From positions 1 to 38,511 of IMG/VR virus record IMGVR_UViG_3300043446_001168: DNA of 38,511 nt; one strand, 5' to 3'. Below, one piece after another: positions 1-38,511 of the stretch (positions are counted from its first letter, which is position 1; each line of letters begins with the position of its first letter). Origin of the DNA: a virus. The position numbers were made by a program, and so were the translations under genes. Under the pieces are notes generated by a model, which was given only the letters and a program-made list of their open reading frames with translations, was not told the origin of the DNA and made no database searches.

Positions 1-81
1 TGTATTTCTGTAGATGGTAATAACAATACTGGATTTATTAACGGCAATACGTTTAACTACGATACAGGATGGTCTACATAC
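1..81. repeat. Terminal direct repeat, left copy (circular-closure overlap)
   Basis: These 81 bases are identical to 38431-38511. The coding frame passes through the repeat intact from both sides. This is what a circular or circularly permuted genome gives when an assembler opens it at an arbitrary place, leaving an overlap about the size of a k-mer. It lies inside a gene, so it is unlikely to be a biological terminal repeat. Confidence 0.93.
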
Positions 82-423
82 AACTCTGTTTGGGCGTTTT
101 ACATGATTGCAGGTCGTAGTGGTTGTGCTTTGACTCTTGGGCAGTCTACGCTTATCGGAATTGATGCAACTCACTTAAACTTCAGTTTTGGCACTGCTGG
201 AGCAGTTAACGCATCCCAAGCAATAACTGAATCAGGTAGTACATCTTTAACAGCGGGTTCTGCAACTGTCGGTTTTAACAAAAGATTTCCGACTGTGCCT
301 GCCGTGTATTTAACTAATGTTAACGATTTGAATCCGATAAGAGTCAGTTCTGTTAACAATACTTCTTTCACTGTTGTTGGCACAGGTACTACGTCTTTTA
401 ATTGGCTTGCAACAACTCAATAA
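1..423 (+). CDS. Tailspike 2, C-terminal part (gene continues from the right end of the window)
   Basis: The frame is open from base 1 to a TAA at 421-423. Bases 1-81 duplicate 38431-38511, where the same frame belongs to the beta-helix gene that begins at 37297. Joining the ends gives one gene of about 518 codons. This piece holds the end of the parallel beta-helix, rich in Asn and Gly with NNNTGFINGNTF-like turns, then about 110 residues without Asn ladders. That tail includes the strand-like segment TVGFNKRFPTVPAVYLT and is probably a trimerisation or receptor-binding cap. The ATG at 103 is internal and should not be taken as the start. The enzymatic target, presumably host surface polysaccharide, cannot be inferred. 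Confidence 0.85.
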   Translation, partial: CISVDGNNNTGFINGNTFNYDTGWSTYNSVWAFYMIAGRSGCALTLGQSTLIGIDATHLNFSFGTAGAVNASQAITESGSTSLTAGSATVGFNKRFPTVPAVYLTNVNDLNPIRVSSVNNTSFTVVGTGTTSFNWLATTQ

Positions 424-430
424 AACCGTC

Positions 431-458
431 TTGACACCGGCGCAACTCGGTGTAAGAT
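431..458 (+). promoter_or_regulatory. Sigma70-like promoter of the capsid/tail operon
   Basis: A perfect -35 box TTGACA (431-436) is followed by a 16-nt spacer and TAAGAT (453-458). It lies in the 82-base gap between the tailspike stop and the scaffold start. The spacer region contains a short dyad, ACACCG (434-439) and CGGTGT (448-453), overlapping both promoter boxes, which could be an operator. It probably drives scaffold, coat and everything downstream to the endolysin. Confidence 0.6.
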
Positions 459-505
459 AAAAAACTGTACTGGCCCAGTTGACCAGGGTTTCCACGGAAA
501 CAAAA

Positions 506-1309
506 ATGACTGAAGAAGTCCAACAAGCCCTAGCGGAAGTAGACTCCGCGCCAGCACAGGACGTGACGGCCACGCCTGAGGTTGCAGAAAACGCGCCGGA
601 AGTAGTCGAGAACCAAGAAGAAAGTAAGCCCGTAGAGAAAGTCTACACCCAGGCTGAAATCGACGCGATGATCGGCAAACGCCTCGCAAGAGAGCAGCGA
701 AAGTGGGAACGAGAGCAAGCAGCCAAGCAGGCTGAGATGCAAACGCTGAATGCAGCACCGGCGCAAGCCCCTGCCGCAGATCAGTTTGAAAGCCCTGAAG
801 CCTACGCGCAAGCGCTGGCCCTTCAGAAAGCCGAAGAACTGATCGCTCAACGTGAAGCAGCTAAGCAGCAGGCCGCTATTCTTGAGAGCTATCACGACCG
901 CGAAGAAAAGGCCCGGGACAAATACGACGATTTCGACCAAGTCGCCTATAACCCCAACCTTCCAATCACGAACGTAATGGCTCAGTCGATCCAAGCCTCA
1001 GACGTAGGCCCCGAGGTAGCTTACTACCTAGGTGCAAACCCTAAGGAAGCGGAACGAATTTCTCGCATGAGCCCGATTTTGCAGGCAAAAGAGATTGGGA
1101 AGATTGAGGCCAAAGTGGCCGCAGCCCCACCAGTCCAACGTACAACCAGCGCGCCTTCACCAATTTCTCCGGTGTCTGCACGCTCTAGCGGAAGCCCCGC
1201 GTATGACACGACTGATCCTCGTTCAACGAAGACCATGAGTGACTCGCAGTGGATTGAAGCAGAGCGCGCACGCCAGATCAAGAAGTTGCAGGCGCAGATG
1301 AACCGTTAA
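506..1309 (+). CDS. Capsid scaffolding protein (putative)
   Basis: The 267-residue protein lies immediately before the coat gene, where scaffolds normally sit. It has a very acidic N-terminus (about residues 1-45), then a charged helical segment containing YTQAEIDAMIGKRLAREQR, Gln/Ala-rich helices, a Pro/Ser linker (about 205-235), and a basic C-terminal helix ending KKLQAQMNR. P22-type scaffolds bind coat through a basic C-terminal helix, so the architecture fits. A TTG start nine codons upstream at 479 is possible, but the ATG at 506 has GGAA about 6 bases before it and begins the acidic domain cleanly. The assignment rests on position and architecture, not on a recognised motif. Confidence 0.65.
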   Translation: MTEEVQQALAEVDSAPAQDVTATPEVAENAPEVVENQEESKPVEKVYTQAEIDAMIGKRLAREQRKWEREQAAKQAEMQTLNAAPAQAPAADQFESPEAYAQALALQKAEELIAQREAAKQQAAILESYHDREEKARDKYDDFDQVAYNPNLPITNVMAQSIQASDVGPEVAYYLGANPKEAERISRMSPILQAKEIGKIEAKVAAAPPVQRTTSAPSPISPVSARSSGSPAYDTTDPRSTKTMSDSQWIEAERARQIKKLQAQMNR

Positions 1310-1327
1310 CTTTGAAAGGACTCGATT

Positions 1328-2527
1328 GTGTCTAATAGCATTCTAACCATTGACATGATCACCCGGAAGGCTCTCGAAATCCTCGAGAACAACCTGGTGC
1401 TCACCCGTAACGTGAACCGTCAGTACGACGACAGCTTTGCTGTCGAAGGTGCCAAGATTGGTTCGACCCTGCGTATCCGCTTGCCGGACCGCGCTTTGGT
1501 GACCGACGGCGCCGCCCTGCAAGTTCAGGACGACAACGAACAGTTCACCACCCTGACCGTTGCTTCCCAGAAGCACATCGGCGTGAACTTCACCTCTGCT
1601 GAATTGACCATGCAATTGGACGATTTCGCTGAGCGTGTGTTGAAGCCTCGTATCAGCCAGCTGGCCTCCAGCATCGACGCTGACGTCGCCAACGCGTACA
1701 AAACCATCGGTAACTCCGTTGGCACGCCTGGCACCACGCCCGCAACCTCGCTGGTTCTGTTGCAAGCTCAGCAGAAACTAAACGAGAACGCCGCTGTGAT
1801 GTCTCCCCGTTACGCCACCGTGAACCCTGCTGCTAACGCCGGCTTGGTTGAAGGCATGAAAGGCCTGTTCAACCCCACCGACACCATCAGCAAGCAGTTC
1901 AAGAACGGCATGATGGGCATGGGCGTGTTGGGCTTCGACGAGGTGAATATGTCTCAGTCGATCAAGCAGCACACCACCGGCACCCGCGCTGCCACCGGCG
2001 CTACCGTTGGTGCAACCGTGACCTCTGAAGGCGCTGCTACGCTGACGCTGACGGTTGGCTCTGGTGAAACCATCGCCGTTGGCGACGTGTTCACTATCGC
2101 TGACTGCTACGCTGTGAACCCGCAGACCCGTGAATCCACTGGTTCGCTGTTCCAGTTTGTGGCTCTGGCTTCTTCGACCACCACCACGACCGCTACCGTG
2201 ACCGTTGCCCCGATCTACTCGGCCAACCACGCTCTGGCTACCGTGAACGCTCTGCCCGTTAGCGGCAAGGCTGTCGTGTTTGTCGGCGCTGCTTCCAGCC
2301 AGTACGCTCAAAACCTGGTGTATCACAAGGACGCCATCACGTTCGCTACGGCTGACCTGTTGCTGCCCCAGGGCGTCGACATGGCCGCGCGCGCTGTCCA
2401 CAACGGGATTTCTCTCCGTGTTGTGCGCCAGTACGATATCAACAATGACCGCATGCCCTGCCGTATTGACGTGCTGTACGGCTATTCGACGATCCGTCCG
2501 CAGATGGGTTGCCGTATTTGGGGTTGA
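1328..2527 (+). CDS. Major capsid (coat) protein, P22-like
   Basis: The 399-residue coat protein forms the capsid shell in the HK97-like fold. The N-terminal half, with AKIGSTLRIRLPDR, a FTSAELTMQLDDFAERVLKP segment and the spine-helix-like SSIDADVANAYK, resembles the P22 gp5 coat family (430 residues in P22). A Thr-rich beta segment at about residues 222-300 could be the inserted I-domain known in P22 coat. The start is GTG at 1328 with GAAAGGA (1314-1320) seven bases upstream; the next ATG, at 1355, would remove the N-terminus and lacks this site. Codon use is strongly biased to C-ending codons, as expected for an abundant protein. A hairpin follows the stop codon. Confidence 0.88.
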   Translation: MSNSILTIDMITRKALEILENNLVLTRNVNRQYDDSFAVEGAKIGSTLRIRLPDRALVTDGAALQVQDDNEQFTTLTVASQKHIGVNFTSAELTMQLDDFAERVLKPRISQLASSIDADVANAYKTIGNSVGTPGTTPATSLVLLQAQQKLNENAAVMSPRYATVNPAANAGLVEGMKGLFNPTDTISKQFKNGMMGMGVLGFDEVNMSQSIKQHTTGTRAATGATVGATVTSEGAATLTLTVGSGETIAVGDVFTIADCYAVNPQTRESTGSLFQFVALASSTTTTTATVTVAPIYSANHALATVNALPVSGKAVVFVGAASSQYAQNLVYHKDAITFATADLLLPQGVDMAARAVHNGISLRVVRQYDINNDRMPCRIDVLYGYSTIRPQMGCRIWG

Positions 2528-2534
2528 TTTTGAC

Positions 2535-2548
2535 GCCCCTTCGGGGGC
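2535..2548 (+). terminator. UUCG hairpin after the coat gene
   Basis: GCCCC (2535-2539) pairs with GGGGC (2544-2548) across the very stable TTCG tetraloop. No clear T-run follows (CTTCAGTTCG). It is more likely an mRNA-stabilising or partial-termination hairpin than a full terminator. Confidence 0.5.
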
Positions 2549-2581
2549 TTCAGTTCGTTACATCTTTGAAAGGAAATTATC

Positions 2582-2989
2582 ATGGCTCTCCCTAATGGCG
2601 CAGGTGGTTACCAAGTCGGTGACGGCAACCTGACAGAAGCTCAACTGACCGTACAGACCATCCCCACCACCTTGACCGCAGACACCACCTTGACTGCTGC
2701 TCAAGTGGCCGTTGGCCTGGTTGTTTGCCAAAAAGCATCGGATGCTACGTTGACCGTTACGCTGCCCACCGCAGCGTTGCTTGATGCTGCTATCCCCAGC
2801 GCAAAAGTCGGTTCGGCTTTTGAACTGACGATTTGCAACAACAACAACACCGGCGCTTCGTCCACCGTGCCCGTCACGACTGGCACTGGCATCACGATTT
2901 ACGGTTCGGTGACCGTGCCCCGTTTCGGCGCATACACCTACCGTTTCGTGAAGACTGGTGATGCTGCCTACTCGGCCTTCCTGAAGTAA
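2582..2989 (+). CDS. Putative capsid decoration / head protein
   Basis: The protein is 135 residues, all beta in appearance, with no charged helices. It contains ATLTVTLPTAALLDAAI, a CNNNNTGAS turn and a C-terminal YTYRFVKTGDAAYSAFLK. The order of elements (LPTA, GS-F-L, G-G-V, Y-FV--GD) resembles the C-terminal domain of the tail protein at 5667-6977 and small beta domains seen in phage fibres and decoration proteins. GAAAGGA lies 9-10 bases before the ATG. Hairpins on both sides set it apart as its own expression unit next to coat. No specific family is recognised. Confidence 0.55.
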   Translation: MALPNGAGGYQVGDGNLTEAQLTVQTIPTTLTADTTLTAAQVAVGLVVCQKASDATLTVTLPTAALLDAAIPSAKVGSAFELTICNNNNTGASSTVPVTTGTGITIYGSVTVPRFGAYTYRFVKTGDAAYSAFLK

Positions 2990-2994
2990 TCAAT

Positions 2995-3017
2995 CGGGGG
3001 CTTCGGCCCCCGCTTTT
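2995..3017 (+). terminator. Rho-independent-like terminator
   Basis: CGGGGGC (2995-3001) pairs with GCCCCCG (3006-3012) around a TTCG tetraloop, followed by CTTTT. It begins five bases after the stop of the 2582 gene. Because essential tail genes follow without an obvious new promoter, it probably terminates only partially and sets a step-down in expression. Confidence 0.65.
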
Positions 3018-3028
3018 AAGGAGCTAAT

Positions 3029-3265
3029 ATGGCAAACAATCAACCCGTTGGCGTCGCGTACGCAGACCCTCAGTTGACCAGCGCCACCTTTACGCCTGTT
3101 GCTGTTGCATCGTTGCCCACGGCATCGTCTGCAATCGCTGGCATGCGTATGGCGGTGAATAACTCTAACGCTGCTTTGACCGCCGGTATCGGCGCGGTCG
3201 TTGCTGGCGGCGGCTCCAATACGGTGCCGGTGTTTTGCGACGGCACAAACTGGCGCATTGGCTAA
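3029..3265 (+). CDS. Small capsid-associated protein (hypothetical)
   Basis: A 78-residue protein with AAGGAG at the right distance before its ATG (3029). It is small, Ala/Val/Thr-rich and probably all-beta. It ends VPVFCDGTNWRIG, and the same SDGTNW/CDGTNW pattern closes the C-terminal domain of the tail protein at 5667. It lies between two strong hairpins directly after the first decoration-like gene. A decoration or head-completion role is inferred from position only. Confidence 0.5.
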   Translation: MANNQPVGVAYADPQLTSATFTPVAVASLPTASSAIAGMRMAVNNSNAALTAGIGAVVAGGGSNTVPVFCDGTNWRIG

Positions 3266-3271
3266 AAACCA

Positions 3272-3298
3272 AACGGGGGCCAAAAGCCCCCGTTCTTA
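3272..3298 (+). terminator. Rho-independent-like terminator
   Basis: AACGGGGGC (3272-3280) pairs over nine bases with GCCCCCGTT (3286-3294) around a CAAAA loop, followed by CTTA. It lies between the stop at 3265 and the next start at 3303. It is the third hairpin within 760 bases. Confidence 0.6.
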
Positions 3299-3302
3299 AA
3301 CC

Positions 3303-3518
3303 ATGCCTATCATCTACATGACCCATCCCACCCACGGCGCCAAAGTGGCGACGATGGACGCTGAAGCCGAATATGATGAACAAAACGGCTGGACACGATA
3401 CAATCCCGACACGCCTTCGGTCGATGTCGAAGAAGCGGCTCCGGTGAACACACTGGAAGTTAAGCGTAGGGGGCGACGCCCAATTGTTGCACCCGTGGAA
3501 GAAGCTACGACCGAATAA
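3303..3518 (+). CDS. Small protein upstream of the tail-machine genes (hypothetical)
   Basis: A 71-residue protein, acidic overall, with MTHPTHGAKVATMD near the start, an EYDEQNGWTRYNP segment and a short basic patch KRRGRRP near the C-terminus. The hydrophilic character and the Gly-Trp-x-Arg-Tyr motif are typical of small proteins at head-tail junction positions, but I recognise no family. The stop is 9 bases before the gp4-like gene and the two share one transcript. Confidence 0.5.
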   Translation: MPIIYMTHPTHGAKVATMDAEAEYDEQNGWTRYNPDTPSVDVEEAAPVNTLEVKRRGRRPIVAPVEEATTE

Positions 3519-3527
3519 GGAGCGCAC

Positions 3528-4244
3528 ATGGCGACCTACACCGCTGGCGAACAAATTAACCGGGCCTTGCGGTTGCTAGGCGTTTTGGCCGAGGGTGAGA
3601 CGCCTTCGGCAGCCACGTCGCAAGACGCCTTGATGGCGATGAACCAGATGATCGACAGCTGGAACACCGAGCGACTGTCGGTGTTCAGCACGCAAGATCA
3701 AGTATTTTTGTGGCCGGTAGGCGAAATCTCGCGCACCATCGGCCCTACTGGCGACTTTGTAGGCAACCGCCCCGTCTACTTTGACGACTCTACCTACTAC
3801 CGCGACCCAAGCACCAACGTGTCGTTCGGTATCAAATTCATCAACCAGCAACAGTACGACGGCATCGCGGTCAAGACCGTGACGTCTACGTACCCGCAGG
3901 TGATCTTCGTGAACATGACGTTTCCTGACGTCACCATGTTCATTTACCCGCGCCCGACTCGGCTGCTGGAGTGGCACTTCATTAGCGTCGAGGAGCTGAA
4001 CAAGCCCGCCGACTTGTCGACAGTGCTGTACTACCCGCCCGGCTACCTACGTGCTTTTACGTACAACCTGGCCATGGAGATTGCGCCTGAGTTCGGCGTT
4101 GAGCCCAGCCAACAGGTGCAACGCATCGCCATGACGTCCAAGCGCGACCTCAAGCGCGTGAACAACCCTGACGACATCATGTCGCTGCCCTACGCCATCG
4201 TGGCCACCCGCCAGCGCTTTAACATCTACGCCGGTAACTACTGA
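3528..4244 (+). CDS. P22 gp4-like head-completion / DNA-stabilisation protein
   Basis: The 238-residue protein begins MATYTAGEQINRALRLLGVL, followed by ALMAMNQMIDSWNTERLSVF. This is the characteristic start of the P22 gp4 tail-accessory family (166 residues in P22), which binds under the portal ring and plugs the packaged head. The middle (about 55-145) is beta-rich, and the C-terminus has the helical QVQRIAMTSKRDLKRVN segment. It precedes a gp10-like gene, the P22 order. The start has AAGGAGCGCAC directly before the ATG. It is longer than P22 gp4, as in many environmental relatives. Confidence 0.8.
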   Translation: MATYTAGEQINRALRLLGVLAEGETPSAATSQDALMAMNQMIDSWNTERLSVFSTQDQVFLWPVGEISRTIGPTGDFVGNRPVYFDDSTYYRDPSTNVSFGIKFINQQQYDGIAVKTVTSTYPQVIFVNMTFPDVTMFIYPRPTRLLEWHFISVEELNKPADLSTVLYYPPGYLRAFTYNLAMEIAPEFGVEPSQQVQRIAMTSKRDLKRVNNPDDIMSLPYAIVATRQRFNIYAGNY

Positions 4245-5674
4245 TGAAGACGCCGATCCTTGGTTCGACCTACGTTGCCCGCAGCGTCAACGCGGCGGAC
4301 GCTCGGATGGTCAATCTGTTCCCCGAGGTCATCCCCGAAGGCGGCCAAGAGCCGGCGTTCTTGCAGCGCTGCCCGGGCTTGACGCTACTTGCCACGCTGA
4401 ACACTGGCCCCGTGCGCGGCTTGTGGACGTATGGCAATTACGGCTACGCCGTCAGCGGCAACACGCTGTATAAGATTGATAGCAGCTGGAACGCCACGGC
4501 CAAAGGCACGGTGGCCGGCACTGGCCCGGTCAGCATGTCCGACAACGGCACGCAGCTGTTTATTGCGGCCAACGGCCCAGGCTACATCTACAACGCCACT
4601 ACGGACGTATTTGCGCAGATCACCGACCCGGATTTTCCTGGCGCCGTTACTGTGGGGTATCTTGATGGCTACTTTGTCTTTAATGAGCCGAATAGCCAGA
4701 AGGTCTGGGTTACTCAGCTCTTTGATGGATTGTCTGTCGACCCGCTCGACTTTGCGTCGGCAGAGGGCTCGCCTGACGGACTGGTTTCGCTAATCATCGA
4801 CCACCGCGAGGCGTGGCTTTTTGGCACGAACTCGGTCGAGGTCTGGTACGACGCCGGCTTGGCAGACTTCCCGCTCCAGCGCATCCAAGGCGCGTTCAAC
4901 GAGATCGGCTGCATCGCCCCATACTCTGTCGCCAAGCTCGACAACGGCATCTTCTGGTTGGGCGCCGACGCCCGTGGCCGGGGTATCGTCTACCGGGCCA
5001 ACGGTTACACGGGTGTTAGGGTTTCTACTCATGCCGTTGAGTGGCACATCCAACAGTACGCCAACATGGGCGACGCCGTGGCCTACACATACCAGCAGGA
5101 CGGTCACAGCTTTTACGTGCTGAACTTCCCCAGCGCCAACACGACCTGGGTCTACGATGTGGCGACTCAGGCTTGGCATGAACGCGCCGGATTTGTCGCG
5201 GGCGAATTTACCCGTCACCGCAGCAATTGCCAGATGTCGTTCAACAACGAAATCGTTGTGGGCGACTTTGAGAACGGCAACATCTACGCGTTTGATCTGG
5301 ACGTTTACGCCGACAACGGCAACATCCAAAAATGGCTGCGCAGCTGGCGCGCGTTGCCAACTGGCGAAAATAATCTGAGGCGCACTGCGCAACACAGCCT
5401 TCAACTCAATTGCGAGTCTGGCGTGGGTTTAAACGACGGCCAAGGTAGCGATCCACAGGCCATGTTGCGCTGGTCAGACGACGGTGGCCATACGTGGTCT
5501 AGCGAACACTGGTCCAATATGGGCAAGATCGGTCAGTACTACCGCCGCGTCTTTTGGCGTAAGTTGGGCATGACGTTAAAGCTGCGTGATCGCGTCTATG
5601 AGGTGTCGGGCACTGATCCGGTCAAGGTTGCCATCATGGGCGCTGAGCTGATAGTGAGCCCGACGAATGCCTGA
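4244..5674 (+). CDS. P22 gp10-like packaged-DNA stabilisation protein (tail hub)
   Basis: The 476-residue protein is close to the 472 residues of P22 gp10, which forms the tail hub beneath gp4. It starts MKTPILGSTYVARSVNAADA with MVNLFPEVIPEGG and a CPGLTLL segment, a pattern I recognise from the phage stabilisation family. The rest is a series of beta-propeller-like strands (ANGPGYIYNATTD, GYLDGYFVFNEPNSQKVWVT, GNTTWVYDVATQAWHERAG-type motifs). The ATG overlaps the previous stop by one base (TGATG), so the two are translationally coupled. Confidence 0.82.
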   Translation: MKTPILGSTYVARSVNAADARMVNLFPEVIPEGGQEPAFLQRCPGLTLLATLNTGPVRGLWTYGNYGYAVSGNTLYKIDSSWNATAKGTVAGTGPVSMSDNGTQLFIAANGPGYIYNATTDVFAQITDPDFPGAVTVGYLDGYFVFNEPNSQKVWVTQLFDGLSVDPLDFASAEGSPDGLVSLIIDHREAWLFGTNSVEVWYDAGLADFPLQRIQGAFNEIGCIAPYSVAKLDNGIFWLGADARGRGIVYRANGYTGVRVSTHAVEWHIQQYANMGDAVAYTYQQDGHSFYVLNFPSANTTWVYDVATQAWHERAGFVAGEFTRHRSNCQMSFNNEIVVGDFENGNIYAFDLDVYADNGNIQKWLRSWRALPTGENNLRRTAQHSLQLNCESGVGLNDGQGSDPQAMLRWSDDGGHTWSSEHWSNMGKIGQYYRRVFWRKLGMTLKLRDRVYEVSGTDPVKVAIMGAELIVSPTNA

Positions 5675-6977
5675 ATTTGTCAATTCCACTAACATCACGC
5701 CGCCGCGTGTTCCGCTGATTGACCAGCGAACCGGCTTAATTGCGCGTGAGTGGTATCGATTCTTTCTTAACTTGTTCACGCTGACCGGCAGCGGCAGCAA
5801 TTTCACGTCCCTGACAGACTTGCAACTTGGGCCGCCGCCAGTGGTTGGTGAGGACATCGGTGGCATCAACATCGACATCGAAGCCCTCAAAATACAACCA
5901 ACGCAAGAGTCGGCGCTGGAACAGATCGCCCAGATCGACAAATCGCTGAACGCGCTTGAACAGACGCCGCGCCCTGAGCTGGGCACCATGGCGCCGCTCC
6001 AACAAGACAACGTGCCTTGGCTGACGTTCAACACCGCGCCGTCGCCCGTGCCTACGGCTGTGGGCAGCATGTACTGGGACGGCGGCACGACGATGGGTGT
6101 GCAGGCCACGGCCAACGTCTTGATCCGTATAGGCGAGGCTGAGTATGTCTACGCCAAGGCGTCGTCTGCCATCACCAAGGGTCAGCTCTGCTACCACACG
6201 GGCGCCGTGGGCGCGTCTGGTGTCATCACCGTAGCCCCTACGCCGTTGGCGCTGACGGACCCCAACCAGATCGTTGGCGTAGCCGCTGAGACGCTTGCGC
6301 TTAACGCGTTTGGTTTAATCCAGATCAGCGGCGACTTGCGCGGGTTCAACACGACCGGCAGCAGCGTCGGTGAGACGTGGGCGGACGGCGACCCGCTGTA
6401 TTACAACCCGGCGTATGTAGGCAGTTTTACCAAAACTAAGCCGTCAGCACCTAACTTAAAGTCTTACATTGGTGAGGTGACTAATGCTGGGTCTGGCGGC
6501 TCCGGGTCCATACACATTCGCATCGTGCCAGGCTCTGTGCTGGGCGGCACGGACAGCAACGTGCAGTTTGGCACGCTGGCAAATAGCGACCTAATTCAGT
6601 ACGACAGCACGCTTCAGTACTGGAAAAATGTTACACCGGCGTCTGTCATTTCTGGCGCAGGTGGCCCGCCCGTCACCAAGACGGCTAACTTCAGCGTGGC
6701 AGCTGGCGAGACTTGGCTGATCAACAACAAGTCAGGGTCGACCTGCACGGTGACGCTACCCACTCCCTCGACCAACAGCGGGCGCACCTTGCATTTTCAG
6801 AACTACCAGGCGCAGACGCTGGTGTCAGCTTCGAGTAATGTTGTGCCTTTGGCCGGCGGAGCGGCAACAACGGCCATCCTAAGCGCCGTAGCGGGCGCTA
6901 ACGCCACCCTTGTGTCTGACGGTACAAACTGGATAATGACGCAATACACCTCGAACAACGCACTACTTTTGGAGTAA
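5667..6977 (+). CDS. Tail-associated virion protein (hypothetical)
   Basis: A 436-residue protein overlapping the gp10-like gene by 8 bases. The N-terminus contains LIDQRTGLIAREWYRFFLNL, a helix often seen in podovirus proteins that dock to the tail hub. Residues about 145-275 form a beta domain (KGQLCYHTGAVG, GDLRGFNTTGSSVGETWADGDPLYYN). The C-terminal domain, about 335-430, has CTVTLPTPSTNSGRTLHFQNY and ends ATLVSDGTNWIMTQ, resembling the small capsid proteins at 2582 and 3029. By position it replaces the P22 tail needle gene 26, but I see no long needle coiled coil. A tail appendage or adaptor is the most likely role. Confidence 0.55.
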   Translation: MPEFVNSTNITPPRVPLIDQRTGLIAREWYRFFLNLFTLTGSGSNFTSLTDLQLGPPPVVGEDIGGINIDIEALKIQPTQESALEQIAQIDKSLNALEQTPRPELGTMAPLQQDNVPWLTFNTAPSPVPTAVGSMYWDGGTTMGVQATANVLIRIGEAEYVYAKASSAITKGQLCYHTGAVGASGVITVAPTPLALTDPNQIVGVAAETLALNAFGLIQISGDLRGFNTTGSSVGETWADGDPLYYNPAYVGSFTKTKPSAPNLKSYIGEVTNAGSGGSGSIHIRIVPGSVLGGTDSNVQFGTLANSDLIQYDSTLQYWKNVTPASVISGAGGPPVTKTANFSVAAGETWLINNKSGSTCTVTLPTPSTNSGRTLHFQNYQAQTLVSASSNVVPLAGGAATTAILSAVAGANATLVSDGTNWIMTQYTSNNALLLE

Positions 6978-6981
6978 TAAC

Positions 6982-7320
6982 ATGACTGTAACCGTTAAAG
7001 TGCTCATTCCGGCAAAGACTGCCGAGAATAGCCAAACGACCCAATACACAGCCACGGGCGTGACCACGATCATCGACAAATTCACCGCGACCAATTACAG
7101 CGGTTCAGCGGCGACTATCAGCGTGAACCTGGTAACGGCTGCCGACACGGCGGGCAACCAGAACTTGATCACCAAGACCAAGACGCTCCAGCCGGCCGAA
7201 GTCTATACTTTCCCTGAAATTGTCGGCCAGGTCTTGGCACCGAGCGGGTTCATCTCTACAATCGCCGGAACTGCATCTGCAATCAACATCCGCGCCAGCG
7301 GTCGCGAGGTGACACAATGA
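6982..7320 (+). CDS. Small beta-rich virion protein (hypothetical)
   Basis: The protein is 112 residues and almost all Thr/Ala/Ile/Val-rich strands: TTIIDKFTATNYSGSAATISVNLVTA, then LITKTKTLQPAEVYTFPEIVGQVLAPSGFIST, then ASGREVTQ. Such single-domain beta proteins are common in tail operons as minor structural proteins. GGAG lies about 9 bases before the ATG. The stop overlaps the next gene by 4 bases (ATGA), so the next product is probably translated by coupling. Confidence 0.55.
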   Translation: MTVTVKVLIPAKTAENSQTTQYTATGVTTIIDKFTATNYSGSAATISVNLVTAADTAGNQNLITKTKTLQPAEVYTFPEIVGQVLAPSGFISTIAGTASAINIRASGREVTQ

Positions 7321-8366
7321 GCTTTTGGACTGACTTACGCGACACGGTTGAATCAGTCGGTGTTGCTGTTGGCAATTATGTACTGCCTGGCTCGGCTTTG
7401 ATCACCAAAAATTTGGTTAGCGAAGGCGCGCAAGATCAACTTAATTCAACCGTTGGCCAACTCGCGCTGTTGGGTGGTGGCGTTGCTGGCGGTGTTGCGG
7501 GTAATCTCGACAATTACAGCACGGCCTACGACAAGGTAGCTGGCCTGTTTGGCGGTGGCGGAAGCGCAGGTGTGACTGGCCAGCAGGCCGTCGATGCGTT
7601 CAACGCGGGCAAGATTAGCGCGGCTGAGTTTGAGGCGATCGCCAATGGCGCAGGTACGACTAGCGCAGGACTGTTAAGCGGCGCTGGCGGCGCATTGACT
7701 AAATATCTGACGCCTGCTGCGGTGCTGGCTAGTGGCGTGTTTGGCGCCAACGCCGCGCAGAAGGCTGCCACGACGCAAGCCGAGGCGCAAAGCCAAGCCA
7801 ATCAGTTGCTGTACAGCATGTACAAGGAGCAGCAGGGGCTGCAAGAGCCGTGGCGTCAGGCTGGCCTGCGCGCGCTGCCCAAGGTCGAGCAGATTGCAAG
7901 CGAGTACAAGCCATTCACACCCAACGAAATGTACACCGATCCTGGCTACGCATTCCGTTTGTCTGAAGGCCAGAAAGCGCTCGAGCGCAGCGCGGCTGCA
8001 CGCGGCGGTCTGCTGTCCGGCACCACGGGCAAAAATCTGTTGCGCTACGGCCAAGAGATGGGCAGCCAAGAATACAACGCCGCTCGCAATCGTTACATCC
8101 AAGACTACGCCAACAAGTTAAGCGCACAACAAACGCTGGCAGGCTATGGCACCGGCGCCACGAACGCGTTGGCAAACGCCGCCGGCCAGTATGGTTCGCA
8201 AGCAGGCGCAGGTATCACCAACATCGGTGCGGCGCAGGCTGCTGGTCAGGTCGGCCAAGCAAACGCCTTGACTGGCGCGTTGGGCACTGGGCTGAACTAC
8301 ATGGCCAACCAAGATTTGGTCAACGCATTGACCCGCCGCTCGGCCTACGGCAACCCGACCGCGTAA
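7317..8366 (+). CDS. DNA transfer / ejection protein (P22 gp7 position)
   Basis: The 349-residue protein is Gly/Ala-rich with a hydrophobic Gly-rich stretch (about 50-62) and a helical region starting AAQKAATTQAEAQSQANQLL. The segment DPGYAFRLSEGQKALERSAA, then RGGLLSGTTGKNLLRYGQE, is a hallmark of proteins often annotated as phage DNA transfer proteins. The C-terminus is a low-complexity Ala/Gly/Gln helix. It is the first of three consecutive large ejection-type genes, matching P22 genes 7, 20 and 16. Ejection proteins leave the virion with the DNA and help it cross the envelope. The P22 equivalence is inferred from order. Confidence 0.68.
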   Translation: MSFWTDLRDTVESVGVAVGNYVLPGSALITKNLVSEGAQDQLNSTVGQLALLGGGVAGGVAGNLDNYSTAYDKVAGLFGGGGSAGVTGQQAVDAFNAGKISAAEFEAIANGAGTTSAGLLSGAGGALTKYLTPAAVLASGVFGANAAQKAATTQAEAQSQANQLLYSMYKEQQGLQEPWRQAGLRALPKVEQIASEYKPFTPNEMYTDPGYAFRLSEGQKALERSAAARGGLLSGTTGKNLLRYGQEMGSQEYNAARNRYIQDYANKLSAQQTLAGYGTGATNALANAAGQYGSQAGAGITNIGAAQAAGQVGQANALTGALGTGLNYMANQDLVNALTRRSAYGNPTA

Positions 8367-8375
8367 GGAGCGAAT

Positions 8376-9785
8376 ATGCCTATTGATCCATCCATCGCCC
8401 TTGGCGTGCGCCCGCTAGAGGTTGCCAATCCGCTGAACCAACTTGCGCAAGTGTCGCAGATTCAGTCGGCGCAACGTCAAGGTGAAGTTGCGCAAATGCA
8501 GCTCGAGCAGCTGAAGCAAGACCGCGACGAAATGATTAAGTTGCAACAAGATTTGGTTGCTAAAGGTGGCAGCCCCGATCTACGCACTTTAGCTGCATCG
8601 CTGTTGAAATCGCCCAAACACGTTATGCAAGGCATTGAGCTGTTGCAAAAGTTGGACGAGCAAGATAAATACGAAGCATTCCAAAAGAAAAGATTTGGTG
8701 GAGGGCTTGCGCCTGCTGGCGCTGCTGCGCCTGCCGCTACGCCGGCGCCTGCTGTATCTGGTGAGTTGGGCTCGGGCACGTTTGGCGTTATGCCTGCGCC
8801 GACTAATGCGTTGGCGCCTGCGCCTGCTGCGGCTCCCGCTGCCGCGCCTACTAATGCGTTAATCAATCAACAAAAAACACCTCAACAAATTGAAGCAGAA
8901 ATTGCGGGGCTTTCGCGGTTTGCCAATCGTCCAGGCGTCAAAGAAGAAATTGCAGGGCTTTACCAGCAACTTACCGAGCTGCGCAAACCGATTGTGGCCG
9001 CCGCAGGCTCTACAATTTACGGTCCTAGCGGTAACATCATCGCTAATGTGCCGGCGCAACCGACTGAGTTGCAACGCAACTATCAATACGCCAAGAGCCA
9101 AGGGTTTCCCGGCAGCATTTTTGATTACGAACGCGAAATCAAATTGGCCACTCGCACGCCTGCACCGCCGTCAGCGCCGGTCGCTGTGGTCGATGAGACT
9201 GGCAAGACACGCTACGTCAGCCGCGAAGAAGCTATCGGCAAAGGTATGACGCCTGCGAGCGCGTATGAGGGCATTACACCCAAAGAGATTCAAAAGCGTG
9301 AAGCCGCGCTGCCGGCAGCGACGTCTGCCGTCAAGGGGTTTGAAGCTAAGTCCGAATCGTTCGTGAAAGACCTCAAAACGTTGCGTGACCATCCTGGCTT
9401 GTCTGAGATCACAGGTTTTGTCGCTGGCCGTGTGCCGGGCCTCACTGCAAATGGTCGAGCGGCGCAGGCGTTGTACGACAAAGTGGTCGCTAAAGGCGGT
9501 TTCCAAGCGCTGCAAGACCTGCGTGACGCGTCCAAGACTGGCGGCGCGTTGGGCAACGTCTCCAACCAAGAAGGCAAACAGCTTACCGCGTCGTTTGCCG
9601 CAATTGATCGTCGTCAAGACGTCGGCGATGTGCAAAGCGCGCTTGACGCGGCGATCGCAGATGTCGAAGGCGCCCGCACGCGCATGCGCGAGGCGTATGA
9701 TGACACGTACAAGTACAAGTCTGGCCGCGCTGCTGTTCCTGGCGCCGGCGCTGGCGGAGCATCTGACCCGTTGGGGATTCGATAA
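8376..9785 (+). CDS. Putative ejection protein (P22 gp20 position)
   Basis: The protein has 469 residues. The N-terminal 110 residues are a Gln/Leu-rich helix (NQLAQVSQIQSAQRQGEVAQ, EQLKQDRDEMIKLQQDLVAK) of the kind found in internal virion proteins. A Pro/Ala-rich low-complexity linker follows (about 110-165), then a helical C-terminal half with a TSAVKGFEAKSESFVKDLKT segment and VAGRVPGLTANGRAAQALYD. AAGGAG precedes the ATG at 8376, and the stop overlaps the next ATG. Position between the gp7-like and the giant ejection gene supports a role in DNA delivery. No catalytic motif is visible. Confidence 0.6.
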   Translation: MPIDPSIALGVRPLEVANPLNQLAQVSQIQSAQRQGEVAQMQLEQLKQDRDEMIKLQQDLVAKGGSPDLRTLAASLLKSPKHVMQGIELLQKLDEQDKYEAFQKKRFGGGLAPAGAAAPAATPAPAVSGELGSGTFGVMPAPTNALAPAPAAAPAAAPTNALINQQKTPQQIEAEIAGLSRFANRPGVKEEIAGLYQQLTELRKPIVAAAGSTIYGPSGNIIANVPAQPTELQRNYQYAKSQGFPGSIFDYEREIKLATRTPAPPSAPVAVVDETGKTRYVSREEAIGKGMTPASAYEGITPKEIQKREAALPAATSAVKGFEAKSESFVKDLKTLRDHPGLSEITGFVAGRVPGLTANGRAAQALYDKVVAKGGFQALQDLRDASKTGGALGNVSNQEGKQLTASFAAIDRRQDVGDVQSALDAAIADVEGARTRMREAYDDTYKYKSGRAAVPGAGAGGASDPLGIR

Positions 9786-12235
9786 TGGCCACACTCGCTG
9801 AAGTCCGCGCGCAATACCCCCAGTATTCCGACATGTCGGATACGGCGTTGGCTGACGCGCTGTACAAGAAGTTCTACTCCGACTTACCCCGCGCAGATTT
9901 TGACGTCAAGATCGGGCTCAAAACCGAGCCCCCTAAAACTGGCGCCGATCTGATTCCTGGCCAGCGCGTGCAAGCGCCTCCAGCACAAACAGCCGCGCCC
10001 ATCAAACGCGAAGGCGGCATGTTGGGGGAGACGCTGGGCGGTCTGATTGAGACGCCTATGGCCATAGCGGCCACTGCACTTGGTGGTCCCGTTACGTACC
10101 TAGCCGGCGCAGGCGGCCCTGAGTTTCAGCGCAAAGTTGCTGGCGCTATCCAATACGAGCCGCGCACGCAGATGGCCCAAGAAACGTTGGAAGCGATTGC
10201 GCGCAACCCCATCATCGAAAAGCTGCCGCCGTATATGCCGGCCAGCAATCTGGCCCGTACCGTGGGTCCAGCTGCTCGAACAGTTGGCAAAGCGCTGGGC
10301 GAAGAAGGTGCTTTGGTGCGCGAGTCTGTCGCTGCGCCGTTGGCCGCTCGCGCCGAGCGAGTGCAACAGCAACGCATCCGTGAAAGCCAGATCAACGCGC
10401 CGCGCATCGACGCTGCCAAGGACGCGTTGGAGCTGGGCATCGCTCTTGATCCGGCGGTGTCTAACCCGACCAAGGGCAACGTGCTCAAGTCCCGCGTCGT
10501 GGGCACTGGCAACCTGGACGCCAAGCTGGCCGAGCAAAACCTGCCCAAGTACACCTCCGCCGCCAAGCGCGACATGGGGCTGCCTGACACGGTGAAACTC
10601 GACGCTAACGGCTTTGAGCAGGCCCGCAGCGCGCCGGAGATCAGCAAACCATACGAAACCGTGCGCGGCATGAAGTCGCTAGCACCTGATGACGCCACGT
10701 ACACGCAGCTGGACGCGTTGCGCGTGGCGCCGCTGGTGGGCGATACCGGCCAAGCCGCTGCGGCCAATGCGCTGCTCGACGCGGTAAAGCAACAGCTGAG
10801 CGCAGGCGTCGATGGCCGCACGCTGGTCGACAGCATTCGCCAGCGCCGCCGTGAGGCCCAGGCCATTTACAACCAGCAGTCCAAGGGCGTCAACCCGCCG
10901 TCACCGGAAGCGCTGGCCAAGGCCGACATGAACATGGGCGTGGCAAACGTTCTCGAGGGCATGATCGAGAACAACATCACGAACAACCCGACGCTGCTGG
11001 GTGATTTCCGCAACGCCCGCGCAGCCATGGCCAAGACATATGACTACGAGCGCGCCACGAACTTCGCTACCGGCAACATCGATCCGCAGATCATCGCCAA
11101 GATGGCCGAAGAAGGCAAGCCGATGTCTGGCTTGTTGGCCAAGATCGGTAACGTCGCGGCCAACTTCCCTGAAGTGTCTCGCGCCAACGTAACCGGCAAG
11201 ACGCAGTGGGGCGAGAAGATCACGCGCTCGAGCCCTGGCGGCACGGTGGGTGCCCTTGCTGGCGCGCCGTTTGGCCTGCTGGGCTCTATCGCTGGCGGCG
11301 TTGTCGGCGCTGTGGGCGGCAACATCCTCACCGCTGCCGAAGCACGCCGCATGGCCACGCCTGGCTATCAGGCCAAGTACGCAGTGCCCAAGGACTACCG
11401 TCCGCCGGTCAACAACCTGCGCCCGGCAGAAATCAATTACGGTCCGAACCAGCTGGTGCCGTATGACTTTGCGCAGTCTGTGCTGACGCCTGATCAAGCG
11501 CCCTATCAGCCGAACTTTGTTTTCGGTCGTGGTACGCCTGACGTTCGCACTGGCCTGCCCGAGACGCCGCCGTTGCTTGGTGCGCCGTCGGCTGAAGGCA
11601 CCCTTAACGCCTTGCGCGCTGAGGACGTACGCCGCGCGGGCGTGTCCCGCGCCTTGGGTCAGGAGGCCGAGGCCCGCGCTGCGGCTGCCGAGGCCGCTGC
11701 ACGCCGCCCGGCCACACGCGAGGTCATCCTTGACTTTGACCCGGTTACGGGGCGCTACCGCGAGGCCAGCCAGGGCATCAAAGGCGCCACGCCCGAGACG
11801 TTCCAGCGTCTGTCGGCGCTAGACGACGCGGCAAAGAAGGTCACCGAGGGTAGGCTGTTCGATTTAACGGCAACCGAAAAGGTTGCCTGGGACAAGGCCA
11901 CGGTGGACATCAAACAGTTGGGCGAAGGTTTTGCCAAGCTCGACGACAAAGCCATCGCCCAGAAGATGATGGACCGCAAGTGGGTCGAGGGCGCCATCAG
12001 CAAAGCGCGCCAGCAAGAGCAGGCGTTTGCCGACATCGCCGCCCGCGCGCAAAACGAGCGCATGCGCCAGGAGGCCCTGGCCAAGCGCGAACAGATGATG
12101 GACCTGCTCGACACCCTTGAAGCCCAATACGCCAAGCCGCGCCCGACCTCTGGCGGCGGCCAAGGCCCCAAGACCCGTGCTGCCATCCGCAACCAGCTGG
12201 TCGGCGGCGAAAAGAAAAACAACCTTGCCCCGTGA
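9785..12235 (+). CDS. Large ejection / internal virion protein (P22 gp16 position)
   Basis: At 816 residues this is the largest virion protein here. It starts MATLAEVRAQYPQYSDMSDT and continues ALADALYKKFYSDLPRADFD, a short N-terminal motif shared by many podovirus internal virion proteins. Long Ala-rich helices follow. A glycine-zipper-like hydrophobic stretch at about 486-512 (VGALAGAPFGLLGSIAGGVV and on) could insert into the host inner membrane. The C-terminal 150 residues are charged helices (KVAWDKATVDIKQLGEGFAK). No transglycosylase motif is seen. It ends the ejection trio and is followed after 3 bases by the lysis cassette. Confidence 0.65.
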   Translation: MATLAEVRAQYPQYSDMSDTALADALYKKFYSDLPRADFDVKIGLKTEPPKTGADLIPGQRVQAPPAQTAAPIKREGGMLGETLGGLIETPMAIAATALGGPVTYLAGAGGPEFQRKVAGAIQYEPRTQMAQETLEAIARNPIIEKLPPYMPASNLARTVGPAARTVGKALGEEGALVRESVAAPLAARAERVQQQRIRESQINAPRIDAAKDALELGIALDPAVSNPTKGNVLKSRVVGTGNLDAKLAEQNLPKYTSAAKRDMGLPDTVKLDANGFEQARSAPEISKPYETVRGMKSLAPDDATYTQLDALRVAPLVGDTGQAAAANALLDAVKQQLSAGVDGRTLVDSIRQRRREAQAIYNQQSKGVNPPSPEALAKADMNMGVANVLEGMIENNITNNPTLLGDFRNARAAMAKTYDYERATNFATGNIDPQIIAKMAEEGKPMSGLLAKIGNVAANFPEVSRANVTGKTQWGEKITRSSPGGTVGALAGAPFGLLGSIAGGVVGAVGGNILTAAEARRMATPGYQAKYAVPKDYRPPVNNLRPAEINYGPNQLVPYDFAQSVLTPDQAPYQPNFVFGRGTPDVRTGLPETPPLLGAPSAEGTLNALRAEDVRRAGVSRALGQEAEARAAAAEAAARRPATREVILDFDPVTGRYREASQGIKGATPETFQRLSALDDAAKKVTEGRLFDLTATEKVAWDKATVDIKQLGEGFAKLDDKAIAQKMMDRKWVEGAISKARQQEQAFADIAARAQNERMRQEALAKREQMMDLLDTLEAQYAKPRPTSGGGQGPKTRAAIRNQLVGGEKKNNLAP

Positions 12236-12238
12236 ACC

Positions 12239-12460
12239 ATGGACTACCAAGTACTTTTCAACATCGCTGTGGCTGTGGCTGGCTTCTTCGGTGGCTGGAC
12301 ATTGAACCGCATCTACATGGCTATCGATCGCTTGGACAACGACGTGCGTGCGTTGCCAACCCACTATGTCGCCCGTGATGACTATCGCAACGACATGAAA
12401 GACGTCCGGGAAATGCTCGGGCGTATCTTCGACAAACTAGACGGAAAGGCCGACCGATGA
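12239..12460 (+). CDS. Lysis-cassette membrane protein (holin-associated, hypothetical)
   Basis: A 73-residue protein with one N-terminal membrane segment (about 4-26, VLFNIAVAVAGFFGGWTLNR) followed by a charged amphipathic helix (IDRLDNDVRALP, MKDVREMLGRIFDKLDGKAD). The shape resembles small accessory proteins found next to phage holins, of XhlA-like or pinholin-regulator type, though no family signature is certain. It starts 3 bases after the ejection gene and its stop overlaps the holin ATG (ATGA). It could modulate holin timing or be an i-spanin-like component; the first is more likely because there is no partner lipoprotein. Confidence 0.55.
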   Translation: MDYQVLFNIAVAVAGFFGGWTLNRIYMAIDRLDNDVRALPTHYVARDDYRNDMKDVREMLGRIFDKLDGKADR

Positions 12461-12624
12461 AACCCTACATCCTTGCCCGACTGAAAGAAGCCTCCACCTG
12501 GCGCGGCATCATCCTGCTGCTGACCGCCGTGGGCGTGCCCGTGGCCCCGGCCATGGCCGACGCCATCATCTCTGTGGGCCTGGCAGTCGCCGGCCTCATC
12601 GGCGTCGCTGCGCCTGACGCATGA
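12457..12624 (+). CDS. Holin (small, two-membrane-segment type)
   Basis: This 55-residue gene is short enough to be missed by length cut-offs. The protein reads MKPYILARLKEASTWRGIIL at the start, then two hydrophobic segments (about 17-32 and 36-51) separated by a Pro/Ala turn, ending LIGVAAPDA. The pattern of STWRG, two short membrane helices and GLIGV near the C-terminus matches small holins placed directly before endolysins. Both ends are coupled: ATG overlaps the upstream stop and its stop overlaps the endolysin ATG (ATGA at 12621-12624). It would form membrane lesions that release the cytoplasmic endolysin. Confidence 0.78.
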   Translation: MKPYILARLKEASTWRGIILLLTAVGVPVAPAMADAIISVGLAVAGLIGVAAPDA

Positions 12625-13097
12625 ACTTCGACACAGCTTTTGAAAAGCTGGTCGGGTTTGAGGGCGATTACAGCAACGACAAAGATGATCCCGGCGGTGC
12701 AACCCGTTATGGCGTTACTGAGCAAGTTGCCCGAGAGAACGGATACAGCGGGTCCATGCGCGAGCTGCCCCTTGACTTTGCCAAGGCTGTTTACAAGCGC
12801 AAGTACTGGGACGCCATCCAAGCGGATTCGCTGCCTCCAGCAGTGCGATACGCGGTCTTTGACAGCGCGGTCAACTCAGGCGTTGGTCAAGCCACCCGCT
12901 GGCTCCAGCGGGCGCTAGGCGTCAAGGACGATGGCGTCATTGGCCCGAAGACCCTAAAGGCCATTGCCGAGCAAGCTCCTGACGGACTTCTGCGCCGGTT
13001 CCTTGGACAAAGGTTAGTTTTCTTGACGACGCTGCCGAACTGGCCGACGTTTGCGAAGGGCTGGGCTCGTCGAGTGGGCGACCTTCTGATGTCCTGA
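12621..13097 (+). CDS. Endolysin, GH108 family
   Basis: The 158-residue protein matches the GH108 phage lysozyme layout. The catalytic glutamate is Glu14 in FEGDYSNDKDDPGGATRYGV, followed by the YKRKYWDAI segment, then a C-terminal peptidoglycan-binding-type domain (about 90-156) with VNSGVGQATRWLQRALG and DDGVIGPKTLKAI. It cleaves the glycan strands of peptidoglycan. There is no signal peptide or SAR segment, so it needs the upstream holin. The last 161 bases overlap, on the other strand, the end of the leftward gene at 13254-12937. Confidence 0.9.
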   Translation: MNFDTAFEKLVGFEGDYSNDKDDPGGATRYGVTEQVARENGYSGSMRELPLDFAKAVYKRKYWDAIQADSLPPAVRYAVFDSAVNSGVGQATRWLQRALGVKDDGVIGPKTLKAIAEQAPDGLLRRFLGQRLVFLTTLPNWPTFAKGWARRVGDLLMS

Positions 13098-13254
13098 GCA
13101 CGGCGCGGTACGCCGCCAGCGCGTCCTTTAGCTCGCACTGCAACTGCTGGATGCGGTCGTCTTGCTCTTGCATCTTGGCGTAGGCGTCGTGGGCGAACTT
13201 TGCCAGGTTGTCAGGGCTCCAAGTCTCAAACTGCGGCATGGTCATCTCAATCAT
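12937..13254 (-). CDS. Small leftward protein, convergent with the endolysin (hypothetical)
   Basis: The 105-residue protein starts at an ATG overlapping the previous gene's stop (ATGATTGA), with AGGA 5 bases before it. Residues 1-50 look real: MPQFETWSPDNLAKFAHDAY, then MQEQDDRIQQLQCELKDALA, a helix suited to a small coiled-coil dimer. From about residue 53 the sequence is Ser/Thr/Gly-rich and lies antisense to the endolysin, so it is probably read-through without conserved function. It is last in the leftward operon. Confidence 0.5.
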   Translation of the reverse strand: MIEMTMPQFETWSPDNLAKFAHDAYAKMQEQDDRIQQLQCELKDALAAYRAVLRTSEGRPLDEPSPSQTSASSAASSRKLTFVQGTGAEVRQELARQWPLGSSGQ

Positions 13255-13435
13255 TTCGTTCCTGCTTGCTGGGCGAGTCACACTCGGCGCGAGCTCGCTT
13301 GATGCGCTTGACGACGACGCGTTCCTCGGTGGTGAAACAGTGTTCGTTGGCGCAACAGCGCCGGCGGTAAACGTAGGTGCCTCGGCTGCGCGTCTCTTTT
13401 ACGTCAGTCCATGCACCGCATTCAGGGCACTTCAT
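13247..13435 (-). CDS. Zinc-ribbon protein (NrdR/Ogr-like finger)
   Basis: The 62-residue protein begins MKCPECGAWTDVKETRSRGT, followed by YRRRCCANEHCFTTEERVV. The arrangement CPxC, then a basic strand, then C-x4-C and FTTEE, is that of the NrdR zinc-ribbon N-terminus and related phage zinc fingers. These bind nucleic acid and often regulate transcription. The C-terminus is basic (VKRIKRARAE). The start is the ATG at 13435; the frame stays open further upstream but the zinc ribbon begins here and the ATG overlaps the previous stop. It may regulate the phage's own operons. Confidence 0.68.
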   Translation of the reverse strand: MKCPECGAWTDVKETRSRGTYVYRRRCCANEHCFTTEERVVVKRIKRARAECDSPSKQERND

Positions 13436-13623
13436 TCCTCGCCTCTGATGTAGCGTCCCAGCCGATAGATCGACGCCTCGTAGCGGTCGCACATGGCGCT
13501 GGCGTACTCTTTGGCTGACTGCGCCTCCAAGAGCTTGCGCTTGCACTCCTCGTACTCACGCACGGCCAGCACCTCAGCGCTTGGGGGTTGGAACAACTCA
13601 CGGATTTGACTAAGAAATTTCAT
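13432..13623 (-). CDS. Small helical protein (hypothetical)
   Basis: 63 residues, one continuous charged helix: MKFLSQIRELFQPPSAEVLA, then REYEECKRKLLEAQSAKEYA, then YEASIYRLGRYIRGEE. It is coupled on both sides by ATGA overlaps. It resembles short phage early proteins without known function. Confidence 0.55.
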   Translation of the reverse strand: MKFLSQIRELFQPPSAEVLAVREYEECKRKLLEAQSAKEYASAMCDRYEASIYRLGRYIRGEE

Positions 13624-13802
13624 TTGACTGCCTCCTGTAAAAGTTCGATACGTTCTCTGGCCGTGCGCAGCGCCGTGTAGCGCTGGTGCAGCCGCTCAAG
13701 AAAGGTCACCCGACGCGCGCCAGCACGCTCGGCGTTGAGTAGATCAAGCACCTGCTGCTCGGTGAGCAGATTTAGCTTCTTGTTTAGCTCTCTCCAATTC
13801 AT
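13620..13802 (-). CDS. Small helical protein (hypothetical)
   Basis: 60 residues from the ATG at 13802: MNWRELNKKLNLLTEQQVLD, then RRVTFLERLHQRYTALRTAR. The motif 'LTEQQVLDLLNAE' followed by a basic helix with HQRYxALRTARERIEL appears in small phage proteins that sit among early genes. It overlaps the upstream gene by 59 bases in another frame. Function unknown; the basic helix could bind nucleic acid. Confidence 0.55.
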   Translation of the reverse strand: MNWRELNKKLNLLTEQQVLDLLNAERAGARRVTFLERLHQRYTALRTARERIELLQEAVK

Positions 13803-13929
13803 TTCGTCGCTCCAGGTCAATGAGTTGATTGGTCAGGCGCAGCATCAGTCGCTCCGCTTGGTTGTATTGCCGCACCGCGATGCGCAGCTGCGCCTTCGTG
13901 GAACGTATCCGGTCTTTGATCGTGTTCAT
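13744..13929 (-). CDS. Small coiled-coil protein (hypothetical)
   Basis: 61 residues with heptad-like spacing: STKAQLRIAVRQYNQAERLM, then LRLTNQLIDLERRNELERAK. The ATG overlaps the stop of the helicase gene (ATGA), supporting a real start. The 3' 59 bases also encode the N-terminus of the next protein in another frame, so both products share this DNA. Confidence 0.5.
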   Translation of the reverse strand: MNTIKDRIRSTKAQLRIAVRQYNQAERLMLRLTNQLIDLERRNELERAKQEAKSAHRAAGA

Positions 13930-15215
13930 TTCAAACTCTCCATGGCTATGTCAGATAGCGTTCGTTTGTCTTGCAGCGCCGCGAAGATGCGCTCGTCCAC
14001 GGTGCCCTTGGTCAACAAGACGTAGCACCAGACGCCGTGTCGCTGGCCGCTGCGGTGCAGTCGACCGATCGACTGCTCGTACAGCTCGAGGCTCCATGGC
14101 AGGCTGAGCCAGACAAGGTGGCAGCCGCCGTGCTGGAGGTTGAGCCCGTGGCCGGCTGACTTGGGGTGCAGACATAGTAGGCGTACACGTCCGGCATTCC
14201 ACTCGTCAATGCTCTCAACTGTTCTGGCGTTAGGGAAACGTCGCTTGAGTTCATTCAGTTCCTCGATGTAGTTGTAGAAGACGATCGTGTTGGCGTGCTG
14301 GTTCTCGTCCAGCAGGTCGGCCAGCGCGTCGAACTTGTGCGACGACAACTGCATGGCGCCTTGGTCGGTGTAGATGAAGCCGCTCGCCAACTGCTGGAGC
14401 TTTTGCGTGACGACGGCAGCGTTCTGAGCGATGGCCGCCAAGTCGTCGCCAAACTGCACCACAAAGTCTTTTTTCATGGTGTTGTAGTCGGTCATCTCCA
14501 TCTCGCATTCCACCGGCACCGTGTGCAGGGGCGGCAGTTTGTCCTTGTACTCGCCAGGCTCCAGCACGAAGGTGGCCGGCTTGATGCGCACCATCACCTT
14601 CTCGAGCGACCCTTGCATCGGCTCCCACTCGGTGTGCGTCCCACGCACGCGCTGCCAAAAGTACTGCTGCTGGAAGGCGCCCTTGCTGCGGCCCAGCAGG
14701 CGCTGGTCGATGATCTTGCACTGACCGAACACGTCCTCGAGGCCGTTGCTGGTGAAGCTGCCCGTCAGGCCCCAGCGCACCTGGAACTGGTCGATGACTT
14801 TGTTGAGCGCCTTGAAGCGTTGGCCGCTGGGGTTCTTGAGCCGTGTCAGCTCGTCGAACACAATGCCGTCAAAGCTGGACAAGTTTTGCTCGGCCAGCCA
14901 TTGCAGGTTGTCATAGTTGGTGACAATGACCTGCACGTCGCTCTCAAGAGCTAATCGTCGCTGCGCAGGCATGCCAGTGGCGGTAAGTACTGACAGCCCG
15001 GGCGCCCATTTGTCTGCCTCGGCCATCCAGACGCTGTTGGCCACACGCTTAGGCGCCAGCACCAGCCAGCGCTCGACCACACTCTCACGCACCATGTCTC
15101 GCATGGCCGTCAGCGTGATCGCAGTCTTGCCGGCACCGACTGGCGCCAGCACCATGGCGCGGTCGTGCTCGAACAGGAAGTCAGCTGCGGCTTCTTGATA
15201 GTCGCGCAGTTTCAC
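13926..15215 (-). CDS. SNF2-type (SF2) helicase
   Basis: The 429-residue protein carries the two-domain SF2 helicase core. Near the N-terminus are a Q-tip-like LRDYQ and Walker A PVGAGKTAITLT (about residues 25-36). Walker B is FDELTRLKN, DELT in place of DEAH, as in phage SNF2-like proteins. Motif III-like WGLTGSFTSNG follows. The C-terminal domain has HPKSAGHGLNLQHGG and the motif VI arginine finger QSIGRLHRSGQ. It couples ATP hydrolysis to movement on DNA, probably in replication or recombination. The GTG at 15215 overlaps the upstream stop (GTGA); a GTG at 15227 is also possible. Similar helicases pair with VRR-NUC nucleases in many phages. Confidence 0.85.
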   Translation of the reverse strand: MKLRDYQEAAADFLFEHDRAMVLAPVGAGKTAITLTAMRDMVRESVVERWLVLAPKRVANSVWMAEADKWAPGLSVLTATGMPAQRRLALESDVQVIVTNYDNLQWLAEQNLSSFDGIVFDELTRLKNPSGQRFKALNKVIDQFQVRWGLTGSFTSNGLEDVFGQCKIIDQRLLGRSKGAFQQQYFWQRVRGTHTEWEPMQGSLEKVMVRIKPATFVLEPGEYKDKLPPLHTVPVECEMEMTDYNTMKKDFVVQFGDDLAAIAQNAAVVTQKLQQLASGFIYTDQGAMQLSSHKFDALADLLDENQHANTIVFYNYIEELNELKRRFPNARTVESIDEWNAGRVRLLCLHPKSAGHGLNLQHGGCHLVWLSLPWSLELYEQSIGRLHRSGQRHGVWCYVLLTKGTVDERIFAALQDKRTLSDIAMESLK

Positions 15216-15802
15216 AAGCACCCCCACTGCGCAGCCATCGCGTTGGCGATGCCGGGATAGGTTGCGCTGCGAATCTTCCAGCGGTCTTTGCTAGGTGATA
15301 GCTTGTTCTGGCCACTGGCGGTCTGGTTGGCCCTACGCGTTTTGGCGTCGCCCGGCAGCATGTCGGTTGGCGTAAGGGGCGGCAGATTTTTTAACCAAAG
15401 ACAGGTTTTCTTGCTAGCGTCATGGCCAAACCACCACGGCTGGATGATTTGGTCAGGTTTGCGGATGCGCGAGCTGATGACGCTTACGGGGTTTTCGATG
15501 GCGATACGCTCGATCGGCGCGTCCATGAGCTGCTGCACAAAGTCCAGCGCGTCTTCGGTCAGCTTGGGATCGCGCAAACCGCGCGTCGTCCAGTGCATGC
15601 CACTGACGGACAGATAAGTGCAAGGTGGATGCGCGATCATCAAGTCCCAACCGTGGTCAAGGATGTCGAGCACACTGCATTGATAGTGATCACCAAGCGG
15701 CGACTCACTCGGTAGTAGGTCGCAGGACGCAGCGTAATGACCAGCGCGAATAAACGCGTCACGCACGGCCCCTGAGTACTCACAAGCGACAAGGATTCTC
15801 AT
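15212..15802 (-). CDS. Cytosine-C5 DNA methyltransferase-like protein
   Basis: The 196-residue protein begins MRILVACEYSGAVRDAFIRA, a cofactor-binding motif I variant. SCDLLP is the motif II-like acidic step, IAHPPCTYLSVSG (57-68) is the PPC motif with catalytic Cys61, and AIENPVSVISS is the ENV-like motif VI. It is much shorter than typical cytosine-C5 methylases, and I see no full target-recognition domain or motifs IX-X. Such small phage versions are widely annotated as methyltransferases. It lies between VRR-NUC and the helicase, coupled to both. It could protect phage DNA; activity is not proven by sequence. Confidence 0.72.
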   Translation of the reverse strand: MRILVACEYSGAVRDAFIRAGHYAASCDLLPSESPLGDHYQCSVLDILDHGWDLMIAHPPCTYLSVSGMHWTTRGLRDPKLTEDALDFVQQLMDAPIERIAIENPVSVISSRIRKPDQIIQPWWFGHDASKKTCLWLKNLPPLTPTDMLPGDAKTRRANQTASGQNKLSPSKDRWKIRSATYPGIANAMAAQWGCL

Positions 15803-16077
15803 TTCTTCACCACTTTAACGAAAGCATCAACTTCTTCCTTGGACTTTAATACTATGTAGTTCTGACCCAGGCGTTGCATGTCGCGGGCGAACACCTCTTG
15901 CAGTGGGGACAGCACGCCGTGCGCGGCCTTGAGTTCAACGAAGACAACGCCGCCCTCGGGCAGCACGACGATGCGGTCGGCCACGCCCCGGTGCGCAGGG
16001 CTCACGAACTTGTAGGCGATGCCGCCGATCTCCTTGACCTTCTTGACCAGGTACGCCTCGATGGCTGCTTCTTTCAT
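15799..16077 (-). CDS. VRR-NUC nuclease
   Basis: The 92-residue protein has the full VRR-NUC core of the PD-(D/E)XK superfamily: Glu7 in the first helix, AHRGVADRIV with Asp34, VVFVELKA with Glu48 and Lys50, and Gln60 in the next helix. Stand-alone phage VRR-NUC proteins are thought to act as structure-specific or junction nucleases, often next to an SNF2 helicase as here. The ATG at 16077 has AGGAG 10 bases upstream. An open extension to 16131 runs across the promoter and is not used. It is the first gene of the leftward operon. Confidence 0.85.
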   Translation of the reverse strand: MKEAAIEAYLVKKVKEIGGIAYKFVSPAHRGVADRIVVLPEGGVVFVELKAAHGVLSPLQEVFARDMQRLGQNYIVLKSKEEVDAFVKVVKK

Positions 16078-16103
16078 TGCTGTATCTCCTTTTCTCCGGC
16101 GCG

Positions 16104-16131
16104 AGTATACACGTAAAAAAGTTTTGCACAA
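16104..16131 (-). promoter_or_regulatory. Leftward sigma70-like promoter
   Basis: Reading leftward, TTGTGC (16131-16126), a 16-nt spacer and TATACT (16109-16104) form a good promoter for the VRR-NUC operon. Its -35 box overlaps the -35 box of the opposite promoter at 16124-16129. Confidence 0.6.
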
Positions 16132-16152
16132 GTCTTTTTTCTGTGTTATGCT
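16124..16152 (+). promoter_or_regulatory. Rightward sigma70-like promoter
   Basis: TTGCAC (16124-16129), a 17-nt spacer and TATGCT (16147-16152) form a good promoter for the replication operon. The expected start site near 16159 lies 22 bases before the GTG of the first gene and just before its AAAGGAG. Confidence 0.62.
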
Positions 16153-16180
16153 GGAGGCTCATCAACTAAAGGAGAGTGAA

Positions 16181-16375
16181 GTGGAAAAAGAAATTGAAGC
16201 AATCATTGCTGCGACTGGCGGGCACATACAGTACATGTCGGTACGTGACTACTTTGCGGCGGCGGCGATGCAAGGTATTCTGGAAGCTGATACAGAGTAT
16301 GAGCTTCACGAAACAAAAGTTGCTGAAATGGCATATCGACAAGCCGATGCCATGCTTGCGGAGCGCGCCAAATGA
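16181..16375 (+). CDS. Small first protein of the replication operon (hypothetical)
   Basis: The 64-residue product starts at GTG 16181 with AAAGGAG (16168-16174) six bases upstream. An ATG at 16148 in frame lies inside the -10 box and cannot be used. The protein is acidic and helical: MEKEIEAIIAATGGHIQYMS, then EYELHETKVAEMAYRQADAM. Its stop overlaps the DUF2800-like gene start. No family recognised. As the first gene after an early promoter it may be a host-takeover or regulatory factor. Confidence 0.6.
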   Translation: MEKEIEAIIAATGGHIQYMSVRDYFAAAAMQGILEADTEYELHETKVAEMAYRQADAMLAERAK

Positions 16376-17508
16376 GCCAGCCCGCCGCACACTCCAACAT
16401 CGTCGGCGGTTCGACCGCCAAGCGCGTCATCAACTGCCCCGGCTCAGTGGTGCTGGTGCAGAAGATGCCGCCCCAAGGCAGTAGCAAGTACGCTGACGAA
16501 GGTACGCTCCTGCACGACACCATCGCTGACGTGTTGCACCATCTCAAAGAGCCCGAGGACTACCTGGGCCGCACCTACAACGATCAAGTCTTGACGCAAG
16601 AGCTGATTGATGAGAAGCTGCGCGTAGCGTTGAGCCTGCTCGACGAAGTAGACCCTAACCAAGAGATGGTGTATGAAGTCGAAACGCGTGTCGGCTTTGG
16701 TGACATTCTTCCAGGTGTGTTTGGAAGCACTGACCTTATTGGCCGTATTGGCAGCCGGGCCATTGTCCTTGATTGGAAGTTTGGTGATGGTGTTGCTGTT
16801 GATGCTGACGAAAACCCCCAGTTGATGTTCTACGCAGCGGCGGCCATGCGCACGCCCGAGGCCATGTGGGCGTTTGAGGGTGCAACCGAGATCGAGTGCA
16901 TCATCATCCAACCACCCGTCATGCGCCGCTGGGTGACGACGCCAGAGCGCATCGCCAAGTTCGAGCAGCAGTTGGTCGCCGCAGTCAAGACGGCCTTGAA
17001 GCCTAACGCCCCCTTGGCCACTGGCGACCACTGCCGCTGGTGCTCGGCCAAGCCCATTTGCCCGCAGATGAACGGCGCGATAGAGCGTGAGACGCAGCGC
17101 GTCGTGTCGCTACTGACGCCTGAGGAGCTGGGCGCGTGCCTCAAGCGCGCGGAAGACCTCGAGACGTACATCAACGACTTGCGTGCGCTGGCCTTCACAG
17201 TGCTCGAGAACAATGGTACAGTGCCAGGCTACAAGCTCGTCGCCAAGCGCGCTACACGGCAGTGGCGTGACGACAAAAAAGCAGTCGAATGGCTGAAGAC
17301 GCAAGGCGTCCTTAATCCATTCAAAGAACCCGAGGTGATCTCTCCGGCTGTTGCCGAGAAGACCCTCAAAAAGAGCAAGGTGGCGTTGCCTGACGATCTC
17401 GTCGTGGCAGTGTCATCGGGCAGCACCTTGGTGCCGGAGAGCGATCCCCGGCCTGCGGCGCTTCAAATCGGGAAGCAGTTAACTGCGGCCCTTTCTAAAC
17501 TAAAGTAA
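16372..17508 (+). CDS. DUF2800-like PD-(D/E)XK nuclease (Cas4/AddB-like)
   Basis: The 378-residue protein shows the RecB-family exonuclease layout. Conserved His48 is in GTLLHD, the metal-binding Asp121 in FGSTDLIG, the D-x-K pair Asp134/Lys136 in VLDWKFGDG, and Gln150 in NPQLMFY. Cys22 in INCPGS together with Cys221, Cys224 and Cys230 in CRWCSAKPIC makes the split four-cysteine set that holds a [4Fe-4S] cluster in AddB and Cas4. It probably processes DNA ends or single strands during replication. In many phages DUF2800 genes stand just before an ssDNA-binding protein and family A polymerase, as here. Confidence 0.82.
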   Translation: MSQPAAHSNIVGGSTAKRVINCPGSVVLVQKMPPQGSSKYADEGTLLHDTIADVLHHLKEPEDYLGRTYNDQVLTQELIDEKLRVALSLLDEVDPNQEMVYEVETRVGFGDILPGVFGSTDLIGRIGSRAIVLDWKFGDGVAVDADENPQLMFYAAAAMRTPEAMWAFEGATEIECIIIQPPVMRRWVTTPERIAKFEQQLVAAVKTALKPNAPLATGDHCRWCSAKPICPQMNGAIERETQRVVSLLTPEELGACLKRAEDLETYINDLRALAFTVLENNGTVPGYKLVAKRATRQWRDDKKAVEWLKTQGVLNPFKEPEVISPAVAEKTLKKSKVALPDDLVVAVSSGSTLVPESDPRPAALQIGKQLTAALSKLK

Positions 17509-17516
17509 GGACTATC

Positions 17517-18167
17517 ATGTCAAATCTCGTAAAGTTCTCTCAAGCCAACCTGCCTGCGGTGTCTTCTCTGTCCACCGCCTTGCGTCAGCTCGAAGTCGAT
17601 GCCGGCCCCGGTGCCACGGTGATCCTCAAAATGGATCGCACGGGTCACTGGGTCTTTGGTGCCGATCAGACTGAGGTCGAGCCCGACTCGCAGTGGGCCG
17701 TCAACCCCTTCTCTTTTGTCCATGGCTACATTGCTTGGGGCGATGGTGAAGTGCTTGGCGAAAAGCTCGTTGGCGTGGCTATGCCGCTGCCTGAGCTGGA
17801 AGCCGCGCCTCCTGGCGCCAAGAAGGGCTGGGAAAAGCAAGTCGGTCTGTCTCTCAAGTGCATCAGCGGAAGCGATGAGGGCATGGAGGCGCGCTATACC
17901 ACGACGTCTGTCGGCGGTATGAAGGCGGTCCAAGCACTTGCCGTGGCCATTGCTGCGCAAGTGGACAAAGACCAGACGAAGCCGGTGGCGGTGATCACGC
18001 TCGACAAAGACCACTATCAACACAAGAGCTACGGGCGCATCTACACGCCAGTGTTCAAGGTTGAGGACTGGATCAGCATCAACGGCGAAGACCAAGCCGA
18101 AGAAGCTGAACCCGAGGTTGAGGCAGCGCCTGCCGCACCGACGCGCCGTCGTCGCTCCGCTGCGTGA
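17517..18167 (+). CDS. Replication-module protein, possible ssDNA-binding protein
   Basis: The 216-residue protein contains MSNLVKFSQANLPAVSSLST, a beta-rich middle (ATVILKMDRTGHWVFGADQT, WAVNPFSFVHGYIAWGDGEV, VITLDKDHYQHKSYGRIYTP) and a flexible acidic-then-basic tail ending in TRRRRSAA. It occupies the slot held by the DUF2815 ssDNA-binding protein in the common DUF2800-DUF2815-polymerase module, and the OB-like beta content fits. I do not recognise a definite DUF2815 signature. AAGGA precedes the ATG. Confidence 0.55.
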   Translation: MSNLVKFSQANLPAVSSLSTALRQLEVDAGPGATVILKMDRTGHWVFGADQTEVEPDSQWAVNPFSFVHGYIAWGDGEVLGEKLVGVAMPLPELEAAPPGAKKGWEKQVGLSLKCISGSDEGMEARYTTTSVGGMKAVQALAVAIAAQVDKDQTKPVAVITLDKDHYQHKSYGRIYTPVFKVEDWISINGEDQAEEAEPEVEAAPAAPTRRRRSAA

Positions 18168-18174
18168 GGTCGTC

Positions 18175-18333
18175 ATGCAGATCGACCTACACGTGAGTGA
18201 GATCAACGCCGTCATCGCCCTGTTCTCAGGCTTGGCGGAGAAAATTCGTGAGCAAGCCATTGCACAATCGACCCCGCCTGCGCCTCCACAAGAGCCGCCG
18301 CCCGTGGTCGAGAACGCTGGCGGTACTGACTAA
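18175..18333 (+). CDS. Small proline-rich protein (hypothetical)
   Basis: A 52-residue gene starting at ATG 18175 with GAGG 7 bases upstream, 7 bases after the previous stop. A helix MQIDLHVSEINAVIALFSGL is followed by a Pro-rich tail (TPPAPPQEPPPVVENAGG). The frame stays open further upstream but that part is a shadow of the 17517 gene. Function unknown; the layout of a helix plus disordered tail suggests a partner-binding adaptor for a replication protein. Confidence 0.55.
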   Translation: MQIDLHVSEINAVIALFSGLAEKIREQAIAQSTPPAPPQEPPPVVENAGGTD

Positions 18334-18412
18334 CGAATCGGGGCCGAAAGCGGATGCTGGCGCGTCGGGGGCATCCGACACAACGGTGCAGCGAGTAGGC
18401 CCCACCTATACC

Positions 18413-20359
18413 ATGTCAATCCTTTGGATCGATTTTGAAACCCGCAGCCGGTGCGACTTGCCCGAGGCTGGGGTCTACAACTACGCGCAGGACGCGAGCA
18501 CGGATGTGCTGTGCATGTCCTACGCCTTCAACGACGAGGAGGTGCGCACTTGGGTGCCGGGTGAGCCCTTCCCCGCCCGCGTGGGGCGTCACACCGGCCA
18601 GATCAGGGCACACAACGCCGCGTTTGAGCGCTTGATCTTCTGGTATGTGCTCCAGATCAATTACGACCTTGAGCAGTTTTACTGCACCGCCGCTCAGGCC
18701 CGCGCCAACTGCGCCCCTGGCTCGCTCGAGGACGTGGGACGCTTCGCGTCGGCCAACATGCGCAAGGACCATCGCGGCTCGCAGCTCATTCGCCTCCTCT
18801 CCATCCCGCAGGCCGACGGCAACTTCCGCCAGGACGCCGCGCTGATGCAAGAGATGATCGAGTACTGCGAGCAGGACGTCAACGCCATGCGCGCCGTCTC
18901 CAAGGCCATGCGCGACCTGACCGCTGACGAGCTCGCCGACTATCATGTCAACGAGCGCATCAACGACCGGGGTGTGCTGGTCGACACCGCCTTGGCCAAG
19001 GCCGCCATGCGTTACGCGCAGGACGAGCTGGTTGAGATTCAAGACGTGGTGGCCGAGGTTACGAACGGCGAGATCACCAGCGTGCGCAGCCCCAAGATGC
19101 GCGAGTGGGTGCTGGCGCGTGTCGGTGACGAGGCCAAGAAGCTAATGGTCGTGCACAAGGACGGCGAGGCCAAGTATTCAATCGATAAGACAGTGCGAGC
19201 TAACCTGCTCGCGATGGAGAATCCCGATGAAGTACCACCCGACGTGGCGGAAGTCATCCAGTGCGCCAGTGACTTATGGGCGAGCTCGGTTGCGAAGTTC
19301 AGCAAACTTGCATCAATTGCAGATGAAGAAGATCACCGAGTTAGAGGTGCCTTCGTTTTTGCTGGAGGCAGTGCAACGGGGCGAGCTTCGTCCTACGGAG
19401 CTCAGGTCCATAATCTTCCACGTAAAAGCGCTAAACACCCCGAGGCCGTCCGCACAGCAATGGTTCGAGGCCATTCGATCGTGCCTCAACATGGTCTGAA
19501 AGTAACGGCGATCCTAAAAGAAATGCTGCGCCCAGCGTTCATTGCGCCGAAAGGCTCAGTGTTTATTGATTATGATTGGTCAGCAATCGAAGCGCGAGTC
19601 CTGCCATGGCTTAGCGAGCATGGTGAAGCCACGCTTGACGTTTTCAGACGCGGTGAAGACATGTACGTCGCCACCGCGCGCAATATGTTTAATGTGACTG
19701 AGGTGTCGTCAGATCAACGTCAACAAGCCAAGGTGGCCGTGCTCGCTTGCGGATTCGGTGGCGGCGTCGGCGCGTTCAGTGCTATGGCGCGCATCTATGG
19801 CATATCAATCACCGAAACCGAAGCGCAGCGGATGGTTAATTTATGGCGTCGTGCGAATCCTTGGGCGCAACCTATGTGGCGACGCGCTGAGGATACGTAT
19901 CGTCGTGCCATGCGTAACCCTGGATCAGAATTCACCGCTAACCGCGTGACCTACATGTACGACAAAACGCACCTGTGGTACATGCTGCCTTCAGGTCGTG
20001 TGTTGTGCTATCCGTACGCGCGGTTTGAGGAAGACGGAGAGATTTCGTACGCGAAAGCGGCATGGAAGCCATCCGCTGAGGCAAAAGAATGGCCTCGCGC
20101 CAAGCTCTGGTACGGGATTGCTGTTGAAAATATAACACAGGCTGTTGCACATGACGTGTTGCGGCATTCTTTGCGCGTCATGGATAGTGAATCCATTGCC
20201 GTCGTAGCGCATATACACGATCAAGTAATCGCGGAGGCGCCCGCTTGCAATGCGGACGATGTTGGGCGTAGAATGGCGGAAATTATGACAACACCGCCAC
20301 CTTGGGCCGCCGGTTTGCCTTTAGCAGTTGACGGCGGCCCTTCTGAAAGGTTCTCGTGA
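18413..20359 (+). CDS. Family A DNA polymerase with 3'-5' exonuclease domain
   Basis: The 648-residue polymerase has exonuclease motif I LWIDFETRS (Asp7, Glu9), motif II HNAAFER (67-73) and motif III YCEQDVNAM, giving proofreading. The polymerase domain has motif A VFIDYDWSAIEARVLPWL (about 381-398), motif B RQQAKVAVLACGFGGG (about 434-449) and motif C HDQV (His602-Asp603). No 5'-nuclease domain is present, as usual for phage enzymes. The ATG at 18413 begins right at the exonuclease fold; the frame is open upstream but overlaps other genes, and the ribosome site is weak. Base composition falls from over 60% GC in the exonuclease half to about 50% in the polymerase half. Confidence 0.92.
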   Translation: MSILWIDFETRSRCDLPEAGVYNYAQDASTDVLCMSYAFNDEEVRTWVPGEPFPARVGRHTGQIRAHNAAFERLIFWYVLQINYDLEQFYCTAAQARANCAPGSLEDVGRFASANMRKDHRGSQLIRLLSIPQADGNFRQDAALMQEMIEYCEQDVNAMRAVSKAMRDLTADELADYHVNERINDRGVLVDTALAKAAMRYAQDELVEIQDVVAEVTNGEITSVRSPKMREWVLARVGDEAKKLMVVHKDGEAKYSIDKTVRANLLAMENPDEVPPDVAEVIQCASDLWASSVAKFSKLASIADEEDHRVRGAFVFAGGSATGRASSYGAQVHNLPRKSAKHPEAVRTAMVRGHSIVPQHGLKVTAILKEMLRPAFIAPKGSVFIDYDWSAIEARVLPWLSEHGEATLDVFRRGEDMYVATARNMFNVTEVSSDQRQQAKVAVLACGFGGGVGAFSAMARIYGISITETEAQRMVNLWRRANPWAQPMWRRAEDTYRRAMRNPGSEFTANRVTYMYDKTHLWYMLPSGRVLCYPYARFEEDGEISYAKAAWKPSAEAKEWPRAKLWYGIAVENITQAVAHDVLRHSLRVMDSESIAVVAHIHDQVIAEAPACNADDVGRRMAEIMTTPPPWAAGLPLAVDGGPSERFS

Positions 20360-20847
20360 AAACAAGCGCTCTCACGCAAAAACGATTGAAAGAAGTTGTT
20401 CGGTACGATCGTCAATCTGGTCTGTTTTATTGGCGCGTTTCTACTGGTAAAGTAAGTCGAGGTGCGGTAGCAGGACACACTGATAGCAACGGGTACACAA
20501 AACTAAGCATCGATGGCGTTAAATATTTTGCGCATCGTTTGGCTTGGTTGTACGTCTATGGTCAATGGCCTAGGCAAAACATCGACCACATTGACCGCCG
20601 TCGGAATAATAACCGGCTGTCTAACTTGCGTGACGTAGGTCAATCGATGAACGGCCTAAATGGACCTGTTCGTCGCAACAATAGTAGTGGCTATACTGGT
20701 GTGTCTTACGATAGCCGCAGGCAGAATTGGGTGGCGTATGTAAACCGAGGGCCGCATAAAAAACACCTTGGGGCTTACAAAACGCTTACTGATGCCGCGC
20801 TTGCTAGACATGCGGCCCTTGCTCAAATTTTTTCGTCGGCTCGATAA
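20356..20847 (+). CDS. HNH homing-type endonuclease with AP2 domain
   Basis: The 163-residue protein has an HNH core: FAHRLAWLYVYGQWP (His60), NIDHIDRRRNNNRLSNLR with Asp77/His78, Asn86 and Asn90. After it comes an AP2-type DNA-binding domain (about 107-150, SSGYTGVSYDSRRQNWVAYV then KKHLGAYKTLTDAA). This is the common free-standing homing endonuclease of phages and would cut related phage genomes near the same site to spread itself. GTG at 20356 overlaps the polymerase stop (GTGA), with GAAAGG upstream. A strong terminator follows. GC content is lower than in the primase gene downstream. Confidence 0.88.
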   Translation: MKTSALTQKRLKEVVRYDRQSGLFYWRVSTGKVSRGAVAGHTDSNGYTKLSIDGVKYFAHRLAWLYVYGQWPRQNIDHIDRRRNNNRLSNLRDVGQSMNGLNGPVRRNNSSGYTGVSYDSRRQNWVAYVNRGPHKKHLGAYKTLTDAALARHAALAQIFSSAR

Positions 20848-20853
20848 ACAACA

Positions 20854-20890
20854 ACGCCCGGCAGTGTGAGGCACTGGCCGGGCGTCTTTT
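20854..20890 (+). terminator. Strong rho-independent terminator
   Basis: ACGCCCGGC (20854-20862) pairs with GCCGGGCGT (20877-20885); AGTG (20863-20866) pairs with CACT (20872-20875) after one bulged base; the loop is TGAGG. CTTTT follows. It separates the polymerase/HNH transcript from the primase gene, which has its own good ribosome site. Confidence 0.75.
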
Positions 20891-20908
20891 CCAAAAGGAG
20901 ATTTTCAA

Positions 20909-23212
20909 GTGGAGTTCTTAGATTTTATAGTAAACCTAGCCCCTGAGGGCGAAACCGCACTGATTGTGCGTCAAAAACCACAGCTCAAGGATCAAGAGCT
21001 GCAATTCCACGCCGATGGGGCCATCAAGTGCACCTGGCCGGCATATCTGCCCAGCAAGTGGAAGGACAACGGCTGGGCGTGGTACGGCAACACGGCGAGC
21101 TTTGTGATCGACCGCTTCGAGGAGGGCCGCGTCTCAGCGTCCGCCGCCAACTGCGACTACGTGCTGGTGATGGTGCTGGACGACGTGGGCTCGGACAAGG
21201 TGCCCAAGAAGTGCCCGCTGCCGCCCACCTGGAAGATGGAAACCAGCCCCGGCAACTATCAGTGGGGCTACGCCTTCGACGTCGACAACCAGCCCACCAA
21301 ACGCGAGTTCGCCGCCGCCATTAAGGCCATCGCCGCTGCGGGCTACACCGACGCTGGCGCCATCAACGCCGTGCGCAACTTCCGCCTGCCTGGCTCGGTC
21401 AATCTGAAGCCCGGCAAGGACAATTTTGCCGCGCAGTTGGTCGAGTTCACCCCCGCCCGCGCCTACACCCTGGCCCAGCTCTGCGAGGCTATGAACGTCA
21501 CTTATGACGTCGCCACCGCTGACGAGTTCCGCCCCATCCGCATCAGCGACGACGGCACCGACGACGTGCTGGCGTGGCTCTCTGGCCAGGGCCTGCTCGT
21601 CTCACGCCCCAACCTCGAGGGCTGGTGCGGCGTCATTTGCCCCAACAGTGCCGAGCACACCGACGGCAACCCCGAGGGCCGCTACCTGCCCACCAGCCGG
21701 GCGTTTGTCTGCTATCACTCGCACTGCGTTGACTTTGACAGCGCGGCGTTCCTCCAGTGGGTTGAGGCCAACGGCGGTCCAGCCCACCGCCCTGGCCTGC
21801 GTGATGAGCTGCTGGCCGCCAAGATGGCTGGCGTATTCGACAAGATCAAGCCCACCGAGGCGTTCCCTGACGAGGCGGCCAAGGCCATCGCCGAGGTCGA
21901 GCGCAAAGAGCTCGGACGCATCGAGAAGTCGCAATGGTACGAGCGCTTCGCCTACATTCAGGACGACGAGTCGTACTTTGACATGCAGGATCGCCGGGAG
22001 CTCAGCCGCTCCACGTTCAACGCGCTGTTCCGTCACATTAGCTGCAAGTCCATCCACAATGGCCGTCGCATCGAGGCGTCGGTCTGCTTTGACGAGAACC
22101 GCCAGGCCATGGGCGCCCGCGCCTTGGTCGGTATCACCTACGCCGCTGGCGAGGGCGTGCTGGTGGCCCGCGACGGCGACGTCTACGGCAACCGCTGGCG
22201 CGACGCCAGACCGCCGATCGGGGCCGGTGGCGACATCACCCCTTGGCTGCGTCACTGCGAGGCGCTGGTGCCCGATAAGAAGGAGCGCGAGCACCTCTTC
22301 AACGTGATGGCGTTCAAAGTTCAGCACCCCGAGGTCAAGATCAACCATGCGGTGCTCCATGGCGGCACGCAAGGCTGCGGCAAGGATACCCTCTGGGCGC
22401 CATTTATCTGGGCTGTGTGTGGTCCTCAGTTTAAAAACCGGGGCCTGCTCGACAACGACACCCTCGGATCGCAGTGGGGCTACCAGCTCGAGTCCGAGGT
22501 GCTGATTCTGAACGAGCTGAAAGAGCCCGAAGCGAAGGACCGCCGGGCGCTGGCCAACAAGCTCAAGCCCATCATCGCCGCCCCTCCCGAGATGCTGACA
22601 GTCAATCGTAAGGGTTTACACCCATATGACATGCTGAACCGCATGTTTGTGCTGGCGTTCTCGAATGATCCAGTTCCGATTTCATTAGACAGCCAGGACC
22701 GCCGCTGGTTCTGCGTCTGGTCCACCACCCCCAGGATGGACCCCGACGCCGCCGCCGCCATGTGGCGCTGGTACAAGGCCGGCGGGTATGAGGCCATCGG
22801 CCACTGGCTGCACCACCGCGACGTGTCAGCGTTCAATCCGTCGGCAGCGCCAGCCATGACCGAGTTCAAGATGAACCTCATCGAGCAGGGCATGAGCATG
22901 GCCGAGAGCTACCTAGTCGAGCTGATGCGCCTGCGCATGGGTGAGTTCTCCAAGGGCGTCGTGGGCTCACCGTTTCACGCGCTGTGCGATCGGGTGGCCT
23001 CCGGGGCCCCTGCTGGGGTCAAGGTGCCCCAGGCAGCGCTCTTGCACGCGCTCACCGAGGCCGGCTGGATCAACCTGGGCCGCGTTGCCTCCGCCGACTA
23101 CCCCAGCAAGAAAAACCTCTGGGCGCACCCCTCCATGGCCAATCAGAGCAAATCGGACCTGCGTCGCATGGTCGAAGAGCCCACCACCCCGCTCATGGTC
23201 CGGGTTAAGTAA
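20909..23212 (+). CDS. Primase-helicase (RepB-like primase plus SF3-like helicase)
   Basis: The 767-residue protein is a two-part replication enzyme. The N-terminal part is an archaeo-eukaryotic-type primase domain with VLVMVLDDVG (Asp91-Asp92) and the INAVRNFRLPGSVNLKP segment (about 156-172). A Cys/His cluster follows (CPNSAEHTDGN to FVCYHSHC, about 245-275), probably zinc-binding. The C-terminal helicase has Walker A HGGTQGCGKDT (about 483-493) and Walker B VLILNELKEP with the downstream KPIIAAPPEMLTVNRKG sensor region, as in the DUF5906/D5-like group. It primes and unwinds at the origin. GTG at 20909 has AAAGGAG upstream. Confidence 0.85.
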   Translation: MEFLDFIVNLAPEGETALIVRQKPQLKDQELQFHADGAIKCTWPAYLPSKWKDNGWAWYGNTASFVIDRFEEGRVSASAANCDYVLVMVLDDVGSDKVPKKCPLPPTWKMETSPGNYQWGYAFDVDNQPTKREFAAAIKAIAAAGYTDAGAINAVRNFRLPGSVNLKPGKDNFAAQLVEFTPARAYTLAQLCEAMNVTYDVATADEFRPIRISDDGTDDVLAWLSGQGLLVSRPNLEGWCGVICPNSAEHTDGNPEGRYLPTSRAFVCYHSHCVDFDSAAFLQWVEANGGPAHRPGLRDELLAAKMAGVFDKIKPTEAFPDEAAKAIAEVERKELGRIEKSQWYERFAYIQDDESYFDMQDRRELSRSTFNALFRHISCKSIHNGRRIEASVCFDENRQAMGARALVGITYAAGEGVLVARDGDVYGNRWRDARPPIGAGGDITPWLRHCEALVPDKKEREHLFNVMAFKVQHPEVKINHAVLHGGTQGCGKDTLWAPFIWAVCGPQFKNRGLLDNDTLGSQWGYQLESEVLILNELKEPEAKDRRALANKLKPIIAAPPEMLTVNRKGLHPYDMLNRMFVLAFSNDPVPISLDSQDRRWFCVWSTTPRMDPDAAAAMWRWYKAGGYEAIGHWLHHRDVSAFNPSAAPAMTEFKMNLIEQGMSMAESYLVELMRLRMGEFSKGVVGSPFHALCDRVASGAPAGVKVPQAALLHALTEAGWINLGRVASADYPSKKNLWAHPSMANQSKSDLRRMVEEPTTPLMVRVK

Positions 23213-23237
23213 AAAAGGGGCCCCGATGAGGGGCCCC
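23211..23237 (-). terminator. Terminator of the leftward accessory operon
   Basis: GGGGCCCC (23217-23224) and GGGGCCCC (23230-23237) form an 8-bp hairpin with a GATGA loop. On the leftward strand it is followed by TTTTTT (23216-23211), making a proper terminator for the operon ending at 23257. Rightward it lacks a T-run and can at most slow transcription leaving the primase gene. Confidence 0.7.
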
Positions 23238-23256
23238 AACTAGGAGGAGACAACTG

Positions 23257-23319
23257 CTAAAGACCGAGCAAAACGGCCAAGAGCCCCGCCAGTATAGCGG
23301 CAATCAGCGCGGCGAGCAT
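23257..23319 (-). CDS. Possible 20-residue membrane micropeptide
   Basis: ATG at 23319 with GAGG 8 bases before it opens a 20-residue frame, MLAALIAAILAGLLAVLLGL, which is one uninterrupted membrane helix, then TAG. It overlaps the end of the proline-rich micro-gene in another frame and is the last frame before the terminator. A membrane peptide of this type could be toxic or regulatory, or could be a chance result of GC-rich DNA. Confidence 0.35.
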   Translation of the reverse strand: MLAALIAAILAGLLAVLLGL

Positions 23320-23408
23320 AGAGGCGCCTCGTCTGCGTCGGATGGGTAGCGCGGCCCCTTGGGCTCGCGGTAGGGTGGCAGGGGAAAGGGTGGAAATGGC
23401 CAGGTCAT
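23304..23408 (-). CDS. Proline-rich micro-protein (hypothetical)
   Basis: A 34-residue frame starting at ATG 23408, which overlaps the stop of the upstream gene (ATGA). The sequence starts MTWPFPPFPLPPYREPKGPR and ends acidic. The coupling and the composition, with no resemblance to the other frames, support translation. Function unknown. Confidence 0.45.
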   Translation of the reverse strand: MTWPFPPFPLPPYREPKGPRYPSDADEAPLCSPR

Positions 23409-23731
23409 AGCTCGTCGTCCCCCTGCAAAATTTTGCACTCGAGGTCGTCGATCAACTCATGGGGCAGCATGGGCATGATGTCGACGTCGCGCACGTAGAC
23501 GTTGACGAGGGTAACGCTCGCCGGATAATCGGGTTCCAGTTTCATGCCTGAAATGGGCTCACGTGACCCGATCTCCTCGGGTTCAAATTCAAAGTAACAG
23601 AGCAGCTGCACGCCCTTATGGTCTAGCCACGTGCTGTGCAGCCCCATGGGCAGGGGTGGCGCGGCCAGGAAGGGTACCGGCTGCATGGCCTTGGCCAACT
23701 CGTCAAAAAATAGGTTTTTAATGTGGCTCAT
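23405..23731 (-). CDS. Accessory protein (hypothetical)
   Basis: A 108-residue protein: MSHIKNLFFDELAKAMQPVP, then STWLDHKGVQLLCYFEFEPE, then SVTLVNVYVRDVDIMPMLPH and an acidic end. The mix of beta strands after an N-terminal helix suggests a small globular fold. It is coupled on both sides by ATGA. No family recognised. Confidence 0.58.
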   Translation of the reverse strand: MSHIKNLFFDELAKAMQPVPFLAAPPLPMGLHSTWLDHKGVQLLCYFEFEPEEIGSREPISGMKLEPDYPASVTLVNVYVRDVDIMPMLPHELIDDLECKILQGDDEL

Positions 23732-24051
23732 GTCGTCACCCTCCGCGCTTCCTGACGTCCCTGGTCGAATAGGCGTCGGCCCTCCGCATGGTCGTCTAGG
23801 TGTTCACTTTCCAGCAGCAGGCGCAGGCGTTGGGCCTGGGCGATGGCGTCGTTAGGTGTGCTGGCGCGCTCGAATTTATACCCGGCGCGGATATAGTCGT
23901 TTTCTGGGTGTTTCATATTAAAACCTTTTTTTTCGTTTTGAATTTCATTTCTAATGCTTTGAATTGCAGGCAACACATCAGACGTTATGCAATCCAATTT
24001 CCACGCTTTTTCAATTGTTGCCAATGCTGTTTCCAATTTTTCAATATTCAT
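23728..24051 (-). CDS. Accessory protein (hypothetical)
   Basis: A 107-residue protein in two parts. Residues 1-45 form a helix (MNIEKLETALATIEKAWKLD) and are AT-rich. Residues 46-107 (MKHPENDYIRAGYKFERAST onward) are GC-rich, with a helix containing IAQAQRLRLLLESEHLDDHA. An internal ATG at 23916 could start the second part separately. The change in composition at that point suggests a fusion of two small genes. ATGA overlaps lie at both ends. Confidence 0.58.
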   Translation of the reverse strand: MNIEKLETALATIEKAWKLDCITSDVLPAIQSIRNEIQNEKKGFNMKHPENDYIRAGYKFERASTPNDAIAQAQRLRLLLESEHLDDHAEGRRLFDQGRQEARRVTT

Positions 24052-24359
24052 CTTAAAAATTCCTTTTTCATAATTGCTTTTTGCACCACAGGGTCTGCCA
24101 ATTTCCTAGCAACCCTTTCCCTTGATTCTGCCCTGAGTGCTTCATAGTGGCGCAGAGCACTGTGCAAACATAGCGCGAGGGTTTTACCTATCGCAATGGG
24201 TTCCAATGCTCGGGGTTTCCATGCCCTCCAGATGCCACCTCCCGGCAATTGGGAAAAGTGAACCATGTATTCGGGGCCAAAACAGGCAACCCACACATCA
24301 GACCTAGACCGATAGATTAGGTCTATTCCATGCAGCTTGATTGTTTCCCCTTGGCTCAT
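24048..24359 (-). CDS. Accessory protein (hypothetical)
   Basis: 103 residues from ATG 24359, overlapping the previous stop. MSQGETIKLHGIDLIYRSRS and VACFGPEYMVHFSQLPGGGI form a beta sheet, followed by a helix IGKTLALCLHSALRHYEALR and a basic C-terminus. An upstream extension to 24416 exists but lies within the preceding small gene. Function unknown. Confidence 0.58.
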   Translation of the reverse strand: MSQGETIKLHGIDLIYRSRSDVWVACFGPEYMVHFSQLPGGGIWRAWKPRALEPIAIGKTLALCLHSALRHYEALRAESRERVARKLADPVVQKAIMKKEFLR

Positions 24360-24529
24360 GGTCTGCCGTCCCTTCCAACCCAACCCATGCCAACATAGTC
24401 GCTTGGGTCTTCCCATTCATCCGGGGCGGGTTCTGGTTTAGGCAGGGAACTTAGCAATGCATCTAGTGCATTCACCTCCTCCATAAACTTGGTTAGTTCT
24501 TCCGGGGTCATGTTGTCTTTGTATTTCAT
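24356..24529 (-). CDS. Small acidic protein (hypothetical)
   Basis: A 57-residue gene that falls below usual size limits. It starts at ATG 24529, which overlaps the stop of the upstream gene, and its own stop overlaps the next ATG. MKYKDNMTPEELTKFMEEVN is followed by a Pro/Glu/Asp-rich linker and a Gly-Trp end (YVGMGWVGRDGRP). Two exact ATGA junctions and the lack of stops make a real gene likely. Confidence 0.6.
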   Translation of the reverse strand: MKYKDNMTPEELTKFMEEVNALDALLSSLPKPEPAPDEWEDPSDYVGMGWVGRDGRP

Positions 24530-24861
24530 GGCTCAATTTCCTCCGTCACTTCGGGGATGGTGGGGTCGATTTGGGGTGGGGTTCGATTCAATTCCGGGGC
24601 TATATCCAATGGCGCCAGATGCAATCGCGCATGGTTTAGCGCGATATAGGCCGTCACATAGTCCGACGTCAGCATACAGGCCGGGTTGAATTTCGGATAG
24701 TCGCGTTTGCTGCTATCGTGCTTGGGGTTACCCTTGGGCCTGGCCAGTTTGGGCCCTTTGCGACCCTTGGATTTGTCGATGATGGCCAGCAGGGCGCGCG
24801 TCGGTTCGGCATTCTCCGGCAGCAGGGTAAACGTGGCCGTTTTGTGTGTCAGTGTGATCAT
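24526..24861 (-). CDS. Accessory protein (hypothetical)
   Basis: 111 residues from ATG 24861 with GGAG 10 bases upstream; the longer open frame to 25131 runs through two other small genes and is not used. The N-terminus MITLTHKTATFTLLPENAEP is beta-like, then comes a Lys/Pro/Gly-rich basic stretch (KGRKGPKLARPKGNPKHDSS, possibly DNA- or RNA-binding), then helices ending in acidic EVTEEIEP. Unknown family. Confidence 0.58.
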   Translation of the reverse strand: MITLTHKTATFTLLPENAEPTRALLAIIDKSKGRKGPKLARPKGNPKHDSSKRDYPKFNPACMLTSDYVTAYIALNHARLHLAPLDIAPELNRTPPQIDPTIPEVTEEIEP

Positions 24862-24863
24862 GG

Positions 24864-25001
24864 TTACATTCTCCAAAGGTAAATAAACATCGGCAGTCCG
24901 AACAGCAGCGCGCACAGCAGCACGCCTAGAAAATCGACGGCCGCGCGCCGGCGCCGATCGACCCGTTCGGCCATGTAGGGGTGTTGACGATGCTGGCTCA
25001 T
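24864..25001 (-). CDS. Small single-pass membrane protein
   Basis: A 45-residue frame below usual size limits. ATG at 25001 overlaps the preceding stop (ATGA). A basic N-terminal half (ERVDRRRRA) precedes one hydrophobic helix (AVDFLGVLLCALLFGLPMFI). The positive-inside rule places the N-terminus in the cytoplasm. It could act at the host membrane, for example in superinfection exclusion or lysis control, but this is only inference. Confidence 0.55.
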   Translation of the reverse strand: MSQHRQHPYMAERVDRRRRAAVDFLGVLLCALLFGLPMFIYLWRM

Positions 25002-25138
25002 GATGTGAGCCCCGATACCCTAAAGCATTTGCCGTCGCGCATGCGCTCGACGTCAATCGTGTAGCGGCCATGCCTGGCCAGCACGCGACAGCGCTCCGGC
25101 CGGCCAAATATTTCGACAATGATGATTTCACGCTTCAT
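24998..25138 (-). CDS. Small basic protein (hypothetical)
   Basis: 46 residues from ATG 25138 with GGGGA 6 bases upstream: MKREIIIVEIFGRPERCRVL, then ARHGRYTIDVERMRDGKCFR. Alternating strands and strong positive charge suggest a small beta protein binding nucleic acid. It is followed by the membrane protein gene with an ATGA overlap. Confidence 0.52.
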   Translation of the reverse strand: MKREIIIVEIFGRPERCRVLARHGRYTIDVERMRDGKCFRVSGLTS

Positions 25139-25203
25139 TTGTTTTCCCCTAGTATCGGGCGGGATTGCCCGCGTGTGGCCACAGCATGGCCACACACTGA
25201 CAA

Positions 25204-25971
25204 TCAGGCCGCGGCCAGTTTAATAACCCGGCGCTGGTGGCCGCTCGCATGGTCCGCAATGACAATATCGCGCGCGTTTATGCTGGTGCCACTGCATAGG
25301 GTGCATTTCGCGCATGTGGCGCGCTGGCCGGCTTCGCGACTGGCCGGACATGTGGTCTCATTGGCTTGTCGGTCGACGCCAATGGATACCCTGAACACCC
25401 GCATGCCGAATAGGTTAGCTTTAGCAGCTTCGTCGATATTGTCGGCACTGGCCATGACCAGTGGGGCCCAGGCCGCGTGGTCAAAATCGGCGCGCTGCCA
25501 TTGGTGCGTGTACCCGCGATGGCCGGCCGCGAATCGGGTAATTTGGGTCCACATGCGCACCGGCGCCGCGAATGGATCGCCATATGTGCCCAGGCGAACG
25601 ATTTTTCCGGCCAGGGCGCGTGCGATGGTGGCCGCGTCGGCGCGCTCATAACGGCCGCGTCGGTATGCTTCATAAACCGATCGGACCGATCGGCCGACGT
25701 TGACATAGCACGGCGCGTCGGTGCTGGCGCCGGTTTTGATCAAATACGGCCGATGCGGACACTGGCCACAAATGGACACATCGGCGCCAGTGTTCAGCGC
25801 GTCAACCGGCGCGACGTCGGATCGGATGATAAACGTCTGGACAATGGCGCCGGTTTTCTCATTGTCGGACGCGTCGTCGATTTTGTTGACAATGACGACA
25901 ATGGGCGCGCCGTCGATCAGGGACGGGCCCTCATATGCGATATAGCCCAGGGGTTTTGCGGTTTTGCTCAT
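25204..25971 (-). CDS. Cysteine-rich conserved phage protein (DUF7227-like)
   Basis: The 255-residue protein contains PSLIDGAPIVVIVNKIDDAS, VQTFIIRSDVAPVDALNTGA, then a cysteine set CGQCPHR (68-73) and CYVNV (88), VRLGTYGDPFAAP, YTHQWQ and a second set CPASREAG (208) to CAKCTLCSG (220-227). I recognise this order from a widespread phage protein of unknown function, probably DUF7227. Seven ordered cysteines with Gly/Asp/Pro and His motifs suggest a metal-binding enzyme, but no known catalytic family is certain. A weak AGG precedes the ATG. It is the largest protein of its operon. Confidence 0.7.
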   Translation of the reverse strand: MSKTAKPLGYIAYEGPSLIDGAPIVVIVNKIDDASDNEKTGAIVQTFIIRSDVAPVDALNTGADVSICGQCPHRPYLIKTGASTDAPCYVNVGRSVRSVYEAYRRGRYERADAATIARALAGKIVRLGTYGDPFAAPVRMWTQITRFAAGHRGYTHQWQRADFDHAAWAPLVMASADNIDEAAKANLFGMRVFRVSIGVDRQANETTCPASREAGQRATCAKCTLCSGTSINARDIVIADHASGHQRRVIKLAAA

Positions 25972-26001
25972 TTGTTGGACCTTAGTTGATTTATTGATAT
26001 T

Positions 26002-26021
26002 GGCCGGCGCGCTGGCCGGCC
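26002..26021 (-). promoter_or_regulatory. GC-rich hairpin between two leftward genes
   Basis: GGCCGGC (26002-26008) pairs with GCCGGCC (26015-26021) with a six-base loop. It lies between the first two genes of the accessory operon. No T-run follows on the leftward strand, so an mRNA-processing or stability element is likelier than a terminator. Confidence 0.35.
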
Positions 26022-26028
26022 GGATTGA

Positions 26029-26253
26029 TTACTTGGTGATTAGGTCGTCGAGGCGGTCGTACCCTGCGACGCGCTGGGCGCGGTCGTCAGACGCGATCAG
26101 CTTCGCGCAGTTGCGCATTTCGGCGATGATGTAGACCAGGCCGCGCACGTTGGCGGCGTCGGTGGACTCGCGCGGCGCGAGCGCAGTCGTGACGGCTTGC
26201 AGCTTGGCGAGGGTGGCTTCAATGCTGGCGAGTTCTGAGTGAGTGAATTTCAT
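26029..26253 (-). CDS. First gene of the accessory operon (hypothetical)
   Basis: A 74-residue helical protein: MKFTHSELASIEATLAKLQA, then NVRGLVYIIAEMRNCAKLIA, then RAQRVAGYDRLDDLITK. AGGA lies 9 bases before the ATG. It is transcribed from the strong promoter just upstream and could be the regulator of that promoter or of the repeat array beyond it, but there is no helix-turn-helix I can point to. Confidence 0.6.
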   Translation of the reverse strand: MKFTHSELASIEATLAKLQAVTTALAPRESTDAANVRGLVYIIAEMRNCAKLIASDDRAQRVAGYDRLDDLITK

Positions 26254-26288
26254 GTCGTTTCATCCTAGTTTGTTGCTGAGCTCTATCG

Positions 26289-26306
26289 ACTCAGTGCACT
26301 CAGTGT
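26289..26306. promoter_or_regulatory. Operator-like tandem 9-bp repeat over the -10 box
   Basis: ACTCAGTGC and ACTCAGTGT stand head to tail (26289-26297, 26298-26306), covering the -10 box and start of the leftward promoter. They contain the palindrome AGTGCACT. A protein bound here would block transcription. Confidence 0.5.
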
Positions 26307-26330
26307 AAGACAATCCCTTGCACATGTCAA
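26302..26330 (-). promoter_or_regulatory. Strong leftward sigma70 promoter of the accessory operon
   Basis: Reading leftward, a perfect TTGACA (26330-26325), a 17-nt spacer and TACACT (26307-26302). Transcription would start near 26295, giving a leader of about 40 bases before the gene at 26253. It is one of the two best promoters in the window. Confidence 0.7.
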
Positions 26331-26340
26331 CAATTATTTT

Positions 26341-26357
26341 CTAGGGACAAACCCTAG
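26341..26357. promoter_or_regulatory. CTAGGG/CCCTAG dyad upstream of the leftward promoter
   Basis: Perfect 6-bp arms CTAGGG (26341-26346) and CCCTAG (26352-26357) with a five-base spacer, 11 bases upstream of the -35 box. The position suits an activator or repressor site. Confidence 0.4.
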
Positions 26358-26473
26358 GTTTTGGGTCATTGTGTGGGTCGTCATGGGTCGTCGCGTTTGG
26401 GTGCGTTTGACCCATGACGCGCTCGAGTGAAAATGAGGGTTTTGGGTCATTTGGGTCATTGATTGTTTACTAA

Positions 26474-26503
26474 TTGATTGAATGAAAATAGTAATACTAT
26501 AGT
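26474..26503 (+). promoter_or_regulatory. Possible rightward promoter inside the repeat array
   Basis: TTGATT (26474-26479), an 18-nt spacer and TATAGT (26498-26503) lie in an AT-rich segment directly after the repeat pair 26444/26453 and before the block at 26551. It would transcribe toward the terminase genes with a 450-base leader. Box quality is moderate. Confidence 0.35.
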
Positions 26504-26581
26504 GCTATTAGGGTTTACGAGCACGTCGACGGCCAGCGACTGAAAACCGATGGCCCAAATGACCCAAATGACCCATAAACC

Positions 26582-26595
26582 CCGAACCGGTTCGG
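26582..26595. repeat. 14-bp perfect palindrome, copy 1
   Basis: CCGAACCGGTTCGG is its own reverse complement. The same sequence recurs at 26660-26673, 78 bp away, in both cases just after a TGACCC pair and ATAAAC, so palindrome and repeats belong to a composite unit. Confidence 0.7.
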
Positions 26596-26610
26596 CGCGC
26601 GCCAGTGGCC

Positions 26611-26656
26611 ATGGGTCATTTGGGTCACTTGAAAACCGATGACCCAAATGACCCAT
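26611..26656. repeat. 17-bp perfect inverted repeat built from facing repeat pairs
   Basis: Bases 26611-26627 (ATGGGTCATTTGGGTCA) and 26640-26656 are exact reverse complements separated by 12 bases. A related cassette is at 26691-26738, again with a 12-base spacer ending GAAACCGA. The first could extrude as a hairpin or bind a protein dimer of dimers. Confidence 0.8.
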
Positions 26657-26659
26657 AAA

Positions 26660-26673
26660 CCGAACCGGTTCGG
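26660..26673. repeat. 14-bp perfect palindrome, copy 2
   Basis: Identical to 26582-26595. It is followed directly by GGCCGGCCGG palindromic sequence. Confidence 0.7.
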
Positions 26674-26890
26674 CCGGCCGGCCTGGCGCCGATGGGTCAA
26701 ATGGGTCAACGTGAAACCGATGACCCAAATGACCCATCGGCCATGGCCATGTGGCTGCGTGCTGGGTGCATTGGGTCGACCCAAATGACCCATGGCTTGG
26801 TGTCAGTTTTCGCGTAAGGGAATTCGGGTTTCAGATTTCGGCCCCCGGGTAGGGCCCTGAGGCCGGCCGGTCCGGCGGCGGAGGGGCTGC

Positions 26891-26920
26891 AAACAATTTA
26901 TTTTTATTTTTAATTTTTTC
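26891..26920. other. A/T tract, possible DNA-unwinding element
   Basis: 28 of 30 bases are A or T (mainly T on the plus strand) in an otherwise GC-rich region, about 100 bases from the last repeat and 43 bases before the terminase start. An A/T-rich tract next to iterons is the standard layout of a replication origin. A late-gene leader element is the alternative. Confidence 0.45.
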
Positions 26921-26962
26921 AGTTACCATCCGAATCACGCCATCGCGCGGCAAGGAGGAATC

Positions 26963-27436
26963 TTGTTCAAGTCAATACCGCTCACGTTGCGTGAAGTCAA
27001 AGCGACCGAAGCGACACTCACGCGCATTTACGACGCAGCCAAGATCGGACTGCGTGGTGACAATCTGGCGCTGGCCGCCGGCATGCGGCCTGAGGAGTAC
27101 CGGCGACTGACGCAGCTGGACGAGATCGCCGCGTTGGCCGAACTCAAGGGCCGCGCCGACGGCGAGTTCGAGATCAGCACCGAATTGCACAAGGCCGCCA
27201 TGTCTGGCGACGCCAAGGCAGCACTCGCCATCCTGCAAAACGTCCACGGCTGGGTGGCCAAGCAGGCCATCACGGTCGATGTCAACCAGTCGATCAGCAT
27301 CACGGCGGCGCTTGCCGAAGCGCAGAAACGCGTCCTGGACGTCATCGACGTTGAAGCCAAGACAAACCAACTGGAGAATGACCTTGACAATCCTGTACTT
27401 GAGCATCGTGTTGCTTCTAGCGCTGTGGGCGATTGA
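26963..27436 (+). CDS. Terminase small subunit (putative)
   Basis: The 157-residue protein lies directly before the large subunit. The first third has a helix-turn-helix-like segment (DNLALAAGMRPEEYRRLTQL), then a helix with GRADGEFEISTELHKAAMSG and DAKAALAILQNVHGWVAKQA, a pattern seen in many small terminases that bind the packaging site. The C-terminus is a helix with ALAEAQKRVLDVI. The start is TTG at 26963 behind a perfect AAGGAGGA; no ATG fits as well. A rare start codon plus an optimal ribosome site may set its ratio to the large subunit. Confidence 0.72.
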   Translation: MFKSIPLTLREVKATEATLTRIYDAAKIGLRGDNLALAAGMRPEEYRRLTQLDEIAALAELKGRADGEFEISTELHKAAMSGDAKAALAILQNVHGWVAKQAITVDVNQSISITAALAEAQKRVLDVIDVEAKTNQLENDLDNPVLEHRVASSAVGD

Positions 27437-27452
27437 CACGCTGTATAGGTAA
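27378..27452 (+). CDS. Possible 24-residue membrane micropeptide between terminase genes
   Basis: ATG at 27378 with GGAG 2-5 bases upstream opens MTLTILYLSIVLLLALWAID and a short basic end, then TAA four bases before the large-subunit ATG. It overlaps the 3' end of the small-subunit gene in another frame. It may be a membrane peptide, or a device that carries ribosomes to the large-subunit start. Confidence 0.3.
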   Translation: MTLTILYLSIVLLLALWAIDTLYR

Positions 27453-27456
27453 CCAG

Positions 27457-28983
27457 ATGCAGACTACCCGATATAGCGCGCAAGACGAACAAGAACTGAT
27501 GGCGCGCCTGTGGGCGCCGGCGATCAAGGACAATCCGCTGGCGTTCGTGATGTTCGCGTTTCCGTGGGGGCAGGCAGGCACGCCACTCGAGCACTTCAGC
27601 GGACCGCGCAAGTGGCAGCGCGAGGTGCTGCAACAGATCGCTGACCACATCAAACAGAATGGCGGCAAGATTGACTTTGAGACGCTGCGCATGTCGGTGA
27701 GCTCGGGGCGCGGGATCGGTAAGTCGGCGTTGGTCAGTTGGATCACAATCTGGATGTTGTCGACGCGGATCGGCTCGACAACCATCATCTCGGCCAACAG
27801 CGAAAACCAGCTCAGAAGTATCACTTGGGCGGAAATTACAAAGTGGTTGGCGATGTCGATCAACAGCCATTGGTTTGAGGTGTCAGCTACCAGGCTGATG
27901 CCGGCGAAGTGGCTGACCGAGCTGGTCGAGCGCGACCTCAGAAAAGGCACGCGCTACTGGTCGGTCGAAGGACGGCTCTGGTCGGCGGAGAACCCCGACG
28001 CCTACGCTGGCGTGCACAACTTCGACGGGGTGATGGTGATCTTTGACGAGGCCAGTGGTATTGACGACGCCATCTGGGCGGTGACTAGCGGCTTTTTCAC
28101 CGAGAACACGCCGAACCGCTTTTGGATGGCGTTCAGCAACCCGCGACGCAACACGGGGTACTTCTACGAGACGCACCACAGCAAGCGCGACTTCTGGCAG
28201 ACGAAGATCGTAGACGCGCGCACGGTCGAAGGCACCGACAAGCAGGTCTACAACCAGATCATCGCGGAATACGGGCCCGACTCGAGCCAGGCGCACGTCG
28301 AGGTGTACGGTCAGTTCCCCAACGCCAACGATGACCAGTTCATCTCAGCAAGCCTGGTCGACGACGCGATGGCAAGACCGAAGTACAAGGACAACTCAGC
28401 GCCCATCGTGATCGGCGTGGACCCGGCGCGCTTCGGGGCGGACGCAACCGTCATCGCGGTCAGGCAAGGGCGCGACATCGTGAAGCTGATCAAGCACCGA
28501 GGCGACGACACTATGACCGTGGTCGGCCACGTGATCGACGCGATCGAGGAGTACAAGCCAGCGCTGGTGGTGATCGACGAGGGTGGGCTGGGGGCTGGTA
28601 TTGTTGATCGGCTGAAAGAGCAGCGGTACAAGGTGCGGGGCGTGAACTTTGGCAACAAGGCCAAGAATCCGATCATGTACGGCAACAAACGGGCGGAAAT
28701 GTGGGGTGAAATGCGGGAATGGTTGAAGTCGGCCAGCATACCGCTTGACAGATTCTTGAAAACTGATCTAATTTCGCCTATGATGAAGCCCGATTCGCGT
28801 GGCACGATCTTTTTGGAGAGCAAAAAGGACATGAAAGCTCGCGGTTTAGCCTCGCCGGACGCAGCAGACGCCATCGCAGTGACGTTTGCCTTCCCCGTGG
28901 CACACCGTGAGTACCGCGAACCGACCCGCGTGGCCCGCTCGTATGGGCCAAGCGCCGTAGCAACTGGCTGGATGGGAGCGTAA
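27457..28983 (+). CDS. terL: Terminase large subunit
   Basis: The 508-residue packaging motor has an ATPase with Walker A VSSGRGIGKSALVSW (about 82-96) and Walker B VMVIFDEASGID (about 191-202). The RNase H-like nuclease has acidic residues in VIGVDPARFGADATVIAV (about 317-334), VVIDEGGLGAG (about 370-380) and SPDAADAIAVTFA (about 467-479). It cuts concatemers and pumps DNA into the head. The ATG at 27457 has AGG 7 bases upstream; a TTG eight codons earlier is less likely. A P22-like portal and a circular map together suggest headful packaging. Confidence 0.9.
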   Translation: MQTTRYSAQDEQELMARLWAPAIKDNPLAFVMFAFPWGQAGTPLEHFSGPRKWQREVLQQIADHIKQNGGKIDFETLRMSVSSGRGIGKSALVSWITIWMLSTRIGSTTIISANSENQLRSITWAEITKWLAMSINSHWFEVSATRLMPAKWLTELVERDLRKGTRYWSVEGRLWSAENPDAYAGVHNFDGVMVIFDEASGIDDAIWAVTSGFFTENTPNRFWMAFSNPRRNTGYFYETHHSKRDFWQTKIVDARTVEGTDKQVYNQIIAEYGPDSSQAHVEVYGQFPNANDDQFISASLVDDAMARPKYKDNSAPIVIGVDPARFGADATVIAVRQGRDIVKLIKHRGDDTMTVVGHVIDAIEEYKPALVVIDEGGLGAGIVDRLKEQRYKVRGVNFGNKAKNPIMYGNKRAEMWGEMREWLKSASIPLDRFLKTDLISPMMKPDSRGTIFLESKKDMKARGLASPDAADAIAVTFAFPVAHREYREPTRVARSYGPSAVATGWMGA

Positions 28984-29244
28984 ATGGCTAAAAAAGGCGT
29001 ATCGCTAAGCGTTGGACGCGGTGAGAAGCTGCCCGTCAGCAAGGGCGCGGGGCTGACCGCCAAGGGGCGCGAAAAATACAATCGCGAGACTGGCTCGAAC
29101 CTCAAGGCGCCCGCCCCCAACCCCAAGACCAAGACCGACGCAGGGCGTAAAGCCAGCTTCTGCGCCCGGATGGAGGGCGTGGTCAAGCATGCCAAGGGCG
29201 ACGCAGAGCGCGCCAAAGCGTCCCTCAAACGTTGGAAGTGCTGA
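28984..29244 (+). CDS. DUF6321-like small basic protein
   Basis: 86 residues, very basic: MAKKGVSLSVGRGEKLPVSK, then GLTAKGREKYNRETGSNLKA and KASFCARMEGVVKHAKGDAE ending in LKRWKC. I recognise this as a conserved phage protein of the DUF6321 type, usually placed between terminase and portal. Its ATG follows the terminase stop directly. The charge suggests contact with DNA during packaging, but the function is unknown. Confidence 0.75.
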   Translation: MAKKGVSLSVGRGEKLPVSKGAGLTAKGREKYNRETGSNLKAPAPNPKTKTDAGRKASFCARMEGVVKHAKGDAERAKASLKRWKC

Positions 29245-29246
29245 TC

Positions 29247-29402
29247 ATGGCCACAAAACCTGGACTTTACGCTAACATCCACGCTAAGCAAGAGCGCATC
29301 AAAGCCGGCAGCGGCGAGAAGATGCGCAAGCCTGGCACCAAGGGCGCACCGACGGCCAAAGCGTTCAAAGAATCGGCCAAGACGGCCAAGAAAGGCAAGT
29401 GA
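29247..29402 (+). CDS. Small basic conserved phage protein
   Basis: A 51-residue gene below usual size limits, starting at ATG 29247, two bases after the previous stop. MATKPGLYANIHAKQERIKA, then GSGEKMRKPGTKGAPTAKAF, then a Lys-rich end. Similar short basic proteins stand beside DUF6321 in related phages. The function may be in packaging or DNA binding inside the head. Confidence 0.68.
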   Translation: MATKPGLYANIHAKQERIKAGSGEKMRKPGTKGAPTAKAFKESAKTAKKGK

Positions 29403-29404
29403 CC

Positions 29405-29554
29405 ATGCCACTCGTAAAAAGCACCAGCAAAGAGGCGTTCCGCAAGAACGTGAAGGCCGAAGTCAACGCCGGCAAGCCCGTCAAGCAGGCGGTTGCAATT
29501 GCGTATGCCACCAAACGTGCGGCAGCGCAAAAAACACCGGCAAAAAAGAAGTAA
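29405..29554 (+). CDS. Small basic conserved phage protein (DUF6496-like)
   Basis: A 49-residue gene two bases after the previous stop and one base before the portal ATG. MPLVKSTSKEAFRKNVKAEV, then NAGKPVKQAVAIAYATKRAA. The motif 'AGKPxKQAxAIAYxxKR' is well known from very small phage proteins near terminase and portal genes. Function unknown. Confidence 0.68.
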   Translation: MPLVKSTSKEAFRKNVKAEVNAGKPVKQAVAIAYATKRAAAQKTPAKKK

Positions 29555-29555
29555 T

Positions 29556-31748
29556 ATGGCAACAGACTACACCGGCATCAACGCCGCAGCCGCAGTTGCT
29601 GTCGGTGGCTCCGCCAGAGACAAGAGCGACGCAGACATCCTGGCACTCGCGCGCTCGCGCATGACCATGGCTATCTCGGCCACGTCCGAGAGCCGCGAGG
29701 ATGAGCTGGATGACCTGCGTTTTATGGCAGGCTCGCCCGACAACCAGTGGCAGTGGCCCGCCGACGTGCTGGCCACCCGTGGTGCGGTGCAGGGTCAGAC
29801 GATCAACGCCCGCCCCTGCCTGACGATCAACAAGCTGCCGCAGCACGTTCGCCAGGTGACGAACGACCAGCGCCAAAACCGCCCCTCGGCCAAGGTGATC
29901 CCCGCCGACGACAACGCGGACGTTCAGGTGGCAGAGGTGTTCGACGGCATGATCCGTCACATCGAGTACATCAGCGACGCTGACGTGGCCTACGACACCG
30001 CTTGCGAGAACCAGGTGACGTACGGCGAGGGCTACATCCGCATCCTGACCGAGTACTGCGACGACAACACGTTCAACCAAGACCTGAAGATCGGACGCAT
30101 CCGTAACAGCTTCAGTGTCTACATGGACCCGCTGATCCAAGACCCGTGCGGGGCCGACGCCCAGTGGTGCTTCGTGACGGAAGACATCACGCACCGCGAG
30201 TACGAGGAGCGCTTCCCCAACGCCACGCCCATCTCGACGATGGAAACGCTGGGCGTGGGCGACCAAGGCATCAGCCAATGGATCAACGAAAACACGGTCC
30301 GCATTGCCGACTACTATTACTACGAAAATACTAAACGCACCCTGCACCTGTACCCGGGCAACATGACCGCGTTTGCTGGCACGCAGGAGGACAAAGACCT
30401 GAAAGCCCTGTACGGCAAGCCGCTCAGGAAGCGCGAGGTCGATGTCAAGCAGGTCAAGTGGTGCAAGATCAACGGCTACGACATCCTCGAAAGCACCGAC
30501 TGGGCGGGCAAGTTCATTCCCGTTGTGCGTGTGATCGGCAACGAGTTCGAGGTCGATGGCCGCATCTTTATCAGCGGTTTGGTACGAAATGCCAAAGACG
30601 CGCAGCGCATGTACAACTATTGGGTTAGCCAAGAGGCAGAAATGCTGGCTTTGGCGCCCAAAGCGCCTTTTATTGGCTACGGCGGCCAGTTTGAGGGCTA
30701 TGAAAACCAGTGGAAAACCGCCAATACGACCAACTGGCCGTATTTGGAGGTCAATCCAGACGTTACAGACGGCGCTGGTAACGTTTTGCCGCTGCCCCAG
30801 CGTGCACCCCCGCCCCTGCCTCAAACGGGGCTCATACAGGCCAAAATGGGCGCTGCTGACGACATTAAAGCCTCAACAGGGCAGTACGACTCGAGCCTCG
30901 GTGCCACAAGCAACGAGCGCTCGGGCCGTGCGATCATGGCACGTGAGCGTCAGGCCGACACTGGCACGTATCACTTTGTGGACAACCTGGCCCGCGCGAT
31001 CCGTCACATTGGGCGCCAGCTGGTCGACCTGATTCCCAAGATTTACGACACTCAGCGCATTGCCCGCATCATTGGCGTGGACGGCGAGGCCAACATGGCT
31101 AAGATCGATCCGACCCAGCCGATGCCCGTGCGTGAGATTCGCGACGAGCGCGGCATCATCATCGAGAAGGTCTACAACCCCGGCGTGGGCAAGTACGACG
31201 TGATTGTGACGACCGGCCCGAGTTATTTGACCAAGCGCCAAGAGGCCATGGACGCGATGAGCCAGATTCTGCAAGGCAACCCGGCCTTGTGGAGCGCTGC
31301 TGGCGATCTGTTCGTCAAGAACATGGACTGGCCGGGCGCGGACGAGCTGGCAGCCCGTCTGAAGAAGATGATCGACCCCAAGCTGCTGGAAGATCAAGAC
31401 GATCCGGCACTGCAAGCGGCTAACCAGCAGATTCAGGCCATGGCCGCCGAGATGGAGCAGATGTACAACATGCTTCAGAACGTCCAAAGCTCGATGGAGT
31501 CGCGCGATCTGATGATCAAGAGCTTCGAGGCCCAGGTCAAGGCGTACGACGCCGAAACCAAGCGTATCAGCGCGGTGCAGGCCAGCATGAGCCCAGAGCA
31601 AATTCAAGACATCGTGATGGGCACGATCCACGCGGCCATCGACACGGGCGACTTGGTGCCAGGCGAAGGGGCGCTGCGCGCACCCATGATGCCCGAGCCC
31701 ATGGAAGCGCCCGGCGCACCAGAACAACCTGAAGGAATGATGCAATGA
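29556..31748 (+). CDS. Portal protein, P22-like
   Basis: The 730-residue protein is close to the 725 residues of P22 gp1. The N-terminal region (SRMTMAISATSESREDELDD, then LRFMAGSPDNQWQWPADVLA and PCLTINKLPQHVRQVTNDQR) is characteristic of P22-type portals. The middle has GYIRILTEYCDDNTFNQDLK and MDPLIQDPCGADAQWCFVTE. The C-terminal 120 residues are a long helix (ALQAANQQIQAMAAEMEQMY), like the P22 barrel, ending in a Pro/Glu-rich tail. It forms the dodecameric ring for DNA entry. ATG at 29556; the frame is open upstream through the previous gene but is not used. Confidence 0.9.
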   Translation: MATDYTGINAAAAVAVGGSARDKSDADILALARSRMTMAISATSESREDELDDLRFMAGSPDNQWQWPADVLATRGAVQGQTINARPCLTINKLPQHVRQVTNDQRQNRPSAKVIPADDNADVQVAEVFDGMIRHIEYISDADVAYDTACENQVTYGEGYIRILTEYCDDNTFNQDLKIGRIRNSFSVYMDPLIQDPCGADAQWCFVTEDITHREYEERFPNATPISTMETLGVGDQGISQWINENTVRIADYYYYENTKRTLHLYPGNMTAFAGTQEDKDLKALYGKPLRKREVDVKQVKWCKINGYDILESTDWAGKFIPVVRVIGNEFEVDGRIFISGLVRNAKDAQRMYNYWVSQEAEMLALAPKAPFIGYGGQFEGYENQWKTANTTNWPYLEVNPDVTDGAGNVLPLPQRAPPPLPQTGLIQAKMGAADDIKASTGQYDSSLGATSNERSGRAIMARERQADTGTYHFVDNLARAIRHIGRQLVDLIPKIYDTQRIARIIGVDGEANMAKIDPTQPMPVREIRDERGIIIEKVYNPGVGKYDVIVTTGPSYLTKRQEAMDAMSQILQGNPALWSAAGDLFVKNMDWPGADELAARLKKMIDPKLLEDQDDPALQAANQQIQAMAAEMEQMYNMLQNVQSSMESRDLMIKSFEAQVKAYDAETKRISAVQASMSPEQIQDIVMGTIHAAIDTGDLVPGEGALRAPMMPEPMEAPGAPEQPEGMMQ

Positions 31749-32110
31749 GCACCGCAGCCGATTTCATAGGCATACTGTTTCTAGCTCGCGATGTGGCCCA
31801 CTCGGTTCACCTGAACACGCGCAGCTTTAGCAAGCACACGGCACTCAACATTTTTTACGACCGCATCATCGATGTGGCCGATGACTTTGCTGAAACTTAC
31901 CAAGGCACGCATGGACTGATTGGCCCGATTACGTTACAGTCTGCCAAGAAAACAGCAAACATTGTTGAGTTTTTGGAAGACTCTCTTGCGCAAGTTCAGG
32001 CAATGCGTTACGAAGTGTGCGACAAAGACGATACATCGTTGCAACAGCTGATTGACAACATTGTTGAAGTCTATCGGCGCACGCTTTACAAGCTCAAATT
32101 CTTGGCATAA
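31745..32110 (+). CDS. DUF5856-like helical protein
   Basis: 121 residues, entirely helical: ADFIGILFLARDVAHSVHLN, then TRSFSKHTALNIFYDRIIDV, then AETYQGTHGLIGPITLQ. The ordered His residues (VAHSVHLNT, KHTALNIFY) and Asp/Glu partners suggest a four-helix, ferritin-like or Dps-like fold. I recognise a conserved phage family, probably DUF5856. The ATG overlaps the portal stop. Role unknown; possibly metal binding or a virion-associated factor. Confidence 0.68.
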   Translation: MSTAADFIGILFLARDVAHSVHLNTRSFSKHTALNIFYDRIIDVADDFAETYQGTHGLIGPITLQSAKKTANIVEFLEDSLAQVQAMRYEVCDKDDTSLQQLIDNIVEVYRRTLYKLKFLA

Positions 32111-32121
32111 GGTGAATCGCC

Positions 32122-32520
32122 ATGGCAAGCTATAACAAATTTCAACCCGCTATTGAAAACCTGTTTGAGAACATCAACGCAGGTTCTGATTCGTGGGTTA
32201 TCAAGTTGGCGACAGCTGTCAGCCAGGCCGCCGGCACGATTACCGAAGTGGCCAACGGCAACGGTTACACGACTGGCGGTAACGCAGCGGCTACGGTGAG
32301 CGCCACGCAAAGCGGCGGCACCTACAAGCTGGTTTTGAGTAGCCCGACGGCCTGGACGGCCAGCGGAGCAGGGTTTTCGTTTCAATACGCCGTGTTGACC
32401 GACTCGACGACGGGCACCAACGTGGCTTATTGGGACTATGGCAGCTCGCAGACTGTGGCTGCGGGTGAAACTGTAACTGTGACGCTGGATGGCACCAATG
32501 GGGTCTTCCAAGCGACTTAA
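32122..32520 (+). CDS. Small virion protein (hypothetical)
   Basis: 132 residues: a short helix MASYNKFQPAIENLFENINA followed by beta strands (SWVIKLATAVSQAAGTITEV, YKLVLSSPTAWTASGAGFSF, VNVAYWDYGSSQTV-type segments). It resembles small phage structural proteins beginning with 'KFQPFVE' that are placed next to head or tail genes. GGTGAATCGCC precedes the ATG. Confidence 0.6.
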   Translation: MASYNKFQPAIENLFENINAGSDSWVIKLATAVSQAAGTITEVANGNGYTTGGNAAATVSATQSGGTYKLVLSSPTAWTASGAGFSFQYAVLTDSTTGTNVAYWDYGSSQTVAAGETVTVTLDGTNGVFQAT

Positions 32521-32522
32521 CT

Positions 32523-33407
32523 ATGGGATTAGTGGCCTATCTTCTGTGCGAGGATGGCTCCTATCTTGTTCAGGAAGATGGAGGGAAGCTAGACCTTGAA
32601 CCGTTACAGTACATTGTTGACGCAGCGTATGGCTCGTACACGGTTACGGGTCAAGCTGCGGCTATCGCCAAAAACCGGGCTCTTAGCGCCGGATATGGTT
32701 CGTACGCGGTCACAGGTCAAAGCGCCAGCATCTACCGAAGCAAGCTCGTCAGCGCTTCAGCTGGCAGCTACGCCGTCACTGGCCAAGACGCAAGCATTTA
32801 CCGAAACAAAGCGGTATCAGCTGCGGCTGGCAGTTACTCGGTTACGGGCCAGGACGCCACAATTCTACGGTCCAAGGCTGTCAGCGCTAGTGCAGGCAGC
32901 TACACAGTTACGGGCCAGTCTGCAAGCATCTACCGATCAAAACTGGTTACTGCCGCTGCGGGCAGCTACACAATCACTGGCCAAGACGCTGCGATCCGGC
33001 GAGGGCATTCCATTACCGCCTCAGCCGGCACCTACACCGTCACAGGGCAGTCTGCCGACCTGCTGCGATCCAAGCTCGTCACCGCGTCAGCTGGAAGCTA
33101 TGCGGTTACTGGACAAGCAGCCAGCATCAAAAGAACGCGGATCGTCGCGGCTGATGCTGGATCGTATGCAGTCAGCGGCCAAAATGCGACAATCTCATAC
33201 GTTCGCAACATCACGTGTGAATTTGGGGTGTATGGCCTCACAGGCGAGCCTGCAACCATCGCTCTTGATCGAGTCGTCTCAGCGGCATACGGCGTCTATT
33301 CAGTCGCCGGCCAAGAGGCGGCAATCGTTATTGGCGGGCAGCCCATACCTATTGTGGACAACCCCTTTCTTAAGTTAAGATCGTTCACTGAACGAAGGAG
33401 ATTCTGA
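32523..33407 (+). CDS. Repeat protein with eleven 22-residue units (putative virion protein)
   Basis: The 294-residue protein starts with LLCEDGSYLVQEDGGKLDLE, a short motif found in phage structural proteins. Residues 34-275 are eleven tandem 22-residue units with consensus AGSYxVTGQxAxIxRxKxVSAS. Each unit would make two or three beta strands, giving a long fibre or solenoid. The first and last units are more divergent. The C-terminus ends SFTERRRF. The ribosome site is weak (no clear SD near 32510). It may be a flexible virion fibre. Confidence 0.65.
   Translation: MGLVAYLLCEDGSYLVQEDGGKLDLEPLQYIVDAAYGSYTVTGQAAAIAKNRALSAGYGSYAVTGQSASIYRSKLVSASAGSYAVTGQDASIYRNKAVSAAAGSYSVTGQDATILRSKAVSASAGSYTVTGQSASIYRSKLVTAAAGSYTITGQDAAIRRGHSITASAGTYTVTGQSADLLRSKLVTASAGSYAVTGQAASIKRTRIVAADAGSYAVSGQNATISYVRNITCEFGVYGLTGEPATIALDRVVSAAYGVYSVAGQEAAIVIGGQPIPIVDNPFLKLRSFTERRRF
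32622..33347 (+). repeat. 66-bp tandem repeat, 11 units
   Basis: The in-frame units of 66 bp code for the 22-residue repeats of the overlying gene. Central units are more alike at DNA level (for example GCTGGCAGCTAC- and GTTACGGGCCAG-type blocks), suggesting recent duplication or gene conversion. Copy number may vary between related phages. Confidence 0.8.
33352..33381 (+). promoter_or_regulatory. Possible internal promoter
   Basis: TTGTGG (33352-33357), an 18-nt spacer and TAAGAT (33376-33381), the same -10 as at 453-458, lie at the end of the repeat gene. A dyad TCGTTC-ACT-GAACGA (33381-33395) follows and touches the AAGGAG of the next gene. The -35 match is poor. Confidence 0.28.
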
Positions 33408-33712
33408 TGGCAATCAACCTCAAAGCAATTACCTCGGTGCTGGGTTACCAGCAGATCACCAGTCTGAGTTCGGCCACCAAGCTGACCGTGCCTCAGAAGG
33501 ATTTGTCTGGTCTGGCCGGCTCACCCCGTATTGCGATCATTACGCCCGAGGCCCAGGCTGTGCGCTGGCGCGATGATGGCGTGGCCCCCACTGCCAGCGT
33601 TGGTATGCCCCTGGCTGCTGGCGTGACGCTGCAATACGACGGCGACATCAACCAGATTCAGTTCATCGAACAAACTGGCGGCGCTAAACTGAACATCACC
33701 TACTATTCTTGA
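33407..33712 (+). CDS. Small virion protein (hypothetical)
   Basis: 101 residues: MAINLKAITSVLGYQQITSL, then LTVPQKDLSGLAGSPRIAII, then AVRWRDDGVAPTASVGMPLA and QIQFIEQTGGAKLNITYY. This is a single beta-barrel-like domain with the 'RWRDDGxxPTxxxGxPL' pattern I associate with small phage structural or decoration proteins. AAGGAG precedes the ATG, which shares one base with the previous stop. Confidence 0.62.
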   Translation: MAINLKAITSVLGYQQITSLSSATKLTVPQKDLSGLAGSPRIAIITPEAQAVRWRDDGVAPTASVGMPLAAGVTLQYDGDINQIQFIEQTGGAKLNITYYS

Positions 33713-33719
33713 GGTTGAC

Positions 33720-34208
33720 ATGGACATCTCTAACGAAAACCCCTCTGTCGATCCGATCCAGTACATCACCAAGCAGTTGCCCAAAGATTTGGTGCAGATG
33801 CTGCAACTGCGTGACGAGCTGGCCAAGCGCCAAGGCGCCCTGACAGCAGTTGAAGACGCTGTGGCAGACCGCGCCAAGGCTAAGGCTGCACTCGAGGCCG
33901 CCCAGGCTGAAGCACTGGCTGTGCGGGCCGACGCCAAGCAAACGGCTGATGAGATCAAAGCGGCTGCGCAAGCCGATGCTGATGATGCCAAGCGCATGGT
34001 GGCCGACGCCACGGCAGCCAACAAAGCGTTGGCCGCACGCGAGAAGGCTGTCGGCGACCGCGAATCAACCGTGGCTACCCGCGAAGCCGCACAAGCCAAG
34101 GCGCAAGCCGATATTGAACAAAAACGCGCTGATTTGGCTGCTCAAGTTGCAGCTCACGAAGCCCGAGTCAAAGCATTCCAAGACAAAGTTGCCGCTCTGA
34201 GCGCTTGA
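33720..34208 (+). CDS. Alanine-rich coiled-coil protein (hypothetical)
   Basis: The 162-residue protein is one long helix from about residue 20: QYITKQLPKDLVQMLQLRDE, then a heptad region rich in Ala, Lys, Glu and Asp (RAKAKAALEAAQAEALAVRA, KRADLAAQVAAHEARVKAFQ). It forms an obvious coiled coil and lies between the small virion genes and the adhesins. It could be a fibre shaft, an assembly chaperone or a second scaffold-like protein. Confidence 0.55.
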   Translation: MDISNENPSVDPIQYITKQLPKDLVQMLQLRDELAKRQGALTAVEDAVADRAKAKAALEAAQAEALAVRADAKQTADEIKAAAQADADDAKRMVADATAANKALAAREKAVGDRESTVATREAAQAKAQADIEQKRADLAAQVAAHEARVKAFQDKVAALSA

Positions 34209-34225
34209 TCTTGATGGAGTAACAC

Positions 34226-36136
34226 ATGGCCGTCAATCTCTCTCCCGTGGGCGGCGTTGCGGCCCAGTTCTTTACCAGCACGGGTGCCGTGCTGACTGGC
34301 GGCAAGTTGTACACCTATGCTGCTGGCACTACGACTCCTGCTGCCACGTATACCAGTTCCAACGGTTTGACCGCATGGACCAACCCTGTGGTGCTGGACG
34401 CCGCAGGGCGCGTTCCTGGCAGCGGTGAGATTTGGTTGACCGACGGCGTTGTTTACAAATTTGTATTAAAAGACAGCAACGATGTGCTGATTGCCACGTA
34501 TGACAATGTTACGGGTATCAATTCAAATTCGGTGTCATACACCAATCAGCAAGAAATTGTGACGGCCACGGCGGGTCAAACCGTATTTGATCTGTCCATT
34601 AGCTATCAACCTGGCACCAACAGCTTGTCGGTGTTTGTTGATGGGGTAAATCAATATGGCCCCGGCGCGTCATATTCTTATGTTGAAACCGACAGCAACA
34701 CGGTGACGTTCAACAGTGGTTTGCATGTCGGCGCTGAGGTCAAATTTACGACTACGCAACAGCAAGGCGCTGGTGCTGTGGACGCATCGCAAGTATCTTA
34801 CGATCCACCGTTCACTAACAGTGTTGCCACAAATGTTGAAAGTAGATTGGCTAATTTTGTTTTGGTTACTGATTTTGGCGCAACTTGTGATGGAACAACT
34901 GATGATAGCGCCGCCGTACAAGCTGCGGTTAATTATTGTTTAAGTTTTAACGGCGCTAAAACTTTAATTGTTCCGGGAAAATGTAGGCTGGCATCGTCAA
35001 TCATAATTAACAGACTTGTTGATACAACAAGCACAAGATTTCGGATTATTGGTGAAGGTTCTGACGCTGGTTTTTACACAACAACCAATGTTGTTATGTT
35101 TGACACAACATTGCCAGTTACAACCGACCCCCAAAGTGAAAACATTTCCTTTGAGGGAGTTACTTTTTCCACTGACAATAACACCCGAAACACTTTTGTT
35201 TTAGCTGCGGGTAAGTTTTTACGCATGCAATTTATTAACTGCGATTTTCAGTTAATTCGTTGTATGTATTCGACTGTTCTTTATGCTCAGACTTACCATT
35301 TCTATCAATGCCGTGCTCGTTATTGGCTAGACTACTTTTTTTCTAGTTCTGGTGCTTACGATTTTCATGCTGAAATTGACATGAAAGGTGGCGGCACTGG
35401 GTTTAGATTGCTTTCTGCAACTCGACCAGTTTTGCGCGCTGATTTAACTGACTGCACATTTGAAGGTTGCTCAGGTTCTTTTATTACGGCTGGCGATGCT
35501 AATGGTTTGACCATCGCCAACAACTATATCGAATACAACGGCAGCGTTGCGTTAAATTTTGATAATGGTTATTCAAATTCAACAATTACAGTTAGCGGCA
35601 ATACTTTTGTTCAAACTGCCCCACAAATTGCAGACCCAAACTATTACGATATTCAATGGGGGCAGACTACTCGTGCGGTTTCTTTTGGAAACTATTGCAA
35701 CGGAAAACTTCACAATACGTCAAAAATCACTGGTGCTGATAGACTGTTAACAATATCTGGTGACTATGCTGCTGTTGAGTTGTACAAAGGTTTTGGCAAC
35801 AGCTTATATGACCCCGCTAGAAATGCGGTTGGTAACGTTGCGCTAACTGTTAACAATCGTCAAGTATTGTCTATTGGTAATAATTGGACAGGTATTGATG
35901 CTGATTTTGGCGGCACAAACCTTGGACCAGGCGTTGTACAAAACGGTGCTTATGTTCCTGTTCGTTTAATTAGCGGCAATCAAAATCCAGGTACAAATAA
36001 TGCGTATTACGGAAATCCGTATTGGACTGTTGGGTCTGTGGTAACAAATTCAGCGCCCGCTGTTGGATCGCCTAAAGGCTGGGTTTGCACCGTCAGCGGG
36101 CAACCTGGTACTTGGGTTTCACAAGGCAATCTGTAA
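34226..36136 (+). CDS. Tailspike 1 (pectate-lyase-like beta-helix adhesin)
   Basis: The 636-residue protein has an N-terminal virion-binding domain (about 1-95), MAVNLSPVGGVAAQFFTSTG, then LTGGKLYTYAAGTTTPAATY and a 'VLDAAGRVPGSGEIWL' segment, as in many podovirus spikes. A small beta domain follows (about 110-185). From about 210, VTDFGATCDGTTDDSAAVQA begins a right-handed beta-helix of the pectate-lyase superfamily, with NNYIEYN and SGNTFVQ rungs. The C-terminal 60 residues form a separate domain ending SGQPGTWVSQGNL. GC drops from about 60% to 33-37% where the helix begins, so the adhesin part was probably acquired separately. Confidence 0.82.
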   Translation: MAVNLSPVGGVAAQFFTSTGAVLTGGKLYTYAAGTTTPAATYTSSNGLTAWTNPVVLDAAGRVPGSGEIWLTDGVVYKFVLKDSNDVLIATYDNVTGINSNSVSYTNQQEIVTATAGQTVFDLSISYQPGTNSLSVFVDGVNQYGPGASYSYVETDSNTVTFNSGLHVGAEVKFTTTQQQGAGAVDASQVSYDPPFTNSVATNVESRLANFVLVTDFGATCDGTTDDSAAVQAAVNYCLSFNGAKTLIVPGKCRLASSIIINRLVDTTSTRFRIIGEGSDAGFYTTTNVVMFDTTLPVTTDPQSENISFEGVTFSTDNNTRNTFVLAAGKFLRMQFINCDFQLIRCMYSTVLYAQTYHFYQCRARYWLDYFFSSSGAYDFHAEIDMKGGGTGFRLLSATRPVLRADLTDCTFEGCSGSFITAGDANGLTIANNYIEYNGSVALNFDNGYSNSTITVSGNTFVQTAPQIADPNYYDIQWGQTTRAVSFGNYCNGKLHNTSKITGADRLLTISGDYAAVELYKGFGNSLYDPARNAVGNVALTVNNRQVLSIGNNWTGIDADFGGTNLGPGVVQNGAYVPVRLISGNQNPGTNNAYYGNPYWTVGSVVTNSAPAVGSPKGWVCTVSGQPGTWVSQGNL

Positions 36137-37287
36137 TGGCCGATACCAAAATCTCAGCACTGACCGCAGCGACCACGCCGCTGGCGGGCACTGAGGTATT
36201 GCCAATTGTTCAAAGCGGCGTAACCAAACAAGTCAGCGTTGCTAATCTGACAGCAGGCCAAGCAGTCAGTGCCGCATCATTGACGTTGACCACAACCCCA
36301 TTGGCTGCGACCAGTGGTGGCACAGGCCAGTCGTCTTATGCTGTCGGTGACTTGCTATACGCCAGCACCACCACGGCGCTGTCGAAATTGGCCGATGTAG
36401 CCACAGGTAACGCGTTAATTTCTGGTGGTGTGGGGGTGGTCCCCTCTTGGGGCAAAGTTGGCCTCACCACCCATGTTTCCGGTGTGTTACCCACTGCCAA
36501 CGGCGGCACTAATCTTTCGTCATTTACGTCGCAAGGCGTAATGTATGCCAGTTCAACTTCTGCTTTAACCACAGGAACGGGGCTGACGTATGACGGTTCT
36601 TTGGGGATTGGATATGGTATCAACCCAAGCGTCATCGGCTCGGCGTTAGTAATTGGTAACTATTCAGCAACCTCTGCAACTGCACAATCCATTTACATTG
36701 CCACCAACAAAGCCATTCTGACAATGACTGCCGATGGCGCAACAAACGCCAACGGTGCAACAATTTCAGTCGGTTGGGCAAATGGTGGACAAGGGCCGTT
36801 AAATCTTGCAATTGGCGCAACTACAACACTGCAACTAGCATCTAGTGGCGATGTTGGCTTTAAAACAGGCAATCTAGTCCAAGGCACAGCCGCCAAAGGC
36901 ATCAACTTCACCGCCAACACCCCCGCATCGGGAATGACCAGCCAGTTGCTGAACTGGTATGAAGAAGGCACTTGGACACCAACTCAAGGCGCAGGACTTA
37001 CTGTTGTCGGTACTTTTTCTTCATCAGGAAGGTATACACGGGTGGGCAGGTTAGTGACAATTCACGGCTCATTAAACGGATCTACTAGTATCGCAGCGGC
37101 AAACGGTGCTGTAATAACTTCAGGTTATCCGTTTACGTTAGGCGCAGCCGCTGCTGGATCAGCATCGACAAGTAATCTTGCAGGATGTGCAACATATCTA
37201 GGTTCTGGGGCTTCAAGTTCTATGTATTCAACCGCTGCTCTTGCCGCTGCTGGTGCAATTGTTGTGACTGCAACATATTACGTTTAA
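36136..37287 (+). CDS. Tail fibre protein
   Basis: The 383-residue protein starts MADTKISALTAATTPLAGTE and VLPIVQSGVTKQVSVANLTA, a known phage fibre N-terminus. Repeats of the ATSGGTGQSSYAVGDLLYAS and LPTANGGTNLSSFTSQGVMY type follow. The C-terminal domain (about 285-383), LLNWYEEGTWTPTQGAGLTV then YTRVGRLVTIHGSLNGSTSI, is a common fibre tip. The ATG shares one base with the spike stop (TAATG). It stands between two beta-helix spikes. Confidence 0.78.
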   Translation: MADTKISALTAATTPLAGTEVLPIVQSGVTKQVSVANLTAGQAVSAASLTLTTTPLAATSGGTGQSSYAVGDLLYASTTTALSKLADVATGNALISGGVGVVPSWGKVGLTTHVSGVLPTANGGTNLSSFTSQGVMYASSTSALTTGTGLTYDGSLGIGYGINPSVIGSALVIGNYSATSATAQSIYIATNKAILTMTADGATNANGATISVGWANGGQGPLNLAIGATTTLQLASSGDVGFKTGNLVQGTAAKGINFTANTPASGMTSQLLNWYEEGTWTPTQGAGLTVVGTFSSSGRYTRVGRLVTIHGSLNGSTSIAAANGAVITSGYPFTLGAAAAGSASTSNLAGCATYLGSGASSSMYSTAALAAAGAIVVTATYYV

Positions 37288-37296
37288 GGAAAAAAA

Positions 37297-38511
37297 ATGT
37301 CTTTGACCAAAGCCTCTTATTCGATGATTACGGGCGCTCCGATTAACGCCTTGGATTATGGCGTTGTCGCTAATGGATCAGATACGGGTGCAGCAATGCA
37401 AGCAGCTTTTACGGCTGCTAGTGGTAAATCAATTGTTATTCCACCAGGCTCATACAACATCAACGCAACCGCTTTAACTGTTCCAGCAGGAACAACTGTG
37501 TTTGCGTATGGCGCTACATTGACATGGAGTTCTGATGTGGTTGGTGTTACGTTTTCACCTAGTGCCACGTTACAAAGTCGATGGTTTGGTGGAAAACTTG
37601 TTGGTCCAGGCATGACACCTCAAACCAACGCAAGCAAAGCTATGTTTTGCGAAGGAAGTGTGGGGACGTATTCTCTTGGCCCCGAAATTCAAGACGTTGA
37701 AATTACTTTGTGGAAATATTACGGAATTAATTTTTCGTTTACCACTGGCGCTCGTGTTTTGAACTGCAACATTCACGCAATCAATTACGCCGGAGTTGCT
37801 GGATTGTCTTGCACCAACATGAAAGTTGATGGCAACTATATTGGTCAAATTAACGCCGGTGTTGGTCAAGACGCATATGGATGTTTTATTGATCGATCAG
37901 AGGGAACTTTAGTCCAATTCCCATTAAGTACAAATTGCACAATTTCTAATAACATTATTGAAGATGTACCGAACTGGCATGGACTTGATACGCATGGTGG
38001 TCAGTATTTTGTAATTGATGGAAACGTGATTCGTAACTGTATTCGCGGAATTAACATCACTTCTAGTGACAACGGTTCAAACGTACCAACTTATGCGCCA
38101 AAAAATTGCGTAGTTTCAAACAATACTATCTCTTGTTATTACCTCGCTAATGCAATTAATTTAAATGGCGCATACAATGGTTCATCAACTGTTGACTATG
38201 CTCGTGGTTGCATTATTGAAGGAAATACGATTTATGGCGGCGGTGCGCTTGGCGATCTTGGATATGAAGGGGCGATTAGAGTTCGCAGTACTATAGCTTG
38301 TAAAATTTCCAACAACATTCTTGAGCGACCAGCCGCAGCAGGCATTTCAGTTTATTTTGACAATCTTGGTATTGACGTAAGTAACAATACCATATCAAAT
38401 GTTGGTGATTCTACAAACACAAACATTGCGTGTATTTCTGTAGATGGTAATAACAATACTGGATTTATTAACGGCAATACGTTTAACTACGATACAGGAT
38501 GGTCTACATAC
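37297..38511 (+). CDS. Tailspike 2, N-terminal part (runs off the window and continues at base 1)
   Basis: 405 codons lie here, open to the last base; the frame joins 82-423 to give about 518 residues. The N-terminus MSLTKASYSMITGAPINALD, then YGVVANGSDTGAAMQAAFTA and IVIPPGSYNIN, is the pectate-lyase-superfamily entry. From about residue 180 a clear beta-helix has Asn-containing rungs (NCTISNNIIED, VIDGNVIRNCIRG, NCVVSNNTISCY, GCIIEGNTIYGG, ISNNILERP). GC is about 32% in the line at 37921, far below the replication genes. It lacks the virion-binding domain of tailspike 1, so it may attach through the tail fibre or another protein. AAGGA lies 7 bases before the ATG. Confidence 0.85.
   Translation, partial: MSLTKASYSMITGAPINALDYGVVANGSDTGAAMQAAFTAASGKSIVIPPGSYNINATALTVPAGTTVFAYGATLTWSSDVVGVTFSPSATLQSRWFGGKLVGPGMTPQTNASKAMFCEGSVGTYSLGPEIQDVEITLWKYYGINFSFTTGARVLNCNIHAINYAGVAGLSCTNMKVDGNYIGQINAGVGQDAYGCFIDRSEGTLVQFPLSTNCTISNNIIEDVPNWHGLDTHGGQYFVIDGNVIRNCIRGINITSSDNGSNVPTYAPKNCVVSNNTISCYYLANAINLNGAYNGSSTVDYARGCIIEGNTIYGGGALGDLGYEGAIRVRSTIACKISNNILERPAAAGISVYFDNLGIDVSNNTISNVGDSTNTNIACISVDGNNNTGFINGNTFNYDTGWSTY
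38431..38511. repeat. Terminal direct repeat, right copy (circular-closure overlap)
   Basis: Identical to bases 1-81. Removing one copy gives a circle of 38,430 bases. Confidence 0.93.

Follow-up and report, generated by a model that had tools for sequence, protein, structure and literature searches.

A paired-iteron array upstream of terS, a probable replication origin, covaries with one loop of the primase-helicase in a freshwater phage group

The window, by which we mean the whole stretch of DNA analysed, corresponds to a virus record of 38,511 bases whose ends carry a direct repeat of 81 bp, giving a circle of 38,430 bp. The phage carries a P22-type portal and head genes. An array of short repeats is flanked by small leftward genes on one side and by the rightward terS-terL-portal block on the other, and the features relevant to its interpretation are as follows.

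20909-23212, plus strand: primase-helicase, 767 aa, the proposed initiator (profile matches, AlphaFold models)
22898-23173, plus strand: predicted C-terminal winged-helix domain, primase-helicase residues 664-755 (AlphaFold models)
23087-23110, plus strand: wing, residues 727-734, putative specificity loop, in which positions 727, 729 and 732 covary with the array word
26363-26791, no strand assigned: iteron array, 15 exact TGACCC sites and near copies in 9-bp direct pairs, proposed replication origin; same place and spacing in 120 distinct related loci
26444-26458, minus strand: 9-bp pair in the left half of the array, reverse orientation
26459-26513, no strand assigned: A/T-rich stretch within the array, reaching 76% A+T per 50 bp, candidate unwinding element; placement conserved in relatives
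26551-26574, plus strand: triple 9-bp repeat TGGCCC-TGACCC-TGACCC
26613-26627, minus strand: 9-bp pair
26640-26654, plus strand: 9-bp pair, inverted relative to 26613-26627
26694-26708, minus strand: 9-bp pair with an AAA spacer, imperfectly complementary to its partner pair
26721-26735, plus strand: 9-bp pair
26777-26791, plus strand: 9-bp pair CGACCC-TGACCC
26819-26962, no strand assigned: block upstream of terS with GGCCCCCGGGTAGGGCC and an A/T tract (26891-26920), outside the iteron array; 95% identical in the related contig L287 despite a different array there
26963-27436, plus strand: small terminase subunit gene terS, adjoining terL; homologues found

An earlier, sequence-only reading of this DNA had reported 15 exact TGACCC/GGGTCA half-sites here, and a direct count confirmed all of them between 26363 and 26791, which is 15 of the 30 such sites in the window. 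The same reading described seven groups with 9-bp spacing; this holds when near copies are counted, with TGGCCC at 26551 and CGACCC at 26777 needed to reach seven, whereas exact hexamers form six exact 9-bp pairs and the near copies make the further ones. By chance, a 444-bp array would hold a mean of 0.46 sites (maximum 4) and 0.0005 9-bp pairs (maximum 1) in 2000 first-order Markov shuffles. The A/T-rich segment at 26459-26513 separates a left set of mostly reverse sites from a right set of mostly forward sites. Formation of a hairpin or cruciform was disfavored, as the arms at 26694 and 26721 match at the half-sites but the AAA spacers on both arms mismatch; because these spacers are not complementary, protein binding fits better than a hairpin. 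Two identical palindromes, CCGAACCGGTTCGG, lie between iteron pairs at 26582-26595 and 26660-26673, 78 bp apart. Cumulative GC skew, which had been suggested as a check for an origin, did not mark the array: its minimum on the 38,430-bp circle fell at 15241, away from the repeats. For a small phage whose genes lie on both strands, GC skew is a weak origin test.

To place the array in its family, we searched IMG/VR with TerS, TerL and the primase-helicase; each search matched hundreds of stretches, and the best 80 per search were used. An exact scan for TGACCCAAATGACCC found like arrays adjoining terS in many of the family stretches. Many other relatives lack TGACCC, yet have a different array in the same gap upstream of terS, built on half-site words such as TGTCCA (TTGTCCACATTGTCCACA), TGCCTA, GCCAAC, TTGCTTACA and others. 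The expectation that related phages would carry arrays in this gap was thus borne out, but with different words. The family with a bipartite, 9-bp-paired array upstream of terS is a large set of P22-portal podophages.

The layout was shared across 120 distinct loci with TGACCC- or TGTCCA-type arrays. Between same-strand sites, a distance of 9 bp occurred 364 times and one of 18 bp 47 times, and any other distance from 6 to 20 bp occurred at most 11 times. The array ended a median of 198 bp from terS, and an A/T-rich 50-mer (median 78%) lay at about 30% of the array length. Left of this core 282 of 350 sites were reverse, and right of it 637 of 800 were forward. The array, its 9-bp spacing, its bipartite layout and the covariation with the wing described below were all computed directly from these sequences. 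In some relatives a LexA-box-like palindrome, CTGT-N8-ACAG (TACTGTATATATATACAGTA), lies within the A/T-rich core (L034, about 2509-2528; similar in L093, L097 and L181); the window showed no such palindrome. DSL-LC05 (L284), related through its structural genes, has ten TGACCC sites adjoining terS from 33312 onward, partly as TGACCCACTGGGTCA-like palindromes and with 8-bp direct spacing. Its structural genes are homologous, and its primase (an 867-codon open frame) is unrelated or very distant; the DSL-LC05 paper makes no mention of a replication origin or repeats.

One relative separates the array from its neighboring terminase gene. L287 (the L006 contig) encodes a TerS 99-100% identical to that of the window, yet has a TGTCCA array. 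Its primase-helicase differs from that of the window at 53 of 767 residues, with 27 of the differences in the 45 residues from 716 to 760 and 26 in the other 722. For comparison, the primase-helicases of L285 and L286, which have TGACCC arrays, differ from the window at 12 and 14 residues, one of them within 716-760. The closest pair with different array words, L179 (TGACCC) and L327 (TGTCCA), had 98.0% identity over residues 1-720 and 63% over 721-750.

We then compared 24 TGACCC and 17 TGTCCA phages in sliding windows along the primase-helicase, with class labels taken from the DNA array only. Identity within classes minus identity between classes was about zero over most of the protein, including the N-terminal primase part, and at most 0.08 before residue 706, with values up to that limit in short stretches at residues 436-480 and 601-660. 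The gap was 0.00-0.02 at residues 661-720 and peaked at 0.15-0.20 at residues 706-750. A covariation of this kind could arise through physical linkage only, if the array and the 3' end of the primase gene were inherited together on an exchanged segment without interacting. L287 gives this idea some substance, in that the region downstream of its primase up to 26819 has been replaced as a block and the primase 3' end has diverged too. However, only residues 706-750 of the 767 carry the signal, and two positions among them split the classes perfectly; the genes between the primase and the array, which are nearer to the array, do not track the motif. Because the covariation is confined to one loop, we favor direct recognition and consider linkage as the sole cause very unlikely, though it may contribute.

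The residues that distinguish the two classes are few. All 27 TGTCCA phages have R at residue 729, where the 46 TGACCC phages all have G, A or S, and residue 732 is D in the former and P or Q in the latter, such that each position alone assigned 73 of 73 phages to the correct class. Residue 727 is K with TGTCCA and A with TGACCC, with one exception. On a tree of residues 1-600 there were nine independent switches, and all nine agreed with the wing (sign test p=0.004, the smallest value attainable with nine pairs). Among contigs outside the set used to find the rule, an A-[AGS]-[PQ] wing predicted a TGACCC array in 11 of 11 cases and a K-R-D wing predicted TGTCCA in 13 of 14, the remaining one being unclassified. 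A contig of a Rhodoferax genome bin (L364) also agreed with the rule, with a K-R-D wing and a TCCACA/GTCCAC array. There were exceptions: L251 has R729 with a TGACCC array, and L181 combines a K-R-T wing with a strong array of TGACCC sites. The L181 mismatch is either a real exception or transition state, or a chimeric contig. A base-by-base code pairing R729 with a given base was dropped, as automatic assignment of half-site orientation proved unreliable.

The position of the array directly upstream of terS throughout the family could instead indicate a pac- or cosB-like packaging element bound by the small terminase, as the sequence-only reading had suggested. Other phages are known to have repeated binding sites for TerS. 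The array word, however, changes while TerS stays the same, as in L287. For the same 73 phages, parsimony placed 19 motif changes on the TerS tree, 10 on the tree of primase residues 1-600 and 2 on the tree of primase residues 700-767. Across all motif classes, phages with wing identity of at least 0.7 had array similarities of 0.72-0.92, except for one sparse bin (0.40, n=10), whereas those with wing identity below 0.7 and TerS identity of at least 0.75 had array similarities of 0.04-0.19. This binned table was used in place of a nearest-neighbor test, which at very strict cut-offs retained 15 cases with a mean array similarity no higher than background. We consider a packaging role for the array highly improbable. 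Across these comparisons, which rest on mostly metagenomic contigs, the array word follows the last ~50 residues of the primase-helicase, and neither TerS nor a neighboring gene.

The separate block at 26819-26962 goes with terS and is the better packaging candidate, as a pac/cos site or else a late promoter. Its A/T tract at 26891-26920 had been read as the unwinding tract of the array; we rejected this assignment, as the tract follows terS rather than the array, and the array has an A/T segment of its own at about 26459-26513. Cores like GGGTAGGGCC from this block recur in many relatives.

The location of the array between divergent gene blocks, with promoter-like hexamers at and inside it, would also suit an operator for a regulator of the early promoters, directed leftward, and the late promoters, directed rightward. 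An operator for a small neighboring protein was not supported. Across 105 contigs, no gene family between the primase and terS was present in more than 73 or separated the motif classes; none was universal, and the common ones occurred in both classes. The protein that covaries is instead the primase-helicase, whose own gene lies 3 kb off. Two small proteins had been put forward as binders. Homologues of the one encoded at 26029-26253 were found in few loci (9 of 284), which does not support that role. The other, at 13247-13546, resembles an NrdR-like zinc ribbon (Pfam E=3e-4, below the cut-off) and had a homologue in one locus only among the first-fetched loci. We give the operator reading little credence, although repression of these promoters may be a by-product of primase-helicase binding, if the protein does bind at the array.

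The primase-helicase has a D5/SF3-like helicase domain at residues 483-599 (PF19263, E=4e-11) and a trace of a RepB-like AEP primase at residues 85-172 (PF16793, E=8e-5, score 23.0 against a cut-off of 24.3). Among solved proteins, the NrS-1 primase-polymerase is the nearest by sequence, through its helicase part (6k9c/6k9e; residues 458-603, E=4.5e-9). The C-terminus matched no Pfam family, PF03288 included, in 37 family members. An AlphaFold model of the C-terminal domain alone had moderate confidence (pLDDT 77); the full-length model was poor overall (pLDDT 54), with the C-terminal domain again fairly confident. Both models predicted the same order of elements: H1 664-674, S1 684-686, H2 689-699, H3 708-717, S2 721-726, loop 727-734 and S3 735-739. 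As this is the order of a winged helix, the C-terminus is predicted to adopt that fold and the covarying residues are placed in its wing. A Foldseek search of the C-terminal model against the PDB gave no significant match (best E=0.3), and many of the weak top hits were winged helices; an hhalign comparison with P4 alpha was not significant. An HNH endonuclease gene (20356-20847) lies directly before the primase gene in the window, and MW202483 has a homing endonuclease gene (L367:10712-11158) in the gap before the terminase genes. Such genes could promote exchange of the wing and array.

Several known initiators resemble this arrangement. P4 alpha (NC_001609) is likewise a primase-helicase fusion, of 777 aa against 767 here, and both have PF19263 (P4 alpha E=2.5e-9). 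P4 alpha is described as binding repeats of its origin through a C-terminal winged helix, and then unwinding and priming the DNA (PMC4234260). The type-1 iterons of P4 crr, TGTTCACACTGTTCACC, have the 9-bp spacing too, and form inverted sets on either side of an A/T-rich stretch. Unlike the window protein, P4 alpha has a zinc-ribbon and Toprim primase, absent here, and a PF03288 (Pox_D5) C-terminus, in contrast to a putative AEP/RepB-like primase and a C-terminus without a Pfam family; P4 also has two cis regions, whereas one array was seen in the window. Helicase-type Rep initiators of SaPIs recognize iterons by their C-terminal domain (PMC7581432), and PICI origins have two iteron sets around an A/T-rich region, with pri and rep fused in some cases (PMC6092414). 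The window's array family shows this two-set layout as well. SaPIs and PICIs are, however, satellites with the origin just 3' of rep; here the genome is that of a P22-portal podophage with its own capsid, portal and terminase genes, and 3.2 kb separate the primase gene from the array, which lies upstream of terS. By the proposed mechanism the system would resemble the origins of P4 alpha and PICIs, yet it belongs to neither type, because the Toprim primase and PF03288 are missing and the phage is not a satellite.

In NrS-1 and in ORF904 of the archaeal plasmid pRN1 an AEP PrimPol is fused to an SF3/D5-like helicase, an arrangement that the window protein may share, and ORF904 also has a C-terminal winged helix (PMC4234260). 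They differ in having no large paired-iteron array; a single 8-nt site is present twice in NrS-1, and pRN1 has a stem-loop (PMC7102993, PMC4234260). The NrS-1 primase-polymerase primes at TTTGGTTA, which may fix its origin (PMC8718748). With the NrS-1 enzyme as the closest solved relative and TTTGGGTCA resembling TTTGGTTA, the repeats might be primer-start signals on a single-stranded template, not double-strand iterons. Against this, specificity covaries with the C-terminal winged helix, not the N-terminal primase, and so many sites paired strictly at 9 bp would suit a multimer on duplex DNA. We regard primer-start signals as very unlikely; they would be compatible with an origin role, and are partly a variant of the origin reading.

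The best explanation of these observations, and one that we consider very likely on comparative grounds, is that the array is an iteron replication origin read by the C-terminal winged helix of the primase-helicase that the phage itself encodes, chiefly via the wing at residues 727-734. Of the three functions proposed in the sequence-only reading, an iteron origin is the best supported, with an array word that covaries with the primase-helicase wing. That reading had listed the primase-helicase among several proteins whose binding should be tested, and covariation singles out this protein, at one loop. The TGACCC half-sites would be iterons, recognized as 9-bp-spaced direct pairs by C-terminal winged helices. 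With two iteron sets in mostly opposite orientation flanking the A/T-rich core, copies of the initiator may bind on both sides and load helicase rings that would open the core, letting the fused primase begin synthesis. From the layout and covariation we infer direct binding by the protein, melting of the A/T core and initiation of replication at the array.

A similar exchange of specificity has been described in Vibrio PLE satellites, where the DNA-binding domain of RepA covaries with the origin and has been swapped repeatedly while the rest is conserved, and an origin-directed nuclease is thought to drive origin switching (PMC8263062). That system differs in having a RepA_N-type initiator and two origin types in a satellite; here a primase-helicase wing varies with many types among free-living phages. 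Our searches of the open-access literature showed no description of initiator-origin covariation for a tailed-phage primase-helicase. It is about an even call whether the related phages use at least half a dozen origin addresses, with a wing cassette of ~10 residues and the array switching together, by recombination or convergent change, and the rest of the replicase and the terminase staying constant. If so, related phages would be mutually exclusive replicons and the wing a readable specificity code, and rivals that target the origin, such as satellites and origin-directed nucleases, would plausibly drive the exchange.

An uncultured and widespread freshwater phage group thereby gains a proposed origin, initiator and specificity loop from sequence alone. 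The bipartite organization of the origin has been called unique to PICIs (PMC6092414), and because of that report its presence in a whole phage bears on the origins of satellite replicons. The natural pairs of wing and iteron, 73 of them complete for two classes and with several further classes, provide material for a winged-helix recognition code. They also raise the question of why phages keep changing their origin address, which in the Vibrio satellites has been tied to an origin-directed nuclease (PMC8263062).
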